From positions 25,611-89,610 of the forward strand of contig JACPQL010000023.1 of NCBI GenBank assembly GCA_016190445.1: a stretch of DNA of 64,000 nucleotides, read 5' to 3'. The position numbers and the translations under genes were made by a program. The stretch is from Chloroflexota bacterium (GTDB taxonomy: Bacteria > Chloroflexota > Dehalococcoidia > Lucifugimonadales > JACPQL01). Below the pieces are notes generated by a model that did not search any database, was not told the DNA's origin, and saw only the letters and a list, made by a program, of their open reading frames with translations. The stretch's first letter is position 1; every line of letters begins with the position of its first letter. Below are positions 1-64,000 of the stretch, one piece after another.

Positions 1-803
1 ACCTGGATAAAGGGCCTGCCACCACCATCGCCAATGGTGGTGACCGTCGGCTCCAGGTAGAGATCGGAGTTGCCTCCTGGCCTGAGAACAAAGTAGACCT
101 CTTTTTCCCTGTTGCCTTGGGAGGGGCTGAGCAGCTTCTCCGCGCCTGAGGCGCCAACCAGTTCAGCCACTGCCCTGCCCCTGAGGTCCTCTGGAGTCGA
201 GCCGAAGATAGCGCCCGCCGCCGGGTTCGAGTCCAGGACAAGGCCACCGTGGTCCAGAACAATCACCGGGACAGGGCTGGACTCGAAAAGGCCACGGTAC
301 TTCATCTCCGAAGACCGCAGGGCAACGGCAGCGAGTTCGGCGCGCCGGTGCGCACTCTTCTCCCGCTCGACTCGCTGTCCCACAAAGACGGCAAGGGCAT
401 CCACGATACCGATCTGAACAACTTCGGCCACGCCCTCCAGGCCCGGATGGAAGACGACGACGTTCGGTATGACAAGAAGCGTGCACCAGGCGGCAGTGGC
501 GACAGAGCCTGTAAAGCCAAAGTTCAGAGCAGCGTACACCACGGGGATGAAGAACATAGAGACAGGTATGAAGGTAAGGCTGTGGAAGTGGCCTGGCACA
601 CTCTGAAGGAGATCGAGACTCTCGACGGCGAAGTGGACTATGCCCACAATCAACACCAGCGCTTGGACGGCCCAGAAGCGCCTGTCCATGAACTGCGGGC
701 GGTATGGGTAAAGCAGGCGCCTAGCTCGTTCGAACCAGGCCAGGATGCCGGGAGCGAGACGGACTGGCGAGGTCTGCGTAGTACCCACGTCGGGCCGGCT
801 CAT
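1..803 (-). CDS. Membrane sensor histidine kinase with PAS domain (3' end outside window)
   Basis: I translated this frame myself because the ORF runs off the left edge. It opens with MSRPDVGTTQ, then shows several hydrophobic segments (about residues 43-62 and 75-115) typical of a membrane input region, a short linker, and a PAS domain from about residue 168 (MKYRGLFESSPVPVIVLD). The kinase core lies outside the window, so the histidine kinase call is inferred from the PAS domain and from the adjoining response regulator. The start codon overlaps the regulator's stop codon in an ATGA, so the two are translationally coupled. The pair diverges from ferredoxin/NrfD cluster A, making it a candidate regulator of that cluster. 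Confidence 0.8.
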   Translation of the reverse strand, partial: MSRPDVGTTQTSPVRLAPGILAWFERARRLLYPYRPQFMDRRFWAVQALVLIVGIVHFAVESLDLLQSVPGHFHSLTFIPVSMFFIPVVYAALNFGFTGSVATAAWCTLLVIPNVVVFHPGLEGVAEVVQIGIVDALAVFVGQRVEREKSAHRRAELAAVALRSSEMKYRGLFESSPVPVIVLDHGGLVLDSNPAAGAIFGSTPEDLRGRAVAELVGASGAEKLLSPSQGNREKEVYFVLRPGGNSDLYLEPTVTTIGDGGGRPFIQ

Positions 804-1477
804 ATTCGCTCCTCTTCCAGGCTGACCCACCGTCGGGAGAGGGCATACAGCACAGCTTCCGTGCGAGAGGAGACACCAAGCTTGGCAAGAATGTTGTTGA
901 AGTGTCCCTCCACGGTGCGAACGCTGATGCCCAGTGTTTCAGCGATGGCCTTGTTCCTGAGGCCCTTCGCCGCCAGCACCACAACCTCACGCTCCCGAGA
1001 GGTGAGCTCCTCTGCCGGACCCTGTTCCACCGCTACGCGGCGGTGCCCCCAGAGCCGGGCCACCTTCACCGCAATAGCGGGGTGGAGGACCGGCTCGCCC
1101 CTGTGGACGCTCCGGACCGCCTCTACCAGCTCATTCGCCCGGGCGGTCTTCAGCAAATACCCTGTGGCGCCAGCCTCCATCAGGGCCAGGATGTAGTCGT
1201 CGTCGTCATAGGCGGTCAGCATCAGTGCTTTGGTCTTGGGGGACTGTTCCCCCATCCGGCGGACCACCTCGATCCCGCTGAGTTTGGGCAACCGGATATC
1301 CAAAATGGCCACGTCCGGCTGGAGGCGCCCCACCAGCTCCAGGGCCTGCTCACCGTCACCGGCCTCCCCCACCACCTCCAGGTCTGGGTGTTGCTCCAGG
1401 ATGCGGCGCGTACCTTCACGCACCAGCGCGTGGTCCTCCGCCAGTACAATCCGGATGGCCGGCACTTTCTCCTCCAA
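800..1477 (-). CDS. NarL/FixJ-family response regulator
   Basis: This 225-residue protein has the usual two-domain layout. The N-terminal receiver domain has the acidic pocket (AEDH), a phospho-acceptor Asp near residue 60 (DVAILDIRLP), the switch Thr (LMLTAY) and the conserved Lys (GYLLK). The C-terminal LuxR-type helix-turn-helix runs from about residue 155 (LTSREREVVVLAAKG) to the end. It is the partner of the PAS kinase encoded immediately downstream with a 4-base overlap. Its targets cannot be read from sequence; the nearest divergent genes are cluster A, so control of that electron-transfer cluster in response to redox state, oxygen or substrate is plausible. Confidence 0.93.
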   Translation of the reverse strand: MEEKVPAIRIVLAEDHALVREGTRRILEQHPDLEVVGEAGDGEQALELVGRLQPDVAILDIRLPKLSGIEVVRRMGEQSPKTKALMLTAYDDDDYILALMEAGATGYLLKTARANELVEAVRSVHRGEPVLHPAIAVKVARLWGHRRVAVEQGPAEELTSREREVVVLAAKGLRNKAIAETLGISVRTVEGHFNNILAKLGVSSRTEAVLYALSRRWVSLEEERI

Positions 1478-1541
1478 TCCTGCGCTTTCATTCTAGCACT
1501 TCAGGACATCGTGGGAGCCGTGCAAGCACCCCTTGAACCAA

Positions 1542-1551
1542 GTGATGTCAC
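1542..1551. promoter_or_regulatory. Short palindrome in the divergent region, possible operator
   Basis: The perfect palindrome GTGATGTCAC lies in the 225-base gap between the response regulator and ferredoxin A. Position and symmetry suit a regulator-binding site, but the site is short and occurs once, so this is only a candidate. I see no confident -35/-10 pair in this gap. Confidence 0.2.
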
Positions 1552-1702
1552 CTTCCCGCAGGCAGGTGTTTCCACCCGCTTCCGATAGGCGCTTCCTCGG
1601 ATGTCGGAATCTGTCGCGTCCCCCATACTGTGGGATGGAAGATTGGCCAGCAGGTGGTCTGATTCCATAGAAGCCTCTGGCTAGAAACGGGCTGTGGAGA
1701 CG

Positions 1703-2629
1703 ATGGACAGACAAGAAAACTATCGCAAGTGGCAGGTGAGCCGTCGGCGACTGCTTAAGTTGGCGGGGGTGGCCGGGGTGGCCGCCGTGGCTGCACCTCT
1801 GTTGCCCACGCTGCTGACCAAAATTGGCGGCGCCTCTGCTGAAAGCGACGGCACTGGGAAGAAGGCGAGCAGGCGCCAGTGGGCCATGGTCATTGACCTG
1901 CGCAAGTGTGAGGGGTGTGTGACCAAGGACCAGGCGCCCCAGTGCATAGAGGGGTGCAACAAGGAGCACTTCGTCCCACAAGGGCAGGAGTGGATCCGGG
2001 TCTTTGAGATGGAGGGCGCAGGGGGCCACAGCTACTTCCTCCCACGCCCGTGCATGCAGTGCGAGAACCCGCCGTGCGTCAAAGTCTGCCCCGTGGGGGC
2101 CACCTACAGGACCCAGGAGGGCATAGTCCTCGTAAACCACGAGCGGTGCATCGGCTGCCGCATGTGCATGGCCGCCTGCCCATATGGGGTGCGGGTCTTC
2201 AACTGGGACCAGCCGGAGAACCCGCCAGGGGCCACCTTCGCTAGCTACAGCCCCGAGTTCCCTATTCCTCACCGGCGAGGCACGGTGGAGAAGTGCATGC
2301 TCTGCGCCCACCGGGTCAAAGACGGCAAGATTCCCGCCTGCGCCGAGGCCTGCCCCATGTACGCCATCTACCTGGGAGACCTGACCGAGGACGTGGCCAC
2401 CAATGGCAAGGAGGTGGTCAAACTCTCCCGCTTCCTGGCGGACACCAACGCCTTCCGCCTGAAGGAGGAGCTGGGGACCCGGCCCCGGGTGTGGTACATC
2501 CCGGGCCACGGCCAGGAGTCTGGCCACACGGTTGATGCGGAGCATCAGCCCATCAAGACGGCGCGCTCCTGGCAGGAGATGGAGGCCACGGATAAGAAGG
2601 CCTCCGCCGAAGATCATGGAGGGCACTAA
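1703..2629 (+). CDS. Tat-exported four-cluster ferredoxin subunit (DmsB/NrfC type), cluster A
   Basis: This is the electron-transfer subunit of a membrane oxidoreductase. The N-terminus carries a twin-arginine signal (SRRRLLKLAG) followed by a hydrophobic stretch, so the protein should be exported folded. Four cysteine groups follow: CEGC with CIEGC, CMQCENPPCVKVC, CIGCRMCMAAC, and CMLC with CAEAC. These give 16 Cys, enough for four [4Fe-4S] clusters. I chose the ATG at 1703 (GGAG just upstream; matches the paralogue's start) over the track's GTG at 1694. The stop overlaps the NrfD start (TAATG). No molybdopterin catalytic gene is beside it. Its closest relative here is the cluster B ferredoxin at 9597. 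Confidence 0.9.
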   Translation: MDRQENYRKWQVSRRRLLKLAGVAGVAAVAAPLLPTLLTKIGGASAESDGTGKKASRRQWAMVIDLRKCEGCVTKDQAPQCIEGCNKEHFVPQGQEWIRVFEMEGAGGHSYFLPRPCMQCENPPCVKVCPVGATYRTQEGIVLVNHERCIGCRMCMAACPYGVRVFNWDQPENPPGATFASYSPEFPIPHRRGTVEKCMLCAHRVKDGKIPACAEACPMYAIYLGDLTEDVATNGKEVVKLSRFLADTNAFRLKEELGTRPRVWYIPGHGQESGHTVDAEHQPIKTARSWQEMEATDKKASAEDHGGH

Positions 2630-3996
2630 TGGAACCTGGTGCTGAGCAAAGACTAGAGGAGGTGGCTCTCCGCCCCCTTACTCATACATCTCGTGGTTGG
2701 TACCTGTGGCTGGGCCTTCTGCTCCTTCTCACCGGCGGCGGCTTCTGGGCCTACTCCACCCAGCTCCAGAGAGGGCTGGCCGCCACCGGAATGCGCGACA
2801 CGGTGGTCTGGGGCCTCTATATCTCCAACTTTGTCTTTTTCAGCGGTGTCAGCATGGCGGGCACCTTTGTCTCCGCCATACTGCGCATCACCGGCGCCGA
2901 GTGGCGTCGGCCTCTCACTCGCGTAGCGGAGCTCACCACCGTCTCTGCCCTGCTGATGACCGCCCTTATGCCGGCGGTGGACATGGGCCGCCCTGACCGC
3001 CTTCTCAACCTGCTCAAGTACGGGCGCCTGGAGTCGCCCCTGATCTGGGACATCCTTGTAATCCCCACGTACCTGACGGCCAGCGCCATCTACCTGTACC
3101 TGTTCCTGATACCGGACGCAGCGGTGCTGCGTGACCGCCTGAAGGGGAAGGCCTCCTGGCTCCGCCAGCGTCTCTACTCCATGGTGGCTGTTGGCTGGCA
3201 TGGCCGGCCGGAGCAGCGGCGGCGGCTGGAGATCGGCGGCGGCGTCATGATGCTCCTGGTCATTCCCATCGGCGTGGCCACCCACTCGGTGGTCTCCTGG
3301 ATCTTCGGCATGACCTATCGCGCCGGATGGAACAGCACCATCTTTGCCCCGTACTTCGCCGTCGGCGCCCTCTACTCCGGCATGGCCATGCTCATCACCA
3401 TCATGATCGTCTTCCGCCGGGTGTACCACCTGGAGGAGTACTTCACGGAGAAGCACTTCCGCTATCTGAGCTACATGCTGGTGGCCTTCGGCGTCATCTA
3501 CCTCTACTTCTCCATCGCCGAGTACCTGACCGTCTCCTACAAGCTGGAGGGCGGAGAAAAGCTCCTCCTCACCGAGCTCTTCTTTGGACGGTATAGCTAT
3601 CTTGTATGGCCAGGCTTCCTGCTTGGGCAGATACTTCCCCTTCTGGTGGCCCTCCGGTGGGCGCGCGCCCTACCCATCCTCTTCACCCTCACCATCCTGG
3701 TGAACGCGGGCATGTGGATCAAGCGGTACATCATCGTCGTGCCCACCCTGGCCAATCCGCTCATGCCCTACGAGTGGGGCGTGTACACCCCCACCTGGGT
3801 GGAATTGGCCATCACCGCGGCCTCCTTCGGGGGCTTTGCCCTGATCATCACACTCTTCGCCAAGCTCTTCCCCATCATCTCCGTTTGGGAGATGACCGAG
3901 GGCGCAGAGATAGCCGCTGCGAAGGAGGAGCCAGGGAGCGCGGCCGCACGGCCGGCAACGCTCGCAGCGCAGTCAGGAGGCCACGGCAATGACTAG
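2629..3996 (+). CDS. NrfD/PsrC-family integral membrane subunit, cluster A
   Basis: A 455-residue, very hydrophobic protein with about ten predicted membrane helices, longer than the eight-helix minimum of the family. NrfD/PsrC proteins bind menaquinone or menaquinol at the membrane and exchange electrons with a partner four-cluster ferredoxin, which is encoded directly upstream with a one-base overlap. Features shared with the cluster B paralogue include MDMGRPDR versus IDLGRPDR and the THSVVSWIF versus HTVVSWIF segment. With no catalytic subunit nearby, I infer that it passes quinol electrons through the ferredoxin to the cupredoxin or cytochrome c encoded downstream, but direction and coupling are unknown. 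Confidence 0.9.
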   Translation: MEPGAEQRLEEVALRPLTHTSRGWYLWLGLLLLLTGGGFWAYSTQLQRGLAATGMRDTVVWGLYISNFVFFSGVSMAGTFVSAILRITGAEWRRPLTRVAELTTVSALLMTALMPAVDMGRPDRLLNLLKYGRLESPLIWDILVIPTYLTASAIYLYLFLIPDAAVLRDRLKGKASWLRQRLYSMVAVGWHGRPEQRRRLEIGGGVMMLLVIPIGVATHSVVSWIFGMTYRAGWNSTIFAPYFAVGALYSGMAMLITIMIVFRRVYHLEEYFTEKHFRYLSYMLVAFGVIYLYFSIAEYLTVSYKLEGGEKLLLTELFFGRYSYLVWPGFLLGQILPLLVALRWARALPILFTLTILVNAGMWIKRYIIVVPTLANPLMPYEWGVYTPTWVELAITAASFGGFALIITLFAKLFPIISVWEMTEGAEIAAAKEEPGSAAARPATLAAQSGGHGND

Positions 3997-4948
3997 ATTG
4001 TACCGCCAAGCAGTGAGGTGCCTCGCCGTCCTGGCGGCCCTGCTGCTGGCACTGGCGCCACTGGGCCTGGCCCACGGCCAGACCGAGCCGGTGAAGATCA
4101 GGGTGGAGGTCAACGACCGCGGCTTCCAGGGCACCCCCGGCGACTTCACCATCGAGGTGGAGCAGGGCCAGCTCGTGGAGCTCACCTTCGTCTGGGCCCA
4201 CCAGGGCTACATCCACGACGAGCACATCATGGTCCTCAGCGGATACAACCTGGAGTGGGAGAAGATAAGCTCTGAGCAACGGGAGGCCACTCTCCAGTTC
4301 ATTGCCGACAAGGCTGGGACCTTCGACTTCAAGTGTGACCTCGACTGCGAGGTCCACGACTACCTCCAGAAAGGACACCTTAAGGTCGGCAAGGGTGGAG
4401 GCGGCGCTGCTGCCTTTACTCCCACCACACTCACCGTTACCCCCTCCTCCTGGGCAACAGCAGGGGATCCCATCACTCTGACGACCGTCCTCACAGACGA
4501 CAAGGGCGCACCCGTCGCCAAGGCAGATGTGCGCTTCTTCCTGCGCACTGACTTTGCCGGGACCGAGGACGCCATGGAGATAGGCATCGTCAAGACCGAC
4601 ACCAACGGGGTGGCCTTCCTGGACTTCAGGCCCGTCCTTTCGGCCCAGCAGCAGACCATCATCGCTCGCTTCGACGGCAAGGGCATCTACGGCGAGAGCG
4701 GGCAGAGTATAGAGGTCCAGCAGATTGGCGTGCCTGCTCCGGCCTACTCCATGGAGCCCGTGGGCCTCGGTCCCGCGAGCAAGTGGGCCCCTGCGGTGCA
4801 GGTCCAGGAGGCTGCCGCACCCGGCCTCGACCCTGTCCGCTATTGGGCCCAGGTGGCGCTGGCGATGATCATCCTCTCGGTCTGGGCCACCTTTGGCTTC
4901 GTCCTGTACCAGGCACTGGGCGTGGCGCGTGTTCGCGCCAGGAGGTGA
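3989..4948 (+). CDS. Cupredoxin plus Ig-like domain protein with C-terminal membrane anchor, cluster A
   Basis: This 319-residue protein starts inside the end of the NrfD gene (8-base overlap). A signal peptide ends around residue 30. A cupredoxin domain follows (about 32-130), with a candidate His ligand in the HQGYIHDEH region and a loop CDLDCEVH. That loop combines the C-x3-C spacing of CuA sites with the Cys-x2-His of blue copper proteins, and the expected axial Met is absent. An Ig-like domain spans about 140-250, and one membrane helix (about 285-310) anchors the C-terminus. It probably accepts electrons in the periplasm from the ferredoxin/NrfD pair. Copper binding is predicted from motifs only. 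Confidence 0.8.
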   Translation: MTRLYRQAVRCLAVLAALLLALAPLGLAHGQTEPVKIRVEVNDRGFQGTPGDFTIEVEQGQLVELTFVWAHQGYIHDEHIMVLSGYNLEWEKISSEQREATLQFIADKAGTFDFKCDLDCEVHDYLQKGHLKVGKGGGGAAAFTPTTLTVTPSSWATAGDPITLTTVLTDDKGAPVAKADVRFFLRTDFAGTEDAMEIGIVKTDTNGVAFLDFRPVLSAQQQTIIARFDGKGIYGESGQSIEVQQIGVPAPAYSMEPVGLGPASKWAPAVQVQEAAAPGLDPVRYWAQVALAMIILSVWATFGFVLYQALGVARVRARR

Positions 4949-5019
4949 GTGCAAGCATGCGTTGAACGCAGTCCGGCTCCCACAGCCCTGCCCAAAAGAG
5001 ATTCCATGAGGAGGTAAAC

Positions 5020-5892
5020 ATGGCCCACAAGAGAGATATCTGGAAGCTGGCCGCCTTTGGCCTGCTGGTTCTGGCCCTAGCGGTGGTGGTGGCCTGTGGC
5101 GGAGTCTCCCAGACGGAATTCGACGCTGCCAAGAAAGATGCTGCGGACCAGGCCCAGAAGGCAGCGGCCCTCCAGCAGCAGCTCTCCTCCAACATCCAGC
5201 AGCTCTCGCAGCTCCAGCAGCAGGTTGCCGCCAAGGAGGGGGATGTCAAGAAAGCCCAGGACCAGCTTGCTGCCAAGGAGAAGGAGCTTGACGACCTTCA
5301 GAAGGCAGCAGGGAAGTTGGCAGGTGCCACTGTCCTTCAGTACTCGAAGATAGTGCCCACACCTACACCTCGGCCCACCCCCACGCCGCTCCCGGCGGGC
5401 GTCACGCCTCCACCTGCGGCCAAACCGGATGCTGCGTTCCTCAACGAGGTGCTCCCCTTCGCCATCTACGCGGAGACCCTCGGGACCACGAGCGTCAGCA
5501 AGTACGGGTACGCCGCCTACGGCTACAATGAGTTCTCTCTGTGTAATCCACAAGCGATATTCAATCGTGGCAGCAAGCTCGTCTGGCGATTTGAGGTCAT
5601 AGATACCTCCACAGGGAAGCGCATCACCAGCGAGGAGGGCGCCACAGTCAAGGTCAAGGTGCCAGGCATTGACGCCATGACGGCGCGGTATTCCAAGCGG
5701 GCTGGCGTAGGGCCATGGACATGGGCTGTGGGCTGGGACATCCCCCCGGACTACCCCCTGGGTTCCCTGGACTGGTCCATCACCGTTGCCACCAAGGATG
5801 GGCGCAATTATGAGTGGAGGCCGCCCTTCGTAAACAAGCCCGGGACAGAGACCTCCCGGCCGGAGGATAGCCGGGTCCAGATAGTCCCGTAA
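5020..5892 (+). CDS. Coiled-coil lipoprotein with conserved C-terminal domain, cluster A
   Basis: The protein has a lipoprotein signal with lipobox VVACGG, so it should be lipid-anchored on the outer face of the membrane. A Gln/Lys/Ala-rich coiled coil (about residues 35-105) is followed by a Pro/Thr linker (TPTPRPTPTP) and a globular C-terminal domain with WRFEV.DTSTGKR and GPWTWAVGWD. The same architecture and motifs recur in the cluster B protein at 13358. I do not recognise the C-terminal domain; beta-rich sequence suggests an extracellular binding or scaffold role. A strong hairpin follows the stop codon. Confidence 0.75.
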   Translation: MAHKRDIWKLAAFGLLVLALAVVVACGGVSQTEFDAAKKDAADQAQKAAALQQQLSSNIQQLSQLQQQVAAKEGDVKKAQDQLAAKEKELDDLQKAAGKLAGATVLQYSKIVPTPTPRPTPTPLPAGVTPPPAAKPDAAFLNEVLPFAIYAETLGTTSVSKYGYAAYGYNEFSLCNPQAIFNRGSKLVWRFEVIDTSTGKRITSEEGATVKVKVPGIDAMTARYSKRAGVGPWTWAVGWDIPPDYPLGSLDWSITVATKDGRNYEWRPPFVNKPGTETSRPEDSRVQIVP

Positions 5893-5906
5893 CGTCATAT
5901 ACCGAG

Positions 5907-5940
5907 CCCTGAGGGGGAGGAGAGCACCTCCCCCTCAGGG
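5907..5940 (+). terminator. Strong hairpin after the cluster A coiled-coil lipoprotein gene
   Basis: A perfect 14-bp stem (CCCTGAGGGGGAGG and its complement) with a 6-base loop sits 14 bases after the stop codon. No clear U-tract follows, so it may be a partial terminator or an mRNA-end stabiliser. A different-sequence hairpin occupies the equivalent position in cluster B. Confidence 0.6.
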
Positions 5941-6039
5941 GGATAGAAGCCTTCGGCATTGGTAGACCCAGGCCAAGGCATAGACACTAGGTCACAGACT
6001 GTGGGCAATATACGGTCAGTAGAAAGGAAATGGTAATCC

Positions 6040-7620
6040 ATGGGTCGCGCACATCATCGAAAGCTCAGGCGGATGAACATAGTGGTGCCCTGGCTGGCTA
6101 TCGTGGTCCTGGTGGGACTGCTGGCGGCGTGTACCGGCGAGCAGGCGCAGCCTACTCCTACCCCGACCACTGCACCGACCGCTACTGCGCCCGCAACGCC
6201 TACCAACCCCACGCCAACTCCAACGCCTGTTCCTCTGAAGTTGCTTAAGACCTCCCCTGAAACGGGCCCCATAGGCACGGCATTCACCGTCACTGGCGAA
6301 GGGCTGCCCGCTGGCAAGCAGGTGGAGTTTGTCTGGGTCACATGGGACGGCTCCTATGTTACCAACGTCACCGCCAATGACGCCCGATTCGGGGAGCGAA
6401 AGTTTGTGACGAAGCGGGTCCCAATGAAGACCGCCGGAGTCAATGCCCAGGGTCAGGTGTCGGTGGCCCTCACCGCCCCCGAGGACTATGGTGAGGTGCA
6501 CGATATTTACGCCGTGATGGACGGGGCGGACGTAGGCAAGGCAGGGTTCCGCATTGCCCGCAACGCTACCATATCCCCCACCAGCGGCCCTGTGGGCACC
6601 CCTATCACCATCACAGTGAAGGGACTCGCAACGGGCGCCTATGTCAATACCATGGCCATCCGCTATGACAACAAATACACGGGCTTCGTGTCAGCGGTCA
6701 CTACCCGTGGCAGCGCCACCTTTCAGATACGAGCAGCCGGCCCTGTAGGAGAGCGCGTCATCCAACTCACGGCGGCCAGCCCTGGCGTGCCATTTCTCAA
6801 CGTACAGCAGTCAGGCACAAAGAGTGTCCCCAACATGGACTTGAAGTTCACCTTCAATGTTACTGAAGGCTCGCCAGTTCCAGCTCCCAGCATAGAGTGG
6901 CCAACCCCCAACCGTATTAATAGGCTGAGCGATGCTATCCCCAAGACCGTCACGGCGCCGAGCATCTCAGCCAAGCTTGAACCTGCCATCGGCCCGACCC
7001 TGACCCAAACAACTCTGCGTGCTAGCGGGCTGTCCCCCAACACTGAGGTAGAGCTGCTTTGGGTAACCGGCCGGGGTAGCGACGCTCTGGGGACTAGGTA
7101 TCTGGCCGAGATACCGATCCGAAAGGCTACCAGTGGTGCCGATGGCTCCCTCACTGCTCCGTTCCAGATCACCGACGACCGGGGCGGCTGGCAAGCGGTA
7201 AAAATAGTCCAAGGGGATAAAGTGTTAGCGGAGGTCCCCTTCTACCTGGAGCGCAGCATCGTGGGGGTGGGGGTGACCCCTCAGCGAGTAAAGGCCGGCG
7301 AGACCTTTACGGTGAATATCAAGGGCGCTGGCTGGACGCAGTTGGACAAAGGCGTCGCCGTGACCTACGACAACGCTTACATCGGCTACGCATGCGGCGT
7401 AACCAGCAGCGGTGACATCACAATGTACCTGGTAGCCACTGGGGAGCCTGGGATTCACCTGATTGACCTGTACCCCATGATCTACCACGACAAAAACGAC
7501 CCAACCCCGGAGTTCTGGAACTATGAGTTGCCCCAGTTGACAGCCCTGGATGATCAGCCTGGCCTGGCACTGGGATATGGGCTGCCCATCATGCGCCTGG
7601 CGGTGGAGGTTGTGAAGTAA
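6040..7620 (+). CDS. Multi-domain TIG/IPT-like surface lipoprotein, cluster A
   Basis: A 526-residue lipoprotein (lipobox LLAAC, then a Thr/Pro-rich linker). It contains repeated Ig-like TIG/IPT modules marked by phrases such as TSPETGPIGTAFTVTGEGLP, SPTSGPVGTPITITVKGL, LEPAIGPTLTQTTLRASGL and VTPQRVKAGETFTVNIKG. TIG modules usually serve cell-surface adhesion or scaffolding. The C-terminus ends in GYGLPIMRLAVEVVK. The protein aligns along its length with 14308-15897 in cluster B. No cofactor motif is visible, so I infer a structural role holding the periplasmic electron-transfer proteins or binding an extracellular partner. The function is not proven. Confidence 0.78.
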   Translation: MGRAHHRKLRRMNIVVPWLAIVVLVGLLAACTGEQAQPTPTPTTAPTATAPATPTNPTPTPTPVPLKLLKTSPETGPIGTAFTVTGEGLPAGKQVEFVWVTWDGSYVTNVTANDARFGERKFVTKRVPMKTAGVNAQGQVSVALTAPEDYGEVHDIYAVMDGADVGKAGFRIARNATISPTSGPVGTPITITVKGLATGAYVNTMAIRYDNKYTGFVSAVTTRGSATFQIRAAGPVGERVIQLTAASPGVPFLNVQQSGTKSVPNMDLKFTFNVTEGSPVPAPSIEWPTPNRINRLSDAIPKTVTAPSISAKLEPAIGPTLTQTTLRASGLSPNTEVELLWVTGRGSDALGTRYLAEIPIRKATSGADGSLTAPFQITDDRGGWQAVKIVQGDKVLAEVPFYLERSIVGVGVTPQRVKAGETFTVNIKGAGWTQLDKGVAVTYDNAYIGYACGVTSSGDITMYLVATGEPGIHLIDLYPMIYHDKNDPTPEFWNYELPQLTALDDQPGLALGYGLPIMRLAVEVVK

Positions 7621-7630
7621 GAGAACCAAG

Positions 7631-8167
7631 ATGCTCCACGGCGCGGGCGTGAAGGAGGCGGTGGTATCCTGGTTGCCTCTACGTGTGGTAGAGGGCCGCA
7701 AAAGGTCCATCGGGGTTCTGGGCACAGCAGCCATTGTCTTCTCTGCTTTGATAGGGCTATCTGTAGCTTGCGGGGGTCGCACGGGGGGAGGAGCTATTCT
7801 CCCACCGGCGACCCCCGCCTCCGCAGCGGCCCCGACTCCCACGCCCGTGGCGTTGAGGCTGCTCAAAGTCAGCCCCGAGGAGGGGGCCGCCGGCACAGCC
7901 ATAACTGTTACGGGAGATAGTCTGCCTCCTGGCAAGGTTGTGGAACTCGTGTGGGCAGCAAGGATGGACGATAGCGAGATGAAGCACGAGCGCTTCTCCG
8001 TCGGCAGCCCAGTTGCTGACGCCACAGGTGAGTTCACTGCATCCGTCACAGCCATGGCCATATCGGACCACTGCGAGCTCTATGACATTTATGCCGTTGT
8101 AGAAGGGGAGGCGCTCGCCAAAGGTGGCTTCCGCGTGCCGCAACCAGGGGGTTCACCCTTATTCTGA
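7631..8167 (+). CDS. Shortened TIG/IPT lipoprotein, third paralogue
   Basis: A 178-residue ORF with lipobox LSVACGG, a Thr/Pro linker and a single TIG-like module (LRLLKVSPEEGAAGTAITVTG) corresponding to the first module of the long TIG lipoproteins. It ends at PQPGGSPLF, where the longer paralogues continue for about 350 residues. DNA matching the last codons of those paralogues survives downstream at 8209-8270. I therefore read this as the remaining 5' part of a former full-length gene, shortened by internal deletion. It may still give a functional one-domain lipoprotein. It starts 10 bases after the previous stop codon. Confidence 0.6.
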   Translation: MLHGAGVKEAVVSWLPLRVVEGRKRSIGVLGTAAIVFSALIGLSVACGGRTGGGAILPPATPASAAAPTPTPVALRLLKVSPEEGAAGTAITVTGDSLPPGKVVELVWAARMDDSEMKHERFSVGSPVADATGEFTASVTAMAISDHCELYDIYAVVEGEALAKGGFRVPQPGGSPLF

Positions 8168-8181
8168 CCTATCCCTAAGTA

Positions 8182-8199
8182 GGGTGCCGGTAGGCACCC
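8182..8199. other. Small hairpin inside the TIG deletion scar
   Basis: GGGTGCC, a GGTA loop and GGCACCC form a 7-bp perfect stem between the shortened TIG gene and its relic tail. There is no T-tract. Confidence 0.35.
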
Positions 8200-8208
8200 C
8201 ATTATTAC

Positions 8209-8270
8209 CCCGGCCTAGAGCCGGGATACAACCTGCCCATCTTCCGCCCGGGGTAGAAGTGGTGGAGTAG
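8209..8270 (+). pseudogene. Relic of a TIG lipoprotein C-terminus
   Basis: Read in the right frame this stretch encodes PGLEPGYNLPIFRPG. It matches the C-terminal coding sequence of the cluster B TIG gene (PSLGLGYNLPIFRLAVEVVP). A one-base deletion after CGCCCGGGG breaks the frame; restoring one base gives EVVE and a TAG stop. That TAG overlaps the GTG start of the following cytochrome gene (TAGTG), so the original end-to-start junction seems preserved. The relic has no coding capacity of its own. The comparison was made by eye, but the shared run TACAACCTGCCCAT is hard to explain by chance. Confidence 0.7.
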
Positions 8271-8713
8271 TGGACCGAGAGCCAAATGCCCATAGCAAGC
8301 GCCTTCTGGCGCTCTGTGGGGTGGTGTTCCTTCTCGTTGGCCTGTGGGTCTCGGCTAGCTGTGGAGGCGGCAGCCAGCCCACTCCACAGCCCACCCCAAC
8401 CCCAACCGTTCTGAGCCTGGACCCGGCGCTGGTGGCGGCGGGAAAGGCGGCGGCCCAGAAGTACCGCTGCCTGGACTGCCACTCGGTGGATGGCTTCCCC
8501 ATGTTTGGGCCCACCTGGAAGGGCATCTACGGGAGCCAGCTTGCCTTCACCGATGGCACGACGGCTGTGGCCGATGACAGCTACCTTGCCGAGTCCATCA
8601 GGAATCCTTTGGGCAAGGTAGTCCTGGGCTTTGACACCCCCATGCCACCCCAGCTACCCGTCTCTGACGAAGAGATCGGCGCCATCATCGCCTACATCAA
8701 AAGCCTGAGATAA
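8270..8713 (+). CDS. Monohaem c-type lipo-cytochrome, cluster A
   Basis: A 147-residue protein with a lipoprotein signal (VSASCGGG, lipid Cys at about residue 31), a Pro/Thr/Gln linker and one cytochrome c domain with haem motif CLDCH at about 67-71. A likely distal Met lies in DTPMPPQLP. The fold ending EEIGAIIAYIKSL is typical of small class I cytochromes c. It is probably the terminal mobile or anchored carrier that collects electrons from the ferredoxin/NrfD/cupredoxin complex and passes them to a terminal oxidase or reductase encoded elsewhere. The start is GTG, overlapping the relic stop of the preceding TIG gene. Confidence 0.88.
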   Translation: MDREPNAHSKRLLALCGVVFLLVGLWVSASCGGGSQPTPQPTPTPTVLSLDPALVAAGKAAAQKYRCLDCHSVDGFPMFGPTWKGIYGSQLAFTDGTTAVADDSYLAESIRNPLGKVVLGFDTPMPPQLPVSDEEIGAIIAYIKSLR

Positions 8714-8850
8714 GCGTCGCTCCAAAGCTGGACACAGGCGTGGCGTTCCCTGACGGAAACCAGAGCCTCCCCTACGCTCGCACAGGGTCCCCTCCCCTGC
8801 CCTCATCCCCCTCCCCTGCGCGAGGCATAGGCCGGTGAAGACCGCTGGCC

Positions 8851-8879
8851 TTGACCCCCGGTAATGGCGGCCCGATACT
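8851..8879 (+). promoter_or_regulatory. Promoter of tRNA-Ala
   Basis: TTGACC and GATACT are separated by 17 bases and end 9 bases before the tRNA. Position and spacing match a housekeeping sigma-70 promoter. Confidence 0.65.
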
Positions 8880-8888
8880 GTGCTACGT

Positions 8889-8963
<75 letters not shown>

Positions 8964-9051
8964 CCCTGCTAGTCTCAGACCTCCGCCTGTCCCTGCCATG
9001 AGGGACGTCTTTGTCCCATCTCCATAGGACAGCCCTGTCCCCTACAGCCGC

Positions 9052-9071
9052 CTAGTGAAAACTCTCACTAG
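9052..9071. promoter_or_regulatory. Inverted repeat upstream of the receiver-only regulator, candidate operator
   Basis: CTAGTGA and TCACTAG form a perfect 7-bp inverted repeat with a 6-base centre. It lies about 10 bases upstream of a possible -35 and resembles a dimeric-regulator binding site. The cognate protein is unknown. Confidence 0.4.
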
Positions 9072-9080
9072 ATGACAGCG

Positions 9081-9109
9081 TTGGGGTGACTCCGCGCCTA
9101 TGCTATGTG
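9081..9109 (+). promoter_or_regulatory. Possible promoter of receiver gene and cluster B
   Basis: TTGGGG and TATGTG are spaced 17 bases apart, with an upstream TG giving an extended -10 (TGCTATGTG). The match to consensus is moderate. It lies about 80 bases before the receiver-only gene. Confidence 0.35.
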
Positions 9110-9191
9110 TACAGTTCGGGTGGTGACACCTGGCCAGGACCCAACAGGCGTCGGGCAAAGACCACGCCTTCGATGTCCAAGGGGGGACCCA

Positions 9192-9578
9192 ATGGCGCCT
9201 CTGAAGGCTCTGGTGGTGGACGACTCAGCCCCAATGCGAGAGGCGATGAAGGAAGCAATGCGGAGCATCCGCGAGTGTCTTGTGGTTGGCGAAGGTGGGG
9301 ATGGCCTGGAGGCGCTGGAGCTGGCACGCCAGCTCCGCCCAGACCTGGTGATCATGGACATCAACATGCCTCGCATGGGTGGCCTGGAGGCGACTCGGCG
9401 GCTCAAGGTGGAGCTACCGGATACCCAGGTCGTGCTGGTCAGCACCTCCCTGGAGCCTGAGGTGCGGGAGGAGGCGCTGAGATGCGGAGGAGCGGCCTGC
9501 CTGGAGAAAGGGCCGGAGCTGTGGCAGGGGCTCCAGGCGGTAGTATCTCAGCTTGCCCAGCTCTCCCCAGCCAGTTGA
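9192..9578 (+). CDS. Stand-alone receiver-domain response regulator (CheY-like)
   Basis: From the ATG at 9192 (GGGGGGACCC upstream) this encodes 128 residues, exactly one receiver domain. It has the acidic pair VVDDS, phospho-acceptor Asp near 56 (DLVIMDINMP) and a Lys in CLEKG at the usual C-terminal site. There is no DNA-binding output domain, so it acts through protein contact or as a phosphate relay. The track's longer start at 9105 adds a low-quality leader without a better ribosome site. The gene lies 18 bases before ferredoxin B, so it may be co-transcribed with cluster B, paralleling the two-component pair next to cluster A. Confidence 0.85.
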   Translation: MAPLKALVVDDSAPMREAMKEAMRSIRECLVVGEGGDGLEALELARQLRPDLVIMDINMPRMGGLEATRRLKVELPDTQVVLVSTSLEPEVREEALRCGGAACLEKGPELWQGLQAVVSQLAQLSPAS

Positions 9579-9596
9579 TACGTGAGGCACTACGCT

Positions 9597-10538
9597 ATGG
9601 ATAGCAAGGAACAAAAGCAAAGCTCCAAGGAGAACTACCGCAAGTGGCAGGTGAGCCGGCGCCGGTTGCTCCAGTTCATGGGGGCCGCTGGCGCCACGGC
9701 TGCCATTGCGCCGTTCTTGCCATCGGTGTTCGCCAAGGTGAGCGCGGGCCCTTCCGCCGACACCGACCCTTCCGCGACCAACGGCACTGGGACCGCCCGG
9801 CTGCGCAAATGGGCCATGGTCATTGACCTGCGGCGGTGCGATGGCTGCCAGGGCATTGACCTTCCTCCCCAGTGCACGGAGGCATGCGTCGAGGGCCACT
9901 ACGCCCCAGAGCCGATGCAGTTCATCCAGGTCTACGAGCACGAGCTGCACGGCGAGGGGACCCAGTTCATACCCACCCCATGCATGCAGTGCCAGAACGC
10001 GCCCTGCGTGAACGTCTGCCCGGTGGGCGCCACATTCGCCACCCCCGAGGGGGTCATCCTGGTGGACCAGCAGCGGTGCATCGGCTGCCGCATGTGCATG
10101 GCCGCCTGCCCCTACGACCGCCGGTTCTTCACCTGGAGCAAACCTCCCCAGCCAGCGGAGGCGCTCTTTTCCGAGTACGACCCGGAGCACCAGTTCCCGC
10201 TTCCTCGGGGCGTTACAGTCAAGTGCAACTTCTGTCCCCATCTGGCCCGGTCAGGGAAGCTGCCCTACTGCGCCCAGGCCTGCCCCTCCAGCGCCATCTA
10301 CTACGGCGACCTGGAGGAGGACATCGCCACCAATGGAGCGGAGGTGGTGAAGCTCTCGCACTTCCTTGCAGAGAACCAGTCCTACCAGCTCAAGGCCGAC
10401 CTGGGCACCAAGCCCCGCGTCTACTACATCCCCGGGCACGGTGAGGCCGTTGGCAGGAGCCCCTATCGCACGGGGCGCAAGCCTAGCAGATGGCCGTGGC
10501 AGGAGAAGATCGAGGGGGCCCAAACGTGGACAAGGTAA
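9597..10538 (+). CDS. Tat-exported four-cluster ferredoxin subunit (DmsB/NrfC type), cluster B
   Basis: A paralogue of the protein at 1703, with the same Tat motif (SRRRLLQFMG) and nearly identical spacing of four cysteine groups: CDGC with CTEAC, CMQCQNAPCVNVC, CIGCRMCMAAC, CNFC with CAQAC. It should carry four [4Fe-4S] clusters on the outer membrane face. I prefer the ATG at 9597, which has a GTGAGG ribosome site, over the track's GTG at 9582. The shared stretch ENYRKWQVSRRRLL near the N-terminus shows recent common ancestry with ferredoxin A. It overlaps the NrfD start by 13 bases. No molybdoenzyme gene is present. Confidence 0.9.
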   Translation: MDSKEQKQSSKENYRKWQVSRRRLLQFMGAAGATAAIAPFLPSVFAKVSAGPSADTDPSATNGTGTARLRKWAMVIDLRRCDGCQGIDLPPQCTEACVEGHYAPEPMQFIQVYEHELHGEGTQFIPTPCMQCQNAPCVNVCPVGATFATPEGVILVDQQRCIGCRMCMAACPYDRRFFTWSKPPQPAEALFSEYDPEHQFPLPRGVTVKCNFCPHLARSGKLPYCAQACPSSAIYYGDLEEDIATNGAEVVKLSHFLAENQSYQLKADLGTKPRVYYIPGHGEAVGRSPYRTGRKPSRWPWQEKIEGAQTWTR

Positions 10539-11944
10539 AGAACGACCGGCGGGAAGAGCTGGAGCGCACCGTGCTACGGCCCCTGACCCGCACGGGCAAG
10601 GGCTACTACCTGGTGGTGGGGTTCCTGGTCCTGGTGGTGCTCTGGGGGCTCTACGCCTACAGCACCCAGTTCCGGAACGGCCTCATCGTCACCGGAATGC
10701 GGGACCGCATCCTGTGGGGCTTCTACATCATCCTCTTCGTCTTCTTCATCGGCATCAGCCATGCGGGCACCCTCATCTCCGCCATCCTGCGGGTGGTGAA
10801 GGCCCAGTGGCGCACCCCGGTCACACGCATGGCGGAGTTCATCACCGTGGTGGCCCTCTCCGTCGGTGGCCTGATGCCCATCATTGACCTGGGACGCCCA
10901 GACCGTATCCCCAACCTGGTCCTCTTTGGCCGCTGGCAGTCGCCCATCCTCTGGGACGTCCTCTCCATCACCACCTACCTCACCGGCAGCATCATCTATC
11001 TCTACCTCCCTCTCATCCCCGACCTGGCCCTCTGCCGCGACCGTTTGGGGAAGGAGGCCTCAGCCTGGAAGCGCGGGTTCTACCGGATCGCCTCCATTGG
11101 ATGGCAGGGGACCCAGCGGCAGAAGAGGTACCTGAGCATCGCCATGGCGAGCATGATGGTCCTCATCATCCCCGTGGCGGTCTCTGTCCACACCGTGGTC
11201 TCCTGGATCTTCGCCATGACGTTGCGGGAGGCGTGGAACAGCACCGTCTTCGGGGCCTACTTCGTGGCGGGCGCCATCTTCTCCGGCATAGCAGCCATCA
11301 TCATCATCATGGCCATTCTGCGCAGGGCCTTCCACCTGGAGAGATACATAACCAACCAGCACTTCATCAACCTGGGGTACATGATGGGCGGTTTCACCCT
11401 CATCATGATGTACTTCAACGTCTCCGAGTACGTTGTCACCGGCTACAAGATGGCGGGGGAGACCTCCTTCCACTTCCTTCAGCTCATGGCCCGGGAGTAC
11501 GCCCCCTTCTTCTGGATGTACACCATAGGCGGCATGGTGGTCCCAGGGCTCATCATCCTCTTCCCTCGCACCAGGACCTTCAAGGGTGTGCTGATCGCTG
11601 CCGGCTTTGTGCTGGTGGGCATGTGGCTTGAGCGGTTCATCATAGTGGTGGCTGGCCTGCGAGTCCCCCTCATGCCCTATGAGCCCTCCTGGTACCTGCC
11701 CACATGGGTGGAGTGGTCCATCATGGCGGGGGCCTTCGCCATGTTCGGCCTGGTCATCGCCATCTTCTCCAAGCTGGTCCCGGTGATCTCCGTCTGGGAG
11801 GTGGCCGAGCAGTACGAAGAGGCGGAGGCACTGGAGACGGCGCCACCGCATGGTGGTCGCCAGCCGGCTACGCAGCCGCTACACGTGGAGGGGGCATCGG
11901 GCACGGCCCCAGCCCCAGGCGACACGGCAGGAGGGATGCCATGA
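10526..11944 (+). CDS. NrfD/PsrC-family integral membrane subunit, cluster B
   Basis: A roughly 472-residue multi-pass membrane protein with about ten hydrophobic helices, related to the cluster A NrfD throughout (RPLTRTGKGYY, MRDRILWGFYI, IDLGRPDR, HTVVSWIFAM, LERFIIVVAG). The GTG at 10526 follows a GAGGGGG ribosome site and gives an N-terminus like the paralogue; the track's start at 10490 would lie deeper inside the ferredoxin gene. The longer C-terminal tail is Pro/Ala-rich and differs from cluster A. The expected role is menaquinol oxidation or reduction coupled to ferredoxin B. The stop overlaps the next start (ATGA). Confidence 0.9.
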   Translation: MDKVKNDRREELERTVLRPLTRTGKGYYLVVGFLVLVVLWGLYAYSTQFRNGLIVTGMRDRILWGFYIILFVFFIGISHAGTLISAILRVVKAQWRTPVTRMAEFITVVALSVGGLMPIIDLGRPDRIPNLVLFGRWQSPILWDVLSITTYLTGSIIYLYLPLIPDLALCRDRLGKEASAWKRGFYRIASIGWQGTQRQKRYLSIAMASMMVLIIPVAVSVHTVVSWIFAMTLREAWNSTVFGAYFVAGAIFSGIAAIIIIMAILRRAFHLERYITNQHFINLGYMMGGFTLIMMYFNVSEYVVTGYKMAGETSFHFLQLMAREYAPFFWMYTIGGMVVPGLIILFPRTRTFKGVLIAAGFVLVGMWLERFIIVVAGLRVPLMPYEPSWYLPTWVEWSIMAGAFAMFGLVIAIFSKLVPVISVWEVAEQYEEAEALETAPPHGGRQPATQPLHVEGASGTAPAPGDTAGGMP

Positions 11945-12513
11945 GCATTCGCAGCGGCAGGTGGCTTCTGGTGGCCTTGCTATCCCTGCTCCTCTTGCTG
12001 GCGACTGTCACTCCGGTGCTGGCCGCGGACCCCGTCACCCTGGAGCTCCTGGCCCCCCAGCAGGTGGCCCTGGGAGACAAGGTGGAGGTCACCGCCGTGC
12101 TGCGGGATGGCAACGGGGTCCCCATCCGGGGAGGCACCGTCAACCTGTGGACTCCAGCCACTTTCCTCAGCACCGGGGGCGCCATTGACCTTGGCCGGGC
12201 TACCACCGATGCGCAGGGCCGGGCCACATTCCGCTACGAGGCGCGCACTGAGGGCCCAGTGGCGTTGAACGCCTACTTCCCCGGTGACAGCCGCTACGCC
12301 TACGCGCAAGGCTCCGCCGAACTGAAAGCCCAGGGCACGGCCCAGCTCTATCAGTCAACGGCCGGCGTGCGGGTGCCCGGCATCGGCGTCTGGCTGCTGG
12401 TGGGCCTGTTGGGCGGTGTGTGGACCACCTACCTTGCGGTGATGGTGTTCCTGAGCCTCATCGCACGGGAGGGCTCCAGGGCCCCCGTGGAAGCAGGAGG
12501 CCACCGTGGATAG
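11941..12513 (+). CDS. Ig-like domain protein with C-terminal membrane anchor, cluster B
   Basis: The track lists a longer ORF from 11704, but the ATG at 11941 overlaps the NrfD stop in an ATGA and opens a clear signal peptide ending near AADPVTLE. The 190-residue protein has one Ig-like beta domain (VTLELLAPQQVALGDKVEV to about residue 140) and one membrane helix (about 150-175). It corresponds to the second half of the cluster A cupredoxin protein but has no cupredoxin domain and no Cys/His copper loop. It is probably an assembly or docking subunit next to NrfD. The cytochrome gene overlaps its end by 8 bases. Confidence 0.78.
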   Translation: MSIRSGRWLLVALLSLLLLLATVTPVLAADPVTLELLAPQQVALGDKVEVTAVLRDGNGVPIRGGTVNLWTPATFLSTGGAIDLGRATTDAQGRATFRYEARTEGPVALNAYFPGDSRYAYAQGSAELKAQGTAQLYQSTAGVRVPGIGVWLLVGLLGGVWTTYLAVMVFLSLIAREGSRAPVEAGGHRG

Positions 12514-13249
12514 GTTCCTCGTCCCCAGACTCGGACTTGTGGCGATCATAGGCCTTGCCACCGTCCTCATCGGCGTCATCGTGCTGCGGAGCCCGGACAC
12601 CCATGCCAACCTGTGGAACTCGGCCCAGACCGGATACGCCAGGACTTCCCAGGCTCTGGTGGGGCACGAAGCTGCCGACGTGGAGCTAAAGCTGGTGGAG
12701 CAACAGGGCATCACGGCAGGAAAGCCCGCTTCCCTGGAGCCTGGACGGGCCATCTACCTGGGCCGCGGCTGTGCCATGTGCCACGGGCTCGACGCCCGGG
12801 GCGGGGCCGTGGGTCCATCCCTGGCGGGCACCAACCCTGAGATCGTGAAACGCATGGTGCGGGACGGCCCCGGGGGCATGCCTGCCTACACCGAAACCCA
12901 CCTCAGCGACGCCGACCTGGCAGAGATGGCCAACTACCTCCAGAACCTGCCGGTGGTCAGGCCCGGCTCTTCGGAGATAGCAGCCCTGCAAGGCATCACC
13001 TGGGACCCTTCTGTTTCCCCTAGCATCCTCCTGCAAGGCAAGGCGGCCGTCCGCCGCTCCTGCGGCGCCTGCCACAGCCAGCCAACCGCAGAGGAGATCC
13101 GAAGCGCCTTTGCCAGCGATTTCGATGCGACGTCCCTGGTGGCGGACATGGCGTCGAGACAGACGAACCTGAGTCTTCAGGACGCGAGGGCCATCGCCTA
13201 CTACATGTTGGCTGTTCTTCATGGCGTTGACCTGGTAAAGGCACCGTGA
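12506..13249 (+). CDS. Membrane-anchored dihaem cytochrome c, cluster B
   Basis: A 247-residue protein with an uncleaved-looking N-terminal membrane helix (about residues 9-27) and two cytochrome c domains. Haem motifs are CAMCH (about 89-93) and CGACH (about 186-190). A likely distal Met for the first haem is in GPGGMPAY; the ligand for the second haem is less clear. It starts at GTG inside the end of the preceding gene, showing tight operon packing. It replaces, in cluster B, the cupredoxin and monohaem cytochrome of cluster A, and probably takes electrons from the ferredoxin/NrfD pair to a downstream acceptor. Confidence 0.9.
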   Translation: MDRFLVPRLGLVAIIGLATVLIGVIVLRSPDTHANLWNSAQTGYARTSQALVGHEAADVELKLVEQQGITAGKPASLEPGRAIYLGRGCAMCHGLDARGGAVGPSLAGTNPEIVKRMVRDGPGGMPAYTETHLSDADLAEMANYLQNLPVVRPGSSEIAALQGITWDPSVSPSILLQGKAAVRRSCGACHSQPTAEEIRSAFASDFDATSLVADMASRQTNLSLQDARAIAYYMLAVLHGVDLVKAP

Positions 13250-13357
13250 GGCCCTGTTTGATGAAATGAGGGGAAGTAGCAGGTGGGACCACACGCGAAG
13301 CCCGTGCACAAGCACCTGACTGCGAAGCTAGAGAGGCCAAATTTGAAAGGAGGAACG

Positions 13358-14197
13358 ATGGAACGGAAGACGGGCATCAGGCTGGGAGTGCTCCTGGGGC
13401 TCTTGGGAATGGCAGTAGCGCTCTTCAGCGCCTGCGGCGGGGTCTCCCAGGAGAAGTACGACGCATTGCAGGCGCAGGTAACTGCCAAAAACCAGGAGGT
13501 AGCGAGCCTTCAGCAACAACTCCAGGCTGCGCAAACGGGCGCGGGAGGAGGCCAGCAACAGATAGCAACGCTTCAGCAACAGATCACCGCCAAGGAGCAG
13601 GAGATTGCAGATCTGAAGAAGGCTGCGGAGGAGGCGAAGAAGATAACTCCGCTGGTCTATACGACGTTGACGGGGACCCCTACGCCGAGGCCGACGGCGA
13701 CGCCTCGTCCTCCTGGATTCGTGGCACCAACACCGGTCCCGCCGGATGATGTCACTGTCAACGCTGTCTTCCCATTCACCTTCTACGTTGAGACGCTCAC
13801 CGGGCACCAGGTCACGGACTTCGCTCAAAGTCCCTCCTGCGTGCCCAACACCCAGTTCCGGCGAGGGTCACACCTTGTGTGGAGGTTCGAGGTGTTTGAC
13901 ACCTCCACGGGAAAGCGGGTTACCAGCCTGGACAGTCCAAGTGCCAGCGTCAAGCTCGTGCTGGAAAATGGGCAGGAGATCGCGGCGCGGTTCGCTAAGA
14001 AGGCTGGTACAGGGCCGTGGACATGGGTGGCGGCGTGGGACCCCCCCATGGACTATCCGCTAGGTCCGCTGGACTACACGATCGTCGTCACTAAAGGTGA
14101 TCGGACCGGCACCTTTGATCCTAAGCTCGTGGACCTGCTGGGAGCCGAGACGAGCCCGACCACGACTATAGACCAGCGAATACAGATACTGCCGTAA
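13358..14197 (+). CDS. Coiled-coil lipoprotein with conserved C-terminal domain, cluster B
   Basis: The correct start is the ATG at 13358 behind AAAGGAGGAACG; the track extends it to 13283. The 279-residue protein has lipobox FSACGG, a coiled coil rich in Gln/Glu/Lys (about 30-95), a TPTPRPTATPRPP linker and a C-terminal domain with WRFEVFDTSTGKRVTS and GPWTWVAAWDPPMDYPLGPLD. These match the cluster A protein at 5020 (WRFEVIDTSTGKR, GPWTWAVGWD). The function is unknown; co-conservation with NrfD and ferredoxin suggests a lipid-anchored scaffold or accessory subunit on the outer membrane surface. Confidence 0.78.
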   Translation: MERKTGIRLGVLLGLLGMAVALFSACGGVSQEKYDALQAQVTAKNQEVASLQQQLQAAQTGAGGGQQQIATLQQQITAKEQEIADLKKAAEEAKKITPLVYTTLTGTPTPRPTATPRPPGFVAPTPVPPDDVTVNAVFPFTFYVETLTGHQVTDFAQSPSCVPNTQFRRGSHLVWRFEVFDTSTGKRVTSLDSPSASVKLVLENGQEIAARFAKKAGTGPWTWVAAWDPPMDYPLGPLDYTIVVTKGDRTGTFDPKLVDLLGAETSPTTTIDQRIQILP

Positions 14198-14220
14198 GGT
14201 TTGCAGACGCATGCAAAGCT

Positions 14221-14258
14221 GAAAGAAGGCCCGGACCACATGGCCCGGGCCTTCTTTC
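14221..14258 (+). terminator. Strong hairpin after the cluster B coiled-coil lipoprotein gene
   Basis: GAAAGAAGGCCCGG and its perfect complement (14-bp stem, 10-base loop) form an intrinsic-terminator-like hairpin with a U-containing descending arm (CTTCTTTC). It lies between the lipoprotein and TIG genes, the same place as the hairpin in cluster A. Confidence 0.75.
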
Positions 14259-14307
14259 GAGGGGTGGGACGAGAGACCATGCCCAGCCCTGGAAAGGAAA
14301 GAGTTCA

Positions 14308-15897
14308 ATGGATTCCCGAGTGAGGAGAGTTAGAGTGCGGCTGGGTTACATAGGGCTCGGCATTGTGGCCGTGGCCCTAGCGGTCAGCGCCGCCGCCTGT
14401 AGCAGCAAGGCCCCGGCGCCGCTGCCCACCGCGACCAGTCCTCTACCACCATCCCAGGCGTCCCAGGCTACCCCGACCCCGGCGGCGACCAAAGTGGCGC
14501 TCAAGCTGCTCAAGACCCAGCCGGAGATGGGCCTTGGGGGTACGAAGTTCACGATCACCGGCGAGGGCCTGCCCCCGAACAGGACGGCGGATGTCCTGTG
14601 GGCCACCTATGATGGCAGCTTTGACACCAAAGTCATGGCCGAGACCATAGAGTTCGTGGCCCAACGCTTCGAGGACAAGCGCGTTCCCCTTGGAAAAGCC
14701 ACTACTGACGGACAAGGGCAGCTCAAGGTTGATTTCGCAGCCCCCGAGGACTTCGGCAGCGTCCACGGTATCTATGTGGTCATAGACGGCCAGGATGTTG
14801 CCCGGGGCGGCTTCCAGATCGACAGGTCTATCACCGTTACCCCGAAGGAAGGCCCAGTGGGAACACCCATCACCATCTCCGTGACAGGGATGGGGAAGCC
14901 TCCAGTCGAACACCTCTTCTCGGTCCGCTACGACAACCAGTATACCGGCACCATCAGCGGGCTGACCACGCGAGGCGCGGCCACAGCCGTCATCCGTGCT
15001 GCCGGGGCACCTGGCATCCACACCATCGAGCTCAGCGGCGGCGGCAACCATGGGGCAGGGTACCTGAACAACCAGCAGTCCCCTTATGCACGCCTCTTTC
15101 CGAAAGACGGTGCTTTCCGGTTCACCTTTAAGGTGACAGAAGACCGCGGCGCGCCCGCCGCAACTATGGAGTGGCCAGAAGCAGGACGGGTGGCACAACT
15201 GGAGAACGACGCCCCACGTACCACGGCCGGCCAGAGTTCGCCGCGCCAGGGGGTCTCGGTGTCGCTCAGCTCCTCCCGCGCTCCCATCCTCAGTCCCGTC
15301 ACCGTGACCGCTACGGGGCTTCGCCCAGGTACAGATGTTCAGATGGACTTCGTGACTGCCAAGGGCAACCGCGTAACCACAAGCGGGTGGGAGCTGGTAA
15401 ACACTTCCCTGGGGATCGCCAAGACGGATGCGAACGGCTCGCTGCGCGCCGACATCAAGGTGCCGGACGGCCTGGGTGGATGGCACATGGTTGCGCTGAG
15501 CCAGGACGGAGCCCAGGTGGCGGCTCTGCCCTTCTATGTCGAGCAGAGCCTGGTGGCCGTCACACCCAAGCGAGTCAAGGCAGGAGAGCAGATCACTATT
15601 CAGGTCAAAGGAATCGGCTGGACGGAGCTGGACAACACGGTGGCGGTGACCTACGACAACGCCTACATGGGTTACGCCTGCGGCTTCAACAGCAACGGCG
15701 ATATCACCCTGCAAATCACCGCCGTGGGGAGCCCTGGCACTCATCTGATCGATATCTACCCCACGACCTTCCAGGGCAAAGCCACAGGGCGCTGGCCATT
15801 CCAGATGCCCCAGCTCAATGCGCTGGAGGACCACCCCAGCCTGGGGCTAGGGTACAACCTGCCCATTTTCCGGCTGGCGGTTGAGGTGGTGCCGTAG
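14308..15897 (+). CDS. Multi-domain TIG/IPT-like surface lipoprotein, cluster B
   Basis: A 529-residue lipoprotein (lipobox SAAAC, then a Pro/Thr linker) with repeated TIG/IPT-like modules (KTQPEMGLGGTKFTITGEG, VTPKEGPVGTPITISVTGM, VTPKRVKAGEQITIQVKG). It is collinear with the cluster A protein at 6040, including shared phrases such as VAVTYDNAYMGYACG versus VAVTYDNAYIGYACG and the C-terminus GYNLPIFRLAVEVVP. The ribosome site GGAAAGGAAAG precedes the ATG. No catalytic motif is seen. It probably forms an extracellular scaffold associated with the cluster's electron carriers, or a surface adhesion factor. Its terminal codons are the best match to the relic at 8209. Confidence 0.8.
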   Translation: MDSRVRRVRVRLGYIGLGIVAVALAVSAAACSSKAPAPLPTATSPLPPSQASQATPTPAATKVALKLLKTQPEMGLGGTKFTITGEGLPPNRTADVLWATYDGSFDTKVMAETIEFVAQRFEDKRVPLGKATTDGQGQLKVDFAAPEDFGSVHGIYVVIDGQDVARGGFQIDRSITVTPKEGPVGTPITISVTGMGKPPVEHLFSVRYDNQYTGTISGLTTRGAATAVIRAAGAPGIHTIELSGGGNHGAGYLNNQQSPYARLFPKDGAFRFTFKVTEDRGAPAATMEWPEAGRVAQLENDAPRTTAGQSSPRQGVSVSLSSSRAPILSPVTVTATGLRPGTDVQMDFVTAKGNRVTTSGWELVNTSLGIAKTDANGSLRADIKVPDGLGGWHMVALSQDGAQVAALPFYVEQSLVAVTPKRVKAGEQITIQVKGIGWTELDNTVAVTYDNAYMGYACGFNSNGDITLQITAVGSPGTHLIDIYPTTFQGKATGRWPFQMPQLNALEDHPSLGLGYNLPIFRLAVEVVP

Positions 15898-15935
15898 GGC
15901 GAGTACCTGCTTGCGAAAAAGTGCGGTATTATGAG

Positions 15936-15974
15936 GAGCCGCTCGTGGTGGGCGAGTCGAACCACGAGCGGCTC
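15936..15974 (+). terminator. Terminator-like hairpin closing cluster B
   Basis: A perfect 14-bp stem (GAGCCGCTCGTGGT and complement) with an 11-base loop lies about 40 bases after the TIG gene. The stem sequence CCGCTCGTGGT also forms the ends of a repeat near 23067-23124, so this may be a repeat element reused as a terminator. Confidence 0.65.
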
Positions 15975-16145
15975 GCCTTTCGACAACTCATAGTGACCGA
16001 GCCTGGGGTAGACCCGGCGCACGCGGACCTGTGTGAATGAGTGCTAGGTAGGCGAGACTCTTGGTGCAGCGTGGGGCCGCTCTGCTTCTGGCTGCAACTG
16101 TCGGTCCGGTCTGAGAACAGCGGCTGAGTGGGAGGGGCCTCGCAG

Positions 16146-16592
16146 ATGTGGCTTTGGCGAATGTTCCCAAGGCTCCCAGTGTTTTCAAGAGTTCACGCCC
16201 TGGTATACCGCTGGACCGGCGGCCTGGTTGGCTCACGCTTGCCCCTGACCAAGCTGGAAGTCCTCCTGCTAACTACCACAGGGCGACGGAGCGGGAAACA
16301 GCGCACCACTCCTCTTGTCTACTTTCGCCAGGGCGAGAGCCTCATTGTCGTAGCTTCTAACCGGGGGGCAGGACGATACCCGGCATGGTATTGGAACCTC
16401 CAGTTCCAGCCCCAGGCCAGGGTCCAGATTAGAAGAACCAGGCAGACGGTCAATGCCAAAGATGCCAGAGCAGAGGAGCGGCGTTTCTTGTGGCCCCTGC
16501 TGAAGGCAAAAACTCCGCTCCTGGAGCTTTACCAAGCCCGTACAAAGCGAGAGTTGTCTGTGGTGATCCTGCGCCCTATGGAAAAGGCCTGA
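16146..16592 (+). CDS. Deazaflavin (F420)-dependent nitroreductase-family oxidoreductase
   Basis: A 148-residue protein of the DUF385/Ddn family. The N-terminal MFPRLPVFSRVHALVYRWTGG segment and the central TTTGRRSGKQRTTPLVYF motif followed by YPAWYWNLQ are characteristic of these small split-barrel F420H2-binding enzymes, which reduce or modify diverse small molecules. I chose the ATG at 16146 with GGAGGGG eight bases upstream; the track starts at 16128. It stands alone after cluster B and converges on the acyl-CoA dehydrogenase gene. The substrate cannot be predicted. It implies that the host makes or imports coenzyme F420. Confidence 0.85.
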   Translation: MWLWRMFPRLPVFSRVHALVYRWTGGLVGSRLPLTKLEVLLLTTTGRRSGKQRTTPLVYFRQGESLIVVASNRGAGRYPAWYWNLQFQPQARVQIRRTRQTVNAKDARAEERRFLWPLLKAKTPLLELYQARTKRELSVVILRPMEKA

Positions 16593-16788
16593 CCGTCTAT
16601 TTCCCACCTTCTGGCCTGCTATCGAGGTGGCTGAGTAGGATATTGTAGAAGCGCCCTGGTGCAACAGGCCCATGCCCTGGTACCTGGCACCTGGGGCGTG
16701 GGCTTTGTTTTTGGCGTGCTCCCGGCCTCCGGACAACTGCTGGTGGGACCGCGCTCACCAGTGCAGAACAGCCCCGCCTTTGCGCACA

Positions 16789-17982
16789 TCACGACGGCCC
16801 ACCGGGCTGGCTGCCGCTGAAAAGGTAGCGGGCGATGAGCATCCGCATCACCTCCGATGGCCCCTCGCCGATGCGTCGCACCCGGGCCTCCCTGTACCAG
16901 CGTTCCAGGGGGAGCCACTTGCTCACACCGTAGCCGCCGTGGACCTGGACCGCCCGGTCCACCACACGGCCCAGCATCTCCGAAGAGAACAGCTTGGCCA
17001 TGGCCGCCTCCTTGCGGAACTCCTCTCCCGCGTCAAACCTCCAGGCGGCCTGCCACACCAGCCAGCGGCAGGCGGCGATCTCCACCTCGTTGTCCACCAG
17101 CATCCACTGGATGGCCTGACGACTGGAAAGTAGGGCTCCGAAGGTCTCCCGTGTCTGGGCATACTCAACCGCCATCCTGTGGGCCGCCACGGATACTCCC
17201 AGGTTAGCGGCGGAGTACGGGATGCGCCCCCGCCCCAGCAGCCGGTTGGCCAGTATGTTCCAGCCGCCGTTCACCTCTCCCAGGCGGTTCCGGTCCGGCA
17301 CCCGCACATCCTGGAAGAAGAGCTGGGTAGGGTACCAGGGACGGATGACCGGGACGGGCTGCACGGTAAACCCCGGCGTCCCCTTCTCCACAATGAAGCA
17401 CGTTATCCCGCGGCGGCTCTGGGGATCGGTGCGGGTGAAAACAATACCCCAGTCGGCCTGAAGGGCGCCGGAGATGAATATCTTGCTGCCGTTGATTACC
17501 CAGTCATCGCCGTCACGCACGGCGGTGGTGCGGATGGCCCGTGCGGGGTCGGAGCCGCCGGAGGGCTCGGTGATGGCGAAGAAGGAAGCCCGGCTCCCCT
17601 GGATGGTGGGAACCACGTAGGTCTCAATCTGCTCCGGAGTGCCGTACTCGTAGGCCACGGGCTGGGGCGGCGACCCAAAGGTGCCGTAGCCCGGCAGGTA
17701 AAGCCCCGCCCGGTGCTGGACGGCGTCTTCGCTCAGCACAGCGTCCCAGAAGCAGTTGAAGCCCTGGCCGCCGTACCGCTCCGGCACCTCCCAGCACCAG
17801 AGCCCCATCTGTTGGACCTTCTTGCTCAGTTGCTGGAAATGCTCCGGCGGCAGCTCGATCGCCTCCGGGTCCAGCTCCCTCTCCAGAGCGATGATCTCTT
17901 TCTGGACGTAGTCTTGCACGGTCTGCTTGAGGAGGCGTAGCGCCTCCGGCAGGACGTAGCCTTCGTAGGTCATGGGGTCCAT
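16789..17982 (-). CDS. Acyl-CoA dehydrogenase
   Basis: A 397-residue flavoenzyme that forms a trans-2,3 double bond in an acyl-CoA thioester. Family marks include ITEPSGGSDP (FAD/substrate-binding stretch), the middle beta domain VINGSKIFISGA, and the C-terminal QVHGGYGVSKWLPLERWYREAR. The ATG at 17982 follows AAGGAGGGCGTGTC; the track's start at 18204 would overlap the CoA-transferase gene extensively. It lies 43 bases downstream of a CaiB/BaiF CoA-transferase on the same strand, so the two probably act on one carboxylic acid: CoA activation by transfer, then oxidation. The substrate is unknown. Confidence 0.93.
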   Translation of the reverse strand: MDPMTYEGYVLPEALRLLKQTVQDYVQKEIIALERELDPEAIELPPEHFQQLSKKVQQMGLWCWEVPERYGGQGFNCFWDAVLSEDAVQHRAGLYLPGYGTFGSPPQPVAYEYGTPEQIETYVVPTIQGSRASFFAITEPSGGSDPARAIRTTAVRDGDDWVINGSKIFISGALQADWGIVFTRTDPQSRRGITCFIVEKGTPGFTVQPVPVIRPWYPTQLFFQDVRVPDRNRLGEVNGGWNILANRLLGRGRIPYSAANLGVSVAAHRMAVEYAQTRETFGALLSSRQAIQWMLVDNEVEIAACRWLVWQAAWRFDAGEEFRKEAAMAKLFSSEMLGRVVDRAVQVHGGYGVSKWLPLERWYREARVRRIGEGPSEVMRMLIARYLFSGSQPGGPS

Positions 17983-18025
17983 GACACGCCCTCCTTGTTG
18001 TTGGCTAGCCCGGCGAGCAGATCGC

Positions 18026-19270
18026 TCATAGGGCCATGGGCTCTGTTGGTGCCGCCCCTGCTTGCTGGAGTCGTAACATGTCCTCCTCCGGCAGGCCAAG
18101 CAGGTCACCCAGGACGAAGGCGTTGTGCTCGGCAAAGAGGGGCGCAGGTCGCCCGAGCTGCCCTCCGGAGCGGGAGGCCCGCCACGGCAAGCCCGGATGC
18201 ACACCGTGCCCGGCCTCGGGGTGGTCCACCGCGTCCGTGGACCCCAGGGCAGCCCAGTGGGAGTCTGTCTTCAGGTCACCCACGGTGAGCACTGCTCCGG
18301 CCCGGACGCCGTGACGTTGCAGGGCCAGCATGGCCTCCTGGCGCGTCCTAGAGCGCGTCCACGCCTCGATGCAGGGGTCCAGTTCCCTCTCGTTGCGCTT
18401 TCGGGAGGCGCCGTCGGCAAAGCGAGGGTCCTGGGCTAGCTCTGGCCTCTCGATGGCCTGGCTCAGACGCTGGAACTCGGCGTCAGAAGCCACGGCGATA
18501 GCTACCCAACTGTCCTCGCCGGCGCACGGGTAGACGTTGTGGGGGGCCATCCAGGAGTGCCGGTTGCCGATTCGGGTGGGGACCCCGCCGGTCATCTGGT
18601 ACTCCAGGAAACACTCCCCGATAACCGCCATGGTGGTCTCACGCAGCACCACCTGGATGTGCTGCCCCTGGCCGGTGCGCCGGCGGTGCCGCAGGGCGAC
18701 CATCACGGCGAAGGCCACGTGGGAGGCGGAGTTCTGGTCGGCGTAGAAGTTGCCGGGTTTGGACGGAGGGCCGCCCTCGTAGCCGGTCAGGTCCGAGAGG
18801 CCCGCCAGAGCATCGGTCCCAGGGCCAAAGGAGATGTAGTTGGCCCAGGGGCCGAGGTCCCCCGCGCCCATGGCAGGCATTGAGACCATGATGAGGTCCG
18901 GGCGCACCTGCCTCAGAGCCTCGTAGGCCAGGCCCAGGTTCGGCATGACCCGGGGGCTGTAGTTCTCGACGACCACGTCCGAGATGGCCAGCAGGGCTTG
19001 AAAGAGCTGTTTCCCCTCCGTGCGCCGGAGGTCGAGGCTGGCGCTGAGCTTGGCGCGGTTCACCTCGTTGAATGAGGGGATGGCGTTGTACGGCCTGCCC
19101 CGGCCCGCCTCGGGCCGGAAGGCCAGAATACGGCCCACGGCGCGACCCCACGGCGGTTCGACTTTGATGACCTGGGCTCCCAGGTGGGCCAGGACCCGCG
19201 TGGCCATCGGCCCGGCGATGACGTTCGTCAGGTCGAGGATTCGGACGTGACTGAGGGGAAGGGTGGTCAT
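18026..19270 (-). CDS. CaiB/BaiF-family (class III) CoA-transferase, copy 1
   Basis: A 414-residue enzyme of the formyl-CoA transferase family, which moves CoA between carboxylic acids through an aspartyl-CoA intermediate. The N-terminus shows the family Rossmann signature (VRILDLTNVIAGPMATRVLAHLGAQVIKVEPP), followed by ENYSPRVMPNLGLAYEALR and the GNFYADQNSAS segment that holds the likely catalytic Asp. It is the middle gene of a minus-strand trio with a second CoA-transferase upstream and an acyl-CoA dehydrogenase downstream. Donor and acceptor acids cannot be read from sequence. Confidence 0.9.
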   Translation of the reverse strand: MTTLPLSHVRILDLTNVIAGPMATRVLAHLGAQVIKVEPPWGRAVGRILAFRPEAGRGRPYNAIPSFNEVNRAKLSASLDLRRTEGKQLFQALLAISDVVVENYSPRVMPNLGLAYEALRQVRPDLIMVSMPAMGAGDLGPWANYISFGPGTDALAGLSDLTGYEGGPPSKPGNFYADQNSASHVAFAVMVALRHRRRTGQGQHIQVVLRETTMAVIGECFLEYQMTGGVPTRIGNRHSWMAPHNVYPCAGEDSWVAIAVASDAEFQRLSQAIERPELAQDPRFADGASRKRNERELDPCIEAWTRSRTRQEAMLALQRHGVRAGAVLTVGDLKTDSHWAALGSTDAVDHPEAGHGVHPGLPWRASRSGGQLGRPAPLFAEHNAFVLGDLLGLPEEDMLRLQQAGAAPTEPMAL

Positions 19271-19281
19271 CGCGCTTTTCC

Positions 19282-20490
19282 CTAGATTGACCCTTCGGCC
19301 CGCAGGCGCAGCACGTCATCCGCTCCGAGTTCCAGCAGATTACAGAGCACCTCCTCGGTGTGCTCGCCAAGCAAGGGTGCGCGAGCGGTGCGACAGGTGC
19401 TGGCTGGCATATGCATGGGGGAACCGGGGTACCGGAGGGTCCCGGCCTCGGGGTGCTCGACTGGCACAAAGAACCCCGTCGCCTGGTTCTGGGGGTCCTC
19501 CAGCACCTCATCAATAGACTGCACCTTGGTGAACGGCACCCGGACCTCCTGGGCCAGGGCCATTACCTCGTCACGCGTGTGGTCCTTCAGCCATGCCGCA
19601 AGAAGCTCGTCAATCTCATCGGCGTGGCCCATAAGCTCGTCCATCACCTCCGGGTCCGCCAGCCTGGGGTTGCCGGTGAGGAAGGCCAGCCCTTCAGGGT
19701 TGCTGGGAGACCAGTGGGCGTGGACCCAGCCATCCTTGCAGGGCAGCAGCGTGGATGGGTAGGCGGCGTGGGGATCGCGGTGCTGAAGACGGGTGCCCCT
19801 TCGCTTGGGGGCGTGGCCAGTGCGCTCCTCCATGGTGAGAAGGGCGGTGCCGTCGTAAGTGGAGAGGACGGCCTCGATGGCGGAGACGTCCAGGTACTGC
19901 CCTACCCCGGCGTCATCCCGGTAGGACAGAGCCGACATGATAGCTATGGCTGCGTTGAGCCCAGCCTGGTACTCCGCCTGGGAGCCGCCGGTCCTGAGCG
20001 GTGGCTTGTCGGGGTCGCCTGTCAGGTCCAGGTAGCTGCTCAAAGCGAGGGCTATGAGGTCGCTGCCCAGGAAGTCCCGGTAGGGTCCCACCTGCCCGAA
20101 GTAGGTGATGGAGCACATCACCAGGCGAGAGTTCAGCTTTTGCAGTGCTGGGTAGTCGAGACCCAGACCAGCCAGAGCACCCGGCAGGAAGCTCTCCACC
20201 AGGACATCGGCCCGCTGCACCAGTTGGCACAGGAGCTGGCGGCCCGTGGCGGACTGGATCTCCAGGGTGATGCTTTTCTTGCCCCCGTTCAGGTACAGGG
20301 GCAGGGCGCCACGCTCTGCGCCGGGAGGGCCGGCGGGGAACGGCCCCACGTGGCGCGTCGCTTCTCCATGGACAGGCTCCACCTTTATGACCTGGGCACC
20401 GAAGTCCGTCAGGAGCTTGGTGCAGTAGCCACCGGGAACCCCCTGGCTCAGGTCCACGACACAGATATCGTCTAGGGCGCTTCCTGACAT
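19282..20490 (-). CDS. CaiB/BaiF-family (class III) CoA-transferase, copy 2
   Basis: A 402-residue family member with the N-terminal signature ICVVDLSQGVPGGYCTKLLTDFGAQVIKVEP and the later VESFLPGALAGLGLDYPALQ. It diverges clearly from copy 1, so the pair is not a recent tandem duplication and may form a heteromer or act on different acids. At the position where the nucleophilic Asp is expected I read QAEYQAGLNAA, with Glu. This may be a real substitution or a misplacement in my by-eye alignment. It is separated from copy 1 by 11 bases, so the two are co-transcribed. Confidence 0.9.
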   Translation of the reverse strand: MSGSALDDICVVDLSQGVPGGYCTKLLTDFGAQVIKVEPVHGEATRHVGPFPAGPPGAERGALPLYLNGGKKSITLEIQSATGRQLLCQLVQRADVLVESFLPGALAGLGLDYPALQKLNSRLVMCSITYFGQVGPYRDFLGSDLIALALSSYLDLTGDPDKPPLRTGGSQAEYQAGLNAAIAIMSALSYRDDAGVGQYLDVSAIEAVLSTYDGTALLTMEERTGHAPKRRGTRLQHRDPHAAYPSTLLPCKDGWVHAHWSPSNPEGLAFLTGNPRLADPEVMDELMGHADEIDELLAAWLKDHTRDEVMALAQEVRVPFTKVQSIDEVLEDPQNQATGFFVPVEHPEAGTLRYPGSPMHMPASTCRTARAPLLGEHTEEVLCNLLELGADDVLRLRAEGSI

Positions 20491-20764
20491 ACCCCCCCCT
20501 AGCTGCGGACGGACGGGAGGAGTTTACCGTGCCCTGGAGGTCAACGCAAATGTTGCGTCCTATCGCGCTCATGGCTCGGGAGGCCCGACCTGACCTCCGA
20601 GTCCGTCGCGGGTTGCGACCCCGCCTCGTCGGCGTCGGACCTGCCGAAGGGCGAGCGTGATGGAGTAAGCAAAACGGAACAGCTTCCAGAAGCCGTTTCG
20701 AGATGGCGCTTTGTAGCTGGTTTCTGGAACGTCACCCCTCGGGAATCCCGCAGCGGGGCCCTCC
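20491..20764. other. Intergenic region upstream of the CoA-transferase operon
   Basis: No gene is visible. It includes a fragment of a dispersed repeat (GTCGGACCTGCCGAAGGGC, about 20635-20653; related sequence near 45630) and an imperfect inverted repeat built from CTTCCAGAAGCC and GGTTTCTGGAAC (about 20683-20731). The latter could act as a terminator of, or a leader structure for, flanking genes. Confidence 0.35.
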
Positions 20765-21718
20765 CTACATCTCCACCTGTGTCCCCATCCCCTTTTCCCT
20801 GGCCCGGTCGTAGGCCAGCTTGGCGGTGGCCACGTCCAGGGGGCCGAACCCCACCGCCTTGTACAGCACTACCTGCTCCTCCGAGGTGCGGCCCTGGGCC
20901 CGGCCCGCCACCACGTGGCCCAGCTCGCGCACCTGTCCCCAACGCAAGACACCCCTCTCCACCGCAGCCGTCAGCTCACCGGCCTCGTACTGGGCCTGGG
21001 CCAGACAGTCGGCCACCACCACGTCGCTGCGCTGCACTGTCGTCTCGTCCACCTCCTGGGCCCACCACCGCGTGTTGCCCGCCGTGGTCACCAGTGTGCC
21101 CGGGCCCAGCCACCGGCCATCGAAGACAGGCTGGGAGGAGTTGGTCATACATAGCACTATCTGGCTTCCCTCCACCGCCTGTCGCGGGCTGCCCACGGCC
21201 CTAGCCTCGATGCCCAGGCTGGCACCCATCTCCTTGGCGTAGCGGACCCGATGCTCCTCCGTGGGCGCATACACCTTTGCCTGGCGGATGGGGCGCACCT
21301 TGCACACCGCCTCAAGCTGGGTGCGGGCCTGGTTGCCTGCACCCAACACCCCCACAACCTCGGCACCCTGGCGTGCCAGGTGCTTGGCGGCCACCCCAGT
21401 GCTGGCGCCGGTGCGCAGGGCTCCTAGCCGGTCCGCCCGCACGATGAGAAGCAAGTTGCCGTCGTTGGCATCGAAGAGCAGCACATAAAAGGTGTAGTTG
21501 TGTCCCATGACGGTGTAGCACTTGGCCCCCATAACCCCCTGATAGAGGTTGGCCGCACCCAGGACGAAGAGGGAACCTGATGGGGACCGGAGCTTGGTCC
21601 GCGGGAAGACGGAGACTCTGCCCTGCCCCAGCTCCCGGAACATCTCCTCTACCGAGGCCAGCGCGTCGTCCATAGTGATGAGCCGGTCTACCTCCGAGTC
21701 CTTGAGAAGGAGCGGCAT
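20765..21718 (-). CDS. Ornithine cyclodeaminase/mu-crystallin family enzyme
   Basis: A 317-residue NAD(P)-dependent protein. The family's Rossmann motif VGVLGAGNQARTQLEAV and upstream LGALRTGASTGVAAKHLARQ are clear. These enzymes include ornithine cyclodeaminase, alanine dehydrogenase, ketimine reductases and other imino-acid enzymes, so the exact reaction is open. The start at 21718 gives MPLLLKDSEVDRLI, the usual beginning for this family; the track's 471-residue version reads back over the opposite-strand neighbour. It is divergently transcribed from the phosphoribosyltransferase fusion gene. Confidence 0.88.
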   Translation of the reverse strand: MPLLLKDSEVDRLITMDDALASVEEMFRELGQGRVSVFPRTKLRSPSGSLFVLGAANLYQGVMGAKCYTVMGHNYTFYVLLFDANDGNLLLIVRADRLGALRTGASTGVAAKHLARQGAEVVGVLGAGNQARTQLEAVCKVRPIRQAKVYAPTEEHRVRYAKEMGASLGIEARAVGSPRQAVEGSQIVLCMTNSSQPVFDGRWLGPGTLVTTAGNTRWWAQEVDETTVQRSDVVVADCLAQAQYEAGELTAAVERGVLRWGQVRELGHVVAGRAQGRTSEEQVVLYKAVGFGPLDVATAKLAYDRAREKGMGTQVEM

Positions 21719-21781
21719 TACTGCACCCCCTGCTGCGGTCTGGCCGCCAGTGTACCATGCGGGCATCTGCATGTGACACTG

Positions 21782-21810
21782 TTGCCTGCCACCTGGCTTG
21801 CCCGTATCAT
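21782..21810 (+). promoter_or_regulatory. Possible promoter of the phosphoribosyltransferase fusion gene
   Basis: TTGCCT and TATCAT are spaced by 17 bases and lie 36 bases before the GTG start. The match is moderate. Confidence 0.4.
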
Positions 21811-21845
21811 GGTCATATAGCGACCACGCAGAGGAGGCCACATAG

Positions 21846-23000
21846 GTGGAGGAAAGGCCAGGGGTCCAGGAAGCGGTCACTGAGGCGCCAGCCCGCCGAA
21901 GGCGGCGCAGGTCCCACAGAGGAGGAGGAGGGCGCCGGGCGGCCCCCGAGGCGCCGGCGGTGGAGGTCGCGGCCTCACAGACGGCTGTGGGGGAAGGAAG
22001 CGAAACCGTGTCGCCCGTGCAGGCGACGCCCCGGCGGAGGCGGAGGCGGTCCCACAGGGAGGTGAGGCCAGACGTGCCGGCCCATGAGGCAGCCACGGCT
22101 GAGAAAGTCGAGCCTCCTGTCACCACTACCGCAGTCCCGCCGCCTTTCGTCCAAGCCGCTGAGTACGATTTCTCCCGCATTCTGGACTTTTACGGCGTCA
22201 AGTGGATGTACGAGCCCCGTGCTTTCCCTCTCCGCTGGGATGGCGAGCGGGTCACGGAGATGTTCAGGCCGGACTTCTACCTCCCCGAGTTGGACCTGTA
22301 CGTGGAGTTGACCACGCTGAAGCAAAACCTGGTGACGGACAAGAACCGGAAGCTGCGCACGCTGCGGGAGTTGTACCCCGATATCAACATCAAGCTACTG
22401 TACAAGCGGGACTATCACCGGCTGTTAGCGAGGTATGGGTTTGGTCCCCTGGCGACGGCGGAAGTCCGTGGCATAGAAAAGGTCATGTTCACCACCAGCC
22501 AGATCCAGCGCCGCGTCGCGTCCATAGGGCAGGAGATATCACGGGACCACACTGGCGAGCAGCCGGTGCTGGTGGGCGTATTGCGAGGGGTGGTCTGCTT
22601 CATGGCCGACCTGATGCGTCACATCAGTCTGCCCATATCCGTGGACTTCATGTCCATCTCCTACTATGGGGGAGGAGGGGCGGGGGTGTGCATCACCAAG
22701 GACCTTACCCAGAACATCCGTGGGCGACACGTGATAATGGTGGAGGATATTGTGGACACAGGCATGACTCTGAACTTCCTCCTCCACTATCTGCGCTCCC
22801 GAGAGCCTGCCAGTGTGGATGTATGCACCCTGCTGGACAAGCGGGTGCGGCGGCTGGTAGACGTGTCCCTGAGGTATGTTGGCTTTGAGGTGGGGGACGA
22901 GTTCCTGGTGGGGTACGGGCTGGACTACATGGAGAAGTACCGCAACCTGCCCTTCATCGGCATCCTCAAGCCGGAGATAGGGGTGCGGGAGCCCTCTTAG
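21846..23000 (+). CDS. Hypoxanthine-type phosphoribosyltransferase with N-terminal nuclease-like domain
   Basis: A 384-residue, three-part protein. Residues 1-100 are low complexity with two Arg tracts (RRRRRRSHRGGGG, RRRRRRSHREVR). Residues 105-198 look like a PD-(D/E)XK-type fold: FRPDFYLPELDLYVELT supplies PD then E-x-T, followed by KNRKLRTLRELYP and INIKLLYKRDY. Residues 210-384 are a phosphoribosyltransferase with the PRPP loop VIMVEDIVDTGMTL and PVLVGVLRGVVCFMADL, as in hypoxanthine-guanine PRT, a purine-salvage enzyme. Normal HPRTs are about 180 residues, so the extension doubles the size. GTG start behind GAGGAGG. Salvage activity is likely; the role of the added domain is unknown. 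Confidence 0.82.
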   Translation: MEERPGVQEAVTEAPARRRRRRSHRGGGGRRAAPEAPAVEVAASQTAVGEGSETVSPVQATPRRRRRRSHREVRPDVPAHEAATAEKVEPPVTTTAVPPPFVQAAEYDFSRILDFYGVKWMYEPRAFPLRWDGERVTEMFRPDFYLPELDLYVELTTLKQNLVTDKNRKLRTLRELYPDINIKLLYKRDYHRLLARYGFGPLATAEVRGIEKVMFTTSQIQRRVASIGQEISRDHTGEQPVLVGVLRGVVCFMADLMRHISLPISVDFMSISYYGGGGAGVCITKDLTQNIRGRHVIMVEDIVDTGMTLNFLLHYLRSREPASVDVCTLLDKRVRRLVDVSLRYVGFEVGDEFLVGYGLDYMEKYRNLPFIGILKPEIGVREPS

Positions 23001-23066
23001 CAGGTCGCTAGGTTCCCGCTCATCCTGAGCCCCGACTTCGCCGGGGACATGAGCAAGAACCTCCCT

Positions 23067-23124
23067 CCGCTCGTATGGTTCGACAGGCCTGTCCTGAACC
23101 CGCCGAAGGGCTCACCACGAGCGG
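23067..23124. repeat. Palindromic repeat with CCGCTCGT ends
   Basis: CCGCTCGTATGGTTCGACAGG at the left and the inverted CCGAAGGGCTCACCACGAGCGG at the right form imperfect inverted repeats about 58 bases across. A compact version is the hairpin at 15936-15974. Confidence 0.55.
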
Positions 23125-23207
23125 ACGATGACGGCGCGCCTTTTCGCAACCAGGTACTAGGGGAATGGGCAAAGAAGTTTTCCAGCACCCTGTTAGGCCA
23201 CAAAAGA

Positions 23208-23331
23208 AAGTCCCGAGTGATCTTAAGCCTACTCAGCCGCTCCCATTTGGGTCTTTCTGGCACTGGCACCGGTATGGGGCCGGCCCTTCCAGAATATTAG
23301 GGAACGCTTTTCCCTTGGTCACTCGGGACTT
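23208..23331. mobile_element. MITE-like element with 12-bp perfect inverted ends
   Basis: AAGTCCCGAGTG at the left end and CACTCGGGACTT at the right end are perfect complements, extending to 15 bases with one mismatch, and bound 124 bases with no ORF. Size and structure suggest a non-autonomous mobile element. I see no second copy in the window and no obvious target duplication. Confidence 0.5.
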
Positions 23332-23559
23332 ATTTACGTTACCACGGCTGGCTCTCTTTGTCAATATCCCGCCGGGCCAGTCCGTTTTGTGTTTTGTTTC
23401 ACACGGCCTTGGTCGCAACGGGTGCTGGAACCTGGCATCCTTGGCCCCTGGCCGGCGAAAAGGGGTTGCGCCCCTGCCCCTAGTGTGGTGTCCCCGAAGT
23501 TCTTTACAAAAATAGACGCTTCCCTAACCGGAGAGGACACCCTCTTTGGGGGCATATAC

Positions 23560-23637
23560 CTCACCCCCTTGCCCCCTCTCCTGCAAGGAGAGGGGGGAGG
23601 AGAGGAAATCTGGGGGACACCCCCAGACCCCCGGCAG
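23560..23637 (+). repeat. CTGGGGG-hairpin dispersed repeat, copy 1
   Basis: Two hairpins in tandem: CCCCCTCTCC..GGAGAGGGGG and TCTGGGGG-ACA-CCCCCAGA followed by CCCCCGG. Related copies lie near 34.1, 51.4, 54.0 and 56.0 kb. Confidence 0.75.
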
Positions 23638-23698
23638 TGGCACAGCCCCTGCACCTGCACGAGCGCTGATTCATTCAACGTATTTCAGGAACGGGACA

Positions 23699-24415
23699 CT
23701 AGCTGGAAGCCAGGACCCTGGCGCCAGTGGGACAGGTCTCCAGTAAACAGCATCGGCTGCACAACGGTGTCTTGCGGCAGGTGGCTTTGGCATGGCGGTC
23801 CAGCAGGGCGTGGTACTCATTGTAGAGCAGGGCGTCCCGGGTCAGGTGATCATGGAACAGGGCCTGGTACCCTGCGTAGGTCCTACGCTCCGGCATGAGT
23901 CCCAGCCGATCTAGGATGCGCCGGGTGTAGCTGTCTATCACGAAGGACGGCAGTCCCGCCGCGTAGAGCACAATTGCGTCCGCCGTCTCATCACCGATGC
24001 CCCATATGCCCAGAAGCTCTTCTCGCAGCGCCCTGGTATCTTGCCGGAACATAGCCGCCAGGTCGTCCCCGTACCGGGCCAGATGCGCCACCAGGGCCTT
24101 CAATTTCCTGGCTTTGGTCAGGAAGTACCCGCTCGGCCGGACGAGGCGGGCTAGCTCCTCCTCAGGCAGAGACCGGAGAGCACCCGGGGAGAGAACACCT
24201 GCTGCCTTCAGGTTGGTCAGTGCCCGCTCCACGTTTCTCCAGGCGGTGTTCTGGGCAAGGATGGCCCCCACCATGGTCTCGAAGGGACCATCGCCGGGCC
24301 ACCACCCCTGGGGCCCGTAGCGTTCCAGCAGGCGCCGGTATATCTCCATGAGTGTGTGGCCCAGTGCCCTCGAGGGCACAGTCTTTGAAGTCTCTAGTCT
24401 TCCTAGCGGCGCCAT
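23699..24415 (-). CDS. Endonuclease III-like DNA glycosylase (HhH-GPD, 4Fe-4S)
   Basis: A 238-residue base-excision repair enzyme. It has the helix-hairpin-helix LLGIWGIGDETADAIVLYA, the catalytic Asp in SFVIDSYTRR and a C-terminal cluster motif CRKTPLCSRCCLLETC. The Cys spacing is C-x5-C-x2-C-x5-C, one residue shorter in the first gap than classical Nth. The usual catalytic Lys position carries a different residue (WGIGDETAD rather than GVGRKTA), so it resembles the monofunctional MIG/Mpg-II-like branch more than E. coli Nth. Substrate is therefore uncertain (thymine mismatches or alkylated bases are possible). It is convergent with the repeat region. Confidence 0.85.
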   Translation of the reverse strand: MAPLGRLETSKTVPSRALGHTLMEIYRRLLERYGPQGWWPGDGPFETMVGAILAQNTAWRNVERALTNLKAAGVLSPGALRSLPEEELARLVRPSGYFLTKARKLKALVAHLARYGDDLAAMFRQDTRALREELLGIWGIGDETADAIVLYAAGLPSFVIDSYTRRILDRLGLMPERRTYAGYQALFHDHLTRDALLYNEYHALLDRHAKATCRKTPLCSRCCLLETCPTGARVLASS

Positions 24416-24541
24416 GACCTGTCGCCCTCTCTTTACCGAAGGCTACCACCGGTGCTCACGAGATACAACTTGCCTTCGCCCTCTTTGGGAGCTAAACTAT
24501 CCGACGCAGGACGAGAAACGTCGCCCCCGGAACGGCAGGAC

Positions 24542-25366
24542 GTGGCCACATTCCTTGACAAGCTGGATGCCGCGGCGCAGCGGAACCGTAGCCTTCTTTG
24601 CGTGGGACTTGACCCGCATTCTGGATTGGTGCCACCGGCTGAAGTGGCGGGCTTCAACAGGGAGATAGTGGAGGCGACCTCTGACCTGGTCTGCGCGTTC
24701 AAGCCCAACCTGGCCTTCTATGAGGCCTTGGGCAGGGAGGGCCTTATGGCCCTTGAGCGCACTCTGGGCGCTATCCCGGGCCATCTTCCCGTCATCGGGG
24801 ATGCCAAGCGCAGTGACATCGGCTCCACAGCCGAGGCCTATGCCCGGGCCCTCTTTGGGGTGTGGGGGTTCGATGCTGTGACCGTCAACCCGTACTTGGG
24901 TGGTGATTCTCTGGAGCCGTTCCTGCGCTGCAAGGAAAAGGGCGTGTTCATCCTGTGCCGGACCTCCAACCCCGGCGCCGCCGACTTCCAGGGCCTCAGT
25001 ATGAAGGAGAGTGGCTTGCCCCTCTACCTGGAGGTGGCGCGGCAGGCACAGGGGTGGAACGTGTGGGGGAACGTGGGACTGGTTGTGGGGGCGACCGCCC
25101 CGGAGGAGCTGCGCCGGGTGCGCGGTATCTGCCCGGAGATGCCCATCCTGGTCCCTGGTGTCGGTGCCCAGGGCGGAGACCTGGAGGCGGCGGTCGTCCA
25201 CGGCGTAGACAGCCGAGGGCGCAGGGCCATCATAAGCGCGTCTCGCCAGGTTCTGTACGCATACCGCAACGAGGGTGGAGGGGTAGGCGTCGCCGCTCGG
25301 CGGGCGGCCTTGGGCCTGAGGGACGCCATCAACCAGGTGCTGGACCAGCGAGGTTGGCCATGGTGA
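24542..25366 (+). CDS. pyrF: Orotidine 5'-phosphate decarboxylase, type 2
   Basis: Catalyses the last step of UMP synthesis, decarboxylation of OMP. The catalytic signature is clear (PVIGDAKRSDIGSTAEAYA), as are the N-terminal LLCVGLDPHSG and C-terminal ILVPGVGAQGGDLEA, which define the larger, type 2 PyrF group (about 270 residues). I chose the GTG at 24542, giving 274 residues beginning ATFLDKLDAAAQRN. The track's GTG at 24452 adds 30 residues of unlikely sequence. The ribosome site is weak in either case, so the start is uncertain. The stop overlaps the following DUF951 gene. Confidence 0.9.
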   Translation: MATFLDKLDAAAQRNRSLLCVGLDPHSGLVPPAEVAGFNREIVEATSDLVCAFKPNLAFYEALGREGLMALERTLGAIPGHLPVIGDAKRSDIGSTAEAYARALFGVWGFDAVTVNPYLGGDSLEPFLRCKEKGVFILCRTSNPGAADFQGLSMKESGLPLYLEVARQAQGWNVWGNVGLVVGATAPEELRRVRGICPEMPILVPGVGAQGGDLEAAVVHGVDSRGRRAIISASRQVLYAYRNEGGGVGVAARRAALGLRDAINQVLDQRGWPW

Positions 25367-25593
25367 TGGACCTGCGCTTGGGGAGCGTCCTCACGCTGAA
25401 GAAGCCTCACCCGTGCGGCGGCAACCGGTGGAGGGTGGAGCGGCTGGGGGCGGACATCGGACTCCGGTGCCTGAGGTGCCGCCACTACGTGCTGGTGCCC
25501 AGGCCCAGCCTGGAGCGTCGAGTGCGATCCGTGGAGCCACCTGTGGAAGGGGGCGCCATTGAGGCTGCGCCTCACGGAACGGGAGTGCTATAA
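25360..25593 (+). CDS. DUF951-family small protein
   Basis: Hidden in the track inside a longer frame (24955-25593). From the ATG at 25360, overlapping the pyrF stop, it encodes 77 residues: MDLRLGSVLTLKKPHPCGGN, then GADIGLRCLRCRHYVLVPR. The order KKPHPCG, W.V.R.GADI.L.C..C, VxxPR is the DUF951 signature, a small basic domain of unknown function with potential metal-binding Cys (CGG..CLRC). In many genomes it lies near translation or GTPase genes; here it follows pyrF. A GAGG ribosome site lies 6 bases upstream. Alternative in-frame starts are GTG 25363 and ATG 25366. Confidence 0.85.
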   Translation: MVMDLRLGSVLTLKKPHPCGGNRWRVERLGADIGLRCLRCRHYVLVPRPSLERRVRSVEPPVEGGAIEAAPHGTGVL

Positions 25594-25594
25594 T
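25586..25594 (+). promoter_or_regulatory. Extended -10 promoter before korAB
   Basis: TGCTATAAT, an exact extended -10, lies at the end of the DUF951 gene, about 125 bases before the korA start. No good -35 is present, as is usual for extended -10 promoters. The same nine bases occur before proC. Confidence 0.5.
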
Positions 25595-25720
25595 GGGTGT
25601 ACCTGCCAGAGAGGGAGCAGGCCTGATACTGGAGCCTCAAGTCTCGTACGTACGCACCGGCAGTCAGTGGGCGCCACGCCACGTGACCGCAGGGTTCACT
25701 ATGTCTCCGGGAGGGATCAG

Positions 25721-27436
25721 GTGAAGAGCCAAGATTTCGTGGTCCGGTTCGCAGGAGAGGGTGGTCAGGGCGTGGTCACCTCAGCGGAGGGGCTTGCCCA
25801 GGCGGCTGCTCAGGCTGGCTATCACGCGCAGACGTTCGCCACCTTTCCCTCGCAGATCCTGGGCGGCCCCACGTGGACCCAGGCGCGGATCTCCACCAGG
25901 CCGGTGCTGAGCCCCGGAGACCAGCTCGATGTATTGGTGGTCTTTAACCGTGAAGCCTATGAGACACACCGCCAAGAGGTCCGCGAGAACGGCGTCATCG
26001 TATTTGACTCGGGCACCTTCGAACTGGTGGCCAACGGCCGGACATTGGGCATGCCTTTCGAAGCCCTGGCCAAGTCCACGGGCAACCCCAGGGCCACCAA
26101 CATGGTGATCATGGGGGCCCTGGCGCAGCTCGTGAACATGCCCCAGGAGTACCTGGAGCAGTTCGTGAAGCAGCGGTTCTCCCGGGGACGCAGTGGCGAC
26201 GAGGAGATTATTCGGGCGAACATCATGGCCCTCTCCCTGGGCCGCCAGGAGGCTCTTCGCAGTGGGTTCAATCTCGGCGAACTGGCCCTGCCCACGAAGC
26301 CCGAACGGGAACATATCCTGCTCAAGGGGAATGAGGCGGCGGCCCTGGGGGCCTTGGCGGCCGGCGTGGATGTCTACATCGGGTACCCTATATCGCCGGC
26401 CAACACCATCCTGATCTTCATGGAGCGCAACCTGGTGGGCCCCGGGAAGTTTGCCTACCAGGCCAGCTCCGAGATAGAGGCCATCAACGCGATCATAGGG
26501 GCGGGCTATGCGGGCAAGAAAGCGATGACCGCCACGTCAGGCCCTGGCCTCTCGTTAATGAAAGAGGGGATAGGCATGGGGTGGATGACCGAGGTCCCCG
26601 TGGTCATCGTGAACGTACAGAGAGGCGGACCCGCCACTGGACTGCCCACCAAGACCGAGCAGTCCGACCTGATGTCCTCGCTGTACCCCGCCCACGGCGA
26701 CGTGAGTATGCCCGTCATCGCCCCCGGCACCGTGGAGGAGTGCTTCTACGCCATGGTCAACGCCTTCAACTGGGCCGAGCGTTATCAGGGACCCGTAATC
26801 GTGCTGAGCGAGCAAATCCTGTCAGAGCGGACCCAGGACATCCCCAGGCCTGACCTGAGCAGTCTCGTCATTGAGAACCGAGAGGTATACCGGGGGAGCA
26901 ATGGGTACCTGCGCTATGAAGGCCCTGGCGTGACACCCTTCCCAGTACCTGGCAGCCCAGGCGCCTACAACGCCAATGCCAGCGAGCACGACACCCACGG
27001 GGACACTACCCACCTGCCTAGTCGCCGCGTCGAGATGACCGAGCGCCGTTTCGCCAAGCTGAAGCTACTGGAGGACGGGACCTACGAGTGTGAGCACCGC
27101 GAGGAGCCGGTAGCGGTGATGCCCTGGGGCGGGTCCAAGGGCCCGGTACGAGAGGCCTATGAGGCCCTGCTGGACCGGGGGGAACGGCTGGGCTGGTACT
27201 ACACCATGCAGATCAACCCGCTGTCTCCAAGACTGCTGAACGAGCTCCGGCAGAAGGAACGGGTCATTGTACCGGAGTTGAACTACCTCGGGCAGTTTGC
27301 AGCTTTCCTGCGCTCCCAGGGCGTCCGAGCGGAGGCTATCACCCAGTACACTGGGTTGCCCTTCAAAGTCAGGGACCTGGTGGCAAGGCTGGAAGAGAGA
27401 GTGCGAGTTCGACAGAAGAGGACGGTGCCGGCATGA
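25721..27436 (+). CDS. korA: 2-oxoacid:acceptor oxidoreductase, fused gamma-alpha subunit
   Basis: A 571-residue subunit of a 2-oxoglutarate-type ferredoxin oxidoreductase. Residues 1-190 are the gamma domain (VRFAGEGGQGVVTSAEGLAQAA); the rest is alpha (NEAAALGALAAGVDVYIGYPISP, ATSGPGLSLMKEGIGM, QRGGPATGLPTKTEQSDL). The gamma-alpha fusion with a separate beta is the KorAB arrangement. It converts 2-oxo acids and CoA to acyl-CoA and CO2, reducing ferredoxin. Start is GTG 25721 with GGGAGGG upstream; the track's start at 25559 overlaps the DUF951 gene. korB starts 4 bases before its end. 2-Oxoglutarate is the usual substrate, but pyruvate or branched acids are possible. Confidence 0.9.
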   Translation: MKSQDFVVRFAGEGGQGVVTSAEGLAQAAAQAGYHAQTFATFPSQILGGPTWTQARISTRPVLSPGDQLDVLVVFNREAYETHRQEVRENGVIVFDSGTFELVANGRTLGMPFEALAKSTGNPRATNMVIMGALAQLVNMPQEYLEQFVKQRFSRGRSGDEEIIRANIMALSLGRQEALRSGFNLGELALPTKPEREHILLKGNEAAALGALAAGVDVYIGYPISPANTILIFMERNLVGPGKFAYQASSEIEAINAIIGAGYAGKKAMTATSGPGLSLMKEGIGMGWMTEVPVVIVNVQRGGPATGLPTKTEQSDLMSSLYPAHGDVSMPVIAPGTVEECFYAMVNAFNWAERYQGPVIVLSEQILSERTQDIPRPDLSSLVIENREVYRGSNGYLRYEGPGVTPFPVPGSPGAYNANASEHDTHGDTTHLPSRRVEMTERRFAKLKLLEDGTYECEHREEPVAVMPWGGSKGPVREAYEALLDRGERLGWYYTMQINPLSPRLLNELRQKERVIVPELNYLGQFAAFLRSQGVRAEAITQYTGLPFKVRDLVARLEERVRVRQKRTVPA

Positions 27437-28299
27437 GCGCCAAGGGACGCGAGTACGACTTCAAGTGGTGCCCCGGCTGCGGGGACTTCGGTGTCCGCCG
27501 CGCCCTGGAGTGGGCCCTGGAGGCCCGCACCATGCGGACCGAGTTGCCCATCGAGAGCAACGTGGTGGTCTCGGGGATCGGGTGCTCTGGCAACCTGGTC
27601 CACCTGCTTGAAGGGCCACAGCCTTATGGGTTTCACGGCCTCCATGGCAGGAGTCTCCCCCTCGCTTTCGGGGTCAAGATGAGCCGCCCGGAGTTGAACG
27701 TGGTGATAACTGCCGGCGATGGCGACTTCCTTAGCATCGGCGTGGAGCATATCCCGCCTCAGGCCCTGAGGAACCTGGACGTGACGGTGGTGGTCATGGA
27801 CAATGGTGTCTACGGGCTGACCAAGGGGCAGAGCTCCCCCACCACGCCCCAGGGGGGCGTCACTGTCTCCACACCCTACGGTAAGCTGGAGGCGGCGCTG
27901 AACCCCCTGGAGTTCTATCTGACGCTGGGAGTCACGTTCATAGCCTCCGGGTTCTCCGGCAGGCCTAAGGAGCTGGCCAAACTGATCGAGGCGGGGATGG
28001 ACCACCAGGGCTTCGCCATCGTGCATGTGCAGTCACCCTGCACCACCTATAACGACACCTACGACGTGATCAAGGGCGACTCGAAGAAGGGCATCCAGCC
28101 GAAGGCCTGGAACGTCCCCCAGGAGCACGATCCCGCTGACCGTGATGCCGCTTACAAGTTGGTCCGCGCTGAGGGCCTACCCATAGGCATCATCTATCGG
28201 AACACCGCCGTTCCGTCGCTAGCGCAGCGGCAGGACCAACAGGGGAAGAAGGTTTCGCACAGAAGCCTGGAGCAATTGGTGGATTCCTACCGGGTCTAG
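27433..28299 (+). CDS. korB: 2-oxoacid:ferredoxin oxidoreductase, beta subunit
   Basis: The 288-residue thiamine diphosphate-binding partner of the preceding gene, with a 4-base overlap (ATGA). Motifs are WCPGCGDFGV at the N-terminus, SGIGCSGN, and the TPP/Mg motif GDGDFLSIGVEHIPPQALRNLD continuing to MDNGVYGLTKGQ. The Cys residues CPGC and IGCSG match those described in KorB proteins. There is no separate ferredoxin-type delta subunit, consistent with two-subunit KorAB. It probably serves the TCA cycle, oxidative or reductive. Confidence 0.93.
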   Translation: MSAKGREYDFKWCPGCGDFGVRRALEWALEARTMRTELPIESNVVVSGIGCSGNLVHLLEGPQPYGFHGLHGRSLPLAFGVKMSRPELNVVITAGDGDFLSIGVEHIPPQALRNLDVTVVVMDNGVYGLTKGQSSPTTPQGGVTVSTPYGKLEAALNPLEFYLTLGVTFIASGFSGRPKELAKLIEAGMDHQGFAIVHVQSPCTTYNDTYDVIKGDSKKGIQPKAWNVPQEHDPADRDAAYKLVRAEGLPIGIIYRNTAVPSLAQRQDQQGKKVSHRSLEQLVDSYRV

Positions 28300-28441
28300 G
28301 GGACCGGGTATCTCCCAGGCGGGACCCCCCCGCGGCTCACGGCGCCGGGAGTTCAAAGGGACGTCCCCGTTTCTTGACATGAGGGCAGGTGCCTCCGCCC
28401 TCTCGGCATGTCCGCTGTGAGAGAAGAAGACCTCTAATAGC

Positions 28442-29737
28442 ATGGAGCGCCACGAACATCTCAGCCATCACGCCGATATGTTGAGCGTGGAAGAGGCGTT
28501 GGAGAGGGTGCTGGCAACGGTCCAGGTGCTGGAGCCAGAGGAGCGCCCTCTACTGGGCGCGTTGGGCCAGGTGCTGGCCGAGGACGTAGTTGCCGAGTTC
28601 GATATTCCGTCGCTGGCCAACTCCGCCATGGATGGGTATGCCCTCCAACACACCAGCATTCGTGGCGCCAGCCCTCAGACTCCACGGGTGGTGAAGATCA
28701 TCAGCGAGATATGGGCTGGCCAGCTCCCCACCCGCGAGGTGACGCCTGGCACCGCGGCACACATCATGACGGGTGCGCCCATTCCCAAAGGCGCGGACAC
28801 GGTGGTCCCTTTTGAGCTTACTGACGAGAGGGAACGCCGTGCTGCGGGCAAGCCCGTAGCCGAGGTGTCGGTGTACAGGGAGCTGCCCCTGGGGAGCCAC
28901 GTGCGCCCCGCTGGCGAGGATGTGGCGCGGGGGCAGGTGGTGCTCCACCGCGGCTCGGTGCTGCGACCGGCGGAACTGGGGGTCCTGGCCTCCCTGGGCC
29001 ACCTCCGGGTAAAGGTGATACGCCGCCCCGAGGTGGCCATCATCGCCACCGGCAACGAGCTTCTGGCCCCGGGACAACCCCTGGAGCAGGGCAAGATCTA
29101 CGACAGCAACTCCTATGCCATCGCCACGGCGGTGCTGCGGTACGGCGGCATCCCCCACTTGCTGGGCATCGCCCGCGACGAGATGGAGGAACTGCGACGG
29201 AAGCTTGAGGCAGGTATCCACGCCGACCTTCTGGTCACCTCCGCCGGGGTGTCCACGGGAGAGTCCGACCTGGTCCGGCGTGCCCTGGAAGAGAGGGGGA
29301 AGGTCGAGTTCTGGTCGGTGCGCATGCGCCCTGCCAAGCCCATCGCATTCGGCCTATTGCAGGGGCCAGGGGGTCGGGTGGTACCCCACCTGGGGCTGCC
29401 TGGCAACCCTGTGAGTGCCCTGGTGGCCTTTGAAGAGCTGGGGCGTCCGGCTCTGCTCAAGATGCAGGGACGCACCCGGCTGGCCAAGCCCACTATCCGG
29501 GCGGTCCTGGAGGGGACCATAGTCAACAGGGACCACAGGCGTGTGTACGCCCGCGTGGTGGTGACTCAGAGGGATGGCAAGTACTATGCTTGTCCCACCG
29601 GGCCTCAGGGCTCCAACCTGCTCACCTCCATGGCCCTCGCCAACGGGCTGGCCATCTGCCCTGAGAATGTGCCAGCGAAGCACGCCGGCGACGAGGTGGA
29701 GGTGAGGATGCTGGACTGGAACGAGGAGACCTTGTAG
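28442..29737 (+). CDS. moeA: Molybdopterin molybdenumtransferase
   Basis: A 431-residue enzyme that inserts molybdate into adenylylated molybdopterin. Domain marks are ANSAMDGYAL near the N-terminus, MTGAPIPKGADTVVPFE, the MoCF-binding core IATGNELL..TSAGVSTGESD, and GLPGNPVSALVAFEELGRP, then the C-terminal beta domain. Its presence, with mogA at 45.7 kb, shows the host makes Mo cofactor although no molybdoenzyme is in the window. It is separated from korB by 142 bases without a clear promoter. Confidence 0.95.
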   Translation: MERHEHLSHHADMLSVEEALERVLATVQVLEPEERPLLGALGQVLAEDVVAEFDIPSLANSAMDGYALQHTSIRGASPQTPRVVKIISEIWAGQLPTREVTPGTAAHIMTGAPIPKGADTVVPFELTDERERRAAGKPVAEVSVYRELPLGSHVRPAGEDVARGQVVLHRGSVLRPAELGVLASLGHLRVKVIRRPEVAIIATGNELLAPGQPLEQGKIYDSNSYAIATAVLRYGGIPHLLGIARDEMEELRRKLEAGIHADLLVTSAGVSTGESDLVRRALEERGKVEFWSVRMRPAKPIAFGLLQGPGGRVVPHLGLPGNPVSALVAFEELGRPALLKMQGRTRLAKPTIRAVLEGTIVNRDHRRVYARVVVTQRDGKYYACPTGPQGSNLLTSMALANGLAICPENVPAKHAGDEVEVRMLDWNEETL

Positions 29738-29763
29738 CCTAGTCGCAGAGGAATAGTGAAAGT

Positions 29764-30249
29764 ATGCCCGCAAACAGAAAAAAAGTCAGCAAGGAAAAGG
29801 GGGTCGTTGAACCCCAGAGTGACCCACCGGAGGAGACCCGCTACCAGATAGCCCCAGGGCTCCTGGAACGGACAGGTCGGTCAGCGGTACTCATGGCGTT
29901 GTACTGCCGCTGCCCCCGCTGCTGGGCAGAACTGGCCTCGGAGCCCGAAATGAGGGCCTCCATTACCTTCGAGGAACACCGGGAGCGGATAGTCGAGTGT
30001 TGCTCCCTGCGGGATGACTACATAATGCCCAACATGCCTCTCCTGGAGGCCGTGTTCCGCATCATTCTGGCCAAGAACGAGCCCGTCGGTCTTCAGGAGG
30101 TCCACCGGTCGCTGATGGAGCGTTGGGCCAGCCGCGATCTACCCAGGAGCGTGTCCGAAGAGACGCTCCACCGCATTCTCAGGCGGGATGCCTTCTATGG
30201 CATCCAGGAGATAGTACCAGAGAGGCCATCGCTGGCGGCTAACGGCTAG
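29764..30249 (+). CDS. Hypothetical protein with CxxC near the N-terminus
   Basis: A 161-residue protein I do not recognise. The first 35 residues are charged; then comes ALYCRCPRCWAEL with three closely spaced Cys, a predicted helical middle (MPLLEAVFRIILAKNEPVGLQEVHRSLMERW) and a C-terminal stretch reminiscent of a winged helix (VSEETLHRILRRDAFYGIQEI). This hints at a small DNA- or metal-binding regulator, but the evidence is thin. It starts 26 bases after moeA on the same strand and may be co-transcribed. A perfect hairpin follows it. Confidence 0.6.
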   Translation: MPANRKKVSKEKGVVEPQSDPPEETRYQIAPGLLERTGRSAVLMALYCRCPRCWAELASEPEMRASITFEEHRERIVECCSLRDDYIMPNMPLLEAVFRIILAKNEPVGLQEVHRSLMERWASRDLPRSVSEETLHRILRRDAFYGIQEIVPERPSLAANG

Positions 30250-30254
30250 AAATT

Positions 30255-30283
30255 GTTGCAAAAGTCCCCAGGACTTTTGCAAC
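30255..30283 (+). terminator. Hairpin terminator after the moeA operon
   Basis: GTTGCAAAAGTCC-CCA-GGACTTTTGCAAC is a perfect 13-bp stem with a 3-base loop placed 6 bases after the stop codon. The descending arm contains CTTTT. Between here and the acylphosphatase gene there is a further palindrome, GTGCCCCGACGTGTCGGGGCAC, near 30358. Confidence 0.6.
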
Positions 30284-30461
30284 ACATATCCCCCACCCTG
30301 GGGGGAGCGGGGCGACCCCGCTGCGGAACTTCGTTTTGCAGCGGCCGGTAGCAGGACGTGCCCCGACGTGTCGGGGCACCCGCGCTCTTTCTGTCGCAGG
30401 TCTTGAAGTAGACTGAATGAGCCTCCTCTCGGGAGGCGATGGGGCTGCGGGACGGTCACTG

Positions 30462-30734
30462 CTACCGCGCTATCTGGAAGGTCCGGTGCTGGCCCTGGGG
30501 CGCCAGCCACTCCACCGCCACGTCCGTCACCCGGGCGCGGTCAGGCCCTCTCCATAGCAGATCTATCAGGCCCCGGAGGTGCGCCTCTTGCCCCTCGGCG
30601 TACACCTCCACCGTCGTGCCGTCGGGCAGGTTGCGCACATATCCAACCAGGCCCAGCCGCGTGGCGTGACCTCGGACGAAGTCACGGAATGATACACCCT
30701 GCACCAGCCCCGTCACCCGCGCCCTCAGGGCCAT
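30462..30734 (-). CDS. acyP: Acylphosphatase
   Basis: A 90-residue enzyme hydrolysing acyl-phosphate bonds. The phosphate-binding loop VTGLVQGVSFRDFVRG and the downstream VGYVRNLPDGTTVEVYAEG, with the catalytic Asn, match the family, though the usual G-x-x-Y/F-R spacing is slightly altered (SFRDF). I chose the internal ATG at 30734, which gives the standard family length; the track adds 26 residues of doubtful N-terminus. There is no strong ribosome site at either start. It lies downstream of rplT on the same strand. Confidence 0.87.
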   Translation of the reverse strand: MALRARVTGLVQGVSFRDFVRGHATRLGLVGYVRNLPDGTTVEVYAEGQEAHLRGLIDLLWRGPDRARVTDVAVEWLAPQGQHRTFQIAR

Positions 30735-30858
30735 CGGGGGGGCATCGTCCACCAGTGCTCTGCCAGGAGTAGTCGTGTCCAAGGTGTCCCGTGGAAAACA
30801 AAACAGGCCCACCGCCAGCGATAGGCCCGTCGTGTTGGAATTTGCTCAGAAGAGCGGG

Positions 30859-31221
30859 CTATGGACCCCCCAAGCCCTGCTTGGCAACGCTGGCCAAGTG
30901 AGCAAAGGCCTGGGAGTCCCGCACAGCCAAGTCAGCCAGCGTTTTGCGGTCCACCTCCACGTTGGCCAGCTTGAGGCCATGGATCAGCGCGTTGTATGAG
31001 AGCCCCTCCTGGCGTGCCGCCGCTCCGATGCGGACGATCCACAGGCTGCGGAACTCCCTTTTGCGCTCCCGCCGGTGCCGGTAGGCGTGGCTCAGCGCCT
31101 TGACCAGGGACTCCCTGGCCCGTTTGATCAGCAGGTGCCGCGAGCCTCTATGGCCTCGCGTCTGCTTTAGCACCGCCTTGTGGCGACGCTGCTTGGTGAC
31201 CCCTCTACTGACCCTGGGCAA
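30859..31221 (-). CDS. rplT: 50S ribosomal protein L20
   Basis: The 120-residue rRNA-binding protein begins MPRVSRGVTKQRRHKAVL and contains HAYRHRRERKREFRSLWI, both diagnostic of L20. It is the last gene of the conserved infC-rpmI-rplT operon, 33 bases after rpmI. In other bacteria L20 represses this operon by binding its mRNA; I do not see a defined binding structure here. Confidence 0.97.
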   Translation of the reverse strand: MPRVSRGVTKQRRHKAVLKQTRGHRGSRHLLIKRARESLVKALSHAYRHRRERKREFRSLWIVRIGAAARQEGLSYNALIHGLKLANVEVDRKTLADLAVRDSQAFAHLASVAKQGLGGP

Positions 31222-31254
31222 CGGAGCTACTCCTAACTTGAAGTACAGGCACGG

Positions 31255-31461
31255 CTAGTGCCTGCCGAGGTAGGGCACGGAGCGGCGCACCATGCGCACA
31301 TCAGCAGGGCTCACCACCAGCTTGGCATCGAACAGCCCCTTGGAGCGATTCGCCTTTTTGCGCCGCAGATGGCTTTTGTGCGCCTTCATGCGCATCACCT
31401 TGCCGGAGCCGGTAACGGTGAAGCGGGCCCGCGCGCCCTTATGCGTCTTCAGCTTTGGCAT
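31255..31461 (-). CDS. rpmI: 50S ribosomal protein L35
   Basis: From the ATG at 31461 it encodes 68 residues starting [18 protein letters not shown], the invariant L35 beginning. The [15 protein letters not shown] and [16 protein letters not shown] stretches confirm it. The track's longer form reads back into infC. It overlaps the 3' end of infC by 23 bases, an unusually deep overlap for these genes. Confidence 0.96.
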
Positions 31462-32020
31462 CGTCGTTCTCCGCTGATACGGTCCCCGGGCTGGTGCCGT
31501 CCCCACGAAGGCTAGCAACCGGGGCCAGGATGATGCTGATCATGCGGCCCTCTGTAGCCGGGGGCTGCTCCAGCTTGGCGTTTTCCTTCAGGTCCTCGGC
31601 GACCTTCCGCAGCAGGGCCACGCCCAACTCCGGATGGGCCATCTCTCGGCCTCGAAACATCACTGACACCTTGACCTTGGACCCCTCGCCCAAGAGCTTC
31701 ACCACCAGGCGGCGCTTCGCTTCCAGATCGTGCTCCCCAATATGGGGACGGAACCGCACTTCACGTAACAACGCGAGACGCTGAGACTTCCGCGCCTCGC
31801 GCTCCTTCTTGGTCTGAAGATAACGGAACTTGCCGTAGTCCAGCAGCCGACAGACAGGGGGGACCGACTGGGGAGCTACTTCAACCAGGTCCAACCCCCG
31901 CTCCATCGCCAATTGCACAGCTTGCCGCGTGGGCATTACGCCCAGTTGTGCGCCCGTCTCGTCTATCACCCGCACTTCGGGGACTCTGATGCGATGGTTT
32001 ATGCGGTAGTCCTTGACGAT
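31439..32020 (-). CDS. infC: Translation initiation factor IF-3, apparent AUC start
   Basis: Prevents premature 30S-50S joining and checks the start codon. The track begins at GTG 31975 ([14 protein letters not shown]), which would drop the conserved N-terminal strand. Upstream in frame I read [21 protein letters not shown], the normal IF-3 beginning. The only initiation site with a ribosome sequence is ATC at 32020, five bases after AGGTGAT. A TGA two codons before the ATC blocks any earlier start. Non-AUG starts in infC are known from E. coli (AUU) and allow IF-3 to repress itself. The C-terminus has an acidic tail ([11 protein letters not shown]). First gene of infC-rpmI-rplT. Confidence 0.93.
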
Positions 32021-32074
32021 ACCCGATCACCTACCCCTCGCCCTGCCCACAGGCGGTCTGCGAACAATGTCCCG

Positions 32075-32103
32075 AATATATCACACACCGCTCGCCCAGT
32101 AAA
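32075..32103 (-). promoter_or_regulatory. Promoter of infC-rpmI-rplT
   Basis: On the minus strand TTTACT and TATATT are spaced exactly 17 bases, 55 bases before the AUC start of infC. A good sigma-70-type match. Confidence 0.65.
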
Positions 32104-32598
32104 GGGTCGAGAAACCCCTGCCCCCTTGCGATTTCCCCTCTCCCTCGGCAAAGGGGGGTTGCCTCAAAAGTCGTTTTCCACATGTCACCCTGAGCCCTTC
32201 GTTGCTCAGGATAAACTCCGCGAAGGGCCTGGGGCGGCGAAGGCTGTCTAGCAGGCACTAGTCCCACCCCAGATTCTTCGTCGCTTCGCTCCTCAGAATG
32301 ACAGTTTTGGGGCAAAGCCCGGTGAGGGAGAGGGGGATCAATGCCTGTCCTGAACTCCGATGTATCCTTCAACTGAAGGACGGAGTCGGACCTGTCAAAG
32401 GAGCGTGAGGGTCTTGGCATAGTTTCAACTGTTGGCGCCGGTGGCCTCCTGTAGACACCACTCGGACTTTCCCCGGCCTGACCTGGTGCTCAGCCTCCCA
32501 GAACTCTTACCATCATTCCTGCCTGGCCATTTGTACAGACTTGATACAGGGAATGCACGTAGACTGGCAGACCTTGGGAATGTGTGGGCGCGCCCGAT
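32104..32598. other. Gene-free intergenic region with repeat fragments
   Basis: No supportable gene. It contains an imperfect stem around GCCCTTCG..CGAAGGGC (about 32194-32228), a stretch resembling the AGATTCTTCG..CAGAATGACA repeats seen widely in such genomes (about 32270-32302), and a fragment with GAGTCGGACCTG (about 32386) related to repeats near 20.6 and 45.6 kb. Confidence 0.4.
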
Positions 32599-32627
32599 TT
32601 GTGAATGCCGGTGTAGTAGTATATAAT
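32599..32627 (+). promoter_or_regulatory. Promoter of the YchF-like gene
   Basis: TTGTGA and a perfect TATAAT are separated by 17 bases. The expected transcript would have a leader of roughly 150 bases before the ATG at 32784. Confidence 0.65.
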
Positions 32628-32783
32628 CTTCCACAGTAGCTGTGCCAGCGCTATGTGATACCACCTCTTCATAAAACTGAGAGCTCCCCGGTTAGAAGCC
32701 TGCTCCCGCTTGAAAGCATTTTCCACCGGATGAACAGCTAATAGCATGCTGGCGTGTGCCTGTAACAGAAAGGGTGGACAGAT

Positions 32784-33860
32784 ATGGGTTTGCGTTGCGG
32801 ACTTATAGGACTGCCTTCCTGTGGGAAGACGACTATTTTCAATGCTATTACTGCGGCGAGAGTGCCGATGTATAACGGGTCCGAGATGAACCGAGTAGTG
32901 GTTAACGTACCAGACGAACGAATGGAGCGGTTAGTGGAGATGTACCACCCGCGCAAGGTAGTGCCTGCCACGCTGGAGGTGGTTGATATCCCTGGCATTG
33001 CAGCTAAAGATGACGGCCGACGCTCCCGCTTGCTGGGAAACATCAAGGATGTGGAAGCACTGCTCCACGTGGTGCGCTGTTTCGAAGATGCAGATGTCCC
33101 TTTTGAGTATGAGACGATAGACCCGGCGCGGGATGTGGAGACGCTAGACCTGGAGCTGGTCGCCGCCGATAGCGTAACACTGGAAAACAAGATCAAGCGT
33201 CTGGCTAAGAAAGTCCGCGGTGGAGACAAGGACGCTGTCCGCGAGGCTGGAGACTGCGAGAAGGTGCACGCAACCATACAACAGGGCATCCCCGCGCGTA
33301 AACAGGACCTGACCTCGCAGGAGCTTGCCGCCATCCGCGAGTGCAACCTGGTGTCGCTGAAGCCGGTGGTCTACATCGCCAATATCAAGACCATGGCGGA
33401 CGCTGGTAATAAGCATGTCCAGGCACTGATGCAGGTGACGGCTGACGAAGGCACGGAGATGATTGCTGTCTGCGGCAAAGACGAGGCGGACATCAGTGAG
33501 ATTGAGCCAGATGAGCGGGACGTGTTTCTCAAAGAGCTAGGTATGGAAGAATCATCCATGGAACGGTTGCTCCACGCCGCCTACCGCAAGCTGGGACTGG
33601 TCAACTTCTTCACTGTTGGTGAAGATGAAGTACGCGCCTGGACGTGTCTCCAGGGAGACAAGGCCCCGGTGGCGGCGGGCAAAATCCATACGGATATGGA
33701 GAGCGGCTTCATCCGCATGGAGGTGATGCGCTACACTGACCTGATGGAGTCGGGCAACGAGGCGGCGGTGGCCAAGGCGGGCAAACAGCGCCTTGAAGGG
33801 CGCGAGTACGAGGTCCAAGACGGCGACATTGTGTCAGTCCTATTTAACAAAAAGGGGTAG
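32784..33860 (+). CDS. Divergent YchF-family P-loop NTPase (OBG-like)
   Basis: A 358-residue protein with the YchF layout: P-loop GLPSCGKTTIFNAI, the switch region VVDIPGI, VEALLHVVRCFED, and a C-terminal DUF933/TGS domain (LGLVNFFTVGEDEVRAWT..AAGKIHTDMESGFIRMEV..LEGREYEVQDGD). YchF proteins bind ribosomes and prefer ATP. Oddities: the P-loop reads PSCGKTT rather than PNVGKST, and the usual GAS-KGEGLGN loop is replaced by AAKDDGRRSRLLGN. It is the only plus-strand gene in a 16-kb minus-strand block, looks less GC-rich than its neighbours, and has repeats on both sides, all consistent with transfer or insertion. Confidence 0.85.
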   Translation: MGLRCGLIGLPSCGKTTIFNAITAARVPMYNGSEMNRVVVNVPDERMERLVEMYHPRKVVPATLEVVDIPGIAAKDDGRRSRLLGNIKDVEALLHVVRCFEDADVPFEYETIDPARDVETLDLELVAADSVTLENKIKRLAKKVRGGDKDAVREAGDCEKVHATIQQGIPARKQDLTSQELAAIRECNLVSLKPVVYIANIKTMADAGNKHVQALMQVTADEGTEMIAVCGKDEADISEIEPDERDVFLKELGMEESSMERLLHAAYRKLGLVNFFTVGEDEVRAWTCLQGDKAPVAAGKIHTDMESGFIRMEVMRYTDLMESGNEAAVAKAGKQRLEGREYEVQDGDIVSVLFNKKG

Positions 33861-33963
33861 TAGACTGGACCGCCGTGGACTCGACTTCCGAGCTGGCGTG
33901 CTGGCCGGGTGATCCACAGGGCATACTGCACTTGCTGTGCTCCGAGGCCTTGTCTCAAAGGTC

Positions 33964-33996
33964 ATTCTTCACCCCGATTGCATCGGGGTGAAGAAT
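33964..33996 (+). terminator. Perfect hairpin downstream of the YchF-like gene
   Basis: ATTCTTCACCCCGAT-TGC-ATCGGGGTGAAGAAT has a 15-bp stem about 100 bases after the stop codon. No U-tract follows, so it could be a repeat element or a processing hairpin as well as a terminator. Confidence 0.45.
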
Positions 33997-34062
33997 CTGG
34001 TGGGGTCCATCATACTTGGCTGACGCCCGACCCCAGATCCTTTGCTCCTCTCAGGGTGACAT

Positions 34063-34233
34063 TAACAGAGTGATGAAAAACTCCTTCGACCATCCCCCCG
34101 ACCCCCTTCCTGGCCAGGAAGGGGGTGAAAATTGTATCTGGGGGACACCCCCAGACCCCCGCCCCTTCGGCTGCGCTCAGGGCAAGCTCCGGGGCTTTGC
34201 CCCTCTGGACACCCCTTTTTCAGCAGCCTGTTA
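34063..34233 (+). mobile_element. MITE-like copy 2 of the CTGGGGG-hairpin repeat, with inverted ends
   Basis: The left end TAACAGAGTGATGAAAAAC and the right end CCTTTTTCAGCAGCCTGTTA are imperfect inverted repeats bounding 171 bases. Inside are the CCCCCTTCCTGG..AGGAAGGGGG hairpin and TCTGGGGG-ACA-CCCCCAGA. No ORF is present. The same ends flank a minimal element at 63512. Confidence 0.65.
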
Positions 34234-34308
34234 GCGTTGGCAATGAGAAAGCATCCTACAGAGAAAAGCCACTTGCTCCGTGACCCCCGCCCCAGATTGC
34301 GTCTGGAG

Positions 34309-34425
34309 TCAGCCTCTCCGGATAATGGCCCATGCCAAGTCTGCCAAAAGCGCCAGACCTATCGCCACCCACCCCCACACCATCAGTTCCTCCAGAACCT
34401 TCATCATGTTGATGTTGCGCCTCAT
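34309..34425 (-). CDS. Small single-pass membrane protein (38 residues) in the sulfate operon
   Basis: Too short for the track. The ATG at 34425 is preceded by AGGGGGTGGCGA, a good ribosome site, and lies 10 bases after the stop of the fused cysC-sat gene. The reading frame encodes a charged start (MRRNINMMKVLEELM), a membrane helix (WGWVAIGLALLADLAWAII) and a positive end (RRG) before TGA. Gene spacing, ribosome site and positive-outside-helix charge pattern support a real small protein co-translated with the sulfate-activation enzyme. I do not recognise its family. A role in anchoring or in sulfate uptake is speculation. Confidence 0.6.
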   Translation of the reverse strand: MRRNINMMKVLEELMVWGWVAIGLALLADLAWAIIRRG

Positions 34426-34435
34426 TCGCCACCCC

Positions 34436-36142
34436 CTACTTCGCACCAGCCACGGAAAGGACCTTTGACACCTCGGGCCGCGTGAGTTCCGCAGGGAGGA
34501 TGCCGCCCCTGGCCAGTATCTCCCTCACCTGGGTGCCGCTAAGGGAGAACCGCGACTCCTCAGGGTGAGGACAGGTCTTCTCGGTGGCCATGGCGCCGCA
34601 GCGGCGGCAATAAAAGGCATTCTCGTAAAAGACCGGGGTCACCCCCAGGTCAGCGGGCGGGATGCTGGAGAGAAGGGCATGGGCATCGTATGGGCCATAG
34701 TAACGGCCCACCCCAGCGTGGTCCCGCCCGACAATGAAATGGGTGCAGCCGTAGTTCTTCCGCACCAGGGCATGGAACACCGCCTCCCGCGGGCCGGCAT
34801 AGCGCATGAAGGCGGGAAAGACCGCCAGCAGTGCCCTTTGTGCGGGATAGTAGGCCCCTAGCAGCGCCTCGTAGCACCTCATGCGGACCTCTGCGGGGAT
34901 GTCGTCGGACTTGGTCTCGCCGACCAGAGGGTGCAGAAGGAGGCCGTCCACCATCTCCATGGCGCATTTCTGGATGTACTCGTGGGCGCGGTGCACCGGG
35001 TTACGGGTCTGGAACCCCACCATGGTGCGCCATCCCCGCCGGGCGATCTCCTCCCGTACCTGCGCCGGGCTGCTGGGGTACCGGCCCACCGCCCCGTCGG
35101 TGCTCCCATTGGATGGCAGCATGGCTATGCTACCGCCCAGCAGTACATCACCCTGGGAATAGAGGTTCGCCACCCCAGGATGGGCCTTATCAGTTGTGCG
35201 GTACACCAGTTGGGCCTCCCGCTCCTTCTCGTAGCCGTACTTCTCCGCCAGCTCCATCAACCCCACCACATGGCCATCCGTGTCCCGCAGTGCCACCTCT
35301 CCCTGGGGAGGAAGAGCACTGGCCGCGTTGTCAGAGACGGCCAGGGTCACAGGCAGCGGCCACAGCCGTCCGTCGGCCAGGCGCATCTGCTCCACCACAG
35401 CCCGGTAGTCCTCTTGCTGGAGGAACCCCTGTAGCGGGCTGAAGGCGCCGTTGGCGATGAGGCGGGCATCCGAGAGCTGGCGCGGCGACAGGGTGACCGA
35501 CTGCAACTCGGAGGCCCGCTCAAGGAGGGCCCGGGCCGCATCCGCGCCCAGCTCCCGCTGCACCAGAGCGCCCCCGTGAGAGCCCGCTACGGTCCGGGTC
35601 CCTGAGGCCGAGCTTCCCCGCTCCAGGTAGCCCAGCTCCTCCAGCTTGGCCAGGACCTTCCCCACACTCTCCTCCAACGTCTCCTGGTCGGTGTGCACCA
35701 CCACCTCAGGGCGCTCCGGCGCCTCGTAGGGGTCAGAGACACCGGTGAAGTTGGGGATCTCCCCTCTCAGGGCCTTGGCGTACAGGCCCTTCACATCCCG
35801 GCGCAGCAGCACCTCCAGGGGGCAGTGGACGTACACCTCCACGAAGTCGCCGATCTGCCGCCGCACCTGCTCCCGTATCTCCCGGTAGGGAGATATGGCG
35901 GCGCCGATGGCGAAGGCACCGTTGCGCGTCAAAAGGTGACAGACAAACCCGATGCGCAGGATGTTGGTGTCCCTGTCCTCTTTGCTGAACCCCAGCCCTC
36001 TGCTGAGGTTGGTGCGGACCACATCGCCGTCCAGGACCTCCACCGACTTCCCCCGCAGCCTCAGCTCCTGCGCCAGGGCATTGGCGATGGTGGACTTTCC
36101 CGCTCCTGAAAGACCCGTAAGCCAGATGGTTGCCGTCCGCAT
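34436..36142 (-). CDS. Bifunctional APS kinase / ATP sulfurylase (CysC-Sat fusion)
   Basis: A 568-residue fusion for sulfate activation. The N-terminal 185 residues are an APS kinase (WLTGLSGAGKSTIANALA, LDGDVVRTNLSRGLGFS, RRDVKGLYAKALRGEI). The C-terminal 370 residues are ATP sulfurylase, with QTRNPVHRAHEY, the GRDHAGVG loop and a Cys-rich zinc-like site (CRRCGAMATEKTCPH). It makes APS from sulfate and ATP and may phosphorylate it to PAPS. The ATG at 36142 has an AGAGGAGAGAGGA ribosome site; the track's start at 36190 overlaps cysH. It is transcribed after cysH, 44 bases downstream of its stop. The ORF order and fusion resemble Aquifex- and Thiobacillus-type enzymes. Confidence 0.93.
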   Translation of the reverse strand: MRTATIWLTGLSGAGKSTIANALAQELRLRGKSVEVLDGDVVRTNLSRGLGFSKEDRDTNILRIGFVCHLLTRNGAFAIGAAISPYREIREQVRRQIGDFVEVYVHCPLEVLLRRDVKGLYAKALRGEIPNFTGVSDPYEAPERPEVVVHTDQETLEESVGKVLAKLEELGYLERGSSASGTRTVAGSHGGALVQRELGADAARALLERASELQSVTLSPRQLSDARLIANGAFSPLQGFLQQEDYRAVVEQMRLADGRLWPLPVTLAVSDNAASALPPQGEVALRDTDGHVVGLMELAEKYGYEKEREAQLVYRTTDKAHPGVANLYSQGDVLLGGSIAMLPSNGSTDGAVGRYPSSPAQVREEIARRGWRTMVGFQTRNPVHRAHEYIQKCAMEMVDGLLLHPLVGETKSDDIPAEVRMRCYEALLGAYYPAQRALLAVFPAFMRYAGPREAVFHALVRKNYGCTHFIVGRDHAGVGRYYGPYDAHALLSSIPPADLGVTPVFYENAFYCRRCGAMATEKTCPHPEESRFSLSGTQVREILARGGILPAELTRPEVSKVLSVAGAK

Positions 36143-36186
36143 TCCTCTCTCCTCTGTGTTTTGCAAACTCTCGGTTACTGTCCTAA

Positions 36187-36918
36187 TCACCCGGGGTTCT
36201 TCTCAGCAAGAGGCACGTGCAGGCCACACTCCGTCTTGGAGAACCCAGACCACCGCCCTGCCCTGGGGTCCTCGCCCGCCCTCACCGGCCTGGTGCAGTG
36301 GGTGCAGCCGATGCTCTTGTACCCACGGTCCACCAGCGGGTTGTAGGGGACGTTGTGCTCCCGGACGTACTCCCATACCTGCTCCTCAGTCCAGGCAGCC
36401 AGGGGGTTCACCTTCACCACGCCGAAGCTCTCGTCCCACTGCACCACCGGCGTATCCGCACGGGTGGAGGCCTGGTCGCGCCGGAGACCGGAGATCCACG
36501 CCCGGGCCCCCTCCAGGGCACGCTGGTTGGGCTCCACCTTGCGAAGCTGGCAGCACAGGTCTGGGTCGCGGCTCCACAGCTCCTCGCCGAACTCCCGTGC
36601 CTGGGCCTCGGGACTCCAGCGTGACTCGTACGCCTCGACCTTGATACCGTACCTGCGCTCCACCTCGTCGCGAAGCTCGTAGGTCTCAGGAAAGAGGAAA
36701 CCGGTATCCAGATAGAAGACACGAACGTCCGGCCGGACTTGCGCCGCCATGTCCACCAGTGCCATGCCCGAGGCGCCCCCAAAGCTACACGCCAGCAGAA
36801 TGTCCGGGTGGAACTCCCCGAGGGCCCACCTCAAGACCTCCTGGGGTTGGCCACCCTCAAAATGGCGGGAGAGCGACCCCAGTTCCTCGGTGGTGAACCG
36901 CACTTGCCTGCTTGTCAC
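36187..36918 (-). CDS. cysH: Assimilatory adenylylsulfate (APS/PAPS) reductase
   Basis: A 243-residue enzyme reducing activated sulfate to sulfite. It has the PP-loop-like CSFGGASGMALVDM, the LDTGFLFPETYELRD segment, and iron-sulfur Cys pairs CCQLRKVEP and CTHC, with the C-terminal catalytic KTECGLH. The presence of both CC and CxxC motifs marks the 4Fe-4S type that normally uses APS. Start is GTG 36918 with GGAGGTG upstream; the track extends it further. It is the first gene of the operon with cysC-sat and the 38-residue ORF. No sulfite reductase gene is in the window. Confidence 0.93.
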   Translation of the reverse strand: MTSRQVRFTTEELGSLSRHFEGGQPQEVLRWALGEFHPDILLACSFGGASGMALVDMAAQVRPDVRVFYLDTGFLFPETYELRDEVERRYGIKVEAYESRWSPEAQAREFGEELWSRDPDLCCQLRKVEPNQRALEGARAWISGLRRDQASTRADTPVVQWDESFGVVKVNPLAAWTEEQVWEYVREHNVPYNPLVDRGYKSIGCTHCTRPVRAGEDPRAGRWSGFSKTECGLHVPLAEKNPG

Positions 36919-37127
36919 AGCCCACCTCCACGCGAAGTTATACTGGACACCTGGGCACAAAACACTGCGCCCCTCTTCCACTACTGGAGAGAGGGGCGCA
37001 TCCGTTACCGCTTATGTGTCTGGGCTACTGGTCGCTCACACGAGCCTTACCGGGAGCTGGCGCACCACATCCCTCCCCGTACTGGCGGTACAACAACAGG
37101 ACATGGCGCACATACTGGCTAACATTG
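36919..37127 (-). ncRNA. Structured 5' leader of the cysH operon, possible riboswitch
   Basis: The predicted transcript start near 37127 leaves a roughly 210-base untranslated leader ending in a terminator-like hairpin. Sulfur-assimilation operons are often controlled by leader RNAs (SAM riboswitches and others). I looked for SAM-I, SAM-II and cobalamin core motifs and did not find a convincing match. Small stems such as GTAC-CGCCA-GTAC and GCTC-GTGT-GAGC are visible. The identity of any ligand is unknown. Confidence 0.4.
36966..37000 (-). promoter_or_regulatory. Terminator-like hairpin in the cysH leader (candidate attenuator)
   Basis: On the minus strand TGCGCCCCTCT pairs perfectly with AGAGGGGCGCA, the stem continues through TCCA/TGGA, and GTGTTTT follows. 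It sits between the cysH promoter and its start codon, about 47 bases before the GTG, so full formation would stop transcription before cysH. Confidence 0.55.
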
Positions 37128-37133
37128 TGAAAA

Positions 37134-37162
37134 CTTATACCAGACTTCCGCGTCCTTGTCAA
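37134..37162 (-). promoter_or_regulatory. Strong promoter of the cysH operon
   Basis: On the minus strand a consensus TTGACA and TATAAG are spaced by exactly 17 bases. It is one of the best promoter matches in the window, lying just after the secF stop codon. Confidence 0.8.
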
Positions 37163-37165
37163 TAG

Positions 37166-38116
37166 CTACCCAGCGGGCGCGGGGCGCAGGCGCCGCCAGA
37201 ACCGCCCCAGGTCGTGGCTCTCCCACGAGACCAGGAGCGCGCTGGCGATGGCGATGGAGCTATAGGTTCCCGTTGCTATGCCGATGAGCAGCGACAGCAC
37301 CAGCACCAGTATGGAGGGCCCGCCAAAGAGGAGAAGCGCGACGACCACGAACAGCGTGGTCATGGCAGTGTTCAGAGACCGTCCAAGAGTCTCCAGGATG
37401 CTCACGTTTACAGTGGCTGGCAGGTCCTCCGCAACCTGGCGGGTAAGGTTCTCCCGAATGCGGTCAAAGACCACCACGGTGTCGTTGACGCTGTACCCCA
37501 CCACCGTCAGCACCCCGGTTATGAACATAGCGTTGACTTCAATGTTCATGAACCTTCCCAGAATTGAGAACAGCCCCAGCACCACCAGCACGTCGTGCAG
37601 CATGGCGATGACGGCGCACACCCCGTAGCGGAAGGGGTTGGGAAGGGACCGGAAGGCCCAGGCGATGTAGAGCAGAATGGCGATGGACGCCGCCACCACA
37701 GCAATGGTGGCATTGCGGACCGTCTCCCTGGCCACCAGCGGCGACACCGAGGCGAACTCGGCGGTCTCGATGGGTGCCAGATTCTGCTCCAGCGCCCCCT
37801 GGAGCCGCTCTCGCTCCCCAGGCTCCAGCACATTGCCCAGGGGGTCCAACCGCGCCTCCCGGAGGGTGCGCGTCTGAATGAAGTAGGAGGAGTCGCCCAA
37901 CCTCTGGACAATGGCCTCAGGGTAGCCCAGGGCCGCGACCTGGTCCCGCACCTGACCCTCGGAGACGGGCTGGGCGAACTCCACCGTTAGGCTGGAGCCC
38001 CCGGCGAACTCAATGCCCGCCCGCAGGCCAGGGGGGATGGCGAGAGAGACAAGGCCGGGGATGGTGACCAACAAAGAGAAAAGAAAAAGCCAGTACCGCT
38101 TGCGAACCAGGTTCAC
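37166..38116 (-). CDS. secF: Protein translocase subunit SecF
   Basis: A 316-residue membrane protein with six helices that works with SecD in proton-driven late steps of Sec export. Recognisable parts are the N-terminal helix, GIEFAGGSSLTVEF, the periplasmic domain, and TM4-TM6 with VVGYSVNDTVVVFDRIREN, the SecF signature. It starts two bases after secD. It is the last gene of a long minus-strand run from mogA. Confidence 0.97.
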   Translation of the reverse strand: MNLVRKRYWLFLFSLLVTIPGLVSLAIPPGLRAGIEFAGGSSLTVEFAQPVSEGQVRDQVAALGYPEAIVQRLGDSSYFIQTRTLREARLDPLGNVLEPGERERLQGALEQNLAPIETAEFASVSPLVARETVRNATIAVVAASIAILLYIAWAFRSLPNPFRYGVCAVIAMLHDVLVVLGLFSILGRFMNIEVNAMFITGVLTVVGYSVNDTVVVFDRIRENLTRQVAEDLPATVNVSILETLGRSLNTAMTTLFVVVALLLFGGPSILVLVLSLLIGIATGTYSSIAIASALLVSWESHDLGRFWRRLRPAPAG

Positions 38117-38118
38117 AG

Positions 38119-39486
38119 TCAGCTCCTTTCAGTGAAGGTCGGCCTGGGCCGCCCCTCTTCCGGCGATGCAGCCCGTCGAGGCGCCCCCTCAGGAGAGAAG
38201 AGGCCCGGGTAGTGACGTACCGGTAGGAGGGCCGCCAGGCCCAGCAGGTTCCTGGTCACCACGATGGCGGTGAACATGCTGGTGGCAACGCCGATGAACA
38301 GTGTCAGGGCAAAGCCAGTGACCTGGGTGGCACCGAACTGCTTGCCGAACCAGAAAAGGACGGCGCAAATGATGAAGGTGGTAAAGTTGCTGTCTCGAAT
38401 GGAAGGCCAGGCCCGGCTGAAGCCGATCTGCATGGAGGCCAGCAACGTGCGCCCCTGGCGCAGCTCCTCCTTCATGCGCTCAAAGATAAGGACGTTAGCA
38501 TCCACGGCCATGCCTAGCGACAGGACAAAGGCCGCCACGCCCGCCACGGTAAGGGTGACGGGCACCAGCTTGAACACGGCCAGCATGAACACCGAGTAAG
38601 TGAGCAGGGCCAACACCGCCACCACACCTGGCACCTTGTAGTAAGCCAACATGAAAAAGACCACCAGCCCGAAGCCAATAAGCCCCGCCACCAGGCTCTG
38701 CCGCAGGGACTCGGCGCCCAGAGTGGCGTCCACATCCCGCTCCTGTATCACCTCAATGGGCACCGGCAACCGGCCCGACTCGAGCTGAATGGCCAGGGTA
38801 CGCGCCTCCTCCGTGGTGAAGCGGCCCTCTATGAACCCCGTGCCTGTGAGGATGGCCTGGCGGGCCACGGGGGCGATAAGCTCAGTATCATCCAGAAAAA
38901 CGGCTATCCGGTTGTTGGTCCCCGCAATACGAGTGGTAAGCTCACCGAAGACCCGCGCCGCGCTGGACTTGAACTCGAAGTTGACCACCGCCTGCCCCGT
39001 GGTGGGGTGTTGCCCCGCGAAGGCCCGGGCCAAGTCCTCACCGGTCAGCCCCGTGTCCTTGTCCGTGAACTTGGCGCACTCGATATCCTCGCAGGTGCGC
39101 TCTTTGAACTCCAGGCGGGCTGTCTGGCCTATGAGCTGCTTCGCCTGCCCCACATCAGTCACGCCTGGGAGCTGGACCAGCACCCGCCTGGTCCCCATGC
39201 GCTGGATCACCGGCTCCGTTACGCCGAAGGCGTCCACGCGGCGGCGGATGGTGGACATCACCCCTTCCATCTGCTCATCGGTGGGCTCCACACCAGCGGC
39301 CTCGTACACCAGGTGGACACCACCCTGGAGGTCCAGGCCGAGTTGGAGCCCCAGCAAGGACTTGCCGCCGCGGGCGAAATCGCCGCCCGGCACTGGTATG
39401 GAGATCCGCTGTACGCTGATGGACGCTACCGCAATGCCGACCATGAGGACGATGATGACCAGGGTTTTCCAGTTTATCCGTCGCAC
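38119..39486 (-). CDS. secD: Protein translocase subunit SecD
   Basis: A 455-residue partner of SecF. It has the N-terminal helix, GLDLQGGVHLVYEA, the periplasmic P1 domain, and the C-terminal RND-like membrane half with SLGMAVDANVLIFERMKEELRQG, the diagnostic SecD motif containing the conserved Asp. The C-terminal tail is rich in Pro, Arg and Glu. Together with the many Tat and lipoprotein signals here, it reflects an active export system in a single-membrane cell. Confidence 0.97.
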   Translation of the reverse strand: MRRINWKTLVIIVLMVGIAVASISVQRISIPVPGGDFARGGKSLLGLQLGLDLQGGVHLVYEAAGVEPTDEQMEGVMSTIRRRVDAFGVTEPVIQRMGTRRVLVQLPGVTDVGQAKQLIGQTARLEFKERTCEDIECAKFTDKDTGLTGEDLARAFAGQHPTTGQAVVNFEFKSSAARVFGELTTRIAGTNNRIAVFLDDTELIAPVARQAILTGTGFIEGRFTTEEARTLAIQLESGRLPVPIEVIQERDVDATLGAESLRQSLVAGLIGFGLVVFFMLAYYKVPGVVAVLALLTYSVFMLAVFKLVPVTLTVAGVAAFVLSLGMAVDANVLIFERMKEELRQGRTLLASMQIGFSRAWPSIRDSNFTTFIICAVLFWFGKQFGATQVTGFALTLFIGVATSMFTAIVVTRNLLGLAALLPVRHYPGLFSPEGAPRRAASPEEGRPRPTFTERS

Positions 39487-39600
39487 CGTGTGCCTCCGGG
39501 GCAGCGCCTCACGTCGCCGCAGAAGTTACCCTGCCACTGATGGAAGTAACCGGTCTCCACCCCCAGGTGGTCTCAACTCTTACAACCCCCATCTGGCTGG

Positions 39601-41112
39601 CTACTCGCTACGGCGGTCGTTCGGCCCTCTAGCGAGAATGTGGCGCGCCAGCGCCAGCGCCTCAGCGCGGGTGCTCACCTCGCCCGCCGCCTGGGCCTCG
39701 TTGAGCGCCTCCAGCAGACGGCCCAGACCAGGGCCCGGCTCGAGGCCCAACTCGCTCATCAGGTCGTGGCCGGTCAGCACCCTCACCGCAGGCCTGCCAG
39801 GCTTTCCGGTCGTCGGAGCAAAGCCTGTACTGAGAACATACCCGATGATTCTAGCATGAGCGCGCCAGTTGGTGAACTCCAGAAGAGGGCCCCTGGCAGC
39901 CAGATGGTCCGCCATGCTAAGGAAAAGGGTGCCCACGGCAGCTTCACCGAGGTCACGGAAGTACCTGTACACCGCCCGCTGGGTGGGCATCTCCTCTGGC
40001 TGCGCCATCTGGTTTGGCCGGAGATGGTGCTCCACCATCAGCCGCACCAGCTCCACACCACGCCCGCTCATGTGAAGGCGGCGCAGAATGGCCTGAGCCG
40101 TCTCGGCGCCCATCGTGTGGTGGCCGAAGAAGCGTACCCGGCCACTAGGCTCAACGCTCCGGGACGCTGGCTTGGCTACATCATGAAGCAGGCATGCCAC
40201 CTTCAAGAGCGTGCCCCTGGTGTGGCCATCGCTCACCTGCTCCCCAAAATAGCGGGCCACCTCCTCGTCCCACGGCACCTCCTCCAGCACCTCCTGCGAC
40301 AGCCCATCCCGCGAAAGCAAGCGTTCGGCTGCGCCCACCGTCTCGATGTTGTGCCGGAGCACGTCCCAGTAGTGCTCGCGGGGCTGGGCCACCCCCCGCC
40401 CCTCCTCCAGCTCTGGGACCAGGGCGCAGAGCAAGCCCACGTCGTCCATCACGTATAGCCATGGACACGCCTGAGGGGCCGCCAGCAGGCGCAGGAACTC
40501 CTCCCTCTGCCGTTCTGCTGCCACATTCACCACCAGGGCAGCATGGCGGCGCATCGCCTCAAGAGTAGCCTCGTCCACCTGGAAACCCAGAGTAGCTGCC
40601 AGCCGCACGGCCCGCAGCAGGCGACACGGGTCCTGAGGGAACACCTCTTCGCCCAGGGCGCGGACGCGGCGGCGCTCCAAGTCTGCAAGCCCGCCCCAGG
40701 GGTCCAGCAGGTGGCGACGCCAGCCGCGCTGGAGGAAGCGGCCCAGGGGCACTGCCATGGCGTTCACCGTGAAGTCCCGGCGCGCCAGGTCGGCGTGGAT
40801 ATCGCCCTGCATGGTGGCCACATCTACCACGACACGCGCCCCACCTCCCACCGGGACCAGGGCACGGGCCACTCCCCGCTCGGTGTCCAGGGGAACGTAA
40901 GACCCGCCCAGGCCATCTACAAGGGCGCGAGTCAGCGAGAGGGCGTCTCCCTCCACCGCCAGGTCCACATCCACGGTGGGCCGTCCCAGGAGGGTGTCGC
41001 GCAGAAATCCACCCACCACGTATGCAGTGACACAGCGCTCCTGGAGAAACCCGCCAACACCGTTGAGCAGGCCTGCAAGGGAAGGCTGCACTGAAGGGGA
41101 AAGGGGGAGCAA
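39601..41112 (-). CDS. CCA-adding tRNA nucleotidyltransferase / poly(A) polymerase family protein with HD domain
   Basis: Adds or repairs the 3' CCA of tRNAs, or polyadenylates RNA. The head domain has YVVGGFLRDTLLGRPTVDVDL (nucleotidyltransferase G-G and D-x-D), RRDFTVNAMAV, and the RNA/ATP helix DPCRLLRAVRLAATLGF. A C-terminal HD-type domain (VACLLHDVAKP, HHTMGAETA, MVEHHLRP) may give phosphatase or phosphodiesterase activity. The track's ATG at 41208 lies deep in def; I prefer the TTG at 41112, four bases after the def stop, or else GTG 41091. Neither has a strong ribosome site, so the start is uncertain. Confidence 0.87.
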   Translation of the reverse strand: MLPLSPSVQPSLAGLLNGVGGFLQERCVTAYVVGGFLRDTLLGRPTVDVDLAVEGDALSLTRALVDGLGGSYVPLDTERGVARALVPVGGGARVVVDVATMQGDIHADLARRDFTVNAMAVPLGRFLQRGWRRHLLDPWGGLADLERRRVRALGEEVFPQDPCRLLRAVRLAATLGFQVDEATLEAMRRHAALVVNVAAERQREEFLRLLAAPQACPWLYVMDDVGLLCALVPELEEGRGVAQPREHYWDVLRHNIETVGAAERLLSRDGLSQEVLEEVPWDEEVARYFGEQVSDGHTRGTLLKVACLLHDVAKPASRSVEPSGRVRFFGHHTMGAETAQAILRRLHMSGRGVELVRLMVEHHLRPNQMAQPEEMPTQRAVYRYFRDLGEAAVGTLFLSMADHLAARGPLLEFTNWRAHARIIGYVLSTGFAPTTGKPGRPAVRVLTGHDLMSELGLEPGPGLGRLLEALNEAQAAGEVSTRAEALALARHILARGPNDRRSE

Positions 41113-41116
41113 ATTT

Positions 41117-41623
41117 CTAGCCAGGGCTGGCCTCGGCGCCCTTCTCGACGGGCTCCAGCTTCCACAGCTTGTCCCGGCCCACCAGCCGCTCAATGTACAG
41201 GACGCCATCCAGGTGGTCCGCCTCGTGCTCCAGGGCCTGGGCCAGAAGGTCCGTGGCCCGGATGCGGACCTCGCGTCCGTGGCGGTCCAGTGCCCTGGCC
41301 CGCACCCTCTCCGAACGCTTCACCACGCCCCGGTACCCGGGTATGCTGAGGCAGCCCTCCTCCACCTCGCGCTCACCTTCCCGCCTCAGGATGGTGAGGT
41401 TGATCAGGACCCGAGGCTCCGGGTCCTCAGGCACCTGAATGATGGCCACACGCTGGAGGGACCCCACCTGGTTGGCGGCTATCCCCACGCCTTCGTAGTA
41501 GCGCATACTCTCTATCATGTCGTCTATCAACTTCTGAAGGCTGGGAGAGTTCACCAGCCGCACCCGCTGTGTCTTGGTCCGCAGGACCGGGTCCGGCGCA
41601 TATCGCATGGGCAAAACGGCCAA
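41117..41623 (-). CDS. def: Peptide deformylase
   Basis: Removes the formyl group from new proteins. All three catalytic motifs are present: GVGIAANQVG, EEGCLSIPG and the metal site QALEHEADHLDG. I chose the TTG at 41623, which follows GGAGGG by six bases and gives LAVLPMRYAPDPVL, the normal family N-terminus. The track's 259-residue version reads through repeat DNA at 41.7 kb into priA. The protein is 168 residues, standard for the family. Confidence 0.94.
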   Translation of the reverse strand: MAVLPMRYAPDPVLRTKTQRVRLVNSPSLQKLIDDMIESMRYYEGVGIAANQVGSLQRVAIIQVPEDPEPRVLINLTILRREGEREVEEGCLSIPGYRGVVKRSERVRARALDRHGREVRIRATDLLAQALEHEADHLDGVLYIERLVGRDKLWKLEPVEKGAEASPG

Positions 41624-41698
41624 CGCCAACCCTCCATGTTGCTTCTGACGCCAACCAAAGTATAAGGAGTGCGACTGAACGGTGCAAACTGGCCCCAA

Positions 41699-41786
41699 AA
41701 TAGCGATTGACCCTTGTAGGGCATCCCGACAGGTCAGGACAAACCTGCTTGTGCGGGACGGTCGGGTTGGGAAACCCGACCTACAG
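41699..41786 (-). repeat. AACAGCGATT-family repeat between def and priA, incomplete copy
   Basis: On the minus strand it reads CTGTAGGTCGGGTTTCCC, then AACCCGACCGT, and ends GGGTCAATCGCTATT. It aligns well with the complete copy at 60055-60156 but lacks the left terminal repeat. The TAG in its first bases is the stop codon of priA. It contains the hairpin GTCGGGTT-TCCC-AACCCGAC. Confidence 0.75.
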
Positions 41787-44213
41787 CACCGACGCCGGGT
41801 CCACATCCACGACCCACCCCGCGGGGACGTCCACCCTTCGGAGCAACGACCCGGGGTCCGCGCCTCGAAGAATGAGGTGCCAGCGATGGCGGCCACGGAG
41901 CCGCGGCGGATAGGCGGGCGCTGGCCCGATGATGTCCACGTCGGCGATGCCCCACACCCGGGCCTGGGTCCTCAGAGCCCCCGCCAGGCCCTGCGCCTGT
42001 CGCTGGCAGACCTCTTCGCTGCTGTGGGAGTACAGCAGCCGGATGAGGCGGCCAAAAGGGGGGTCCCCCTGGACCCGCCGGTAGGCCAACTCCTGCTCAT
42101 AGAAGGCAGCGTAGTCCTGGAGCGCCCCAGCGGCTACGGCGTAATGGTGGGGCGCGTAGGTCTGCACCACCACCCTCCCCCCTTCCCTGCCCCGCCCGGC
42201 ACGGCCCGCCACCTGGCACAGCACCTGGAAGATGCGCTCTCCCGCCCGGTAGTCAGGCAGGTGCAGCCCGATGTCCGCCAGCACCACACCCACCAGGGTA
42301 ACCTGCGGCAGATGGAGGCTCTTGGCCACCATCTGAGTGCCCACCAGCACATTTGCCTTGCCCGCGCCGAACCGCTCCATTAGAAGCTGGTGGTCCCGCC
42401 AGCTAGTCGCCGTGTCCCGGTCCCAACGCAGCACCCGGACGCCGGAGAAGATGCCTTCCACCTCCTCCACCACCCGCTGGGTGCCCAGCCCCAGATAGCG
42501 GATACGCCGACCATGGCATCCAGGGCAGGAGGCGGGAGGACGACGCCGCCTTCCACACCAGTGGCATACCAGGGTACCTGAGGCATGGTAGGTGTAGGAG
42601 ACGGCGCACCCGGGGCAGCAAAGCACATGGCCACAGTCCCGGCACTGCACCGTGGTGGCCGCACCCCTGCGGTTCAAGAACAGGATCGCCTGGTTCCCTC
42701 CCCTCAGACACTCTTCCAGTGCGCCGCGCAGGGCCCGGCTGAAGATGCTGCGGTTACCCTCCTTCAGCTCCCGGCGCATGTCCACCACGTCTACTCTCGC
42801 CAGAGGGGTGGGCTGTCCCTCCTCCCCCAAGCGGTGAGGTAGCTCCAGCAAGCCGTACTGGCCACGGGTGCAGGCGTGATAAGTGCACACATCGGGGGTG
42901 GCGCCACCCAACACCACCACCGCCCCCGTCAGCTCCCCCAGCCTCAGCGCCACCTCACGGGCGTGGTAGCGAGGGGAGACGTCATGCTGCTTGTATGTCC
43001 ACTCGTGCTCCTCGTCAATGACTATGAGTCCCAGGTCCGGCTGCGGGGCGAAGACAGCCCCACGCGAGCCTATCACCACGTCATATTCGCCCTGGGCGGT
43101 CCGCCACCACTGGTCGAACTGCTCTCCAGGAGAGAGCCCGCTGTGCAGCACCGCCACCCGCCTCGGGAAGCGGGCGCTGAAGCGCTGCACCGCCTGGGGC
43201 GTCAGGGATATCTCCGGCACCAGCACCAGGCCCCGCTTCCCCAGTTCCACGCACCGGGCCAGGGCCCGCAGGTAGACCTCCGTCTTGCCGCTGCCTGTAA
43301 CGCCGTGCAACAGGAAGGTGCGAGGCTGGCGGGAACCGTCCTCCAGAGCACCCCATATCGCGGAGAGGGCGCCTGCCTGCGCCGGCGTGAGCGCGGGAGG
43401 CGAGTCGGCGACTACCGCCAGGCCCGCCAGAGGGTCGCGCCGCCGCTCCACCCGCCCCACCATCGCCGCCTGGCGGGCGAGGAGGCCGGATACGGCGGAT
43501 GTCCCGTACCGCCGCCTGGCCTCAGTCAGGGCCATTGAGACACCCTGCGCCTCAGCCAACGCTCGAAGCAACGCGGCCCGGCGTGGCGCCCGGCGCTCCA
43601 GGTCACCAGCAAGGGCTTGAGCTTGCGCGGCGGGGAGCGCCAGGCGCAGGTACGAGTCGTAGGAAGGGCCGACCCTGGGACGAGGCCACACCCAGCGGCG
43701 CTCCGCCATCCCCCGGCGCACCAGGCCCCGCGCCGCCCGCAAAGCCCACCCCCCCAGCACCTGCTCCAGGCGGGACTCGGCCACAGGCCTCCGCTGCGGG
43801 CGCAGATAGGCCAGCAGCTTTACCTCGCCTGGAGCCAGGTCACCCGGTTCTGGGACACCAGGGATGAGCGAAAGAAAAGCCTGGGCCCGGGAGCGGAATC
43901 CCGGCGGCAGCATGGGGGCGGCAGCCTCGAACAGAGGAGCCAGATAGTAGCTGCTGATCCAGCGGGCCACCTCCAGCCTCTCATCAGAGAGGCGTGGCGC
44001 TGCCTCCACCAGGCCCGCCACATCCCGCACCTGCTCCACCTGGGGGGAGTCCGTTACCTCAAAGACAATGCCGTGGAGGAGCCGAGGCCCAAAGGGAACG
44101 GTCACCATCTGGCCGGGCTCAAGGGTCATGGAAAGGGGAACGCTGTAGCTGAAGGTGCGGCCCCAGCCCGCCGGGGCATCCACCGCCACCTCCACGTACC
44201 GCCCAGCGCTCAC
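41781..44213 (-). CDS. priA: Primosomal replication restart helicase
   Basis: An 810-residue superfamily 2 helicase that restarts stalled replication forks. It has the N-terminal 3'-DNA-end binding domain (TFSYSVPLSM..GQMVTVPFG), Walker A GVTGSGKTEVYLRA, the DEEH box VIDEEHEWTYKQ, the zinc-binding segment with CRDCGHVLCCPGC and CHWCG, and the helicase C domain with GTQMVAKSLHLPQVTLVGV. In the usual GTQM-KG-HF motif the KGHDF is replaced by KSLHL. The protein ends in VDVDPASVL, a normal PriA end, with the stop codon lying in a dispersed repeat. It lies 20 bases after rplS. Confidence 0.95.
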   Translation of the reverse strand: MSAGRYVEVAVDAPAGWGRTFSYSVPLSMTLEPGQMVTVPFGPRLLHGIVFEVTDSPQVEQVRDVAGLVEAAPRLSDERLEVARWISSYYLAPLFEAAAPMLPPGFRSRAQAFLSLIPGVPEPGDLAPGEVKLLAYLRPQRRPVAESRLEQVLGGWALRAARGLVRRGMAERRWVWPRPRVGPSYDSYLRLALPAAQAQALAGDLERRAPRRAALLRALAEAQGVSMALTEARRRYGTSAVSGLLARQAAMVGRVERRRDPLAGLAVVADSPPALTPAQAGALSAIWGALEDGSRQPRTFLLHGVTGSGKTEVYLRALARCVELGKRGLVLVPEISLTPQAVQRFSARFPRRVAVLHSGLSPGEQFDQWWRTAQGEYDVVIGSRGAVFAPQPDLGLIVIDEEHEWTYKQHDVSPRYHAREVALRLGELTGAVVVLGGATPDVCTYHACTRGQYGLLELPHRLGEEGQPTPLARVDVVDMRRELKEGNRSIFSRALRGALEECLRGGNQAILFLNRRGAATTVQCRDCGHVLCCPGCAVSYTYHASGTLVCHWCGRRRRPPASCPGCHGRRIRYLGLGTQRVVEEVEGIFSGVRVLRWDRDTATSWRDHQLLMERFGAGKANVLVGTQMVAKSLHLPQVTLVGVVLADIGLHLPDYRAGERIFQVLCQVAGRAGRGREGGRVVVQTYAPHHYAVAAGALQDYAAFYEQELAYRRVQGDPPFGRLIRLLYSHSSEEVCQRQAQGLAGALRTQARVWGIADVDIIGPAPAYPPRLRGRHRWHLILRGADPGSLLRRVDVPAGWVVDVDPASVL

Positions 44214-44233
44214 TTTCGGCCTCTCCGGCTGGC

Positions 44234-44647
44234 TCAGGGCTGCGACTGCGGTGGCGGCGTAGGAGACTGCGGCTCTGGCCCGGCCTGGGGCTGCCCCTGC
44301 TGGCGCCGGCGAGCGCCCTCCTTGATTCGAGCGGCCTTGCCTGAAAGCCCGCGCAGGTAGTAGAGCTTGGCCCTCCTGGTCTTACCCGGCCGCACCACCT
44401 CTACGCCTTCAATGGATGGCGAGTGGAGCAGGAAGCAGCGCTCCACCCCAACGCCATGGGAGATGCGCCGCACGGTGAAGGATGCGGAGGGACCGGCACC
44501 GCGACGGCGGATGACCACGCCCTGGAACAACTGGGCCCGCTCCCGGTCTCCCTCTTTCACCCGCACGTTCACCTTAACCGTATCCCCAATCTGGAACTGG
44601 GCGACTTTGGGATTGCTTTTCACCGGCACAAGCTGAGAGGCGTTCAT
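44234..44647 (-). CDS. rplS: 50S ribosomal protein L19
   Basis: A 137-residue protein with [29 protein letters not shown] and the central [47 protein letters not shown], diagnostic of L19 at the 30S-50S interface. A Pro/Gln/Ser-rich tail of about 20 residues extends past the usual end. It is downstream of trmD, as in many bacteria. Confidence 0.97.
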
Positions 44648-44783
44648 AACTCACCACTGGCTGAATATGGAGTGGACACCCTCAAGGCGTCCGCCGTATT
44701 CTAACTGAGCCAGGCGGTTCCCGCAACTGCCGGAGGCGGCTTGCGCCCTCCCACCAGGGGATGGTGATGTGTTTCCACCCCGC

Positions 44784-45521
44784 TCACTTCTCCTCCTGGG
44801 AACGGAGGCTGTCCAGGAAACGACGGTCCTCCGGCGAGAGGGACGCACGCTCCAGCAGGTCGGGGCGCCGCAGCAGGGTGAGGCGCAGCGACTCCTGCCT
44901 GCGCCACCGCTCCACCTCCCCATGGTGGCCCGAGAGGAGCACATCGGGCACCCTCCACCCACGGTACTCTGCCGGGCGAGTGTACTGCGGGTACTGGAGC
45001 AGGCCCGAGGTGTGGGAGTCGTCACTGACAGCCTCGGCGCCATGGCCCATGGCCCCCGGCAGAAGGCGCACCACCGCGTCCACCACCACCATGGCGGGCA
45101 GCTCGCCGCCGGTCAGCACGTAGTCACCAATGCTCAGCTCGTCGGTGACCAGGTACTGGCGCACCCGCTCATCCACACCCTCGTAGTGGCCGCAGATGAG
45201 GACCACCTCAGAGAACGTCGCCAGCCGCTCCGCCTCCCGCTGCACAAAGGTGCGGCCCCTGGGAGTAAGCAGGATCACCGGCGTATCGGGCCCGCTGCGC
45301 ACCGCCTCCACAGCCTCAAAGAGGGCCTCCGGCTTCATCACCATGCCCGGCCCTCCGCCGTAAGGGTAGTCGTCCACCGTATGGTGGCGGTCGTGGGTGT
45401 ACTGGCGGATGTCGTGAATGCGGATGTCCACCAGGCCCGCCTGCCGGGCCCGCTTGACTATGCTCTCGTCAAAGGGCCCCGCGAACATCTGGGGAAATAT
45501 GGTGAGAATGTGGATGCGCAC
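44784..45521 (-). CDS. trmD: tRNA (guanine-N1)-methyltransferase
   Basis: Methylates G37 next to the anticodon of several tRNAs. The knot-fold SAM site is clear ([51 protein letters not shown]). The GTG at 45521 gives [12 protein letters not shown], the standard start; the track's TTG at 45551 adds ten residues. Length is 245 residues, normal for the family. It is followed by rplS in the same direction, the usual trmD-rplS order. Confidence 0.95.
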
Positions 45522-45551
45522 GGCTATCAGCCCCACAACAAGGTCTTCCAA

Positions 45552-45748
45552 AGGCCCTGCTCAAGAATGGCCGCTCACCCTGAGTTCCGATGTATCGAGA
45601 GTGCCGAGTCCCTCGTGCATGCTCGACACAGTCGGACCTGCCGAAGGGCTCACCAGGAGCGGCTGCGGAGTCATTTCTCATGCATGGGAAGGAGTGCACT
45701 GCTTCATGAACAACCGGTTGGTCCGCAGGTGTGAAGGGACCGCTGTTT
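45552..45748. other. Intergenic region between trmD and mog with dispersed-repeat fragment
   Basis: No gene. It contains TTCCGATGTATC and GTCGGACCTGCCGAAGGGC (about 45580-45650), sequences related to those near 20.64 and 32.36 kb. Confidence 0.45.
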
Positions 45749-46231
45749 CTACGTCTTATGTGGCTTGTCCCGTAGCGTCTCCAGGGCGTGAGGCAGAACG
45801 GGCAGAATGGCCTTGAGGTTCTCCTCCACCGCTTTGGGGCTGCCGGGCAGGTTCACTATCAGAGTGCGGCCCCGCACACCCACCACACCCCGGCTGAGCA
45901 TGGCCAGGGGGGTGCTCCGCATGCCCACGGCGCGCATGGCCTCCGCCATCCCCGGCACCAGCCGGTCAACCACCTCCAGGGTGGCTTCAGGCGTCACGTC
46001 CCTGGAGGTGAGGCCCGTCCCCCCCGTGGACACAATCAGGTCCAGACCGTCCTCATCGGACCATCGCCTCAGCCGGTCAGCGATGGTCTCCCGCTCGTCG
46101 GGGACCACCTCATACCGTCTCAGCGTGAACTCTGGCGGCGGCAGCAACTCCTGGATGCGCCTGCCGCTGATGTCCTCCCGCAACCCACGGGAGCCCAGAT
46201 CGCTGCTGGTGAGAACGCCCAGTGAGGCCAT
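45749..46231 (-). CDS. mog: Molybdopterin adenylyltransferase (MogA/MoaB family)
   Basis: A 160-residue enzyme that adenylylates molybdopterin before MoeA inserts molybdenum. Motifs are LGVLTSSDLGSRGLREDISG at the N-terminus, STGGTGLTSRDVTPEAT and LPGSPKAVEENLKAILPVLPHAL. The ATG at 46231 gives the typical family start; the track's version adds 33 residues. It complements moeA at 28.4 kb although the two are not adjacent. About 225 bases of repeat-like DNA separate it from trmD. Confidence 0.92.
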   Translation of the reverse strand: MASLGVLTSSDLGSRGLREDISGRRIQELLPPPEFTLRRYEVVPDERETIADRLRRWSDEDGLDLIVSTGGTGLTSRDVTPEATLEVVDRLVPGMAEAMRAVGMRSTPLAMLSRGVVGVRGRTLIVNLPGSPKAVEENLKAILPVLPHALETLRDKPHKT

Positions 46232-46360
46232 GTCGGCCCTATCATAGCACACCCCCGCGAATCTGGGTGCTATGCCAGGATGATCCTGCTGAAAACAGCT
46301 AAAAAAAATGTGGTGGGAGCGGGACTCCAAAAATTACCCAAAAATGGTGGCGTAAACCCC

Positions 46361-46390
46361 TTGTTTTTTGGGTATCACGGCCCTTAGTAT
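46361..46390 (+). promoter_or_regulatory. Possible promoter of the mraZ division operon
   Basis: TTGTTT and TAGTAT are spaced 18 bases, 60 bases before the mraZ start. The surroundings are unusually A/T-rich for this window (AAAAAAAATGTGG, CCAAAAATTACCCAAAAATGG), and GTGGTGGGAGCGGGAC upstream could hold TGGG-type MraZ boxes. This is a weak call. Confidence 0.35.
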
Positions 46391-46450
46391 TTGGCGCGAT
46401 CTGGGGAATATTGGTGAAAAGAGGGGGCGATTGGCATAGCTCAAGGCGCG

Positions 46451-46882
46451 GTGTTCACAGGAGAGTACGAGCACCGGGTGGACCCCCAGGGAAGGGTGGC
46501 CATGCCGGCCCGTTTCCGGGAGGCCTTCAAGGGAGGCGTTGTCCTGAACAAAGGGTACGACCCCTGCATCGTGGCCTTCCCCCCCTCAGCCTGGCAGGAG
46601 TTCTCCCGGGGCGTCGCCGCTCTCTCCATGAACCTGGCACGGGCGCGGCGCCTCCGCCGGATAACCTTTGGCGGCGCCTTCGAGCAGGAGCTGGACCGGC
46701 AGGGACGCGTCCTGCTCCCCCAGGCCCTGCGGCGGTATGCGGCAGTGGAGGAGCAGGTGGTCATTGTGGGGGCGGGCGAGTACCTGGAGGTCTGGGACGC
46801 CCTGCGGTGGCAGGAGGAACTGGCGCGCATTGAGGAGACGGCCTCACGGATGGCCGAGAGTGTGGAGGAAAGAAAGGAATGA
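46451..46882 (+). CDS. mraZ: Transcriptional regulator / division-cluster protein MraZ
   Basis: A 143-residue protein with two AbrB-like SWIM/MraZ domains. The paired motifs DPQGRVAMPARFRE and DRQGRVLLPQALRRY are the hallmark DxxGR repeats. MraZ regulates the division and cell-wall gene cluster it heads. It starts at GTG; rsmH overlaps its stop by 4 bases. Confidence 0.96.
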   Translation: MFTGEYEHRVDPQGRVAMPARFREAFKGGVVLNKGYDPCIVAFPPSAWQEFSRGVAALSMNLARARRLRRITFGGAFEQELDRQGRVLLPQALRRYAAVEEQVVIVGAGEYLEVWDALRWQEELARIEETASRMAESVEERKE

Positions 46883-47811
46883 TGGCCGTGGCTGCCCACA
46901 CCTACCATAGGCCAGTCCTGGTACTTGAGGTGCTCCAGGCACTGAACGTAAAGCCCGGCAGTCGCTACATAGACTGCACCGTGGGCGAAGGCGGCCATGC
47001 CAGGGCATTGCTGGAGGCGGCCCCCGGCGGCAAGCTCCTGGGCCTGGACGCCGACCCCCACGCGGTGTCGGCGGCACGCGGCCAGCTCCAGAAGCACGCC
47101 CGAAGCCTTGTCCTGGTCAACGCCAACTTCTCTCACCTGGAGGAGACCGCCAGAGAGCGCAGCTTCGTGCCCGCGGACGGCATCTTGATGGACCTGGGAC
47201 TCTCCTCTCTTCAGCTAGAGGCAGTGGGTCGCGGCTTCAGCTTTCAGCGGGACGAGCCCCTGGACATGCGTTACAGCCCCGACCAGCCCGTCACTGCCGC
47301 GGACCTTGTCAACGACACCTCCGTGGAGGAACTGACCAGGATCATCTCAACTTACGGCGAGGAGCCCCGGGCCCGCCGCATTGCCCGAGCGCTGGCGGAG
47401 GCACGCCCCCTGAACAGCTCGGCGGAGCTGGCACGGGTGGTCTCGGCGGCCTCCGGCTACCGACGTGGGCGGACCCACCCCGCCACCCGTACATTCCAGG
47501 CCCTGCGCATAGCGGTCAACCGGGAACTGGAGTCCCTGGAATCAGCGCTCTCCCAGGTGCCCTCGGTGCTGGCGTCCGGGGGCAGGCTGGTGGTCATCAG
47601 CTATCACTCTCTGGAGGACCGGCTGGTCAAGGAGTTCGTCCGGCGTGAGGCCACGGACTGCCTATGCCCTCCCAGTATGGCAGCCTGTCGGTGCGGCCAC
47701 CGCGCCACCCTGCGGCCCATCACCAAGAAAGTGGTCCGTCCGTCGAGCAGGGAACTAAGTGAGAATCCTCGCAGCCGTAGCGCCAAGCTGCGAGTGGCGG
47801 AACGCCTCTAG
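46879..47811 (+). CDS. rsmH: 16S rRNA (cytosine-1402-N4)-methyltransferase
   Basis: A 310-residue SAM-dependent methyltransferase. It begins with HTYHRPVLVLEVLQAL, has the SAM-binding DCTVGEGGHARALLEAA, then LMDLGLSSLQLE, DMRYSPD and the C-terminal VISYHSLEDRLVKEFVRRE. All are diagnostic of RsmH (formerly MraW). It lies second in the division block. Confidence 0.97.
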   Translation: MMAVAAHTYHRPVLVLEVLQALNVKPGSRYIDCTVGEGGHARALLEAAPGGKLLGLDADPHAVSAARGQLQKHARSLVLVNANFSHLEETARERSFVPADGILMDLGLSSLQLEAVGRGFSFQRDEPLDMRYSPDQPVTAADLVNDTSVEELTRIISTYGEEPRARRIARALAEARPLNSSAELARVVSAASGYRRGRTHPATRTFQALRIAVNRELESLESALSQVPSVLASGGRLVVISYHSLEDRLVKEFVRREATDCLCPPSMAACRCGHRATLRPITKKVVRPSSRELSENPRSRSAKLRVAERL

Positions 47812-47861
47812 CTAGACGGCCCGTGAAGAAGCGCCCAGAGGCGCAGCAGGAGGTGAGAACG

Positions 47862-49112
47862 GTGAGAAAAGGAACGGACGCCCTATACGCTGGCATAGAC
47901 GTGGGTACCACCAAGGTGCAGACCCTGGTGGCCAGGGTAGGGCCATACGGGGAACTGGAAATGGTGGCGAGAGGTCTCGTTGCCTCCCGAGGAATGCGAA
48001 AAGGCATGGTGGTCAGCTTCCACGAACTTGGGGAGGCGGTGCGCGAGTCCGTGTGTCAGGCGGAGCGTGACCTGGGCCGGGTTCTGCCTCCCGCCTACGT
48101 GGGGGTGACAGGGCAGCACATCTCCTCCTTTAACACCTCCAGCAGCCTGGACCGCCCCGAGGCTGCCTTGCGTCCCCTCTCTCATAGAGAGGTGAAGGAG
48201 GCGGTCCGGGCCGCCTCTCCCTCCACGAAGGGTAACAAGAAGGTGCTCCACCTCATCCCCAGGGCCTACTCCATAGACGGACTGGGTGGCGTGCGCAACC
48301 CCGTCGGCCTCTGCGCCACCCAGGTGGACGTGGAGGCCCATGTGATAACCGGGGACCTGCCCCACCTGACCAACCTCGCTCGTGTCCTCGACAGCGCGGG
48401 GGTAGCGGTGAAGGGACTGGTGCTGGAGCCTCTGGCCAGCGCCGAAGCCGTTCTTACTGCCGACGAGCGGGAGATGGGGGCGGTCATGGTGGACGTGGGC
48501 GGCGGCACCTCAGACATCGCCATCTTCCAGGAAGGCGCCATCTGGCACACCGCCGTGGTGCCGGTGGCCGGCTTCCACTTCACCAACGATGTCTCCCAGG
48601 CCCTGCGGCTGCCCTTCTCTCTGGCGGAGGAGGCGAAGCTACGATATGGCTCCGCAGAAGTAGTGACGACCACCGCCACGGACTACGTGGAGTTGGGTGC
48701 GGATGGCGCGGGCCAGCCACGGCGGATAGATAGGAACAGGCTCTGCGATGTGCTCCACTCCAGGGCCAGAGACCTGGTGCAACAGATCGTTGCCAAGCTG
48801 AAACAGGCCGGGCTGGAGCGGGTGCCCGCCGCCGGCATTGTGTTCACAGGCGGGGCAGCCAGGCTTCCAGGCCTGGTAGAGCTGGCCGCAGACATCTCAA
48901 TGGCCCCGGTTCGGCTCGGGATGCCCAGGGAGTCCTTCCACCTGCCGCCAGAGCTCACCAGCCCAGCCTGTGCCACCTGTGTGGGACTTCTACTGTGGAA
49001 CTTCCGGGAGCCGGATGTGAAGACCGACGGGGACCTTGAGGGGAACGGGCACATCCCCCTTTACCGGAGAGTAGCCCTGCGGCTGGGCAGAGCGTTCAGT
49101 GGAGTCAGCTAG
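47862..49112 (+). CDS. ftsA: Cell division actin-like protein FtsA
   Basis: A 416-residue ATPase that tethers FtsZ to the membrane. Actin-fold motifs are ALYAGIDVGTTKVQTLVA, VMVDVGGGTSDIAIF and IVFTGGAARLPGL, with the SHS2-like insertion in between. The C-terminus ends in a basic stretch (RRVALRLGRAFSGV) that could be the membrane-binding amphipathic helix. GTG at 47862 follows AGGAGGTGA by five bases, better than the track's GTG at 47823. It directly precedes ftsZ. Confidence 0.95.
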   Translation: MRKGTDALYAGIDVGTTKVQTLVARVGPYGELEMVARGLVASRGMRKGMVVSFHELGEAVRESVCQAERDLGRVLPPAYVGVTGQHISSFNTSSSLDRPEAALRPLSHREVKEAVRAASPSTKGNKKVLHLIPRAYSIDGLGGVRNPVGLCATQVDVEAHVITGDLPHLTNLARVLDSAGVAVKGLVLEPLASAEAVLTADEREMGAVMVDVGGGTSDIAIFQEGAIWHTAVVPVAGFHFTNDVSQALRLPFSLAEEAKLRYGSAEVVTTTATDYVELGADGAGQPRRIDRNRLCDVLHSRARDLVQQIVAKLKQAGLERVPAAGIVFTGGAARLPGLVELAADISMAPVRLGMPRESFHLPPELTSPACATCVGLLLWNFREPDVKTDGDLEGNGHIPLYRRVALRLGRAFSGVS

Positions 49113-49156
49113 TCTTGGCAATAAACAAAAGAAAGAAGAAGGAGGTAACTACAGTC

Positions 49157-50272
49157 ATGACCGAGGACCTGAATGGCGGGCTCCAGCAGCAGAATGGCGT
49201 CGGTGTCGCCACGATCAAAGTGATCGGCGCGGGGGGTGGTGGATGCAACGCCGTCTCCCGCATGTACAGGGAGCACATACAGGGCGTGGAGTACCTGGCG
49301 GTGAACACCGACGCCCAGCACCTGGTACGCCTTGATATTCCGGTGAAGATCCGCATCGGGGACAAGCTCACACGGGGCCTGGGTGTAGGAGGAAACCCGG
49401 ACCTCGGCCGCGAAGCCGCTGAGGAGTCCAGAGAGGAGCTGTACGAGGCGCTCCGGGGCGCGGACATGGCGTTCATCGCCGCCGGCATGGGAGGAGGGAC
49501 CGGCACCGGCGCCGCCCCGGTCCTGGCCGAGATCGCCAAGGAGAGCGGGGCCCTGACCATCGCCGTGGTGACCAAGCCCTTCTCCTTCGAAGGCGCCAAG
49601 CGTCGCAAGAACGCCGAGGATGGCATCCACCGCCTCAAGGACAAGGTGGACACTCTCATCGCCATCCCCAATGACCGGCTCCTGGCCATCTGCGACAGAC
49701 AGGTGACCGCCGAGGATGCCTTCAGACTGGCAGACGGCGTGCTCCACCAGGGAGTACAGGCCATCGCTGAGCTGGTGACCCAGGGTGGAGAGATCAACCT
49801 GGACTTCGCTGACATCAAGACTATCATGTCGGGCGCCGGCCCCGCGTGGATGGCCATCGGCGCGGGTAAAGGCGAGAACCGCGCCGTAGACGCAGCCAAG
49901 GCCGCCATCAACAGCCCCATGCTGGACGTATCCCTGGAGGGCGCCAAGGGGGTGCTGTTCAACGTCACCGGTGGCGCCGACTTGACCCTCATGGAGGTGC
50001 AGCAGGCCGCCGACGTCATCACCCGTGCCACCGACCCGGAGGCCAACATCATCTTCGGCATGGTGACCGACCTGAAGATGGACGATGAGGTCCGCGTCAC
50101 CATCATCGCCACCGGCTTCCCCAGCGCTGAGAGTTCGCTGCTGGCGGACGACTCGGTGAGCGCGCTGCTCTCCGACGTGGGCCTCTCCTCCTCGGAGGAG
50201 ACGGACCTGGACCTGCCCCCGTTCCTGCGCCGTCACCCGGCGGCGCGACGTCGGGGCCGTGGCGGATTCTAG
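49157..50272 (+). CDS. ftsZ: Cell division GTPase FtsZ
   Basis: A 371-residue tubulin-like GTPase. Motifs are VIGAGGGGCNAV, the tubulin signature GMGGGTGTGAAPV, and the T7 loop INLDFADIKTIM with NVTGGADLTL. The C-terminal linker is short and ends in DLDLPPFLRRHPAARRRGRGG, combining a recognisable C-terminal FtsA-binding peptide with a basic tail. The ATG at 49157 has AAGGAGGT upstream; the track begins at TTG 49115. No cell-wall synthesis gene follows. Confidence 0.97.
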   Translation: MTEDLNGGLQQQNGVGVATIKVIGAGGGGCNAVSRMYREHIQGVEYLAVNTDAQHLVRLDIPVKIRIGDKLTRGLGVGGNPDLGREAAEESREELYEALRGADMAFIAAGMGGGTGTGAAPVLAEIAKESGALTIAVVTKPFSFEGAKRRKNAEDGIHRLKDKVDTLIAIPNDRLLAICDRQVTAEDAFRLADGVLHQGVQAIAELVTQGGEINLDFADIKTIMSGAGPAWMAIGAGKGENRAVDAAKAAINSPMLDVSLEGAKGVLFNVTGGADLTLMEVQQAADVITRATDPEANIIFGMVTDLKMDDEVRVTIIATGFPSAESSLLADDSVSALLSDVGLSSSEETDLDLPPFLRRHPAARRRGRGGF

Positions 50273-50622
50273 GACTAGGCCTGGCATCATCAAATCGCCC
50301 TTTCCGGCGTGATGGATTCCCGGCCACACCGCTGGCGGTGTCCTAGTCGTTGTCGTGCATCATTGCCCGCCGGCGCGGCCCGGGAACATAATCGAGGCCC
50401 GCTCCTCCTACGGGGCGGGCCTCTCCGTTTCCGCCTCCGGTCCGCCCTGCGCCTCGGACCGCCGCCAAGAAGTGGTTGCAAGAATCGTGCGCTCCCCGGG
50501 GCGAGCGGGAAAGACCAGTCTTGGGTGGGGTAGCCACCCCAACGGCACCACCAGCGGTACAATGTGTTGTGCCATTCCCCAGTTGCACCCCAAGATGTGG
50601 TGGGATTTCATCCACCAACCCC
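50273..50622. other. Gene-free stretch between ftsZ and nrdR
   Basis: No supportable gene. It has small G/C-rich palindromes (for example CCCGCTCC..GGGGCGGG near 50398-50419) that may terminate the division operon, and ACAATGTGTTGT near 50560, which resembles half of an NrdR-type box but has no clear partner. Confidence 0.35.
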
Positions 50623-50652
50623 TTGACAACCGTTCCGCACCCGTTGCAGAAT
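50623..50652 (+). promoter_or_regulatory. Promoter of nrdR
   Basis: A consensus TTGACA and CAGAAT are spaced 18 bases, about 78 bases before the ATG of nrdR. Confidence 0.55.
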
Positions 50653-50663
50653 GAGGTTGCTGT

Positions 50664-50714
50664 CACCACAACCAGTGGCACCCTGGCAGCGGTCAGACCC
50701 AAGGGGTTGTGGTG
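50664..50714 (+). promoter_or_regulatory. Long-arm inverted repeat filling the nrdR leader
   Basis: CACCACAACC and GGTTGTGGTG are perfect 10-base complements separated by 31 bases. They lie between the predicted transcript start and the ribosome site (GAGAGAGG). They could form a leader stem-loop or a pair of NrdR or regulator sites. Confidence 0.45.
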
Positions 50715-50730
50715 AGAGAGGCTGACAGAG

Positions 50731-51318
50731 ATGCGGTGCCCCCACTGTGGCAACCCAGAGTCAAGGGTGATAGACTCCCGCGAGGCGACGGATGGTATCC
50801 GGCGGCGCCGCGAGTGCGTGGCCTGCGGCCTGCGCTTCACCACCTACGAGCGGGTCCAGACCGCGGCCCTGGTGGTGGCCAAGCGGGACGGGCGCCGCGA
50901 GCCCTTCATCCGCGACAAGCTCCTCAGCAGCATCCGGCTTGCCTGCGCCAAGCGCCCCATGCCCATCGGCACACTGGAGAAGCTGGTGGACGAGATAGAG
51001 GGCCAGCTCCAGGGCCTGGGGCGGGCCGAGATACCCAGCAGTCTCATCGGCGAGATGGTGATAGAGCGGCTCAAGCGGCTGGACACGGTGGCCTACATCC
51101 GCTTCGCCAGCGTGTACCGGGACTTCGACGACCTGACGCAGTTCCAGGAGGAGATAGCCGCCCTCCAGCAGGCGCGGGCCCAGGCCCCGCCAGGCCCGGG
51201 TGAGCAGTTGGCCCTCCTCCCCCAGGAGATAGCGGAGCGGCGCCAGCGCCGTGCCCGGCGCGCCCCAAGGCCCCGCCCCGGCCAGGTCGTCCGCCTGCCA
51301 GAGGCAAGACAGGGGTAG
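50731..51318 (+). CDS. nrdR: Ribonucleotide reductase transcriptional repressor NrdR
   Basis: A 195-residue zinc-ribbon plus ATP-cone repressor that senses nucleotides and controls ribonucleotide reductase genes. It begins MRCPHCGNPESRVIDSREATDGIRRRRECVACGLRFTTYERV, the invariant NrdR zinc domain, then the ATP-cone (VVAKRDGRREPFIRDKLLSSIRLA). A C-terminal extension of about 40 residues rich in Arg, Pro and Gln is longer than the usual 150-residue protein. The adjacent nrdJ is the expected target. Confidence 0.96.
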   Translation: MRCPHCGNPESRVIDSREATDGIRRRRECVACGLRFTTYERVQTAALVVAKRDGRREPFIRDKLLSSIRLACAKRPMPIGTLEKLVDEIEGQLQGLGRAEIPSSLIGEMVIERLKRLDTVAYIRFASVYRDFDDLTQFQEEIAALQQARAQAPPGPGEQLALLPQEIAERRQRRARRAPRPRPGQVVRLPEARQG

Positions 51319-51350
51319 GTAACAGAGACTCGGGGCGGGCCATAGGAGGG

Positions 51351-51450
51351 TGCAGGGAACCGAGGTTCCCTGCCGGGGGCCTGGGGGTGTCCCCCAGATC
51401 TAATCTCTTGCCCCCTTCCTGGCCAGGAAGGGGGCAAGGGGGATGGTCGA
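51351..51450 (-). repeat. CTGGGGG-hairpin dispersed repeat, copy 3
   Basis: In inverted orientation relative to copies 1 and 2: GGGGGCCTGGGGGTGTCCCCCAG is followed by CCCCCTTCCTGGCCAGGAAGGGGG. It lies between nrdR and nrdJ. The adjoining GCAGGGAACCGAGGTTCCCTGC is a further palindrome. Confidence 0.7.
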
Positions 51451-51487
51451 AGCCAGCCGTGAGGCTGGCCTGGAAACAGAACGAACG

Positions 51488-51504
51488 CGGCCCCAGTGGG
51501 CCGC
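51488..51504 (+). promoter_or_regulatory. Hairpin directly before the nrdJ ribosome site
   Basis: GCGGCCC-CAGT-GGGCCGC ends at the AGGAGA ribosome site of nrdJ. It may affect translation initiation. I searched for a cobalamin riboswitch core here, expected for a B12-dependent enzyme, and did not find one. Confidence 0.35.
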
Positions 51505-51516
51505 AGGAGATATGCC

Positions 51517-53727
51517 ATGGCAACGCTACAACTCACTGAGAACGCCATAACCGTCCTCAGGTCGCGCTACCTCCTCCCCGGCGAGGAGCCGGAGGACCTG
51601 CTCCGCCGCGTGGCCATGGCCGTCGCCGCCCCGGAGAAGGAGCTGGGCCGCTGGGCCGGGGTCTTCTACGACCTTATGGCCGAGGGCAAGCTCCTGCCCA
51701 ACTCCCCCACCCTCTTCAACGCAGGCACCGGCCAGGGCACCCTCTCCGCCTGCTTCGTCATACCCATCGAGGACACCATGGAGTCCATCATGCAGGCGGC
51801 CACCACCTCCGCCATGATCCAGAAGTACGGCGGGGGCATCGGCTACTCCTTCTCCAGGCTGCGCAGCAGGGGAGGCCACATCGCCACCACCCACGGCAGG
51901 GCCTGCGGCGCCATCGCCGTCCTCAAGATGCTCTCCGCACTATCGGACATGATCACCCAGGGGGGAAAACGCCACGGCGCCAACATGGGCATCCTCCACG
52001 TGCGCCACCCGGAGATCATGGACTTCATCCACATGAAGGACAAGGACGGCACCGCCCAGAACTTCAACATCTCGGTGGCCATTACCGACGAGTTCATGGA
52101 TGCGGTGGACCGCGACGTGGACTGGGAGCTGGTAGACCCGCACACCCAGGAGGTCACCAAGACGCTGCCCGCCCGCCAGATATGGCAGGCCATCGTGGAG
52201 TCGGCATGGCGCACGGGCGACCCCGGCCTCTTCTTCATTGACGAGGCCAACCGCCACAACCCCACGCCCCACCTGGGGGATCTGGAGAGCACCAACCCCT
52301 GCGGCGAGGTCCCCCTCCTGCCCCACGAGGCGTGCAACCTGGCATCCATAAACCTGGCCCGCTTCGTCCTTCCCGTCGGGAAGGATGGCCGCTTTGACTT
52401 CCCGGAGCTTGAGAAGGTGGCCCGCATCGCCACCCGCTTCCTGGACGACGTGGTGACGGTGAACCAGTTCCCCAGCGAAGACGTGGCCAAGGCGGTGGAG
52501 CAGACCCGCAAGATCGGCCTGGGGGTCATGGGCTGGCACGATGCCCTGGTGAGGATGGGCATCCCCTACGAGGACCCCCGCGCCCTGGAGCTGGGCGAGC
52601 GTGTGATGGGCGCCATCACCCGCGTGGCCAGGGAGGTGTCGGCGGAGCTGGCCCGGGAGCGGGGCCCCTACCCCGCCTGCCGCGAGGCGACGCCCCTCCG
52701 CAACGCCACCCGCACCTGCATCGCGCCCACCGGCTCCATCAGCGCCATCGCCGGGTGCTCCAGTGGCATCGAGCCCGTCTTCGCCCTGGCCTACGTCAAG
52801 AACGTCCTGGACGGCAAGCAGCTCCGGGAGGTCAACCCGTACCTGGAGGAGACCGCCAAGGAGAGGGGCTTCTACAGCAGCGACCTGATGGAGGAGGTGG
52901 CGCGCACCGGCTCCGTCCAGCACATCGCCTCGGTGCCTGAGGACGTGAAGCGGCTGTTCAAGACGGCCCTGGAGGTATCGTACCAGGCCCACATCGCAAT
53001 GCAGGCCGCCTTCCAGCGCCACACCGACCTGGCCGTCTCCAAGACCATCAACATGCCCAACAACGCCACCGTGGCCGACGTGGACAGCGCCTACCGGATG
53101 GCCTACGCCTCCAAGTGCAAGGGGATCACCATCTATCGGGACGGCTCCAAGGCGGCCCAGGTGCTGGAGGTGCCCGGCGCAAAGGGCAAGGAGAGTGCGG
53201 CACCCACCGCGGGCAGGCTGGTCCCCAGGGAGCGCCCCTCAGTGGTGCACGGGGTGACGGAGCGGCTGCGCACCGGCCACGGCAACACCTACATCACCAT
53301 CAACTTCGATGAGCAGGGCAAGCCCTTCGAGGTGTTCACCGCCCTGGGCAAGGCGGGTGGCTGCGACGCCGCCAACCTGGAGGCCATCTCCAGGCTGGCC
53401 TCCCTGGCACTGCGCTCCGGCATACCCGCCACCGAGGTGGTGGAGCAGCTCCGGAGCATCACCTGCCACCCTGCGTGGGACCAGGGTGTGCTCATCAAGT
53501 CGGCGCCGGACGCCGTGGCCATCGCCCTATCCCGCCACGCCCTGGGCAAGAGCACCGAGGAGCAGCGGCTGCGGGAGTCCTACGGCGAGCAGATGGCGCT
53601 TTTCCCCAAGGGTAAGGCTGGCAACGGCCACGGCCAGCCACCGTGTCCCGAGTGCGGCGGCCCCGTGCTCATGCAGGAGGGGTGCGCCGTCTGCCAGGTG
53701 TGCGCCTGGAACCGCTGTGGGGACTAA
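51517..53727 (+). CDS. nrdJ: Class II (adenosylcobalamin-dependent) ribonucleoside-diphosphate reductase
   Basis: A 736-residue enzyme making deoxynucleotides without oxygen dependence. Catalytic marks are LSACFVIPIEDT (active-site Cys), NPCGEVPLLPHEACNLASINLARFV with the NPCGE motif, and PTGSISAIAGCSSGIEPVFA. The C-terminus has a redox or zinc CPECGG..CAVCQVCAW tail. Overall length and the absence of a radical-subunit gene nearby indicate the NrdJ class. The ATG at 51517 has AGGAGA upstream. Activity requires vitamin B12. It is coupled with nrdR, and a small hypothetical ORF follows. Confidence 0.95.
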   Translation: MATLQLTENAITVLRSRYLLPGEEPEDLLRRVAMAVAAPEKELGRWAGVFYDLMAEGKLLPNSPTLFNAGTGQGTLSACFVIPIEDTMESIMQAATTSAMIQKYGGGIGYSFSRLRSRGGHIATTHGRACGAIAVLKMLSALSDMITQGGKRHGANMGILHVRHPEIMDFIHMKDKDGTAQNFNISVAITDEFMDAVDRDVDWELVDPHTQEVTKTLPARQIWQAIVESAWRTGDPGLFFIDEANRHNPTPHLGDLESTNPCGEVPLLPHEACNLASINLARFVLPVGKDGRFDFPELEKVARIATRFLDDVVTVNQFPSEDVAKAVEQTRKIGLGVMGWHDALVRMGIPYEDPRALELGERVMGAITRVAREVSAELARERGPYPACREATPLRNATRTCIAPTGSISAIAGCSSGIEPVFALAYVKNVLDGKQLREVNPYLEETAKERGFYSSDLMEEVARTGSVQHIASVPEDVKRLFKTALEVSYQAHIAMQAAFQRHTDLAVSKTINMPNNATVADVDSAYRMAYASKCKGITIYRDGSKAAQVLEVPGAKGKESAAPTAGRLVPRERPSVVHGVTERLRTGHGNTYITINFDEQGKPFEVFTALGKAGGCDAANLEAISRLASLALRSGIPATEVVEQLRSITCHPAWDQGVLIKSAPDAVAIALSRHALGKSTEEQRLRESYGEQMALFPKGKAGNGHGQPPCPECGGPVLMQEGCAVCQVCAWNRCGD

Positions 53728-53736
53728 GGGGGAAGA

Positions 53737-53991
53737 TTGAGACCAGATCAACGGAAGAAGGCAGCCTTTAGGATCATTCAGCGTTACACACGGATTAGAT
53801 GTGGGGCTTTCATGGCAGAGGCCGCCAGTATAGACCACGCGTGCCGAGCGCTTTTCCCGCAGGCGCCAGACCGTGATGGTCTGCAAAGACTCCGTGACCT
53901 TAGGGAAGCAGAGAAGCTGGCTATCGCCAACGTAGCGGCACAGGTATCAAAGCGACTAGGAACGGCTATCGAGGAGTACTGCTGGGGATAG
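53737..53991 (+). CDS. Small hypothetical protein
   Basis: An 84-residue ORF starting at TTG or, for a shorter form, at ATG 53812 (MAEAASIDHACRALF). The sequence is mostly helical and charged (RLRDLREAEKLAIANVAAQVSKRLG). I do not recognise it. It lies 9 bases after nrdJ, is not overlapped by a better ORF, and is cut off by a repeat. Its reality is uncertain. Confidence 0.35.
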   Translation: MRPDQRKKAAFRIIQRYTRIRCGAFMAEAASIDHACRALFPQAPDRDGLQRLRDLREAEKLAIANVAAQVSKRLGTAIEEYCWG

Positions 53992-53992
53992 A

Positions 53993-54110
53993 GCGGGGGT
54001 ACAGGGGGCTCTGCCCCCTGCTGGGGGTCTGGAGGTGTCCCCCAAATTCGTTCCTTTCCCCCTCTCCCTTGGCAAGGGAGAGGGGGACCGAGGGGGTGAG
54101 GGCCCCCCCC
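53993..54110 (-). repeat. CTGGGGG-hairpin dispersed repeat, copy 4
   Basis: Inverted orientation: GGGGGTCTGGAGGTGTCCCCC (slightly degenerate) and CCCCCTCTCCCTTGGCAAGGGAGAGGGGG, with a flanking CAGGGGGCTCTGCCCCCTG palindrome. Confidence 0.65.
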
Positions 54111-54188
54111 ACCCAGGGGGGCTTGACAGACGGAGGAGAATAAAGGGTCGGCATAGCAGAGAGGAAAGCACACTGTAGGGGGTGCGTA

Positions 54189-54644
54189 TTGTCCGATCTG
54201 AAGCTGCGCTGGCTGCTGGACACGGGGATGCCCCGTATCACCAATGGTGGCCTGGACGTCGTTCACGCCGAGGACATACCTCGAAGGCCGGGCCCCGTGG
54301 GCATCACCGAGGCGGCACGCCTGGGACGGACGCTGGTGACGTGCAACCAGGAGTTTCGCGGACCATGGTGGCTTCCCCTGCCCCACCCGGGAATCGTAGT
54401 TCTGGAGGAGACCCCCACCTGCGGCCAGGCGTTGGCGCGCAACCTGGAGCACCTCGCATTCCGCCTCCGGCGAGACGGCAACCACGCTGATATTCAGGGA
54501 AGCCGGTTTGTGGTGAAGATGGACCGAGCCGTCCTTCACATTCATGACGACGGCGCCGAGCACGACGTAGAGACGTGGAAGCGCCCCTTTATCGCCAATG
54601 GAGGAGGTGTGATAACGCCTCGGCCGGCCGAGGCGTCGGTATAG
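54189..54644 (+). CDS. PIN-like (DUF5615-type) domain protein
   Basis: A 151-residue protein from TTG 54189, with an AGGGGGTG ribosome site four bases upstream. The N-terminal LRWLLDTGMP, then ITEAARLGRTLVTCNQEFRG resembles the DUF5615 PIN-like fold (an early Asp and a later LT.D..F-type segment). Such proteins are often putative ribonuclease toxins paired with DUF433 antitoxins. The final acidic residue of the motif reads NQEF rather than D.DF, and no antitoxin is recognisable beside it. A 22-base perfect palindrome (ACGCCTCGGCC and complement) covers its last codons and may be a terminator. Confidence 0.5.
   Translation: MSDLKLRWLLDTGMPRITNGGLDVVHAEDIPRRPGPVGITEAARLGRTLVTCNQEFRGPWWLPLPHPGIVVLEETPTCGQALARNLEHLAFRLRRDGNHADIQGSRFVVKMDRAVLHIHDDGAEHDVETWKRPFIANGGGVITPRPAEASV
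54615..54636 (+). terminator. Perfect 22-base palindrome at the end of the PIN-like gene
   Basis: ACGCCTCGGCC followed immediately by GGCCGAGGCGT. It lies within the last codons and continues into a second inverted repeat, GAGCGGCCGGGC/GCCCGACCGCTC (54645-54692), with TTTTT in the loop. Confidence 0.4.
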
Positions 54645-54905
54645 AGCGGCCGGGCGTGTAGTCGGTCTTGTTGGCTTTTTGCCCGACCGCTCATATATAG
54701 GGGTCTGGAAGTTGCGCCTTCGGGCGCTCGTCAGGATGCCCCGCCGAAAGGGGCGTCCAAGTATCCTCCTCCCCCAGGGGTGCCCCCTTGCGCCGGGGGT
54801 GCCGCCCAGAAGGGCTCCGTCTGGTCAACGGGGCCCTTCACTTTATACCCCATGTTCACGCCCATGGCAAGAGGGAAGCACCTCGTCCGCCAGAGGCAGG
54901 CGAGC

Positions 54906-54911
54906 TATAAT
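54906..54911 (+). promoter_or_regulatory. -10 element of pdxA
   Basis: A perfect TATAAT within GCTATAAT, 31 bases before the pdxA start. No convincing -35. It matches the extended -10 style seen at several genes in this window. Confidence 0.45.
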
Positions 54912-54942
54912 TGACTCCGCAGCGTCTCTTATGGAGAAGGAT

Positions 54943-55953
54943 ATGCAGAATACCAGGCCGCTGGTCGCCATCACCCTGGGAGACCCCTGTGGCATCGGGC
55001 CGGAGGTGGTCGCCAAGGCCCTGGCCCATCCGGACACCGGGCGCCTCTGCCTGCCACTGGTCATCGGCAACATCACGGTCCTGGAGCAGGCGGCACGCCT
55101 GGTGCAAGCGCCCCTGCGGTTGCGGAAGGTCTCAGCGCCCAGCCAGGCAGCCAGCGAGCCGGGCACCGTGGCGGTGCTGGACTCCCAGGACCTGGACCCG
55201 GAGGCCATCCGGCCCGGCGAGGTCTCCGCTGCGGCGGGCCGCGCCTGCGTGGAGTGGGTGCTGAAGGCGGGCGAGCTTGCCCTGGCGGGAGGTGTGCGCG
55301 CCGTGGCCACCGCTCCCATAAACAAGGAGGCTGCTGCCCTGGCGGGATACAAGGACATCGGCCACATGGAGCTTTACCAGCGACAGTCGGGCTCCCCTCA
55401 GGTGGCCACCATGCTCATGGCAGGCCCCCTGAGGGTGGTGCACCTCACCACCCATCGCTCCCTGCGACGGGCCTGTGACTACGTGACCCTGGACAATATC
55501 CTGTCAAAGCTGAGGCTGACCCACTCCACCTTCCAGAGTTGGGGGTTCGCCAGGCCCCGCATCGGGGTGGCGGCGCTCAACCCACACGCCTCCGACGGCG
55601 GCCTGTTGGGCGATGAGGAAAAGAAGGCCATCGCCCCCGCAGTGGAGGCCGCCCGGCAGGAGGGGATGGAGGCGTCGGGGCCCGTGCCCGCCGACTCCAT
55701 CTTCCCCCTGGCAGCACGGGGCAACTACGATGTGGTGCTGTGCATGTACCACGACCAGGGACACATTCCGGTCAAGGTGTACGACTGGGAGCGGAGCGTG
55801 ACCGTGGCCCTGGGCCTCCCGTTCATAAGGACCTCGGTGGACCACGGAACAGCCTTAGACATCGCGGGCAAGGGCGTGGCCAGCGAGACCTCCATGTTGG
55901 AGGCCATCCGCGTCGCCGCCTCTCTCGCCTCGGGCCAGGGCCTGCCCACCTGA
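54943..55953 (+). CDS. pdxA: 4-hydroxythreonine-4-phosphate dehydrogenase PdxA-family protein
   Basis: A 336-residue enzyme for pyridoxal phosphate synthesis. Motifs are VAITLGDPCGIGPEVVAKAL, TAPINKEAAALAGYKDIGHMELY (zinc-binding His), VAALNPHASDGGLLGDEE, and CMYHDQGHIPVKV..LGLPFIRTSVDHGTALDIAG. The ATG at 54943 is the conventional start; the track extends it upstream by 88 residues. PdxA-like proteins of the PdxA2 type act on other substrates, so the pathway is not certain. The MITE follows the gene. Confidence 0.9.
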   Translation: MQNTRPLVAITLGDPCGIGPEVVAKALAHPDTGRLCLPLVIGNITVLEQAARLVQAPLRLRKVSAPSQAASEPGTVAVLDSQDLDPEAIRPGEVSAAAGRACVEWVLKAGELALAGGVRAVATAPINKEAAALAGYKDIGHMELYQRQSGSPQVATMLMAGPLRVVHLTTHRSLRRACDYVTLDNILSKLRLTHSTFQSWGFARPRIGVAALNPHASDGGLLGDEEKKAIAPAVEAARQEGMEASGPVPADSIFPLAARGNYDVVLCMYHDQGHIPVKVYDWERSVTVALGLPFIRTSVDHGTALDIAGKGVASETSMLEAIRVAASLASGQGLPT

Positions 55954-55971
55954 CGATAGGCCCACGGCCCC

Positions 55972-56133
55972 CTAAGAAACTATCTCAAAACGGCCTCTGG
56001 GGAACTGCAGAGGGGGCTTTGCCCCCCTCTGCCGAGGGTCTGGGGGTGTCCCCCAGAGACACTCCTCTTCCCCCTCTCCCGCCGTGCGGGAGAGGGGGAC
56101 ACAGGGGGTGAGGGTTTTGAGATAGACTCTTAG
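55972..56133 (-). mobile_element. MITE-like copy 5 of the CTGGGGG-hairpin repeat, with 19-bp inverted ends
   Basis: The ends CTAAGAAACTATCTCAAAA and TTTTGAGATAGACTCTTAG are inverted repeats with two mismatches, bounding 162 bases. Inside are GCAGAGGGGGC..CCCCCTCTGC, CTGGGGGTGTCCCCCAG and CCCCCTCTCCC..GGGAGAGGGGG hairpins and no ORF. The structure resembles a non-autonomous mobile element. Confidence 0.7.
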
Positions 56134-56196
56134 CAGTGTGATGAACCCCGACGTGTCGGGGCGTGCCCCGCCTGCGGCGCCATGCCCACGCTCCTA

Positions 56197-56205
56197 TGCT
56201 ATAAT
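56197..56205 (+). promoter_or_regulatory. Extended -10 promoter of proC
   Basis: TGCTATAAT, 34 bases before the proC start. It is identical to the element before korA. Confidence 0.55.
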
Positions 56206-56238
56206 CCCCGGAAACAGGACCGAGCTAGCGGAGGGCCC

Positions 56239-57045
56239 ATGAGGGTTGCCTTCATCGGCGGCGGAGTAATGGCGGAGGCGATGCTGAGCGGCGCACTTCG
56301 GAGCGGTGTCTTCAGCGCAGCCGAGGTGCGCATAGGCGAGCCAGTGGAGGAGCGGCGCCGGCACCTGGAGCAGCAGTACGGAGTCTCCGCCACTCCCAGC
56401 AACGAGGAGGCAACCCAGGGTGCAGAGCTGATCATCCTGTCTGTCAAGCCCCAGAACCTGGAAAAGGCCATGGCAGACCTGCGGGGCAAGGTGAACGAGT
56501 CCCAGGCGGTGCTCTCCATAGTGGCCGGTGCCAGGATAGAGACGCTCTCCAGAGGGATGAGCCACAGCAACATCATCCGGGTCATGCCAAACACGCCCGC
56601 GCAGGTGGGCGCGGGGATGTCCGTATGGACGGCATCGCCGAGCACCACGGAGGAGCAGCGCCAGGTAGTGGAGCGCCTGCTGGGCAGCCTGGGAGAGGGC
56701 CTGTGCGTGCCGGAGGAGAAGTACATAGACATGGCCACCGCCCTCAGCGCCAGCGGCCCCGCCTATGTGCTGTCCTTCATCGAGGCCCTGGTGGACGCGG
56801 GCGTGTACATTGGAATGCCTGGGGACATGGCCCGGAGGCTGGTGCTCCAGACTGTGCTGGGCTCTTCTGTGCTGGTCAAGAAGACTGGCAGGCATCCTGC
56901 CGACCTGAGGAACATGGTGACATCCCCCGGGGGTACCACCGCGGAGGCGCTCCTGGAGCTGGAGCAGGGGGCCTTTCGCGGCACCGTCATGAAGGCGGTT
57001 ATAGCGGCGTACCGGAAGTCGCGCCAGTTGGGGGAAAAAGCGTAA
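56239..57045 (+). CDS. proC: Pyrroline-5-carboxylate reductase
   Basis: A 268-residue NAD(P)H-dependent enzyme for the last step of proline synthesis. Motifs are MRVAFIGGGVMAEAMLSGAL (dinucleotide binding), LSVKPQNLEKAM, RVMPNTPAQVGAGMSVW, and the dimerisation region TALSASGPAYVLSFIEALVDAGVYIGM..VTSPGGTTAEALLELE. The ATG at 56239 gives the standard start; the track adds 19 residues. The stop overlaps the yggT start by one base. Confidence 0.96.
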   Translation: MRVAFIGGGVMAEAMLSGALRSGVFSAAEVRIGEPVEERRRHLEQQYGVSATPSNEEATQGAELIILSVKPQNLEKAMADLRGKVNESQAVLSIVAGARIETLSRGMSHSNIIRVMPNTPAQVGAGMSVWTASPSTTEEQRQVVERLLGSLGEGLCVPEEKYIDMATALSASGPAYVLSFIEALVDAGVYIGMPGDMARRLVLQTVLGSSVLVKKTGRHPADLRNMVTSPGGTTAEALLELEQGAFRGTVMKAVIAAYRKSRQLGEKA

Positions 57046-57308
57046 TGTCGGCAGTCGCCCTGGTCAACGCAGTCATCAGCCTCCTGTATTTCGCCATCCT
57101 GGGGCGGGTCATACTTTCCTGGGTGATGGTTGCCGGCATCAGGAATGACTTCGTCATCCGGCTCAACAACGCCCTGGTAGCCATCACCGAGCCCCTCTTG
57201 GGGCCCCTGCGCCGGGTGCTTCCCACCATGGGGATGATGGACATCACCCCCATGGTGGCCATCTTTATCCTGATCATCGTCCAGCAGGTGCTCCTGGCAC
57301 TGCTCTAG
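57045..57308 (+). CDS. YggT-family membrane protein
   Basis: An 87-residue protein with two hydrophobic helices (ALVNAVISLLYFAILGRVILSW and TPMVAIFILIIVQQVLLALL) linked by a segment ITEPLLGPLRRVLP, the YggT signature. Function is unclear in the family; it is linked to turgor and to cell-division or envelope genes, and very often sits between proC and yggU as here. The start codon overlaps the proC stop (TAATG). It is convergent with yggU; the two stop codons share a CTAG. Confidence 0.92.
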   Translation: MSAVALVNAVISLLYFAILGRVILSWVMVAGIRNDFVIRLNNALVAITEPLLGPLRRVLPTMGMMDITPMVAIFILIIVQQVLLALL

Positions 57309-57571
57309 CCCACCAGGCGCCGCAGCACCTCCTCCCGTGCCAGAGGTACCTCCACCACCTTGTTCCGGCTGCCCTGGCCCCTTAGGAGTCGAATGGCCCC
57401 CACCGGCACCGCCAGGCGCCGGGCCAGCGCCTCCAGGACTGCCTTGTTGGCGCGCCCCTCCACAGGCGGCTCGGTGACCCGTACTCGCAGCGCATCGTGG
57501 CCCAGGAGAAGGACCTCCTCCCGCCGGGCCCTCGGCTGCACCCTCAGATTCCACCTGGAGCCTTCTGCCAT
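57305..57571 (-). CDS. DUF167/YggU-family protein
   Basis: An 88-residue protein: NLRVQPRARREEV, LRVRVTEPPVEGRANKAVLEALARRL and RLLRGQGSRNKVVEV are diagnostic of DUF167. Function is unknown; it is commonly encoded with YggT. Here it is on the opposite strand and overlaps the yggT stop by 4 bases. Confidence 0.93.
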   Translation of the reverse strand: MAEGSRWNLRVQPRARREEVLLLGHDALRVRVTEPPVEGRANKAVLEALARRLAVPVGAIRLLRGQGSRNKVVEVPLAREEVLRRLVG

Positions 57572-57598
57572 GGAGTCCCTCGCTTATCACCCCCCAGC

Positions 57599-57628
57599 TT
57601 GACTACATCGCTGTGCATAGCACATAAT
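57599..57628 (+). promoter_or_regulatory. Promoter of the PadR/HAAS operon
   Basis: TTGACT and CATAAT are spaced 18 bases, about 30 bases before the GTG start. Confidence 0.5.
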
Positions 57629-57657
57629 ACTGCTAGGCTTGGAGGGGAGCAGCAAGA

Positions 57658-57987
57658 GTGTACCGGAAAGAGCTATTGAAAGGGAGTACGGATACGCTCC
57701 TTTTGGCGCTGCTGGCCGAGGAGCCCATGTACGGCTATCAGCTCGTCAAGGAGATGGCCAGGCGCAGCAGCGGATATTTCCGCTTCAAGGAGGGTACGCT
57801 CTATCCGGCCCTGCACCGACTGGTGCGGGCTGGACTGGCGGAGGCGAAGTGGAGCGGGTCGCCCTCGGGCCAGATGCGACGCTACTATTACATCACCGGT
57901 AAGGGCAGCAAGAGCCTCCAGGAGCAGCTTGATGAGTGGCGTCAGTTCTCCCGCGCGGTGGAACTGGTGATGCAGCCCGTCCCATAG
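57658..57987 (+). CDS. PadR-family transcriptional regulator
   Basis: A 109-residue winged-helix protein. It begins YRKELLKGSTDTLLLALLAEEPMYGYQLVKEM, then RFKEGTLYPALHRLVRAGL and RRYYYITGKGSKSLQ, the full PadR signature. GTG start. It is paired with the HAAS-domain membrane protein encoded 15 bases downstream, a very common unit in which PadR represses its own operon in response to envelope or drug stress. Confidence 0.95.
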   Translation: MYRKELLKGSTDTLLLALLAEEPMYGYQLVKEMARRSSGYFRFKEGTLYPALHRLVRAGLAEAKWSGSPSGQMRRYYYITGKGSKSLQEQLDEWRQFSRAVELVMQPVP

Positions 57988-58002
57988 AGCGCCGAGGCCA
58001 CC

Positions 58003-58980
58003 ATGAACACGGACATCCACGCATATCTAGGCAACATGGGCCGGCACCTACGGCTCGAGCCCGGCCGGCGATCAGAGATACTACGCGAGCTGAGCACTCA
58101 CGTGGAGGAGCGGGTACGCGAGCTGAGAGAGTCAGGAATACCCTCCGCCGAAGCCACGGAGAGTGCCATTCGAGAGCTAGGCGACCTCTCCCAGGTATCG
58201 CGGGAGATGTACTCGGTCCACAGCACAGGTTCATGGAGCGAGGTGCTGTTGGCCACAACACCCCACCTTCTGCTGGCTGCCGTATTCGCACTTCATCTCT
58301 GGACGCGCATGTTCTGGGTGGTGGCGCTGGCGGTGTTTGCCGGTCTGGTGGCGGTGCTGGCCTGGCGCAGAGGGAACCCCAAGTGGAGCTACCCCTGGCT
58401 GGGGTATGCCCTGGCAGCCCCGGCAGTCACCTGGCTGCTGGCGCTGGCGTCGCTGGCATACGGGGCGTGGCAGTCAGTACAGGGAGGCAGCCTGCCCCTG
58501 GGATTGCCCCTCTACCTCGGTATTGCGGTGTATATACCCTTCAGCCTGTGGGTTATGATGCGTATCGCCCGGCGGGTAGCCAGGCAGGACTGGCTACTGG
58601 CGTCCCTGGCCGCGCTGCCTCTGCCGTTCCTGGGAAGCTGGCTGTTCTTCCTCCAGTGGCGGCAGGGCTTGCTGATCGCCAACCCCACCCGGGCACTGGC
58701 AGCCGATGCGGACACTGCTCTGATGTTTGTCGCCCTGGCAGTGACTACGGCCCTGTTCCTCAAGATAGGCCGACGGGAGTGGCGCATCCTGCTGGTGATA
58801 GTGGCCGCCCCTGTCTTGGCGGCGCTGGGAGGGATCACGTACCAGGCAGACCCGCAGTCTCTTCCCATCATCGTGGTCACCTTCTTGACGGTGGCATTCC
58901 TGCTGAGCCCCCTGCTGCTGGGGTCGCACGACTCCCTAGAAGAGGTCTGGTACGCTCCCTCCAGTGAACAACCTGTCTGA
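58003..58980 (+). CDS. HAAS-domain membrane protein
   Basis: A 325-residue protein. The N-terminal 75 residues (DIHAYLGNMGRHLRLEPGRRSEILRELSTHVEERVREL..SAEATESAIRELGD) form the HAAS/DUF1700 cytosolic signalling domain, typically paired with PadR. About seven hydrophobic helices follow. It is probably a membrane sensor or permease-like partner of the preceding regulator. No transport or enzymatic motif is recognisable. Confidence 0.87.
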   Translation: MNTDIHAYLGNMGRHLRLEPGRRSEILRELSTHVEERVRELRESGIPSAEATESAIRELGDLSQVSREMYSVHSTGSWSEVLLATTPHLLLAAVFALHLWTRMFWVVALAVFAGLVAVLAWRRGNPKWSYPWLGYALAAPAVTWLLALASLAYGAWQSVQGGSLPLGLPLYLGIAVYIPFSLWVMMRIARRVARQDWLLASLAALPLPFLGSWLFFLQWRQGLLIANPTRALAADADTALMFVALAVTTALFLKIGRREWRILLVIVAAPVLAALGGITYQADPQSLPIIVVTFLTVAFLLSPLLLGSHDSLEEVWYAPSSEQPV

Positions 58981-59082
58981 CCTCCGCCGGGCGTCCCCGT
59001 GCCTTCCTGTACTTGCAAAGAACGTCGCCCAAACGTGGCGAGTAAGCCGCATCCCCAGCACAAGCTAGGTGTGAGCACAGCC

Positions 59083-59946
59083 ATGGTCGTACAAAAGGTC
59101 TCCGTCGTAGCGGACAGCAGCATCTCCTTGCCCAGCCAGATGCTGGAGCAGCACTCCATTCTCACCGCTCCCTTTGAGATCGCCTTCGGAGACCATGTGT
59201 ACCGGGACGGCACGGAACCGGCACGCTTCTACGAACTGCTGCGCACCAGCCCCCAGCTCCCCACCACCTCCTCCCCCAGTCCCGCCTCCTTCCTTGCGGC
59301 GTTCGAGAAGGCGGCGCATCAGGCCAAGGACATCCTGTGCCTCACCCTCTCTGCCCAACTCAGCGCCACCTACCAGTCGGCCTGCTCCGCCGCAGCCATG
59401 GCCAAAGAGTCGCTGCCAGGGGTACGCATCCGGGTGGTGGATACCCAGACCGCCGCCGCCGCCGAGGGGCTTCTGGCCCTGGCAGTGGCGCGGCGGGCTC
59501 AGGCTGGAGCAGACATGGAGGAGGTGCTCAGAGCGACCTCGGAGCTACAGGCACGAGTCCGCCTTCTGGGCATCCTGGACACCCTGTACTACATCTGGCG
59601 CGGGGGCCACATCCCCAAGGTGGCGGTGTGGCTGGGCTCCGCCCTACAGATCAAACCCCTCCTGGAGCTATCCTCAGGAGATGTCCACCTGGTGGCCCGG
59701 CCCAGGACCCAACGCCGGGCCCTGGAGCAGATGCTCGGTATGATGGACCGCTATCTTGGCAGTGGCCCCGCCAGCGTAGCGGTAGTACATGCGGCCACCC
59801 CCGAGGCCGCCGTGGAGCTGGAGGCGGAGGTGAGACGCCGGTTCCAGTGCCGCGAGCTGTTTGTCACCGAGTTCCCCCCGGTCATAGGGGCCCACACCGG
59901 CCCTGGCCTCCTGGGTTGCGCCTTTTACCCAGCGACGGACTCCTGA
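59083..59946 (+). CDS. DegV-family fatty-acid-binding protein
   Basis: A 287-residue protein with the DegV features: VSVVADSSISLPSQMLEQ at the start, PTTSSPSPASFLAAFEKA, LCLTLSAQLSATYQSA, VVDTQTAAAAEGLL and the C-terminal GAHTGPGLLGCAFYP. DegV/FakB proteins bind a fatty acid for phosphorylation by a FakA kinase, which is not in this window. Start at ATG 59083 with AGGTGTGA upstream; the track extends it to 58999. Confidence 0.92.
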   Translation: MVVQKVSVVADSSISLPSQMLEQHSILTAPFEIAFGDHVYRDGTEPARFYELLRTSPQLPTTSSPSPASFLAAFEKAAHQAKDILCLTLSAQLSATYQSACSAAAMAKESLPGVRIRVVDTQTAAAAEGLLALAVARRAQAGADMEEVLRATSELQARVRLLGILDTLYYIWRGGHIPKVAVWLGSALQIKPLLELSSGDVHLVARPRTQRRALEQMLGMMDRYLGSGPASVAVVHAATPEAAVELEAEVRRRFQCRELFVTEFPPVIGAHTGPGLLGCAFYPATDS

Positions 59947-60054
59947 ATATGATTGCAGGACCCCCACCCCCACCCCCACGCCCACGCTCTCCAGCGGCAG
60001 ACGTCACCCCAACGTAAGATTCGTTCTGTGGCGCGCGGCTCCGGGCACCCCGAA

Positions 60055-60156
60055 AACAGCGATTCAATCTGTAGGTCGGGTTTCCCAACCCGACCGTTGT
60101 GGGCGGGCAGGTTCGTCCCGACATGTCGGGATGCCCCACAGGGGTCAATCGCTATT
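60055..60156 (+). mobile_element. AACAGCGATT-family MITE-like repeat, complete copy
   Basis: The ends AACAGCGATT and AATCGCTATT are inverted repeats (9 of 10 match), enclosing 102 bases with the hairpins GTCGGGTTTCCCAACCCGAC and CCCGACATGTCGGG. The other copy in the window, lacking one end, is at 41699-41786 in opposite orientation. Confidence 0.7.
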
Positions 60157-60199
60157 CACGGCGGGCACTGCCTGGCTGGAACTCTCCAGCTAGGCCCGC

Positions 60200-60205
60200 T
60201 ATAAT
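60200..60205 (+). promoter_or_regulatory. -10 element before the P-loop kinase gene
   Basis: A perfect TATAAT inside CGCTATAATGGGCC, about 60 bases before the ATG. No clear -35. Confidence 0.4.
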
Positions 60206-60264
60206 GGGCCTTGGAACGGGTGTCCTCACGACGTTATCCCACCGCAAGCACGCTTCCGAGCGAG

Positions 60265-60873
60265 ATGATCGAAAAGACACTGGAGAGCGATCTTGTTACG
60301 TTGCGCCGAAGCCTGGCCGTGCTTCCATCTCCCGGCGCCAGGCCGGTGTTCCTGGTGGTCAGCGGCCTCCCTGGCACAGGAAAGTCGTATGTCAGCCGCA
60401 GGCTGGCCGAGCAGCTACCCCTGGTGGTGCTGGAGACCGACTCTCTGCGCCGGGCCCTCTTCCATGAACCCACTCACTCGGCAACAGAGAGCGCTCGTCT
60501 CTTCAGGGCCACCCACGCCCTCATAGAAGAGCTCCTCAAGGAGGGATACACTGTCCTCCTGGATGCCACCAACTTGGTGGAGAGCCATCGGGAGCGCCTG
60601 TACCACATCGCCCACAGGCTGAACGTCAAACAGGTCCTGGTGTCAGTGGAGGCGCCGCCAGAGATGGTGAAGGAGCGCCTGGCGAGCCGAGTCGCTGGCG
60701 ATGGAGGGCGGGAGGACAGATCCACAGCCGACTGGGGGGTATACACCCGAATGAAGCCCACCGCCCAGCCCATCCAGCGCCCCCATTACCGGGTGGACAC
60801 CTCGCAAGATGTGACGCCCGTCATCGAGAAGATCCGGCGCGAGGTCCTGCGCTGGACGCGCGCTACCGGATAG
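60265..60873 (+). CDS. P-loop kinase-like ATPase (zeta-toxin/AAA_33 type)
   Basis: A 202-residue protein with Walker A SGLPGTGKSYVSRRLAE, a following VLETDSLRRALF and the VLLDATNLVESHRERLYHIA segment with a Walker-B-like Asp, typical of AAA_33 small-molecule or RNA kinases. The substrate is unknown. I prefer ATG 60265; the track's TTG at 60211 would lie at the predicted transcript start. It precedes pepA by 30 bases. Confidence 0.85.
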   Translation: MIEKTLESDLVTLRRSLAVLPSPGARPVFLVVSGLPGTGKSYVSRRLAEQLPLVVLETDSLRRALFHEPTHSATESARLFRATHALIEELLKEGYTVLLDATNLVESHRERLYHIAHRLNVKQVLVSVEAPPEMVKERLASRVAGDGGREDRSTADWGVYTRMKPTAQPIQRPHYRVDTSQDVTPVIEKIRREVLRWTRATG

Positions 60874-60902
60874 CCTGCGGCAACTGGAACAGGAGGTGGC
60901 CC

Positions 60903-62417
60903 TTGGAGATACGCACCCTAGCGGCTGACATCACCCGAGTGGAGGTAGGAGCCCTCATCGTCAATCTGTTCGAAGGCGTGACCCAGCCCGGAGGTGCCAC
61001 CGGCGCGGTGGACCAGGCCCTGGGCGGCGCCATAAGCCAGCTTATCGCCGACGGGGAGACCAAGGGGAAGAAGGGGGCGATGACCCTCATTCACACCTTT
61101 GGCCGCATCGGGCCGGCCCGGGTCCTGGTGGCGGGGCTGGGCAAAAGGGAGCAGTTCGACGCCGACGTGGTGCGGCAGGTGACCGGGGAGGCGTGCCGGT
61201 ACCTGCACCGCGTGGGCGTGCAGCGCGTGGCCACCATCGCCCACGGCGCAGGCATCGGCGGCCTGGGCGCCGAGGAGTCGGGACAGGCCATCGCCGAGGG
61301 CGCGCTGCTGGGCCTCTACGCCTTCAAGCGGCACATCTCTTCCAACAGCCAGGATAATGAGAAGGAGATTCAAGAACTGCTGGTGGTGGAGCAGGACCAG
61401 GCCAAGGTGGCCGCCCTGGCGCAAGGGATAGAGCGAGGACGCATCGTCGCCGAAGGGGCCACGTTGGCCCGCGACCTGGTCAACGAACCCGCCAACATCA
61501 TGACCCCCACCCGAATGGCGGAGGTGGCGCGTCAGGTGGCCCAGGAGGGTGGCCTGGAGTGCCAGGTGCTGGAGCGTGAGCAGATGCAGGAGTTGGGCAT
61601 GGGAGCGCTCTTGGCCGTGGCTGCAGGAAGCGCCCAGCCGCCCAAGCTCATCATCCTGAAGTACAACGGAGACCCGCAGCACCCGGAGAACAACCTGGGC
61701 ATCATAGGCAAGGGGATCACCTTCGACTCGGGCGGCATCTCCATAAAGCCGGCGCAGAGTATGTGGGAGATGAAGGGGGACATGAGCGGGGGCGCCTCCG
61801 TCATCGGGACTCTCCAGGCCATCAGCAGGCTCAAGCCGAAAATCAACGTCATCGGCGTGGTGCCGGCCACGGAGAACATGCCAGGCGGCTCCGCCCAGCG
61901 GCCTGGGGACATTGTGAAGGCCATGAACGGCAAGAGCATCGAGGTGGACAACACAGATGCCGAGGGTCGCATGGTCCTGGTGGACGCCATGTGCTACGCC
62001 AGAGAGAAGCAGGGGGTAAGGCGCATGGTGGACATAGCCACCCTTACCGGCGCCATGGTGGTGGCCCTGGGCAACGGGTGCACCGGAGCGCTGGGGACCG
62101 ACCAGCCCCTGGTGGACAGGGTGCTCCGGGCGAGCACCGCCGCCGGCGAGAAGATGTGGCAGCTCCCTCTCCTGGAGGAGTACAAGGAGCAGAACAAGAG
62201 CACCTGGGCAGACGTGAAGAACAGCGGTGGCCGGGGCGCAGGCGGCATCACCGCGGCGCTGTTCTTGTCTGAGTTCGCCGGAGATATACCGTGGGTCCAC
62301 CTGGACATAGCCGGTACCTTCCTATCGGACAAGGAGAAGGGGTACATAGTCAAGGGAGCCACGGGGGTGCCGGTGCGCACCCTGGCGAACCTCGCCCTGG
62401 ACCTGGCCGGGAGGTAA
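60903..62417 (+). CDS. pepA: Leucyl aminopeptidase (M17 family)
   Basis: A 504-residue cytosolic metallopeptidase. The M17 signature NTDAEGRMVLVDAM is present, with the metal-site region GKGITFDSGGISIKP and ARDLVNEPANIMTP. It starts at TTG, supported by a GGAGGTG ribosome site five bases upstream. It hydrolyses N-terminal residues of peptides, typically with two metal ions. It is convergent with the dienelactone hydrolase gene. Confidence 0.96.
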   Translation: MEIRTLAADITRVEVGALIVNLFEGVTQPGGATGAVDQALGGAISQLIADGETKGKKGAMTLIHTFGRIGPARVLVAGLGKREQFDADVVRQVTGEACRYLHRVGVQRVATIAHGAGIGGLGAEESGQAIAEGALLGLYAFKRHISSNSQDNEKEIQELLVVEQDQAKVAALAQGIERGRIVAEGATLARDLVNEPANIMTPTRMAEVARQVAQEGGLECQVLEREQMQELGMGALLAVAAGSAQPPKLIILKYNGDPQHPENNLGIIGKGITFDSGGISIKPAQSMWEMKGDMSGGASVIGTLQAISRLKPKINVIGVVPATENMPGGSAQRPGDIVKAMNGKSIEVDNTDAEGRMVLVDAMCYAREKQGVRRMVDIATLTGAMVVALGNGCTGALGTDQPLVDRVLRASTAAGEKMWQLPLLEEYKEQNKSTWADVKNSGGRGAGGITAALFLSEFAGDIPWVHLDIAGTFLSDKEKGYIVKGATGVPVRTLANLALDLAGR

Positions 62418-62438
62418 CAGCGAAGAGGCAGGAGGTGG

Positions 62439-63362
62439 TCAAGACGCCTCCTGCCTCAGGTTCTTATCCAGAAAAGCCAGGGTGACTACCCAAGCGTCAG
62501 CGGCAGACTCCGCATGATAGCGGGCGCCGGTATCGTTGAAGAACGCGTGGGCGGCGCCTTGATAGACCTTGTACTCAAAGGACTTGCCGAGCTCCCTCAT
62601 GGCCTCTTCCAGCTTGGGCACGTTCACCGTGATCCGAGTGTCCTCGGCGCCATAAACGCCCAGCACCCGCGCGCTGATATTGGCCACGTCATCAATGTTG
62701 GCCGGGTTGGGGCCATAGTAGACCACCGCCGCCCTTATGTCCCGGTTGCGAGTGGCAAACAGCAGGGAGTTGCCGCCGCCCCAGCAGTAGCCTATTACCC
62801 CAATGCGGTCTTGCCTGACGTATGGCAGTCCTTGCAGGTACTTGACTCCTGCCTCCGCATCCTTCATGACTCCGTCCGAGGAAAGACTCCCGATGGCCGC
62901 CACCGCTGCCTCAGTGGTGGTGAACTGGTCTGTGCCGCCTACCCTGGAGAGGAAGTCCACAGCCAGGGTCACATACCCCTGGTTGGCGAAGCGCATGGCC
63001 ACATCCTTGATGTGGGGCGTCAGACCACGGTTCTCATGGATCACCACCAGCCCCGGGAAACTGCCATCCCCCCTGGGGCGGGCCAGATAGCCACTGATAG
63101 CAGTCCCGTCACTCTCAAACGATACCACGACGGTATCCACAGCCTCCGGGGCAACCGCTCCCGGGACAGAGCCCACTGGTCCCGGTGACGTTGACGTTGG
63201 GTTTGGCGCAGGGGCCGCCTCCGTCGGAGTGGGCGAAGGCGTAGGTGTCGCTGTAGGTTGCCCAGCACAAGAGACCGCGGCAAGAGACAGGGCAAAGATA
63301 GCCGTCGCCCATAACAGCCTCCCAGAGGCCGGCTTTCGTAGAAATCTCGTAGGCTTAGCCAT
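62439..63362 (-). CDS. Dienelactone hydrolase-family lipoprotein
   Basis: A 307-residue alpha/beta hydrolase exported as a lipoprotein (signal with lipobox AVSCAGQ, then a Thr/Pro linker TPTPSPTPTEAAPAP). The catalytic Cys lies in IGVIGYCWGGG (Cys in place of Ser, as in dienelactone hydrolases), with Asp in YGAEDTRI and His in GAAHAFFND. The start at 63362 has a GGAGGAGC ribosome site. It may process an external lactone or ester; the substrate is unknown. The linker style matches the cluster A and B lipoproteins. Confidence 0.9.
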   Translation of the reverse strand: MAKPTRFLRKPASGRLLWATAIFALSLAAVSCAGQPTATPTPSPTPTEAAPAPNPTSTSPGPVGSVPGAVAPEAVDTVVVSFESDGTAISGYLARPRGDGSFPGLVVIHENRGLTPHIKDVAMRFANQGYVTLAVDFLSRVGGTDQFTTTEAAVAAIGSLSSDGVMKDAEAGVKYLQGLPYVRQDRIGVIGYCWGGGNSLLFATRNRDIRAAVVYYGPNPANIDDVANISARVLGVYGAEDTRITVNVPKLEEAMRELGKSFEYKVYQGAAHAFFNDTGARYHAESAADAWVVTLAFLDKNLRQEAS

Positions 63363-63511
63363 GCAAGCTCCTCCGTCCTGAAGCGGGATGTGTTTCCCAC
63401 ATCTCCCCGAAAAGTAATACGAATTGCCCATGCCTCTTGGTTGTGAGCAGCAGGGGCGTTCACGCGCGGGTCCCGCTACGAGCCGCCCGCCTTTCCTGGT
63501 GCTGCTGCGCT

Positions 63512-63558
63512 TAACAGATCGCTGAAAAAGGCCTCTGGCCTTTTTCAGCAGCCTGTCA
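63512..63558 (+). mobile_element. Minimal TAACAG/TTTTTCAGCAGCCTGT element
   Basis: TAACAGATCGCTGAAAAAGGCC is followed almost at once by its inverted end GGCCTTTTTCAGCAGCCTGTCA. The same ends bound the 171-base element at 34063. This copy seems to be just two fused ends, directly before the tRNA-His promoter. Confidence 0.6.
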
Positions 63559-63559
63559 A

Positions 63560-63589
63560 TTGACCCTGAGCCACCGCCGCTGCTACAAT
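63560..63589 (+). promoter_or_regulatory. Promoter of tRNA-His
   Basis: TTGACC and TACAAT are spaced 18 bases, with extended -10 TGCTACAAT, ending 11 bases before the tRNA. Confidence 0.7.
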
Positions 63590-63599
63590 CCCCTTGCGT

Positions 63600-63676
63600 G
63601 GTGAGCGTGGCCCAGTGGTTAAGGCGCCTGGCTGTGGCCCAGGTGATCGAGGGTTCGAATCCCTCCGCTCACCCCA
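63600..63676 (+). tRNA. tRNA-His (GTG)
   Basis: The acceptor GTGAGCG pairs with CGCTCAC; the extra 5' G (63600) faces the C discriminator, the histidine identity mark. The anticodon arm CCTGG-CTGTGGC-CCAGG carries GTG, the T arm is standard and CCA is encoded. Confidence 0.96.
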
Positions 63677-63720
63677 GCTTCATTACGATTCGCCACTCAG
63701 CAGTCTGCTCGTCTTTCCTT

Positions 63721-63797
63721 CCGCCCGTAGCTCAGTGGATAAGAGCATCGGTCTTCGGAACCGAGAGTCGTGGGTTCGAGTCCCACCGGGCGGGCCA
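63721..63797 (+). tRNA. tRNA-Arg (TCG)
   Basis: The acceptor CCGCCCG pairs with CGGGCGG, the anticodon loop CTTCGGA carries TCG, the T arm GTGGG-TTCGAGT-CCCAC is standard, the discriminator is G and CCA is encoded. The loop was read by eye; the anticodon fits arginine (CGA codons). Confidence 0.92.
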
Positions 63798-63814
63798 CCA
63801 TAGACGGCAAAACG

Positions 63815-63845
63815 ACGCCCCTGGTTTTCGGCCAGGGGCGTTTTT
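63815..63845 (+). terminator. Intrinsic terminator after the tRNA pair
   Basis: ACGCCCCTGG and CCAGGGGCGT form a perfect 10-bp stem with a 7-base loop followed by TTTTT. The T-run continues into CAGCACCCTGCTAG, a degenerate end of the TTTTTCAGCAGCCTGT repeat. Confidence 0.85.
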
Positions 63846-63925
63846 CAGCACCCTGCTAGTGTCCTGAGTTATGAATAAGTTGTAGAATGAGTGGCATGAG
63901 CTTCATCACACCACAGGAGGTGCTC

Positions 63926-64000
63926 ATGCCGCGAGGGAGACCGCTGCCACCCTTGAGGATCAGCAGAGATGAAAGAGAGACGCTGGAGCGATGGGTCGCA
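63926..64000 (+). CDS. IS630-like transposase, first 25 residues (runs off the window)
   Basis: ATG at 63926 with AGGAGG 7 bases upstream. The readable part, MPRGRPLPPLRISRDERETLER, resembles the N-terminal helix-turn-helix lead of IS630-family transposases (the LSxxERxxLE pattern). The insertion probably begins after the TA at about 63857, since IS630 elements target TA. The call rests on 25 residues. Confidence 0.6.
   Translation, partial: MPRGRPLPPLRISRDERETLERWVA

Follow-up and report, generated by a model that had tools for sequence, protein, structure and literature searches.

A predicted ribosome-mediated cysteine attenuator upstream of cysH and other sulfur operons in an order of Dehalococcoidia

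The cysH locus and its leader

The window, i.e., the whole 64,000-nucleotide stretch of DNA analysed, carries the cysH gene encoding a PAPS/APS reductase (36187..36918; Pfam PF01507, E 3e-56), which starts with GTG and lies, like all features of the locus described here, on the minus strand. It is followed by a gene coding for a fused APS kinase-ATP sulfurylase (cysC/sat, 34436..36190; Pfam PF01583 and PF01747), the GTG of which overlaps the cysH stop codon by 4 nt. A Shine-Dalgarno sequence, GGAGGT (36924..36929), is placed 5 nt before the cysH GTG. Upstream, secF is oriented in the same direction and ends at position 37166. Just past its stop codon, a promoter was identified with the -35 hexamer TTGACA (37157..37162) and the -10 hexamer TATAAG (37134..37139) separated by a 17-nt spacer, a layout that recurs in relatives. 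The presence of such a promoter had been proposed in the initial annotation of this DNA and was confirmed, and it was overlooked by a simple promoter scanner since that program accepts only T as the sixth base of the -10 hexamer.

The distance from the first ATG (37125) to the cysH GTG (36918) is 207 nt, in good agreement with the structured leader of about 210 bases annotated initially. The predicted fold of this leader contained two strong hairpins, with a folding energy of -87.6 kcal/mol compared with -72.7 kcal/mol for dinucleotide shuffles (z -3.35). The search of Rfam revealed no family at the gathering score in the window and none in the leader at E values up to 5; a riboswitch or T-box was rejected on the basis of this absent match. 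The initial annotation had noted the lack of recognisable SAM or B12 riboswitch cores.

The ATG opens a short reading frame of 29 codons encoding MLASMCAMSCCCTASTGRDVVRQLPVRLV (37036..37125), which was absent from the initial annotation and explains the rest of the leader. It contains four Cys codons, the first regulatory one being TGC (37108..37110) and the remaining three forming an uninterrupted TGT TGT TGT run (37090..37098). The ATG is located 8 nt after the -10 hexamer with no Shine-Dalgarno sequence before it, so the predicted start is probably that of a leaderless ORF.

In the folds, the Cys codons are enclosed by hairpin 1:2 (37060..37111), the putative anti-antiterminator. Its 3' part, region 2 (37060..37078, GGAGGGAUGUGGUGCGC), can pair instead with region 3, GCGCCCCUCUCUCC, the 5' arm of the downstream terminator hairpin 3:4 (36966..37000), and was assigned as the 5' arm of an antiterminator based on the folds and on the comparison of matched and permuted pairing described below. 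Hairpin 3:4 is GC-rich and comprises 15 pairs with one bulge, which substantiates the terminator-like stem noticed earlier at this place. The 66-nt segment holding it was more stable than all of 200 shuffled sequences (z -4.5, 0/200 equally stable). The U-tract that follows, GTGTTTTG (36958..36965), is weak, and a simple terminator scan reported no terminator here.

Constrained folds were computed with an assumed ribosome footprint placed on the Cys codons or on the stop codon. When the footprint covered any one of the four Cys codons and the transcript stopped short of the terminator 3' arm, the 2:3 antiterminator was formed, whereas with no ribosome or with the ribosome at the stop codon hairpin 1:2 was formed and the terminator was left free. 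The footprint on the Cys codons flipped both leaders of the source genome (the second one precedes a sulfite reductase gene and is described below) to the antiterminator in the partial transcript. Even with a stalled ribosome, the terminator was the preferred equilibrium structure of the full-length window leader, and the predicted switch must therefore be kinetic.

Cysteine-rich leaders and matched terminators upstream of cysH in related genomes

The nearest named relative of the window CysH, with 68% identity, was found in the MAG SAR202-VII-2. This MAG falls in the order of the window genome, with its leader peptides being carried by genome G007. The SAR202 lineage belongs to the class Dehalococcoidia of Chloroflexota, and the whole order is presumed here to lie within SAR202, judging from the name of this MAG and from the GTDB taxonomy.

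Among 197 genomes of the order, 75 had a CysH match, and the regions upstream of cysH were read for 69 of them. An ORF with at least three Cys in seven residues was detected in 33 of these 69 leaders in the sense orientation and in none of the 69 in antisense, with 1.8 found in shuffled sequences. At the more stringent threshold of at least four Cys in seven residues, the numbers were 21 of 69 in sense, none in antisense and 0.1 in dinucleotide-shuffled sequences. Cys was the sole strongly enriched residue of the short leader ORFs; the mild rise of Leu presumably comes from a shifted reading of TGYTGY. About half of the examined leaders had no Cys cluster directly before cysH. Most leaders with a clear promoter had the start codon 6-11 nt after the -10 hexamer; in G006, G079, G102 and G043 this distance was 27-32 nt, and a Shine-Dalgarno-like stretch was present upstream of the start codon in at least some of them.

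The Cys codons of the leader ORFs were mainly TGT (95 TGT and 59 TGC), in contrast to the cysH genes of the same order (12 TGT and 99 TGC), and this preference may have its origin in the demands of RNA pairing or in the response to Cys-tRNA levels. Some of the CysH matches carried flags for in-frame stops, which appeared to be located at the natural C-terminus.

For the analysis of terminators, three leaders with weak evidence (G013, G405 and G123) had been excluded in advance, which left 35 Cys leaders, 34 of the order and one from G287 of another order. An intrinsic terminator was present between the Cys ORF and the gene in all 35; for G095, the hairpin picked by the script was weak and a larger stem visible in the sequence had been missed. 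The 40 nt following the last Cys codon were then paired with the 5' arm of the terminator of the same genome or with those of other genomes. The mean energy was -17.4 kcal/mol for the own arms and -14.8 kcal/mol for the arms of other genomes, and none of 20,000 permutations attained the value of the own arms. With one hand-chosen genome for each of 12 families, the respective values were -19.9 and -16.0 (3 of 20,000 permutations). When the control consisted of shuffling the segment after the Cys codons, p<=0.05 was obtained in 31% of leaders, with the window leader being borderline (p 0.065). This weaker effect is due to the G-richness of these segments, and the permutation between genomes is therefore the informative test.

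Comparison of the relatives' leaders thus revealed what was kept: Cys codons, promoter, and the complementarity of antiterminator and terminator, the latter two forming matched pairs. A conserved RNA core was not seen across relatives, and the pairing segments vary in sequence from leader to leader.

Cysteine leaders of other sulfur operons and their distribution

Some close relatives without a Cys ORF directly before cysH have such a leader before the first gene of the operon instead, encoding a TauE-like protein (L139, L140), a PiT-like permease (L141) or a sulfite reductase (L236, L237); the gene names given for L139, L140 and L141 rest on sequence likeness.

To extend the set, the promoter combined with a TGYTGYTGY pattern was scanned over the order, with the reversed pattern used as a control. 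Matches were obtained in 42 genomes, compared with a handful for the control. Thirty matches were read, and most of those with a proper short ORF and a terminator preceded sulfur genes, namely genes for sulfite reductase, YeeE-type Sulf_transp, TauE and Cons_hypoth698 (YeiH-like) proteins; several of the 30 looked like chance. One further match preceded a gene for a PBP_like_2 protein, a candidate sulfur gene.

A looser pattern gave a single match in the window's own genome, before a sulfite reductase gene outside the window (L249, G000:C24:30813-30871, minus strand). This second putative attenuator consists of TTGACA-N17-TATAGT, 8 nt, a GTG opening the ORF MIDTRVLSAQMCACCGATERGASGQVRAAS, and then GAGCGCCCCGAGGAGAAGAGCCAAGGGGCGCUUCUUUUU. 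The segment GAGGGGCGC after the Cys codons pairs with GCGCCCC. The layout is that of the cysH leader and the sequence is different.

A set of 70 sulfite reductase leaders of the order was chosen by the gene and not by the leader. Cys clusters were present in 26 of the 70 in sense and in 3 in antisense, and the script found a strong terminator in 20 of these 26. Here too the matched pairing exceeded the permuted one (15 of 10,000 permutations).

Outside the order, Cys leaders before cysH were essentially absent: in other orders of the class, clusters before cysH were found in 2 of 65 regions in sense and 6 of 65 in antisense. The sole convincing case was L095 of G287, a genome of another order, with the peptide AVTCSCCCMPTQG and a matched terminator before cysH, which may result from transfer or from a wider ancestry of the device. 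The promoter-plus-TGY pattern matched in about 20 of 271 genomes of other orders of the class, but the matched sequences, taken alone, did not show the layout of a Cys leader. Regions upstream of cysH from Nitrospira, Acidobacteria and others gave 2 matches in 70; both fell inside the apparent reading frame of an upstream gene and were rejected as chance hits.

Proposed cysteine attenuation and alternative explanations

The data make it very probable that the window leader is a ribosome-mediated transcription attenuator of the trp/his type, which would adjust the expression of cysH and cysC/sat to cysteine. Each feature of a leader-peptide attenuator that can be looked for in sequence was found. 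In the leader ORF, codons for Cys, the end product, stand in a run, and the enrichment in relatives is Cys-specific; an intrinsic terminator, with a weak U-tract in the window, lies between the ORF and the gene; the computed antiterminator excludes the terminator and is freed by a ribosome on the Cys codons; and the genes downstream, cysH and cysC/sat, make cysteine, with sulfite reductase and transporters in this position elsewhere. Sensing is most likely performed by the ribosome during translation of the Cys-rich peptide and not by a metabolite-binding RNA. The transcription start, ORF translation and the sign and magnitude of the response are predicted parts of this model.

The model places the transcription start at the leader-peptide ATG or immediately upstream of it; translation of MLASMCAMSCCCT by a ribosome would then begin. 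When Cys-tRNA is ample, the ribosome would pass region 2 and reach the stop codon, the antiterminator would not be formed, and hairpin 3:4 would fold and end transcription before cysH. Under a shortage of Cys-tRNA, the ribosome would pause on the Cys codons and cover region 1, so that the free region 2 could pair with the emerging terminator 5' arm, pre-empting the terminator and allowing transcription of the operon. In an untranslated leader, both 1:2 and 3:4 would form, resulting in termination.

The trp, his, leu and ilv attenuators and that of ilvB1 of M. tuberculosis (PMC13236596) are ribosome-mediated transcription attenuators. The cysH leader shares with the trp/his type the ORF with end-product codons, the alternative 1:2, 2:3 and 3:4 hairpins and the intrinsic terminator before biosynthetic genes; it differs in the predicted sensing of cysteine, the probably leaderless ORF, the Chloroflexota host and the occurrence upstream of several sulfur operons, in some cases as a tandem pair. 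A survey from 2010 started from leader-peptide systems known in Proteobacteria and Actinobacteria and extended them to Firmicutes (PMC2965389). For mycobacteria, a prediction from 2005 described Cys leader peptides that lack terminators (PMC1262725), and later work demonstrated attenuation of mycobacterial operons by polycysteine leaderless ORFs (Canestrari et al. 2020, as cited in PMC9031893 and PMC13236596). In the literature searched, which covered few subscription papers, there was no prior report of Cys leader peptides in SAR202 or Chloroflexota.

The mycobacterial ORFs resemble the one described here in being short, Cys-run-containing and located before sulfur or cysteine operons; they are leaderless, which is probable for the ORF here. 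They suggest the strongest alternative, translation attenuation, in which pausing on the Cys codons would expose the cysH ribosome-binding site rather than cause antitermination. Such an effect of leaderless Cys-rich ORFs is described for M. smegmatis in PMC9031893 and cited as translation attenuation in PMC13236596, and in the fold without a ribosome the end of the window leader near the cysH Shine-Dalgarno sequence was partly paired. The second Cys-rich ORFs of L236, L229 and L225 described below, which have no obvious terminator of their own, also fit this explanation. However, the mycobacterial ORFs are reported to lack terminators (PMC1262725), whereas the window leader and all of the 35 cysH-type leaders tested contain one, and it is the terminator arm that covaries with, and is complementary to, the segment after the Cys codons. 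Translation attenuation is thus considered improbable.

A new metabolite-binding riboswitch is less probable still. It is favoured by the length and stability of the leader and by its terminator-like hairpin upstream of a sulfur gene. The initial annotation had left room for a new sulfur-responsive RNA, and what is retained of this suggestion is an attenuating leader, probably responsive to sulfur, that falls outside the known riboswitch classes. The binding of a metabolite by the RNA is unsupported: relatives share in-frame Cys codons and terminator/antiterminator complementarity while the paired segments differ in sequence, and Rfam gave no match. Like sulfur riboswitches and T-boxes, the leader is predicted to control sulfur genes by premature termination; unlike them, it probably senses through a translated peptide and not through an aptamer or tRNA-binding RNA. 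That the hairpin is an ordinary terminator of the upstream secDF genes accompanied by a chance short ORF is hardly credible in spite of the same orientation and proximity of secF, as a near-consensus promoter separates secF from the hairpin, the Cys clusters found upstream of cysH in many families are confined to the sense orientation, and the same device precedes sulfite reductase elsewhere in the genome.

With regard to the order as a whole, we somewhat favour the view that in these SAR202 relatives sulfur assimilation is governed by a regulon in which cysteine attenuators, for the most part leaderless and changing independently of each other, precede cysH, sulfite reductase and YeeE/TauE/PiT-like transporters. 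Some members of the order would have them in tandem, and the attenuators would replace a protein regulator or act beside it. The novelty lies in the lineage, in the coupling of transcription termination to a start that is probably leaderless, and in the regulon-wide use. Cysteine-sensing leader peptides have been known mainly from mycobacteria, with terminators reported missing, and the terminating type is now proposed in a largely uncultured lineage of Chloroflexota, where it recurs upstream of genes for several steps in the uptake and reduction of sulfur. This suggests that ribosome-based sensing can constitute a regulon. The Cys leaders predict which genes respond to cysteine in these organisms and provide a signature by which sulfur-related genes without known function can be recognised in sequence.

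Several leaders showed additional features. In SAR202-VII-2 (L139:700-1130, QEVV01000009.1), two apparently complete attenuators, each with a Cys ORF and its own terminator, were arranged in series before a TauE-like gene and cysH. In L236, L229 and L225, a further short ORF rich in Cys, such as ACFCTCRCTCSEQGCCACSSS, lies between the first terminator and the gene; it may act as a second, translational stage or encode a genuine small protein. A Cys leader with a terminator was also found before a gene for a 181-aa protein without a Pfam match (L220, G134) and before a 38-aa ORF (L222, G138), both of which are candidate sulfur-related genes.
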